Source of the DNA: a bacterium
Lineage (GTDB): Bacteria; Bacillota_I; Bacilli_A; RF39; UBA660
Assembly: GCA_004560915.1 (NCBI GenBank)
Contig: SFTR01000003.1
Location: forward strand, 1 to 18,906
Length of the DNA stretch: 18,906 nucleotides
Direction of reading: 5' to 3'
A program made the position numbers and the translations under genes. Shown here piece by piece: positions 1 to 18,906 of this stretch. Under the pieces are notes generated by a model that saw nothing but the letters and a program-made list of their open reading frames with translations, was not told where the DNA came from and searched no databases. Within the stretch, counting starts at the first letter, position 1; every line of letters starts with the position of its first letter.

Positions 1-744
1 AAAGTAGATGAATGTTATAATGGAAGTGAATGCCTTAATATGGTTGCTTCTAATAATGACTACGATATTATATTAATGGACATAATGATGCCAGTAATGA
101 ATGGTGAAGAAGCATTAAAAAAGTTAAAAGAAATAGATGGATTTAATACTCCAGTAATTGCCCTAACTGCTGATGCTGTATCTGGTTCTAAAGAAAAATA
201 TATCAAAGAAGGATTTGCAGATTATTTAGCTAAACCATTTAATAAAGATAGTTTAAAATTAAAACTAGATAAAATATTTAATAATGAAAAAGAATCTTCA
301 GAAGATAAATGGAAAGATGTACCAAAATATGAATTTGGAGCTGATATGAAACCTCTTGAAGAAGAAGTAACAAAAGAAGAAACTAATGATGATGAAAAAA
401 TTCTAGAAGATGCTAATATTGATTATAAAGTTGGACTAGAAAATTTTGGAAGCATGGAAATGTATAAAGAAATGTTAAATGATTGGTTCAAAGAAATAGA
501 TGAAAAATGGAATAGAATAGTTTCTAATAAAGAAAATATGAAAGAATATTCAGTAGACGTACATTCATTAAAAAGTGATTCAAAATACTTTGGATTTACA
601 GAACTATCAAAGTTATCACTTGATCATGAACTTAAAAGTAAAGATGGAGATAAAGAATACATAAAAAAACACTTTGATGAATTAGAAACAGAATATAAAA
701 GAATAATCGATGTAGTTAGTAAATATCTAAATGAAAACAAGTAA
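1..744 (+). CDS. Hybrid sensor kinase C-terminus: receiver + HPt domains (5' partial)
   Basis: The frame is open from base 1, so the N-terminal part lies outside the window and 247 residues are visible. Residues ~1-95 are a response-regulator receiver domain. The phospho-acceptor Asp is residue 27 in LMDIMMPVMNG, followed by the ALTADA switch segment and the LAKPF lysine. An acidic linker follows (~95-135). Residues ~138-245 form a helical HPt domain with the phosphorylatable His at residue 188 in VHSLKS. Receiver plus HPt at the end of one chain is the usual tail of a hybrid histidine kinase working in a four-step phosphorelay, probably at the membrane. The signal sensed and the partner regulator cannot be seen. 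The internal ATG at 40 falls inside the receiver fold and is unlikely to be the start. The gene ends in a terminator hairpin that contains its stop codon. Confidence 0.85.
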   Translation, partial: KVDECYNGSECLNMVASNNDYDIILMDIMMPVMNGEEALKKLKEIDGFNTPVIALTADAVSGSKEKYIKEGFADYLAKPFNKDSLKLKLDKIFNNEKESSEDKWKDVPKYEFGADMKPLEEEVTKEETNDDEKILEDANIDYKVGLENFGSMEMYKEMLNDWFKEIDEKWNRIVSNKENMKEYSVDVHSLKSDSKYFGFTELSKLSLDHELKSKDGDKEYIKKHFDELETEYKRIIDVVSKYLNENK

Positions 745-765
745 ACAAAAGTTTACTTGTTTTTT
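735..765 (+). terminator. Rho-independent terminator of the hybrid kinase gene
   Basis: A perfect 12-bp stem (AAACAAGTAAAC at 735-746, GTTTACTTGTTT at 751-762) with an AAAA loop runs into a T-tract. The TAA stop at 742-744 is inside the 5' arm. The A-rich left flank could also let it work on the minus strand. Confidence 0.85.
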
Positions 766-880
766 AAATTTATATAAAATTCATTTTTTAGTAAGTTTTA
801 TAGTATATTTATTAGTTTTTCATAAAAGAAAATTTATATTTTAAATTTATATTTCTAATACAAAATTAAATTATGTCTTT
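766..880. other. AT-rich intergenic stretch with no recognisable gene
   Basis: This stretch lies between the kinase terminator and the promoter at 881. It is almost entirely A and T with short ORFs only, and no conserved motif or RNA fold was recognised. It is the first part of a 580-base gap before the ABC-F gene. The rest of that gap holds the small-peptide locus and the attenuator. Confidence 0.5.
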
Positions 881-909
881 TTGACATTAGTATTTATGTA
901 TGATACTTT
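881..909 (+). promoter_or_regulatory. Strong promoter for the small hydrophobic peptide
   Basis: A consensus -35 TTGACA (881-886) is followed by a 17-bp spacer and an extended -10, TG-A-TACTTT (TG 901-902, hexamer 904-909). Transcription should begin near 916. This is the best -35 box seen in the window, yet it serves only a ~25-codon reading frame. Confidence 0.7.
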
Positions 910-979
910 GTTTTTTGAAATGTTTAGCTGGGAGTCATCTCATTATACAAATTTTAAAATTTATAAGGAAATGGTATAT

Positions 980-1057
980 ATGAAGAAAGATATACTTATA
1001 AGTGTACTTCTACTAATTATTATACTTTTAATTATTTTACTAATTAAAAACGCCTAA
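980..1057 (+). CDS. Small single-span hydrophobic peptide, candidate type I toxin
   Basis: A 25-residue reading frame begins MKKDIL, continues as an unbroken run of Val, Leu and Ile of about 17 residues, and ends LIKNA. This is one membrane span with a charged N-terminus and a Lys near the C-terminus. The SD AAGGAA at 965-970 sits 9 nt before the ATG at 980. An ATG at 971 is too close to that SD. The stop lies in a perfect 18-bp palindrome (1052-1069). The promoter at 881, the ~64-nt leader, the tiny hydrophobic product and a convergent short antisense RNA sharing the terminator match the layout of par/Fst-type type I toxin-antitoxin loci. The peptide has no sequence signature that I recognise as Fst, TxpA or Ldr. 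It could instead be a harmless small membrane peptide. Toxicity is inferred from architecture only. Confidence 0.5.
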   Translation: MKKDILISVLLLIIILLIILLIKNA

Positions 1058-1116
1058 CCTAGGTTAGGCTTCACAATTTTTGTTGACGTCCAGCTCAGGG
1101 GGCTAAACGTTTCACT
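1046..1116 (-). ncRNA. Candidate ~70-nt antisense RNA to the small peptide mRNA
   Basis: On the minus strand, TTTACT (1151-1146), a 17-bp spacer and an extended -10, TG-A-TATATT (hexamer 1128-1123), predict a start near 1116. The transcript would end at the palindrome 1069-1052, which on this strand is followed directly by GTTTTT, a better terminator than on the plus strand. That gives a ~70-nt RNA overlapping the 3' end of the peptide mRNA. In par loci the antitoxin RNA II has the same place and a similar size. Its 5' part contains a CCCCC run and could fold as UUAGC/GCUGG around a C-rich loop. The peptide mRNA leader carries a GGGAG run that could pair with it. The pairing is my inference and is short. 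Confidence 0.45.
1052..1069. terminator. Shared (bidirectional) terminator palindrome
   Basis: GCCTAACCTAGGTTAGGC is a perfect palindrome that folds on either strand as a 7-bp stem with a CTAG loop. On the minus strand it is followed at once by GTTTTT. On the plus strand the T-run (ATTTTTG) begins only ~7 bases later. The stop codon of the small peptide lies in its left arm. Confidence 0.7.
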
Positions 1117-1181
1117 AATAATAATATATCATATTTGAATTTTTTAGTAAATAAGAATATATAGAAATATAAATGCAAGTA

Positions 1182-1190
1182 TGATATAAT
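1182..1190 (+). promoter_or_regulatory. Extended -10 promoter of the ABC-F leader transcript
   Basis: TG-A-TATAAT (hexamer 1185-1190) has no convincing -35 box, as is usual for extended -10 promoters. The predicted start is near 1197, only ~13 nt ahead of the leader-peptide ATG. Confidence 0.6.
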
Positions 1191-1209
1191 ATGCACGAAA
1201 GGTGATATT

Positions 1210-1260
1210 ATGAAATACATTGGTACTAAAATTATGTATAGTAGTGATATCACACTTTAG
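1210..1260 (+). CDS. Leader peptide upstream of the ABC-F gene
   Basis: A 16-codon frame (MKYIGTKIMYSSDITL) has the SD AAAGGTG at 1198-1204 and ends at a TAG (1258-1260) lying just inside the downstream terminator hairpin. Translated leaders joined to an intrinsic terminator are the known control device of many antibiotic-resistance ABC-F and Erm genes, where a drug-stalled ribosome changes RNA folding. No known stalling motif is recognised in this peptide. The SD and ATG region (1202-1211) can pair with 1244-1253, which includes part of the terminator's 5' arm. Leader translation and termination therefore look physically linked. Confidence 0.6.
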   Translation: MKYIGTKIMYSSDITL

Positions 1261-1295
1261 TTATTCCTTTGAGTAACAAGAAGTGTGATTTTTTT
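1249..1295 (+). terminator. Attenuator terminator before the ABC-F gene
   Basis: An outer stem ATCACACTT (1249-1257) with AAGTGTGAT (1281-1289) encloses an inner stem GTTATTC/GAGTAAC (1260-1266/1271-1277, one G-U pair, CTTT loop). TTTTTTT follows through 1295. It sits between the promoter and the ABC-F ATG, so full expression needs readthrough. The competing pairing 1202-1211 with 1244-1253 removes five bases of the outer 5' arm and also hides the leader SD. Confidence 0.75.
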
Positions 1296-1325
1296 AACAT
1301 GCAATAAAAAAGGAGTAAAATAATT

Positions 1326-3707
1326 ATGATAGAAATAAGTATAAATAAAATAAATAAAAATTATGGATTTAATCCAGTATTAAAAGACTTTTCAATGGAA
1401 GTAAAAAGTGGTGAGAGAATAGCTCTTATCGGAAGCAATGGGTGTGGTAAAACTACTACACTTAGACTTATTATGGGTTTAGAAACTATAGATAATGGAA
1501 CTATTAATATAAGAAAAGGCGCTAAAATAGGTTATTTAACACAAATACCACCTAAAGAAGAAGATAATGTAAAAGCTAAAGATGTTTATTTACGTGGTAT
1601 TAAAGAATTACTTGATTTAGAAAAATCCATTAATTCTTATGTGGCAACTATGGACTCAAGTGAAAAATCTATTAAAACATTAGATAGATTACAAGAAGAA
1701 TTTAGAATTAAAGGCGGATATCAAATAAAAGAAAAAATAAATAAAATTAAAGGTGGTTTTAAGCTATCTGATGAGTTATTAGATACAGAGTATAATAACT
1801 TATCAGGAGGAGAGAAAACAATCGTAAATCTAGCTTCTTTAGTCCTATCTGAACCTGATGTACTTTTATTAGATGAACCAACTAATCATTTAGATATAGA
1901 TACTTTAGAATGGTTTGAAGAATATCTAAGCAACTACAAAGGTGCAGCTTTAATAGTAAGTCACGATAGATACTTTTTAGATAGAGTGGTAAACAAAATA
2001 ATAGAAATTAAAAATGGTAAAGAAGACGTATATCATGGAAACTATACATATTATTTAAAAGAATCAGAAAGAAGGTTTTTAAGCGAGTTCGCTGCTTATA
2101 AAAATCAACAAAAAGAAATAGAGGCAATAAAAGAAGCAATTAAAAGACTAAAAGAATGGGGCACTAAGAGTGATAATCCAATGTTTTTTAGAAGAGCAGC
2201 AGCTATGGAAAAAAGACTTGAAAGAATGGACATGATAGAAAAGCCAAAAGAAAAGACTGAATTAAGAGTAAATCTAACTACTGAAAATAGAAGTGGTAAT
2301 CATGTCCTTACTATAGATAATTTAAATTTAAATATTGGATCTCGCACCTTACTTGAAAAAGCAAGTATGAAAATATACTACCAAGATAGAGTTTGCTTAA
2401 TGGGTAAGAATGGAACAGGTAAAACAACACTAATTAAAAATATTATGAATAATACACATGATAATATAAAATTAGGTACAAATATTAAAATAGGATATAT
2501 ACCTCAAGAGATAAGATTTGACAATGAAGACTTGACAGTTTATGAACACGTACGCTCATTCTTTGTAGGAAGTGAAAGCGAACTTAGAAGTAAACTTCAT
2601 CAATTCTATTTTGGGGAAGAAGAAATATCTAAAAAACTAAAATCTATAAGTGGAGGAGAAAAAGTAAGAATCAAATTACTAGAACTAATTCTTTCTAAAT
2701 CTAATTTCTTAATTCTAGATGAACCAACAAACCATATAGATATAGATACAAAAGAAATATTAGAAGAAGCACTACTAGACTTTGATGGAACATTACTTTT
2801 CATCTCACACGATAGATACTTTATAAATAAAATAGCTACTAGAATAGTAAGAATAGAAAATAAAAAACTAGTTAGTTATGATGGCAACTATGACTCGATT
2901 AAAGATAAACAAGTTATTAACACAAATATTGAACAAAAGCCTAAAGAAGTTATTAACATCAAAGGAAGTAATAGACTAAACGAATTTTTGAAAGATGCTA
3001 ATAAAATAGAAGAAATAACAATAGGTTGTTCAGGTAAAAAAGTGTATAAAATTAGAAAGAAAAGTAAAGTGTTCTTTCTTAAAATTGCAGATCATTTATC
3101 CAAAGAATCTATTAGCTTAGACTATTTAAAAGATAAAATAACTGTACCAGAAAAAGTATTCTATGAAAAATACAATGGTAAAAGCTATATGCTTACTAAA
3201 TCATTAAAAGGTAATATGCTTTGTGATGATTACTATGAAGAACATCCACTCGAAGGAATTAAAGTTATTGTTGAAGCCTTCAATGCTCTTTATAATATAG
3301 ATTATAGTGACTGCATAATAGACGAAACAATAGATACTAAAATAAAAAGAATAGAAAATAGATTTAATACTATTAAAAATGAAGATATTAAACCAGAGAT
3401 ACTACAAAGATTCATAACAAAAGAAAACATATTAAAGTATCTAAAAGGTAATAAGCCAAAACAAATAATAGGTTTCACACACGGAGATATGTCACTACCT
3501 AATATATTCGCAGATAACGGACACTTTAGTGGACTACTTGATACAGAAGATGCAGGTCTTGGAGACATATATTTTGATTTAGTAATATGCGAAATATCCA
3601 TTGAAAGAAACTATGGAAAAGAATATATTGATAAATTCTATGAAGAACTTGGCATTGAAAAAGATGAATTCAAGAGTGACTATTATAGAATATTAATGAG
3701 TTTATAA
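1326..3707 (+). CDS. ABC-F protein fused to an APH(3')-like kinase domain
   Basis: This 793-residue protein has two parts. Residues 1-~530 are a soluble twin-ATPase ABC-F protein. It has Walker A at 36-43 and 360-367, signature SGGE at 160-163 and 442-445, Walker B plus DEPTNH at 180-190 and 461-472, and switch SHDR at 212-215 and 494-497. The inter-domain arm (~245-310) is charged and helical, with FFRRAAAMEKRLERM at 287-301. ABC-F proteins act on ribosomes at the E site and some protect against antibiotics. Residues ~545-793 replace the usual C-terminal tail with a whole aminoglycoside phosphotransferase fold. It has N-lobe Lys586 (FFLKIA), the catalytic loop HGDMSLPN (Asp721, Asn726) and metal-binding Asp739 in GLLDTED. 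It is colinear to the end with APH(3')-IIIa as I recall it. The drug-contacting Arg after the DLG-type motif is not present (Asp742). SD AGGAG lies 10 nt before the ATG, with no stop or frameshift at the junction. The kinase substrate is unknown. Confidence 0.9.
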   Translation: MIEISINKINKNYGFNPVLKDFSMEVKSGERIALIGSNGCGKTTTLRLIMGLETIDNGTINIRKGAKIGYLTQIPPKEEDNVKAKDVYLRGIKELLDLEKSINSYVATMDSSEKSIKTLDRLQEEFRIKGGYQIKEKINKIKGGFKLSDELLDTEYNNLSGGEKTIVNLASLVLSEPDVLLLDEPTNHLDIDTLEWFEEYLSNYKGAALIVSHDRYFLDRVVNKIIEIKNGKEDVYHGNYTYYLKESERRFLSEFAAYKNQQKEIEAIKEAIKRLKEWGTKSDNPMFFRRAAAMEKRLERMDMIEKPKEKTELRVNLTTENRSGNHVLTIDNLNLNIGSRTLLEKASMKIYYQDRVCLMGKNGTGKTTLIKNIMNNTHDNIKLGTNIKIGYIPQEIRFDNEDLTVYEHVRSFFVGSESELRSKLHQFYFGEEEISKKLKSISGGEKVRIKLLELILSKSNFLILDEPTNHIDIDTKEILEEALLDFDGTLLFISHDRYFINKIATRIVRIENKKLVSYDGNYDSIKDKQVINTNIEQKPKEVINIKGSNRLNEFLKDANKIEEITIGCSGKKVYKIRKKSKVFFLKIADHLSKESISLDYLKDKITVPEKVFYEKYNGKSYMLTKSLKGNMLCDDYYEEHPLEGIKVIVEAFNALYNIDYSDCIIDETIDTKIKRIENRFNTIKNEDIKPEILQRFITKENILKYLKGNKPKQIIGFTHGDMSLPNIFADNGHFSGLLDTEDAGLGDIYFDLVICEISIERNYGKEYIDKFYEELGIEKDEFKSDYYRILMSL

Positions 3708-3713
3708 CATAAA

Positions 3714-3747
3714 AAAAGAAGTTTAATTAATTAAATAAACTTCTTTT
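3714..3747. terminator. Bidirectional terminator between ABC-F and symporter genes
   Basis: A 12-bp perfect stem (AAAAGAAGTTTA at 3714-3725, TAAACTTCTTTT at 3736-3747) has a 10-base loop. It is A-rich on the left and T-rich on the right, so it can terminate both convergent genes. The symporter stop codon lies in the loop. Confidence 0.8.
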
Positions 3748-4972
3748 CTTTTAACCATTTTTTACCATCTACTATTCTAGCAACCATCATACTTGATGCT
3801 GTGTCACCTACAACATTTAACATAGTAGCAGGTGGGTCTATTATAGTTGCTATTATTGTTAATATAGGAAGTGCTGTTACTGGGAAACCTAACATAGTTA
3901 TAATTAACATTTCTGATATAGTTCCACCACCAATAGGTACAGCAGTAACAAGCAATGTAGCTATTAATGCAACTCCTAAAACTTTAAGAGTGCTTACATC
4001 TGAATTAAATAGATATACTAAGAACATAATTTTAAATACACTACCTATTATAGAACCATCTTTATGGAAACTTGTTCCAAGTGGTATAGTAGTATCAGCT
4101 ATATCTTCAGGTACACCAATATTCTTAGCACAAGTAGTATTTACTGGTATTGATGCAGCACTACTACAAGTAGCAAGACTAGTTAATGTAGCAGGCAAGA
4201 TATTCCTCCAATAACTAACAAATCCTTTCTTACCACCAGCAATAAATGCATATAATGAATAAACTGTAAAATAGAATAGAACAGTAACAACTGTATAAAT
4301 TATAAATGTTTTACCATATCCTATAGCAATCTCACCACCAAAAGTTCCAACTAAAGCAGCAAAATAACATCCAAGACCTATAGGTGCATAGTACATAATG
4401 AGTTTAATAAATGATTGTACAACTTCATTAGCACTCTCTAAAGCATCTAAGAACTTATCTCCTTTACCTTTACTCATATTAATACTAATTCCCATAAGTA
4501 TTGAGAATATAATTAAAGCAATCATATTATCTCTAGTAAGTAACTTACTAAAATCATTAACACTAACTGCTTCAACAGTTCTTTCTAAGAAATTAACATC
4601 TTCCTTAGTAACTTCTTCAGCTCCATTTAATACTTCCTTAATAGCTGCTTCATCTTTAACATCAACTAATCTAAATGCTTTAGTTGAAGCTATACCTACG
4701 AATACACTAACTATAGAAGTAAATGCAAATACAAGTATTATAGTAGTAAGTATCTTACCAATTCTCTTAGGTTGTTTCATTTTACCTATAGATGTACTAA
4801 TTGTTAAGAATATAAGTGGTACTATAATAACAAGTAACATGTTTAAGAATAAATCACCAAAAGGACTTAATACTGTAGCTTTCTCACCAAATATTAATCC
4901 TACTATAGTACCAATAATAATTGATCCTAAAAGTATTAATGTTGACTTATAATTTTTTAAAAACTTCTTCAT
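3731..4972 (-). CDS. Dicarboxylate/amino acid:cation symporter (SDF family)
   Basis: This 413-residue multi-span membrane carrier moves acidic or neutral amino acids or dicarboxylates with Na+ or H+. Visible family landmarks are the serine-rich HP1 tip (TCSSAAS, 268-274), the TM7 motif position reading HKDGS (303-307), the HP2 tip PIGGGT (346-351) and the TM8 substrate and ion region beginning DPPATMLNVVGD (379-390). The TM7 motif is usually NMDGT. The N, M and T are changed here while D and G stay, so the substrate should not be assumed to be glutamate. I place the start at the ATG at 4972, with SD GGAGG at 4982-4986. The longer frame from a TTG at 4981 would begin directly against the SD. 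A -10 TATAAT lies at 4998-4993. The gene is transcribed alone and is convergent with the ABC-F gene. Confidence 0.88.
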   Translation of the reverse strand: MKKFLKNYKSTLILLGSIIIGTIVGLIFGEKATVLSPFGDLFLNMLLVIIVPLIFLTISTSIGKMKQPKRIGKILTTIILVFAFTSIVSVFVGIASTKAFRLVDVKDEAAIKEVLNGAEEVTKEDVNFLERTVEAVSVNDFSKLLTRDNMIALIIFSILMGISINMSKGKGDKFLDALESANEVVQSFIKLIMYYAPIGLGCYFAALVGTFGGEIAIGYGKTFIIYTVVTVLFYFTVYSLYAFIAGGKKGFVSYWRNILPATLTSLATCSSAASIPVNTTCAKNIGVPEDIADTTIPLGTSFHKDGSIIGSVFKIMFLVYLFNSDVSTLKVLGVALIATLLVTAVPIGGGTISEMLIITMLGFPVTALPILTIIATIIDPPATMLNVVGDTASSMMVARIVDGKKWLKEKKFI

Positions 4973-5051
4973 AAGTTTCAACCTCCATATTAATTATATA
5001 ATTTTAAGTCTATAAAGTATACCTTTTATATTCCACAACAACTCCACAAAA

Positions 5052-5072
5052 AAAGAAGAATTAATCTTCTTT
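5052..5072 (-). terminator. Terminator of the acyl-CoA synthetase gene
   Basis: On the minus strand AAAGAAGA (5072-5065) and TCTTCTTT (5059-5052) form a stem around a 5-base loop that contains the stop codon. A T-run (TTTTTGTGG) follows. Confidence 0.7.
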
Positions 5073-6803
5073 CTTCTTTTCTAAATCTCTATAAGCAACT
5101 TTACCAACAGCTGTTTTAGGAAGTGTATCTCTAAATTCGTACTCAGTTGGTACTGCATACTTAGCTATATTTTTATAACAGTATCTTCTTATTTCTTCAC
5201 GTATTTCCATAGTGTTTTCTACGCCTTGTTTAAGTACTATTACTGCTTTAGGAGTTTGACTCTTTATCTTATGAGGAACTCCAACAACCGTACAAGTATC
5301 AACATATTTACATTTGTTAATAATATCTTCAAGTTCAATTGGATAAACGTTATAACCGTTAGTGATAATCATTCTCTTAAGTCTTGAAGTATAGAAGATA
5401 AATCCATCTTTATCCATATACCCAAGATCACCTGAGTGCAACCAAGTTTTACCATCGTTATGTAGAACTAAAGTCTTTTTAGTTTCCTCATCTTCATTAA
5501 TATAACCCATCATAAGAGTTGGTCCAGTTATACATATCTCACCAACATCGCCAACTGATTTTTCAACATCACTATTTGGTTCAAAAATTTTAACAATCAT
5601 ATCGGGATTTGGAATACCTAAAGTACCCTTGTGATTATTAACATGTTTTTCATCAACTTGTGCAGTACAGCAACAAAATCCACATGCTTCAGAAAGTCCA
5701 TATCCTACTTTAACAACAGCACTACTTCCATGAGTTTTTAAATATTCTTCATATTCATTTTTAACTTGAGGTGATAGGTAATCTCCACCTACAACAACAA
5801 CTTTTATATCTTTAAAAGCATTACTTCCAGGATCAGAATCATTCATAGACATTTTTAATAATGATGGAACAGCTGGATAAACACTAGGTTTATATTTTCT
5901 AAGTTCTTTATTAATTTTTTTAGTATTAAGTTGTGGTACAATTATACATTTCATACCAGCCACAAGACATGTATGAGTGCAAAGTGCTAAACCAAATACA
6001 TGGAATATAGGTAATGCTGATAATACTGAGTTTCCTGGGCTAATATACTCACATACACTTGATGTTTGTAAAGCCATAGCATTAAAGTTAGCATTAGAAA
6101 TTATTATTCCTTTAGGTTTACCAGTAGTACCACCACTATATATTATAGCAGCTGGGCTCTTTGAATCTCTCTTAACATAAGTGTTTTCATCTGTTCCATA
6201 ATTTAAAAACTCATGCCAAGTAAGCATACCTTCTTCAAGCCTCATATTCAAAGATGACTTAATATTATATAAAGTCTTTAATATTGTTCCTAAACTTTCA
6301 CTAGTAGGTACCATAATAAAATGCTTAACCTTAATATGTCTTGCTTTAGGCATAGCTACATCAGAACAAAATATAATAGAACTATTAGTTTCCTTTAAAG
6401 CTCTTTCTATATCTTGAGTAGAAGACAAAGGATGTATTATATTACATATAGCTCCAATCTTATTAACAGCATAAATTAAAGCAAAACTCTCAGGAGTATT
6501 AGGCATACATATCGTAACACACTCATTCTCTACAATATTAAATTCCTTTAAAGCAGAAGCAACTTTATCTATCTTCTTCATGAAAGACTTAAATGTAACT
6601 TCATTTCCATAGAAGGAATAAGCACTTCTTTTTTCATTCTTAGAAGCAGTATCTTTTAAATAGTCATACATACTTCCATTAAAATAATTTAAACTCTCAG
6701 GCACATCACCATAATATTTAAGCCAAGGTTTTTCTTTATTTTCAGGCTTTTCATTCTTAATGAACTTAATTAATTTATTTATATAATCATTAACTTTTCC
6801 CAT
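5061..6803 (-). CDS. AMP-forming acyl-CoA synthetase (long-chain fatty acid-CoA ligase type)
   Basis: This 580-residue adenylate-forming enzyme activates a carboxylic acid to acyl-AMP and then acyl-CoA. Visible motifs are the P-loop YSGGTTGKPKG (222-232), ALPIFHVFG (263-271), the adenine-binding GYGLSEACG (367-375), HSGDLGYMDKDGF (456-468), the hinge after YTSRLKRMI (471-479) with NGYNVYPIELE, and the C-terminal catalytic Lys568 in PKTAVGKV. Length and order fit the FadD/LcfB group, but substrate chain length is not readable. The start is supported by SD AAAGGA at 6815-6810. There is no signal peptide or membrane span. A short basic N-terminal extension (1-35) may help membrane association. 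It is divergent from a TetR gene across a palindrome, so regulation by that TetR, perhaps with an acyl ligand, is likely but inferred. Confidence 0.9.
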   Translation of the reverse strand: MGKVNDYINKLIKFIKNEKPENKEKPWLKYYGDVPESLNYFNGSMYDYLKDTASKNEKRSAYSFYGNEVTFKSFMKKIDKVASALKEFNIVENECVTICMPNTPESFALIYAVNKIGAICNIIHPLSSTQDIERALKETNSSIIFCSDVAMPKARHIKVKHFIMVPTSESLGTILKTLYNIKSSLNMRLEEGMLTWHEFLNYGTDENTYVKRDSKSPAAIIYSGGTTGKPKGIIISNANFNAMALQTSSVCEYISPGNSVLSALPIFHVFGLALCTHTCLVAGMKCIIVPQLNTKKINKELRKYKPSVYPAVPSLLKMSMNDSDPGSNAFKDIKVVVVGGDYLSPQVKNEYEEYLKTHGSSAVVKVGYGLSEACGFCCCTAQVDEKHVNNHKGTLGIPNPDMIVKIFEPNSDVEKSVGDVGEICITGPTLMMGYINEDEETKKTLVLHNDGKTWLHSGDLGYMDKDGFIFYTSRLKRMIITNGYNVYPIELEDIINKCKYVDTCTVVGVPHKIKSQTPKAVIVLKQGVENTMEIREEIRRYCYKNIAKYAVPTEYEFRDTLPKTAVGKVAYRDLEKKKED

Positions 6804-6830
6804 AATTGATTCCTTTCATATTAATCATAT

Positions 6831-6852
6831 ATGTGTTACAATTGTAACATAT
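6831..6852. promoter_or_regulatory. Candidate TetR operator palindrome
   Basis: Centred in the divergent intergenic region is GTTACAATTGTAAC (6835-6848), perfect and extendable to 22 bp with one mismatched pair. A half-site TGTTACAA recurs at 6885-6892 just ahead of the TetR SD. Position and symmetry suit binding of a TetR dimer that represses the acyl-CoA synthetase and its own gene. Confidence 0.65.
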
Positions 6853-6907
6853 TAAAAGAAGAAAAACTACTAGTTTATTCTAAATGTTACAAAAGAGGTG
6901 ATTTTGT

Positions 6908-7429
6908 TTGAATAATAAATTTATAAAAGAATGTATATTAAAATCATTAGTAAGTCTTATGAAAGAAAAAGAATTTAAAGATATAACTATTACTGAAATA
7001 ACTAAAAAAGCAGGAGTATCTAGAATGACTTATTATAGAAATTATAACTTTAAAGAAGATATTCTAAATGACTATATGACTACTTTAATAGAAGAGTATA
7101 AAACTAAACGTGAAGAAAACAAAGAAAATCCATATCTACTTATATTAAATGCATTTGAATTCTTTAAGAATAATAAAGACTTTGTTCTTGCTTTAGAAAA
7201 GTCTAATTTATCAAACGTAATACAAAATAAAATAAATGATTATATGTTAGTATTTTATCCTGAAACTAAAACTAATATTGAATATAAATATAATCTTTAT
7301 ATATTAAGTGGAGCTCTTTATAATACTTGTAAAATGTGGCTGCTTACTGGTTTAAAAGAAGATTCAAGTATACTTGCTAAAATATTTGTAGATAGACTTT
7401 TTAATAATTCAAATAAATACATCAATTAG
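6908..7429 (+). CDS. TetR/AcrR-family transcriptional regulator
   Basis: The protein has 173 residues. The N-terminal ~50 residues are a TetR DNA-binding domain, with the HTH read from ITEITKKAGVSRMTYYRNY (28-46). The rest is an all-helical ligand and dimer domain of the short TetR C-terminal kind. The start is TTG at 6908, preceded by SD AGAGGTG (6894-6900) at 7-nt spacing. No ATG lies in a better place. It is divergent from the acyl-CoA synthetase with a strong palindrome between them, the usual arrangement for a local repressor of its neighbour. The ligand is unknown. The stop overlaps by 4 bp, tail to tail, with the next gene on the other strand, and I see no hairpin there. Confidence 0.85.
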   Translation: MNNKFIKECILKSLVSLMKEKEFKDITITEITKKAGVSRMTYYRNYNFKEDILNDYMTTLIEEYKTKREENKENPYLLILNAFEFFKNNKDFVLALEKSNLSNVIQNKINDYMLVFYPETKTNIEYKYNLYILSGALYNTCKMWLLTGLKEDSSILAKIFVDRLFNNSNKYIN

Positions 7430-7944
7430 TGTTTTAAACTTTTATCAGTGGCAAACTCTTTAGCAGCAGCATAAGATGGATCTCTATTAGGATTATATCT
7501 ATTCTCTTCATTATACTTTAATCCTCTTTTAGCATACTCTTCTTCCATAATAAGCATTAGTGAAGTATCATATATCATACCTTTATAACTAATCCAAGTA
7601 TGTCTACCATCTGGAGAATTTTTACTTCCTTTAATTAATGGTAAAGTACCTCCACATATTTGAGAATATGGAAAACAAAAACTAAGATACTTAGAAAACT
7701 TAGTACAATTCCCCTCATTAAATCCTTTACCAAAAGCTTCTTCAAAATTAATAGGATTTCTTACATTTAATGAAGCCATCTTATTCCATAATTCTTCATC
7801 ATAACCAAGAATCTTACCTGAAAGAACACCATTTCTTATAAATTCAGCAAACTCTGGGTCAGTATCATAATAATATTTAAGCATACTAAAACATTTATAA
7901 CTCTTTCTTTTCTCATCAATAAGTGAACTTAGTATTTTATCCAT
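7426..7944 (-). CDS. Small C-H-D (papain/transglutaminase-like) protein
   Basis: This is a 172-residue cytosolic protein with no signal peptide. Residues ~76-130 carry Cys80 (FNEGNCTKFSKYL), His115 (GRHTWISYKG) and Asp126 (MIYDTSLML). The spacing and context, with a His before a two-strand hairpin and then Asp, resemble transglutaminase-like cysteine-peptidase folds. The N- and C-terminal parts are polar and helical and match nothing I know. I choose the ATG at 7944. It has GGTGAT just upstream and an extended -10, TG-T-TATGAT, ~17 nt before it. A longer frame from 8010 would start upstream of that promoter. Substrate and role are unknown. Catalytic activity is inferred from the triad only. 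Confidence 0.6.
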   Translation of the reverse strand: MDKILSSLIDEKRKSYKCFSMLKYYYDTDPEFAEFIRNGVLSGKILGYDEELWNKMASLNVRNPINFEEAFGKGFNEGNCTKFSKYLSFCFPYSQICGGTLPLIKGSKNSPDGRHTWISYKGMIYDTSLMLIMEEEYAKRGLKYNEENRYNPNRDPSYAAAKEFATDKSLKH

Positions 7945-8037
7945 AACATCACCAACTAAATCATAACATAATAAAATATTAAAACAATATAACTTACTAA
8001 AACTTGACATAAATTATTAAGAATAAAGTAATAAATA

Positions 8038-8046
8038 TGTTATAAT
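8038..8046 (+). promoter_or_regulatory. Extended -10 promoter giving a leaderless mRNA
   Basis: TG-T-TATAAT (hexamer 8041-8046) lies exactly 6 nt before the ATG at 8053, so the expected transcription start is the A of the ATG. A weak -35 (TTAAGA, 8017-8022) lies 18 bp upstream. There is no SD. Confidence 0.65.
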
Positions 8047-8052
8047 CTATTT

Positions 8053-9324
8053 ATGAAAAGAAATTATATAAAAATGAATGATAATGATAATTATTTATCA
8101 CTAGGTAATGTTATTAATACTATAAAGAAAGTATCTAATAATAAGAATGCTATGCAGACTGAACTATTCTATACTATTTTTAATGTTAATAATGTAAATG
8201 CTACTACTATAAATAATTATTGTATAGGCTATAGAGCAATCGGACTTGAGTATAAGAGAATATTTATTGATTTAAAAAGAAAGTTTGAACAAGATAAAGA
8301 AATATATATTAATATCATCTTAGGTATTCTATCTATAATGGATGATGTTATCTACGTCAAAGATGTTAGTTCTTTAGAACTCATAAATACTAATAAGAAA
8401 TTAAACGAAGTAATAAAAGAATTATTAATTATAGCTCAAAATGATAAACATATAGAAAAAGAAACAATAAATAGTATAAAGAAATTAAATAATTATGAAG
8501 CATTCATAGAACTTTTAAACTATAGTATTCTTGAAAATAATCAACCAGTATATACACAATCTATTAACATTAAAATAAATAGAGAAGAATTAAATGAATA
8601 TTTAAAAATTAAACTTTATTATGGAGAAAGTTATATAAATTCATTAATAGAACTATCTAGAAAAGATAATATGTATGCTTGTGCTGAACTTGGTTCATTA
8701 GAGTTTGATGGCTATATAAGTGGCAAACCTAATTATAAGAAATGCTATGATTATTATTATAAAGCCGCTTTAAAAGATCATCCTAAAGGTTGTTGGATGG
8801 TGGCTAACTTAATGTTAACTGGAAGAGTAAAGTTAGAATTTGATACTATGTGGAAGTATTTAAATAAGTCAATAGAACTAGGTAGTTTTGCTGGATATAA
8901 TACATTAGGCCTTTGCTACTTAAGAGGTATTAACAAACAAAACAAAAAAGATTTAAACGAAGCTAGAAAGAATTTTCAAATTTCAGCAGAACACGGATAT
9001 GTATTCGCATTCAATAACTTAGGTAAAACTTATGAAGAAGAAGGAAATATAGAAGAAGCAATAAAATATTATAAAGTTAGTGCAGATATGAATGAATGCT
9101 GGGCTCTTAATAAAGTAGGAGAGTACTATAGAAAAAAAAGAGACTTAAAAACTGCATACATCTATTACCTAAAAGCAACAGAATCTCCAATAACAGAAAG
9201 AATAAAATATCCATTCTATAATCTAGCAAAGTATTATTATGAAAACGGATGTGAAGAAGCAAATATAAAAAAAGATACAACAAAAGCAAAAGAATTATAT
9301 GACATTTACGAATCTTTAAAATAA
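8053..9324 (+). CDS. Sel1-like (TPR-related) repeat protein
   Basis: This 423-residue protein has no signal peptide or clear membrane span. Residues ~205-420 are a run of Sel1-type helical repeats. Repeated elements include ACAELGSLEFDGY, GCWMVANLMLTG, GYNTLGLCYLRG, AFNNLGKTYEEEG and ALNKVGEYYRKK, each followed by an A--YY-KA-type helix. Sel1 repeats are protein-binding scaffolds. The N-terminal ~190 residues are a helical Asn/Lys/Ile-rich domain that I do not recognise. The ATG at 8053 is fixed by the -10 box 6 nt upstream and the lack of any SD. The gene stands alone, divergent from the C-H-D protein, and ends at the hairpin at 9380. The binding partner is unknown. Confidence 0.75.
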   Translation: MKRNYIKMNDNDNYLSLGNVINTIKKVSNNKNAMQTELFYTIFNVNNVNATTINNYCIGYRAIGLEYKRIFIDLKRKFEQDKEIYINIILGILSIMDDVIYVKDVSSLELINTNKKLNEVIKELLIIAQNDKHIEKETINSIKKLNNYEAFIELLNYSILENNQPVYTQSINIKINREELNEYLKIKLYYGESYINSLIELSRKDNMYACAELGSLEFDGYISGKPNYKKCYDYYYKAALKDHPKGCWMVANLMLTGRVKLEFDTMWKYLNKSIELGSFAGYNTLGLCYLRGINKQNKKDLNEARKNFQISAEHGYVFAFNNLGKTYEEEGNIEEAIKYYKVSADMNECWALNKVGEYYRKKRDLKTAYIYYLKATESPITERIKYPFYNLAKYYYENGCEEANIKKDTTKAKELYDIYESLK

Positions 9325-9379
9325 TAAAAAGTAAATAAATATCATATTTAATCAAAGACGATTCCCTATAAAACTAATT

Positions 9380-9401
9380 AGAGGTTTATACCTCTTTTTT
9401 T
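9380..9401 (+). terminator. Terminator of the Sel1-repeat gene
   Basis: AGAGGT (9380-9385), TTAT loop and ACCTCT (9390-9395) form a perfect 6-bp stem followed by six T residues. Confidence 0.8.
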
Positions 9402-9453
9402 AACTTTTGAATAGTATTGTTGTATAATATGCCCCCATTAAAAGGGAATGGTT

Positions 9454-9863
9454 ATGGATAATGAATTTTTATTAATATTAAATTCTACGATTATAACAGA
9501 TGATTATAGTGATGAATTTATAAATACTATACTAAGATTTATAAAAGAATATTGTTATGCTGAATCAGTGATAATACTAGACCAAGAATCAAAAAGAAAA
9601 GAAAATTTCAAAATGATAAATTCTTTAGAGCAAGTCTTGCTATAATACTTGGTAATATGTTTAAAAATAAAAAAATAATTGAAGAACTTAAAAGAGAAAA
9701 ATACTTAGATAGTACTCTTAAAGTATATAAAGAAGAAACTGATGATTTAGAAAGCACTGTTGAAGAAGCAAGTTTTCTTATGAAAAGAAATAAAGATTCA
9801 TTTAGAGAGTCACATACTGAAATATATTTAGATAAATACAAAGTAAAACAAATCATAAAATAA
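9454..9863 (+). pseudogene. Small frameshifted gene, GAF/GGDEF-start-like remnant
   Basis: Two frames read as one gene split by a single missing A. Frame one runs from ATG 9454 (SD AAAGGG at 9441-9446, -10 TATAAT at 9423-9428) to a TAA at 9643-9645. Adding one A to the A-run at 9610-9613 restores an open frame through NDKFFRASLAIILGNMFKNK to the TAA at 9861-9863, ~137 residues in all. The rejoined protein has a short GAF-like look (ESVIILDQES, then a long helix before KREKYLDSTLKVYK). That helix end resembles the junction where a GGDEF domain would begin (LDSLTGLYN), but no GGDEF core follows. This likeness is weak. The second half could also be translated from ATG 9657, but I see no good SD there. 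It may be genuine decay or an assembly indel. Confidence 0.5.
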
Positions 9864-9882
9864 AACATTTTATGGTTTTTTT
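9852..9882 (+). terminator. Terminator after the frameshifted gene
   Basis: ATCATAAAAT (9852-9861) pairs with ATTTTATGGT (9867-9876, one U-G pair) around an AAAAC loop, followed by a T-run to 9882. The stop codon is at the top of the 5' arm. A working terminator here supports 9454-9863 being one transcription unit. Confidence 0.7.
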
Positions 9883-9926
9883 ATTATAGATATAGTATAA
9901 TCTATATAGAATAAAGAGGTGTTTAT

Positions 9927-10889
9927 ATGAAAGATATAGAAAACTCAATTATGTATAAAGAAGGAAATATTCTTAAGAGTAGAATAGAAGAACTTAATAA
10001 GAAGATTAAGACTGCTTCTAAAGAAGCAAAAGAGTTTATAGAAAAAGATATAAGAAAGTATGAGTATGCCCTAAGAGGAGAAAATAAAGTAATTAATGCT
10101 CTTATGAATAGTAATATTCCAATGCTTATATTACATGATTTAAATATTGTATATAAAGATCGTAGAGTTCAAATAGATTTTATGCTTATTACTAGAAGAA
10201 ACTATTATATATTAGAATGTAAGAATACTTATGGTAATATTTTAATTGATAATAGTGGTAACTTCTATAGAACATATTATGGTAAGAAAGTAGGTATTTA
10301 TAATCCTATAGATAAACTAGATAGAAATATAGACACTATTAAGATGTATTTAAATGATCATAGTACATTTCTTGAAAAATTAATATTAAATAAGGCTTAT
10401 GATGACTTTTATCATGGTATAGTAGTACTTTCTAATGAGAATACTATTGTTGATACTAAGAGTGCTCCAAGAGATGTTAAAAATAAAATAGTTAGAGTAG
10501 ATAAACTCGTAGATTATATTAAAAAGATAGAAAAGAATTCTACAGAGTTTTCAAGTATGGATGATATCATAAAAGAAAGTGCTGATAGAATATTATCTTT
10601 ATGTATTGATGAAGATATAGTAGATGATATAAATGAAACTAGTGTAGTATCAAGAGAAAAACTATTTGATTTAAATGATATTATTAAGAATAAACTTAAG
10701 AACTATAGAAACTATAAATCTAAACAACTTAACTATAAACCATATTATATATTTAGTGATAAAGTATTAAATGAAATAGTAAGAGTAAAACCGACAAATG
10801 AAAAAGAATTAAAGAGTATAGAAGGATTTTCTGATACTAAGTATAAGAAGTATGGAAAAGATATTATTAATATAATTAATGGTAAATAA
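9927..10889 (+). CDS. NERD-domain protein with C-terminal HRDC domain
   Basis: This 320-residue cytosolic protein starts with a helical coiled segment (1-45). It is followed by a NERD (nuclease-related) domain at ~46-170, with GE at 51-52, Asp84 in VQIDFMLI and ECK at 97-99. These are the D...ExK metal-site residues of the PD-(D/E)XK nuclease superfamily. A helical spacer follows. Residues ~255-318 look like an HRDC nucleic-acid-binding domain (VLNEIVRVKPTNEKELKSI, then the GFSDTKYKKYG turn). NERD plus HRDC suggests a DNA-processing enzyme, possibly repair or defence, but no specific role is established. The start at ATG 9927 has SD AAGAGGTG (9914-9921), and a -10 TATAAT lies at 9896-9901. 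It is a single-gene unit between two terminators. Confidence 0.8.
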   Translation: MKDIENSIMYKEGNILKSRIEELNKKIKTASKEAKEFIEKDIRKYEYALRGENKVINALMNSNIPMLILHDLNIVYKDRRVQIDFMLITRRNYYILECKNTYGNILIDNSGNFYRTYYGKKVGIYNPIDKLDRNIDTIKMYLNDHSTFLEKLILNKAYDDFYHGIVVLSNENTIVDTKSAPRDVKNKIVRVDKLVDYIKKIEKNSTEFSSMDDIIKESADRILSLCIDEDIVDDINETSVVSREKLFDLNDIIKNKLKNYRNYKSKQLNYKPYYIFSDKVLNEIVRVKPTNEKELKSIEGFSDTKYKKYGKDIINIINGK

Positions 10890-10919
10890 AAATTGTAAGA
10901 ATTAACTTACAATTTTTTT
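10888..10919. terminator. Bidirectional terminator between NERD and zinc-ribbon genes
   Basis: A 12-bp stem, AAAAATTGTAAG (10888-10899) with CTTACAATTTTT (10906-10917), has a 6-base loop, A-rich on the left and T-rich on the right. It overlaps the plus-strand stop and abuts the minus-strand stop at 10918. Confidence 0.8.
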
Positions 10920-11382
10920 AGTTGTTATTATAATTTTCTTCGAATTCTTTTTGTTGTTTTTCAAGTTCTTCTTTTATTTTATTATATTGATCATCGAATT
11001 CTTTATTTCTACTATCAATCATTTCTTTAGTATTATTTATTTCATCTCTTGTATCATTATAGTCGTTATTAAAGTTTACTATGTTTATTATAATTATTGT
11101 CATTATAGTTAATATTATTATTGCAGCTACAACGAACATAATCTTACCTATAGTAAATGTAGATTTAAAAGTTTTTAAACTAGTATCCATTATATCTTTA
11201 GTTTTTTCTTTTAATTCATTATCTAACTCTTTACTTCTTAAGTCAGTATCTTTTTCTTTATTAAGTCTTTCTTTATATTCTTTATAGTCTTGGTTTTTTG
11301 AATATGGTGCTTTACAGTTAGGACAAACTTTATCTTTATCTAAATCTATATTAGTACCACAATGTTCACATATTATTTTCAT
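10918..11382 (-). CDS. Zinc-ribbon, single-span membrane protein with coiled coil
   Basis: The protein has 154 residues. The N-terminus is a zinc ribbon with Cys5, Cys8, Cys20 and Cys23 (CEHC...CPNC). A charged helical stretch (30-75), one membrane span (~79-103, rich in Ile, Val and Thr) and a highly charged Glu/Lys/Asn coiled coil to the end follow. With a cytosolic ribbon the coiled coil would face outside. The function is unknown. The SD AGGAG (rc of 11388-11392) overlaps the murD stop at 11393-11391, leaving an 8-base gap, so it is the second gene of a murD operon and probably translationally coupled. A link to the envelope is suggested only by this position. Confidence 0.7.
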   Translation of the reverse strand: MKIICEHCGTNIDLDKDKVCPNCKAPYSKNQDYKEYKERLNKEKDTDLRSKELDNELKEKTKDIMDTSLKTFKSTFTIGKIMFVVAAIIILTIMTIIIINIVNFNNDYNDTRDEINNTKEMIDSRNKEFDDQYNKIKEELEKQQKEFEENYNNN

Positions 11383-11390
11383 ATTAACTC

Positions 11391-12728
11391 CTATAATTCT
11401 TTAACTAATTTTTTAAATTCATCGCCTCTGTCTTCAAATTTAGCATATTGATCCCAAGATGCACTTGCTGGACTTAGAAGAATAACATCTCCACTAACAC
11501 TTTCTTTATTAGCAACTTCTACTGCTTCTTTTAAAGTATTAACCATAGTACATTTAATACCTAGTGAATCTATTTGTTTCTTACATCTTTCTTTACATTC
11601 ACCATAACATACTACTGCTTTAGTATTTTTCATATAGTCTTTTAAATCTAAGAAGTTTTGTGTTCTTTCTTGACCACCTAATAATATAATAGTTGGTTTT
11701 TTAAATGCACTAAGAGCTATTTGAGTAGCTGTTATATTAGTAGCTTTAGAGTCATTATAGAAGTCTTTTCCTTCAAATGTTCTTACATATTCTATTCTAT
11801 GTTCTACTCCAGTAAACTCACTTATTGCCTTACACATTATTTCATTTGATATACCAAGTTCCTTAGCTATCATAATAGCACACATAACATTTTCATAATT
11901 ATGATTACCTTGTAATTTGATATCTTTAGTATCTATTATTTCTTCACCATAATAGTATATCTTACCATTTTCTAAATAAGCACCATCTATCTTTTCTTTA
12001 CTAGTGAAATATTTCTTAGTACTTTTTATATCTTTAGTAATTCTATATGCGTCTTCATTACCTTTGTTAATGATAGCAATATTCTTAGAAGTATGATTTT
12101 GGAATATTCTAAGTTTATTTTCATTATAATATTCGCGAGTACCAAACATATCTAAATGTGCTTCATATATATTAGTAAGAACAGCTATATCAGGATTAAA
12201 GTCATAGAAATCATGTAGTTGAGGAACACCAATCTCCATAATTAAATAATCATTCTCTTTGATGTCTTCAATAACTTCACATAAAGGAAAACCTATATTA
12301 CCTGCTAAATGTGTTCTACCAGGAAATGCAGCACTAACTATTTCATAAGTAAGTGATGTAGTAGTAGTCTTACCATTAGTACCAGTAATAGCTACTAGTT
12401 TAACTCCTTTAGGTAATAAATGATAAGCCATTTCTATTTCATTAATAATTTTAATATTATGTTCTTCTGCGTATTTTAAATATTTATGATCAAAATGAAC
12501 CCCTGGATTCTTAATTAAATAATCAAATGATTCATCTAATATATCATCAGGATGATCACCTAAGATTACTTTAACTCCTAAATCTTCTAATTCTTTAATA
12601 TGATTCTTATCTTGATTAGCATTCTTATCATTTAATACAATAGTGTTACCTCTTTTAGCAAGTACTCTAGCTGCATGATAACCACTTCTAGCCATACCAA
12701 GAATAAAAATCTTCTTGTTTTCAAACAT
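11391..12728 (-). CDS. murD: UDP-N-acetylmuramoyl-L-alanine--D-glutamate ligase
   Basis: This 445-residue cytosolic Mur ligase adds D-glutamate to UDP-MurNAc-L-Ala in peptidoglycan precursor synthesis. It has the N-terminal Rossmann-like UDP-binding domain (IFILGMARSGYHAARVL), the ATP P-loop GTNGKT at 116-121, HRIE at 310-313, NDSKATN at 325-331 opening the C-terminal domain, and LSPASASWDQY at 418-428. These are in the right order at near-standard length. I start it at ATG 12728 with SD GGAGG (12741-12737) at 8-nt spacing. A TTG at 12743 would overlap that SD. The preserved gene shows the organism makes a wall. No other mur gene or cell-division cluster is adjacent, which is unusual because murD often sits in a dcw cluster. 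Confidence 0.93.
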   Translation of the reverse strand: MFENKKIFILGMARSGYHAARVLAKRGNTIVLNDKNANQDKNHIKELEDLGVKVILGDHPDDILDESFDYLIKNPGVHFDHKYLKYAEEHNIKIINEIEMAYHLLPKGVKLVAITGTNGKTTTTSLTYEIVSAAFPGRTHLAGNIGFPLCEVIEDIKENDYLIMEIGVPQLHDFYDFNPDIAVLTNIYEAHLDMFGTREYYNENKLRIFQNHTSKNIAIINKGNEDAYRITKDIKSTKKYFTSKEKIDGAYLENGKIYYYGEEIIDTKDIKLQGNHNYENVMCAIMIAKELGISNEIMCKAISEFTGVEHRIEYVRTFEGKDFYNDSKATNITATQIALSAFKKPTIILLGGQERTQNFLDLKDYMKNTKAVVCYGECKERCKKQIDSLGIKCTMVNTLKEAVEVANKESVSGDVILLSPASASWDQYAKFEDRGDEFKKLVKEL

Positions 12729-12807
12729 ATTACACGCCTCCAATATAATTATACAACATTGATTAGTTCATATTTAATAATATGTGTAAACTTTACAATG
12801 AAATAAA

Positions 12808-12845
12808 AAAAATAACTACGATTTTTACTTTTTATAGTTATTTTT
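12808..12845 (-). terminator. Terminator of the HD/CmpB-like unit
   Basis: On the minus strand an 11-bp perfect stem (AAAAATAACTA, 12845-12835, with TAGTTATTTTT, 12818-12808) encloses a 16-base loop holding the stop codon. T residues follow. Confidence 0.7.
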
Positions 12846-13529
12846 AATAGAAACTGCTTTATCTTTTAAATATTTCATTTTTTCTTTTATATTAAATTTA
12901 AATCTAATATTTGGAAATGCTTTAAATAATCTTTTAGCAAGTACATTATCACTAAGTATCTTTTTAACTTTTTCTGTTATTTCTTTTGTATTGTCTAAGT
13001 GTACATATTTAACACCCATATCTTTAATTTTAATTATTACTTTGAATGATATAAAGTTATCTATTAAGAATAGTGTTAGTATTGTATAAAATAATATGTT
13101 AATAGTTAGAGGACTTAGCTTATCAAATAAACTAAGAGCAAAAGGATTTACAAATTTAACTAGTAAGAATCCAAGTACTCCGAAAGCTAAACTATTTACT
13201 AAGCAAATTCTGCCATTTATATTAAATTTATTCTTAGTGTAATCCCACCATCTAGCATGAAATAGTTTTTCCATTAAATAACTTGTTATATATTCTCCAG
13301 CACTGCATATTATGATTGATAGAACAAATAGTAATACTGGACTTTTTACATTATGTAGTAAAAGTACCATAGCTAAAGCACAATTACCATATATAGGACA
13401 ATATGGACCTATTAAGAATCCTCTATTTACAAAACATTTTGTATCAGGATATGTAGCAACTACTTCTATCATCCAACCAATCATTGAATAAGCAATAAAT
13501 AATAAAAATAATATTTTTAAATCACACAT
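12825..13529 (-). CDS. CmpB-type membrane protein (putative ABC transporter permease family)
   Basis: The protein has 234 residues. Family signatures are the N-terminal span ending SMIGWMIEV, FVNRGFLIGPYCPIYG (33-48), and the segment from HARWWDYTKNKFNINGR into ICLVNSLAFGVLG (91-120). About five spans fall near 4-22, 47-60, 63-85, 108-128 and 140-165, and a basic cytosolic tail follows (~166-234). Database entries label this family putative ABC transporter permease, but nothing here shows transport and no ATPase is adjacent. SD AAGGAG (13544-13539) and the ATG at 13529 lie inside the preceding HD gene, with a 13-bp overlap, so the two genes form a tightly coupled unit. The actual function is unknown. 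Confidence 0.8.
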   Translation of the reverse strand: MCDLKILFLLFIAYSMIGWMIEVVATYPDTKCFVNRGFLIGPYCPIYGNCALAMVLLLHNVKSPVLLFVLSIIICSAGEYITSYLMEKLFHARWWDYTKNKFNINGRICLVNSLAFGVLGFLLVKFVNPFALSLFDKLSPLTINILFYTILTLFLIDNFISFKVIIKIKDMGVKYVHLDNTKEITEKVKKILSDNVLAKRLFKAFPNIRFKFNIKEKMKYLKDKAVSIKNNYKK

Positions 13530-14032
13530 CTATTTTTTCTCCTTTTCTTAAGCCCTAAATATTTTGGATACTCTTTTGGATGAGCAAGTACATTTAATGA
13601 ACATTTCTTATCCATCATAGTAACAACCCAACTCTCAGCATACTTAGGTGGTATTATATTAAGAGGAAACATATGTCTTAATATAATATCTTCTACCATT
13701 GGATTCATTAAATGAGGAAAATGCTTTCTTGCATTATATAAAGCCTCTCTTGCGTGAACAAATCCATGTAACTCTCTAAATTTCTTTTTATTATGATCAT
13801 CCTGCCATGGCTTAAAATAAAAATCATGAAGTATTGCTCCAATACAAGTATTTCTAACATTCAAATTATGTCTTTTAGCAAACTTATAAGATTCATATGC
13901 CACTTTCATAGAGTGTTCATAAACATTTTCATTTTCATGATGAGCATACTTCTTTCTTTTTAAAAATTCTTTATTATTAATTATTTCATCTATATATTTT
14001 AAAAACTCTTTGTCATATTTCATAAATCTCAC
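13517..14032 (-). CDS. HD-domain phosphohydrolase-like protein
   Basis: The protein has 171 residues. The HD metal-site series is present: His40 (VYEHSMKVA), His69-Asp70 (AILHDFYFK), nearby histidines at 93 and 120, and Asp141 (MMDKKC). HD proteins of this size are usually metal-dependent phosphohydrolases acting on nucleotides or phosphate esters. The substrate is unknown. Two starts are possible. The GTG at 14032 lies exactly 6 nt after an extended -10, TG-T-TATAAT, making a leaderless mRNA. The ATG at 14023 would have a ~9-nt leader with no real SD. I favour the GTG moderately. The 3' end overlaps the CmpB-like gene by 13 bp in another frame, so the two are co-transcribed. Confidence 0.8.
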   Translation of the reverse strand: MRFMKYDKEFLKYIDEIINNKEFLKRKKYAHHENENVYEHSMKVAYESYKFAKRHNLNVRNTCIGAILHDFYFKPWQDDHNKKKFRELHGFVHAREALYNARKHFPHLMNPMVEDIILRHMFPLNIIPPKYAESWVVTMMDKKCSLNVLAHPKEYPKYLGLKKRRKNRCVI

Positions 14033-14038
14033 GTAAAC

Positions 14039-14047
14039 ATTATAACA
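14039..14047 (-). promoter_or_regulatory. Extended -10 promoter of the HD/CmpB-like unit
   Basis: On the minus strand TG-T-TATAAT (hexamer 14044-14039) has the same nine bases and the same 6-nt distance to a start codon as the promoter at 8038. It points to a leaderless transcript beginning at GTG 14032. Confidence 0.6.
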
Positions 14048-14074
14048 AATATAGATTATTATTAAAAGAGATTA

Positions 14075-14083
14075 TGCTATAAT
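14075..14083 (+). promoter_or_regulatory. Extended -10 promoter before the DUF362 remnant
   Basis: TG-C-TATAAT (hexamer 14078-14083) is followed by SD AAGGAG (14095-14100) ahead of ATG 14105. Promoter and SD are intact even though the coding sequence behind them is broken. Confidence 0.6.
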
Positions 14084-14104
14084 AGACATATAATAAGGAG
14101 AAAA

Positions 14105-14802
14105 ATGAAAAGCAAAGTTTATTTTACAAATGAAATAAGTAGTGAAAAATTAGTAGAAATTTATAAAAATTAGGTGTAGAACTTAATGGTAAAGTTGCTG
14201 TTAAAGTTCACAGTGGAGAAAAATGTAATCAAAATTATTTAAAGCCTCTATTCTATAAAAATACTATTGATTATGTGAATGGCACTGTTGTTGAATGTAA
14301 TACTGCTTATGATGGAGCAAGAAATACAAGTGACAAACATTTAAAAAGTAATTATGTAGGTAAGAATATAGAAAACTATGACTCTATGTTAGTACTTTCT
14401 CATTTTAAAGGTCATCCAATGTGTGTATTTTGAGGTTCTTTAAAGAACATATCAATAGGCCTTGCATCTAGTCATGGAAAAGCAAACATACATGGTGCTG
14501 GTAAACCTGAAGAAATATGAACTGCAGATCATGATTCATTCTTAGAATCAATGGCAAATATGTCAGTAGATTGTGATTGCTGTGCTAAAGCAGAAGATCC
14601 TTGTATGAAAGATATTGGAATTTTATCTTCGACTGATCCTGTTGCTATTGATCAAGCATGCATTGATTTAGTTTATATTAGTAATGATCCAGGAAAAGAC
14701 CATTTAATTGAAAGAATTGAATCTAGAAATGGAATTCATACTATAGAAGAAGCTGAAAAACTATATGTTGGTACAAGAAATTACGAATTAATTAAATTTT
14801 AA
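14105..14802 (+). pseudogene. Decayed DUF362-family gene (frameshift, two TGA, internal deletions)
   Basis: The start is normal (MKSKVYFTNEIS, good SD). The frame breaks at TAG 14171-14173 because one A is missing from the run at 14165-14169. Restoring it gives continuous DUF362 sequence to the TAA at 14800-14802. Recognisable parts are VNGTVVECNTAY, YDSMLVLSHFKGHPM, GSLKNISIGLASSHGKA, TADHDSFLESMA, SVDCDC and DPVAIDQACIDLVY. Two in-frame TGA codons lie at 14431-14433, at a position I recall as Gly in GGFGGALKN, and 14518-14520, at the Trp of EDMWTADHD. Compared with family members I remember, about 35 residues are missing between DKHLK and YVGKN, and about 20 between ESMA and NMSVDC. The family's role is poorly defined, and ferredoxin-related functions are sometimes assigned. 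The last 83 codons remain open from ATG 14551, but there is no SD. Confidence 0.85.
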
Positions 14803-14860
14803 CTTTATTTTTAAGTAATTTTGTGGTATCATTTACGGATAAAAAAGGGAGATGAATTAA

Positions 14861-16489
14861 ATGAATGGAAAAGTAACATATATTTTCGGACATAAAAATC
14901 CTGATACAGACTCAATATGTGCATCAATTGCTTTATCATATTTAAAGAATAAATTAGGATTCAACGCAGTAGCATCAACACTAGGTAATTTAAACCCAGA
15001 AACTAAGTTTGCTTTAAATTACTTTAATGTTAAAGAACCATATCATTTAAATGATGTAAAATTACAAATAAAAGATGTTTCTTATCATAAAGGATGTTTT
15101 ATTGATAAGAATGTTCCTATTAAAGATGCGTTTGATTATATGAATAAATATTCTCTAACAGGTATACCAGTAGTAGAAAATAAAAATAAGTACTACGGAT
15201 ATGTTTCATTAAAAGAAGTGGCTCGTGAAATTATAAATGGAGACTTCCATAAGATTAATACTTCATATGGAAACTTAATAAGTGTATTAAAAGGTACTCA
15301 AATATTAAAGTTTGATAAAGAAATATCCGGTAATGTGTTAGCTGCTACGTATGCTAAAGCTACATTCTTAGAAAGAGTAGCATTAGATAATAGTTATATT
15401 CTTATTATAGGAGACAGAACTGCTATACTTGATTATGCTATTGAAAGTAAAGTTAAACTAATTATAGTTATCGCAGGTATAGAATTACCTCATGAATTAC
15501 TTCAAAAAGCTAAAAAGAATAAAGTTAATATTATTAGTACACCTCTTTCTTCATATGAAGTAGGAAAACTAATATCATTCTCTAACTATATTAAAGATAT
15601 AATGAGAAAAGAAGAATCTGTTACTTTTAATGAACTTGATTATTTATCAGATTTCATTGAACAAAGTAAAAAATTAAAACATACTAACTATCCAATACTT
15701 AATAGTAAGAATGAATGTAAAGGACTTTTAACTTTAACAGATACTAATAATGTAGATAAGAAACAAGTTATTTTAGTAGACCATAATAACTCTTCGCAAA
15801 GTGTAGATGGTCTTGAAGAATCAGAAATATTAGAAGTAATAGATCATCATAATATCGGGGACATTAATACTAAGAAACCTATTAATTTTAGAAATGCAGG
15901 AGTAGGTAGTGTTAATACAATTATTTATGATTTATATAAAGAAAATAATATAAAGATTCCTAAAGATATAGCTGGTCTTATGGCTTCAGCAATCATATCA
16001 GATACATTACTTCTAACTTCACCAACTACTACTATAAGAGATACTGATGCTTTAATTAACTTATCAAAAATAGCTAAAATTAAATATAAGAAATATGGTA
16101 TAGAATTATTAAAACAAGGTATGACTATTAAAGGTCTTACAAATGAAGATATACTTCATAAAGACTTTAAGACATATAAAGTAAATGATAAGATGATTGG
16201 TATAGGTCAAATCTTAACAGCAGACTTTGAATCTATGAATAAAAAAATAAATAGTTTAGTTAACTATTTAGACGAAGTATCTAATAATGAAAATATAAGA
16301 GTGGTTACTTTATTCGTAACAGATATTTTCGAAAATGTATCTTATTGTTTATATAATAGGGATGCAGAAAATATCATCAAGAATAGTTTTGATTTAAAAG
16401 AAATATACGAAGGTGTACCTCTAAAAGATATAGTTTCAAGAAAAATACAAATAGCTCCATATATAATGGATGCAATAGAGAAAGAGTAG
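14861..16489 (+). CDS. CBS-domain manganese-dependent inorganic pyrophosphatase (family II)
   Basis: This 542-residue cytosolic enzyme hydrolyses pyrophosphate to two phosphates. The DHH core is split by a regulatory insert. The N-terminal metal motif is GHKNPDTDS (His11, Asp15, Asp17). Residues ~72-125 and ~255-300 form a CBS pair (the first includes MNKYSLTGIPVVENK). Between them is a DRTGG-like domain (~135-250). The DHH domain then resumes with VDHN (306-309), the IDHH motif (327-330) and SD at 380-381. The DHHA2 domain ends with the substrate-binding SRK (526-528). CBS-type family II pyrophosphatases with a DRTGG insert have this order and length and are known to respond to adenine nucleotides. 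SD GGGAG precedes ATG 14861 by 9 nt, and an extended -10, TG-G-TATCAT, lies at 14824-14832. It is a single-gene unit. Confidence 0.92.
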   Translation: MNGKVTYIFGHKNPDTDSICASIALSYLKNKLGFNAVASTLGNLNPETKFALNYFNVKEPYHLNDVKLQIKDVSYHKGCFIDKNVPIKDAFDYMNKYSLTGIPVVENKNKYYGYVSLKEVAREIINGDFHKINTSYGNLISVLKGTQILKFDKEISGNVLAATYAKATFLERVALDNSYILIIGDRTAILDYAIESKVKLIIVIAGIELPHELLQKAKKNKVNIISTPLSSYEVGKLISFSNYIKDIMRKEESVTFNELDYLSDFIEQSKKLKHTNYPILNSKNECKGLLTLTDTNNVDKKQVILVDHNNSSQSVDGLEESEILEVIDHHNIGDINTKKPINFRNAGVGSVNTIIYDLYKENNIKIPKDIAGLMASAIISDTLLLTSPTTTIRDTDALINLSKIAKIKYKKYGIELLKQGMTIKGLTNEDILHKDFKTYKVNDKMIGIGQILTADFESMNKKINSLVNYLDEVSNNENIRVVTLFVTDIFENVSYCLYNRDAENIIKNSFDLKEIYEGVPLKDIVSRKIQIAPYIMDAIEKE

Positions 16490-16501
16490 AAATACTCTTT
16501 T
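16481..16501 (+). terminator. Terminator of the pyrophosphatase gene
   Basis: AAAGAGTA (16481-16488), a GAAA tetraloop and TACTCTTT (16493-16500) form an 8-bp stem with a GNRA loop, followed by only a short T-run. The TAG stop (16487-16489) is in the hairpin. Confidence 0.65.
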
Positions 16502-16511
16502 AATTTGGTAT

Positions 16512-16566
16512 ATCACATTAGAATGTGTTAAAACATATAAAAATGCTAAAAACACACAATATATGC
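16512..16566. repeat. Left copy of imperfect direct repeat flanking the Fic gene
   Basis: This ~55-bp segment aligns with 17747-17803 downstream of the Fic gene. Shared blocks include ATCACA-TAGAATGTGT, AAAAAT-CTAA and AACACACAAT, ending ATGC. Inside it CACATT-AG-AATGTG (16514-16527) is a perfect inverted repeat. Confidence 0.75.
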
Positions 16567-16590
16567 TTGAAAAATGTATAAAAATAATGT

Positions 16591-16628
16591 AAAATACACA
16601 ATGAATTCAAAAATATTGTGTATTTTTT
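16591..16628 (+). terminator. Long hairpin upstream of the Fic promoter
   Basis: AAAATACACAAT (16591-16602) and ATTGTGTATTTT (16615-16626) form a perfect 12-bp stem with a 12-base loop, followed by TT. It may be a second, stronger terminator insulating the Fic gene. Its ACACAAT core also recurs in the flanking repeats, so it could be a protein-binding inverted repeat. Confidence 0.55.
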
Positions 16629-16667
16629 AATGAAAAGTGATATATTATAATAGAGAGGAGTGTTAAT

Positions 16668-17747
16668 ATGGAACCATATAAAGCTAAATTATTACCAATT
16701 CAATATAGACTTGATAGAGAAACTATTAAATTGTTAGGTCAAGCAAATGATAAATATGGACAATATAAATCTTTACTAAAGATGTTCAAATTTGATCAAA
16801 GATATTTTCTGGATTCTTTAATTCTAGGAGAAAGTGTTAGATCATCAAGAATTGAAGGCACACAAATATCACAGGATGATATGTACTATATTAATTATGT
16901 AGAACAAAATGATAGTATACAAGAAGTTAAGAATTTAAAGAATATGTTAGAGTATGCTACTGAAAAGTTGCAAAAAAATGATTTTAGTGTTCATATGATA
17001 AATTCTATGCATAAGATACTTCTTTCAGGCGTAAGAGGAAAAGATAAATCTCCAGGTGAAATAAGAACAATTCAAAATTATATAGGCCTTAAGGGTTTAG
17101 GTAAAGAAGGAGCAACTTTCGTACCACCAGTACCAGAAGAAGTACCAGAATTATTAGATAATCTAATAGAATATATGAATGATATATATGATGATGAAGC
17201 ATTTATAAAAGTAGCAATTTCACACGTTCAGTTTGAATCAATACACCCATATAAAGATGGAAATGGTAGAATGGGTAGAGCCTTAATGACACTTCAACTT
17301 GCTAAAATTAAAAATGATGAGCCAATACTATTTCTTTCAGAAATCATTGAACTTTACAAAGCAAGCTACTATAATGCCTTAACAGAATGCAGAAATGGAA
17401 ACGTAGATGGTTTTATAAGATTCTTTTTACAATGTGTTGTAGACCAATGCACTAGAAATATTGGAAGAATTGAAAAAATAAATAGGGTATATGATGAAGA
17501 TGAAGAAAATATAAGACAAAATATAAAGGGTAGTATAGTGTTAAGAATGCATCCATTAATGATGAAAAAAATAGTATTTACACCACAAGAAATGTCAGAA
17601 GAACTTGGAGTGCATATCAATACAATAATTGGAATACTAAACAAAATGATAAAGTTAAAAATGATTACAAAAGAAAAGAAAGATGGAACAAATAGAATAA
17701 CTTATAGATATATAAGAATATATGATACATTTGTAGAACAGTTGTAA
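16668..17747 (+). CDS. Fic-family protein with N-terminal inhibitory motif and C-terminal winged helix
   Basis: This 359-residue protein is likely an AMP-transferase acting on protein hydroxyls. The Fic core motif HPYKDGNGRMGR (193-204) is complete, with the catalytic His193 and the metal- and phosphate-binding residues. The flap is around residues 140-155 (YIGLKGLGKEGATFVPP). An inhibitory-helix motif of the S/T-xxx-E-G/N form is present near the N-terminus (SSRIEG, Ser59 to Gly64), so this is a class II, self-inhibited Fic. Residues ~298-350 look like a winged HTH (FTPQEMSEELGVHINTIIGIL, then a TNRITYRYI wing). SD AGAGGAG lies at 16654-16660, and a -10 TATAAT sits just upstream at 16646-16651. 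No separate small antitoxin gene adjoins it. Imperfect direct repeats flank the gene exactly, suggesting a mobile single-gene cassette or binding sites for its own HTH. The target protein is unknown. Confidence 0.88.
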   Translation: MEPYKAKLLPIQYRLDRETIKLLGQANDKYGQYKSLLKMFKFDQRYFLDSLILGESVRSSRIEGTQISQDDMYYINYVEQNDSIQEVKNLKNMLEYATEKLQKNDFSVHMINSMHKILLSGVRGKDKSPGEIRTIQNYIGLKGLGKEGATFVPPVPEEVPELLDNLIEYMNDIYDDEAFIKVAISHVQFESIHPYKDGNGRMGRALMTLQLAKIKNDEPILFLSEIIELYKASYYNALTECRNGNVDGFIRFFLQCVVDQCTRNIGRIEKINRVYDEDEENIRQNIKGSIVLRMHPLMMKKIVFTPQEMSEELGVHINTIIGILNKMIKLKMITKEKKDGTNRITYRYIRIYDTFVEQL

Positions 17748-17803
17748 TCACAATAGAATGTGTAAAAGTACGAAAAAATACTAAGAAACACACAATAAAA
17801 TGC
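17747..17803. repeat. Right copy of imperfect direct repeat flanking the Fic gene
   Basis: The repeat starts on the last base of the Fic stop codon and aligns over its full length with 16512-16566, with about a dozen differences and small indels. Its inverted-repeat core is CACAAT-AG-AATGTG with one mismatch. ATCACAAT recurs twice more near 17830-17850. Confidence 0.75.
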
Positions 17804-17898
17804 AAAACATTATGATAATTTAGTAATATGATCACAATAAATCACAATCTATTGTATAAATTTAACTTAAAAGTATTATAAAATAACAATGTAATGTA

Positions 17899-17930
17899 AA
17901 AATACTAGGAAGATTAAATCCTAGTATTTT
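17899..17930. terminator. Bidirectional terminator between Fic and GH25 genes
   Basis: A 12-bp perfect stem, AAAATACTAGGA (17899-17910) with TCCTAGTATTTT (17919-17930), has an 8-base loop. It is flanked by A residues on the left and T residues on the right, so it suits both convergent genes. It abuts the muramidase stop at 17931-17929. Confidence 0.8.
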
Positions 17931-18906
17931 ATTTATATAACACATTTAAATCAACAACACCATTTATTCCATCAACTTTACCTCTACTAGAGAATTGCCA
18001 CATAGTATAAGGTTTAGAATAACTAGACTTTTCTGATGTATAATGAGCAAGCCAAGTATCTTTACTTCCAACATCCCATATATTTTCTAAATAGTATTTA
18101 CTACTATAAAGTGTTCCTTGATATCCGTGTTTGGTAACTTCATTAATAAATGCGTCAGCTATTAAATTAATATCTGTAAGACTAATATTATATGAATTAA
18201 AATTATTCCAGTTTTCCCAATCAAATGCGATAGGTAACTCAAGTGTAATTCCATCAAGTGTATTAACTACATACTGAGCCTGTTCGCGTGCTTCATATAC
18301 ATCTTTAGCATAACTGAAAAAATAAACACCAACTGGTATACCAGCTTTCTTAGCATTCTCAATATTCTTTTTATATTGATTATCCATAACAATTTGATTC
18401 TTTCTATTATGACCAAAGCCAATTCTAATCATTGCAAACTCTACACCAGCTTTTTTAGCTTTTTCCCAATCAACAGTATCTTGCCAAGTAGACACATCAA
18501 CTCCAATCATAGTGTTTTCATTCTTATATTTCTTAATAGCATCTTTTATACTAACAGTATTTTTAGGAGTAGATGCATTACTAGTATTTGTTTTTTTAGG
18601 CTTTTCTTTTACAACTAATTTAAAACTTTTAGTAGTAGTGTTATTAGATGAATCAGTAGCTATATATTTTAAATTATATGTACCAACTTTATTAACATTA
18701 TACTCACCTTCAACTTTACAGTCAGGTCTCTTATCATAATTATCAGCGCATAAAGCTTTATCAACTAAATTAACATTTTCACCCTTATTAGTACTATAAG
18801 AACTACTTATTAACACTAATGGTTTAGTAGTATCAACAACTTCATACTCAATAGCTTCAAATTTATCCCTATGATTAGAAGTCTTATAATTAACGAGAAC
18901 TTTATT
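17929..18906 (-). CDS. GH25 muramidase with Ig-like domain (5' partial)
   Basis: The frame is open to the window edge, so the N-terminus and any signal peptide are missing and 325 residues are visible. Residues ~25-100 form an Ig-like, DUF5011-type surface domain starting DTTKPLVLIS and ending in KSFKLVV. A Lys/Thr/Asn-rich linker follows. Residues ~130-325 form a GH25 domain: MIGVDVSTWQDTVDW near the start, AMIRIGFG, GVYFFSYA, the catalytic DxE in PIAFDWENW, GTLYSSKYYLEN, WLAHYTS, and MWQFSSRGKVDG near the end. The enzyme cleaves the MurNAc-GlcNAc bond of peptidoglycan outside the membrane. With an Ig-like domain it is more likely a cell-surface autolysin or secreted muramidase than a phage lysin, as no phage genes are nearby. 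A GTG at 18816 is an internal Val codon and not the start. Confidence 0.88.
   Translation of the reverse strand, partial: NKVLVNYKTSNHRDKFEAIEYEVVDTTKPLVLISSSYSTNKGENVNLVDKALCADNYDKRPDCKVEGEYNVNKVGTYNLKYIATDSSNNTTTKSFKLVVKEKPKKTNTSNASTPKNTVSIKDAIKKYKNENTMIGVDVSTWQDTVDWEKAKKAGVEFAMIRIGFGHNRKNQIVMDNQYKKNIENAKKAGIPVGVYFFSYAKDVYEAREQAQYVVNTLDGITLELPIAFDWENWNNFNSYNISLTDINLIADAFINEVTKHGYQGTLYSSKYYLENIWDVGSKDTWLAHYTSEKSSYSKPYTMWQFSSRGKVDGINGVVDLNVLYK

What the first reader, a model, noticed from the sequence alone, without database searches (positions are those of the whole stretch)
1326..3707. ABC-F ribosome factor fused to a complete APH(3')-like kinase
One uninterrupted frame joins a twin-ATPase ABC-F protein (all Walker, signature and switch motifs present) to a C-terminal aminoglycoside-phosphotransferase fold with Lys586, HGDMSLPN and Asp739 in place. 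ABC-F proteins bind ribosomes and APH enzymes inactivate ribosome-targeting drugs. The fusion could place a drug-modifying kinase at the ribosome, or use the kinase fold to phosphorylate a ribosomal component or the nascent chain. I know of no described ABC-F-APH fusion. The residue matching APH(3') Arg211 is Asp here, so classical aminoglycosides may not be the substrate.
Basis: partly seen in the sequence, partly recalled or inferred. Interest (0 to 1): 0.88.

Follow-up and report, generated by a model that had tools for sequence, protein, structure and literature searches.

The report
Ribosome-protection protein carrying a kinase tail
A bacterium has a single protein made of a ribosome-protection-type ATPase joined to a kinase of the antibiotic-inactivating kind; it belongs to a real, conserved protein family in which the kinase has lost its catalytic residue in several branches while the domain was kept.

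Summary
Window 1326-3707 encodes one 793-aa protein: a twin-ATPase ABC-F protein (residues 1-525), a disordered linker (526-547) and an APH(3')-fold kinase (548-793). It is no assembly join: I aligned 149 full-length fusions (the query plus 148 of 282 proteins listed to me), and 31 cluster representatives form one clade.

Relatives change the interpretation. All 149 keep both ATPase sites. The kinase catalytic Asp is present in 119 and is Lys or Asn in 30, lost at least three times (kinase tree; six to seven on the ABC-F tree). One such predicted-dead member was modelled and keeps the APH fold. The window's kinase keeps its catalytic residues, but the 119 Asp fusions have all lost two C-terminal residues (E262, F264) that APH(3')-IIIa needs for aminoglycosides. 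Asp in place of Arg211 is weak evidence: 12 of 12 standalone relatives have Glu there.

Upstream lies a possible drug-responsive attenuator: a 16-codon leader ORF overlapping a terminator-like hairpin, untested in relatives.

Best reading: an inducible ribosome-protection ABC-F whose C-terminal extension is a captured kinase, acting on an unknown substrate and also serving a non-catalytic role. I found no published ABC-F-APH fusion. Function is untested.

The parts
1162..1190 (+). promoter-like site: TAGAAA, 17 nt, TATAAT with extended -10 TG
   Evidence: 10 of 12 matches, TG before -10; the scan found fewer sites than shuffles give (13 vs mean 19.8), so position, not statistics, is the argument
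1198..1204 (+). Shine-Dalgarno-like AAAGGTG of the leader ORF; 1198-1211 can pair with 1244-1258 (antiterminator-like helix)
   Evidence: sequence; folds
1210..1260 (+). 16-codon leader ORF (MKYIGTKIMYSSDITL)
   Evidence: sequence; start at 1210; arrangement test
1249..1295 (+). intrinsic-terminator-like hairpin (arms 1249-1258 and 1280-1289, inner stem, T-run 1289-1295) overlapping the end of the leader ORF
   Evidence: -17.8 kcal/mol, z -4.61, 0 of 200 shuffles as good; (1 of 2000 shuffles has leader ORF plus overlapping terminator); not listed by the scan, whose loop limit is 8
1261..1318 (+). alternative pairing 1261-1270 with 1309-1318, which would cover the Shine-Dalgarno sequence of the fusion gene
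1326..3707 (+). ABC-F-APH fusion gene, 793 aa
1326..2045 (+). ABC-F nucleotide-binding domain 1 with Arm (residues 1-240)
2061..2261 (+). PtIM/ARD interdomain region (residues 246-312), 67 residues as in PoxtA
   Evidence: (ABC_tran_Xtn)
2262..2900 (+). ABC-F nucleotide-binding domain 2 (residues 313-525)
2901..2966 (+). flexible, poorly conserved linker (residues 526-547)
   Evidence: pLDDT under 50 at 528-541
2967..3704 (+). APH(3')-fold kinase domain (residues 548-793); K586, E594, D721, N726, D739 present; E262 position is S792, F264 position absent

Best explanation
The gene encodes an inducible ribosome-protection-type ABC-F protein whose C-terminal extension is a captured APH(3')-related kinase. 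Proposed working: (1) when a translation inhibitor stalls a ribosome near the end of the 16-codon leader, the overlapping terminator cannot form and the gene is transcribed (inferred from sequence and folding). (2) The ABC-F half, ATP-bound, enters the ribosomal E site and its PoxtA-length PtIM/ARD pushes on the P-site tRNA, relieving the block (inferred from homology and fold). (3) The kinase hangs from NBD2 on a linker of about 22 residues. In VmlR and VgaA the extension leaving NBD2 lies between uS7 and uS11 near the mRNA exit, so the kinase is expected on the small subunit there (inferred). (4) In the window's branch the kinase is predicted active, but on something other than the usual aminoglycosides: either a translation inhibitor met at or released from the ribosome, or a ribosome-associated target (inferred). 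(5) In other branches the catalytic Asp was lost at least three times while the domain persisted, so the domain also has a non-catalytic job, most simply anchoring the factor on the ribosome (the losses, and the predicted fold of one such member, are shown; the job is inferred).
Against: No function was measured. The leader could not be checked in relatives: none of the 185 loci held, apart from the APH(3')-IIIa reference, encodes the kinase part (loci and references). The leader test was designed after seeing the site. In the folds, an untranslated leader favours the antiterminator form, and with a mid-ORF stall (bases up to 1252 masked) a shortened terminator hairpin still forms; only a late stall (1235-1273 masked) removes it, and then the leader start can pair with the gene's start region unless a second ribosome covers it. 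The ABC-F half falls below the cut-off of each specific resistance family shown, and short-PtIM ABC-Fs are hard to tell from housekeeping ones (PMC8987054, passages). Relative placement of kinase and ABC-F is not predicted reliably (pTM 0.56). The two trees disagree on the number of losses (3 vs 6-7). The divergence-ratio test uses related sequences, so its p value is only indicative; five of 18 Asp rows other than P0007 and P0039 have ratios of 1.0-1.2 or do not exceed them clearly, and P0007 and P0039 (4.49) run the other way (P0039 looks chimeric).
Confidence: 0.48

Rival explanations
1. It is a housekeeping or stress translation factor (stalled-ribosome rescue of the YfmR/EttA type), not a drug-resistance factor; the kinase tail is an evolved ribosome-binding extension and drugs play no part.
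For: EttA is the best PDB sequence hit (2.4e-78); the Arm is present and the PtIM is only 5-8 residues longer than in E. coli EttA, Uup, YbiT and YheS; no mobile-element family among the 10 window ORFs scanned with Pfam, three of which had no family; third-position GC close to the neighbours'; Asp-less kinases are kept.
Against: Leader ORF plus overlapping terminator-like hairpin upstream; NCBIfam places it among ribosomal-protection-like ABC-Fs, below the EttA and Uup cut-offs; in the Asp clusters the kinase is slightly more conserved than the ABC-F half (77.3% vs 73.6% mean identity, 18 clusters), which an inert tail would not explain.
Confidence: 0.28
2. The kinase arm phosphorylates a component of the stalled translation complex (ribosomal protein, tRNA, nascent chain or the ABC-F itself) rather than a small molecule.
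For: Tethering to a ribosome factor; specificity residues for aminoglycosides lost; fewer acidic residues than the APH(3')-IIIa reference (43 against 54), although two standalone kinases have 43 and 49, so this is weak.
Against: The nearest kin are small-molecule kinases (NCBIfam APH_3p 165.9 bits; standalone kin at 41-47% identity); no protein-substrate feature was identified; repeated loss of the catalytic Asp argues against an essential modification.
Confidence: 0.13
3. It is a double resistance enzyme that also inactivates ordinary kanamycin/neomycin-type aminoglycosides.
For: APH(3') fold at 2.0 A with catalytic core intact; ABC-F genes do sit beside drug-modifying genes, as in msr(E)-mph(E) and lsa(E)-lnu(B).
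Against: E262 and F264 positions lost in 119 of 119 Asp fusions; the E157 position is not acidic in fusions or standalone kin, though that loop aligns poorly; the score is below the curated APH(3') cut-off (165.9 vs 205).
Confidence: 0.08
4. Assembly artefact or chance read-through joining two genes.
For: None found for the window. A few listed proteins look split or chimeric (P0187 with P0145, P0172 with P0139, P0039).
Against: 114 of 120 listed hits have the full fusion length, the representatives form one clade, and the composition is shared.
Confidence: 0.01

Closest known systems
VmlR2 / VmlR / PoxtA (antibiotic-resistance ABCFs bound to 70S; PDB 8buu, 6ha8, 7p7q)
   Different: About 28-32% identity; no kinase domain; VmlR, VgaA-LC and VgaL have only a short C-terminal extension; resistance is proven for them, not here
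APH(3')-IIIa and the APH(3') family
   Different: 28-29% identity; E262 and F264 lost; score below the family cut-off (165.9 vs 205); fused to an ABC-F; catalytic Asp lost in some branches
msr(E)-mph(E) and lsa(E)-lnu(B) gene pairs
   Same: A ribosome-protection ABC-F paired with a drug-modifying enzyme, as adjacent genes
   Different: Two genes, on plasmids, not one fused gene; the modifying enzyme there is a macrolide kinase or a lincosamide nucleotidyltransferase
Fungal ABCF3 fused to a WHI2-like protein
   Same: A natural ABCF fused to an unrelated partner (PMC6723617, passage)
   Different: Eukaryotic, different partner. The main text of that survey does not contain the word phosphotransferase

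Membership tests
ABC-F (ABCF) ATPases | two ABC domains in one chain, no membrane domain, ABC_tran_Xtn/PtIM between them | tested here: met
NCBIfam ribosomal protection-like ABC-F (NF000355) | score over the curated cut-off of 380 bits | tested here: met
   444.4 bits
named resistance ABC-F families (Vga, Msr, Sal, CplR, OptrA, Lsa) | score over each family's cut-off | tested here: not met
   all below cut-off, e.g. Vga 343 vs 725, CplR 316 vs 780
antibiotic-resistance ABCF (ARE) in general | confers resistance by ribosome protection | not testable with these tools
   needs an experiment
antibiotic-resistance ABCF (ARE) in general | PtIM/ARD longer than in housekeeping ABC-Fs | tested here: inconclusive
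   67 residues: equal to PoxtA, 5-8 over four E. coli housekeeping ABC-Fs, 23-27 below MsrE/VgaA/LsaE; OptrA, a resistance factor, measures 62
antibiotic-inducible attenuated genes (vmlR type) | leader uORF and terminator with mutually exclusive pairings | tested here: inconclusive
   present by folding and shuffles, with a mid-ORF stall not removing the hairpin; not checked in relatives or by experiment
APH(3') aminoglycoside phosphotransferases | fold and catalytic residues K44, E60, D190, N195, D208 | tested here: met
APH(3') aminoglycoside phosphotransferases | score over the NCBIfam APH_3p cut-off (205 bits) | tested here: not met
   165.9 bits; standalone kin P0148 and P0151 pass at 218.2 and 224.2
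APH(3') aminoglycoside phosphotransferases | substrate residues E262 and F264 | tested here: not met
   S792 and absent in the window; lost in 119 of 119 Asp fusions
APH(3') aminoglycoside phosphotransferases | phosphorylates the 3'-OH of aminoglycosides | not testable with these tools
   needs an enzyme assay

The most novel reading that the evidence does not exclude
A captured antibiotic kinase became a ribosome-anchored arm of a translation factor: first a tethered enzyme acting on an inhibitor bound near the E site or mRNA exit of the small subunit (the site shared by kasugamycin, edeine, pactamycin and amicoumacin), then, in several branches, a pseudokinase that keeps only the ribosome-contacting or regulatory job. 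This would be a ribosome-protection factor with a built-in drug-modifying domain, and a natural series showing how a resistance enzyme turns into a scaffold.
Probability: 0.25. Interest if true: 0.88.

Novelty: new variant of a known kind. Interest (0 to 1): 0.7.

Why it matters
Ribosome protection and drug modification are known as separate resistance strategies, at most as neighbouring genes. Here they are one conserved polypeptide. If the kinase acts at the ribosome, it would show coupling of dislodging a drug with destroying it. The repeated loss of the catalytic residue in a retained domain gives a ready-made set of natural comparisons (tails with and without the catalytic Asp on closely related ABC-Fs) to ask what C-terminal extensions of ABC-F factors do, a question raised by the finding that VmlR resistance depends on one (cited in PMC8196190).

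Tried and rejected
Assembly join or chance frame: rejected. Mobile origin: in plasmids, of the 5000 best records counted, only 1 has a place covering 80% of the protein, and that row (H32) is a join of separate lsa(E), lnu(B) and aph(3')-IIIa genes; in phages 0 of 431 matching records do. In plasmids the kinase part matches 1179 records, all under 60% identity, at most 30.5% in the 30 rows listed. Recent acquisition: no clear sign in GC. Anti-phage defence role: PADLOC gave 16 families, the best mad3 at 158.7 bits over ATPase stretches; I read these as generic ATPase matches and did not pursue them. Rfam: no match in the window at gathering scores. Arg211-to-Asp as the substrate argument: demoted. 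Genome context of relatives: the single genome-collection scan used query-specific peptides and kept 80 of 267 loci; 199 genomes of one phylum gave 0 kinase matches at E 1e-20, an empty answer that the tool says shows nothing; 199 of another gave 6 matches to P0035, all within its residues 1-570; viral contigs kept 80 of 152 loci. A tblastn of the kinase part against all 185 loci held found only the APH(3')-IIIa reference L185. So leader conservation remains untested. Host identity: one name only, 'Clostridium sp. CAG:1000' for P0060, not found in taxonomy as I could write it.

Limits of the counts: P0001-P0282 are what searches listed (best 120 of 577, all 45, best 120 of 7996, with overlaps). 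I kept those of 760-800 aa (148) plus the query and dropped 134, of which 49 are at least 60% identical pieces of the family and 85 are not. Five of the dropped pieces (P0166, P0177, P0187, P0198, P0209) start at residue 1 and stop between residues 466 and 543, so they lack the kinase; I cannot tell contig ends or broken genes from true kinase-free members. The 31 representatives are clusters at 92% identity (18 with Asp, 13 without). In one search, 2 of 9 loci asked for (L089, L090) gave no ORF by my pattern and were left out. Placement of the ABC-F half against B. subtilis ABC-Fs was not done, because no such references were fetched; the reference tree is poorly resolved at its base.

Full report

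It is a family, not a join. A search with residues 525-793 gave 577 proteins; the best 120 were shown, 114 of them 785-800 aa, the longest contig 1.16 Mb. I aligned the 148 listed proteins of 760-800 aa with the query and reduced them to 31 clusters. On a tree of the ABC-F half the 31 form one clade against 12 standalone ABC-Fs, support 100/100. Among listed proteins the nearest standalone ABC-Fs are 52-59% identical and the nearest standalone kinases 41-47%. Five listed pieces of the family stop before the kinase; whether these are contig ends, broken genes or true kinase-free members is open. Third-position GC is 0.149 and 0.171 on the two sides of the join and 0.124-0.158 in six neighbouring genes. 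So the fusion looks old and at home in its genome. Which organism is not known; the only name seen is 'Clostridium sp. CAG:1000' for one relative.

ABC-F half. In 149 of 149 fusions the Walker A lysine, Walker B glutamate and switch histidine are present in both domains. NCBIfam places it in 'ribosomal protection-like ABC-F' (444.4 bits, cut-off 380) and over the cut-off of no other family among the 25 best rows shown. The PtIM/ARD region is 67 residues: 59-62 in E. coli EttA, Uup, YbiT and YheS, 62 in OptrA, 67 in PoxtA, 90-94 in MsrE, VgaA and LsaE; the Arm is kept. PoxtA, with such a short ARD, still shifts the P-site tRNA end (PMC8987054, passages). [quoted passage not shown]

Kinase half. 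Using an APH(3')-IIIa variant from a plasmid (L185; three residues short, numbering corrected by 3) as yardstick, K44, E60, D190, N195 and D208 are kept in the window (K586, E594, D721, N726, D739) and in 119 of 119 fusions that have the catalytic Asp. E262 is Ser (116), Phe (2) or Cys (1) and the F264 position is absent in 119 of 119, while 12 of 12 standalone relatives keep Glu and have Tyr there. A review calls the E262 and F264 contacts critical in APH(3')-IIIa (PMC3691515, passages). The Arg211 position is Asp in the window but Glu in all 12 standalone relatives, so it says little about the fusion. E157 is non-acidic in fusions and standalones alike; that loop aligns poorly. The kinase part scores 165.9 bits against the APH(3') model, below the cut-off of 205 that two standalone kin pass. 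It works like an APH kinase but is not filed as APH(3').

Control region. From 1162 there is an extended -10 promoter-like site, then at 1210-1260 a 16-codon ORF with a good Shine-Dalgarno sequence. A terminator-like hairpin (1249-1295) overlaps the end of that ORF; the stretch 1240-1300 folds at -17.8 kcal/mol, z -4.61, and the whole 1197-1330 at z -2.61. The pattern scan does not list it (its loop limit is 8). The leader's own Shine-Dalgarno region can pair with the 5' arm of the terminator, and 1261-1270 can pair with the gene's Shine-Dalgarno region. With the start region masked, as by an initiating ribosome, the terminator forms. With the late ORF masked (1235-1273), as by a late stall, neither the terminator nor the pairing over the gene's Shine-Dalgarno forms. 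With bases up to 1252 masked, as by a mid-ORF stall, a shortened hairpin still forms, and with nothing masked the antiterminator form wins. So the model needs a translated leader and a late stall. Of 2000 dinucleotide shuffles of 1075-1325, 7 had such a terminator, 547 such a leader ORF, and 1 both with overlap; the criteria were set after seeing the site. The vmlR leader is described with uORF, terminator and a hairpin over the vmlR Shine-Dalgarno (PMC9226507, abstract and one section). This is the main support for a drug-responsive role, and it could not be tested in relatives.

How it probably works. Induction by a stalled leader ribosome; E-site binding and P-tRNA displacement by the ABC-F half; a kinase tethered from NBD2. 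[quoted passage not shown] A kinase there would sit on the small subunit. Edeine, kasugamycin, pactamycin and amicoumacin have overlapping sites near the E-site codon (PMC7907450, passages), and amiN, a putative kinase gene, is named among amicoumacin cluster genes, though missing in the Xenorhabdus cluster studied (PMC5055758, passages); that such drugs are the substrate is my speculation.

Known parallels and novelty. Gene pairs msr(E)-mph(E) and lsa(E)-lnu(B) put a protection ABC-F beside a modifying enzyme. The broad ABCF survey (PMC6723617, passages) mentions a fungal ABCF3 fusion, and its main text has no 'phosphotransferase'. Searches for ABC-F or ABCF with phosphotransferase and fusion terms listed 7, 1 and 8 (of 13) papers, by title reviews, resistome surveys or unrelated work; I did not open them. 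I found no description of this fusion; preprints and most subscription papers are not held. I rate it a new variant of a known kind.

Noticed in passing
window 980-1057 (+): A 25-residue, almost wholly hydrophobic ORF (MKKDILISVLLLIIILLIILLIKNA) overlapping at its end a perfect inverted repeat at 1052-1069; a possible small membrane peptide.
   Followed up: no
protein P0039: Looks chimeric: ABC-F half 95% identical to P0007, kinase half grouping with the P0011/P0012 cluster; recombination or an assembly join.
   Followed up: partly
proteins P0187/P0145 and P0172/P0139: Each pair reports the same longest-contig length (14298 and 72739), suggesting that the fusion gene is split into an ABC-F piece and a kinase piece there.
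   Followed up: partly
L181 (Staphylococcus epidermidis plasmid pKSE112-pep5): An ABC-F gene about 41% identical to the window's ABC-F half, with a 70-residue PtIM, lies close to a lantibiotic gene (pepC).
   Followed up: no
window 9927-10889 (+): A protein combining a NERD nuclease-related domain with a C-terminal HRDC domain.
   Followed up: no
window 16668-17747 (+): A Fic/DOC family protein with Fic_N domain.
   Followed up: no
kinase domain of the fusion family, positions R550, H590, S592, S620, T668, G708, S784 and seven others: Fourteen residues present in 149 of 149 aligned fusions, with or without the catalytic Asp, yet absent in all 12 standalone kinases (some occur in APH(3')-IIIa): candidates for a contact surface with the ribosome or the ABC-F half.
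   Followed up: partly
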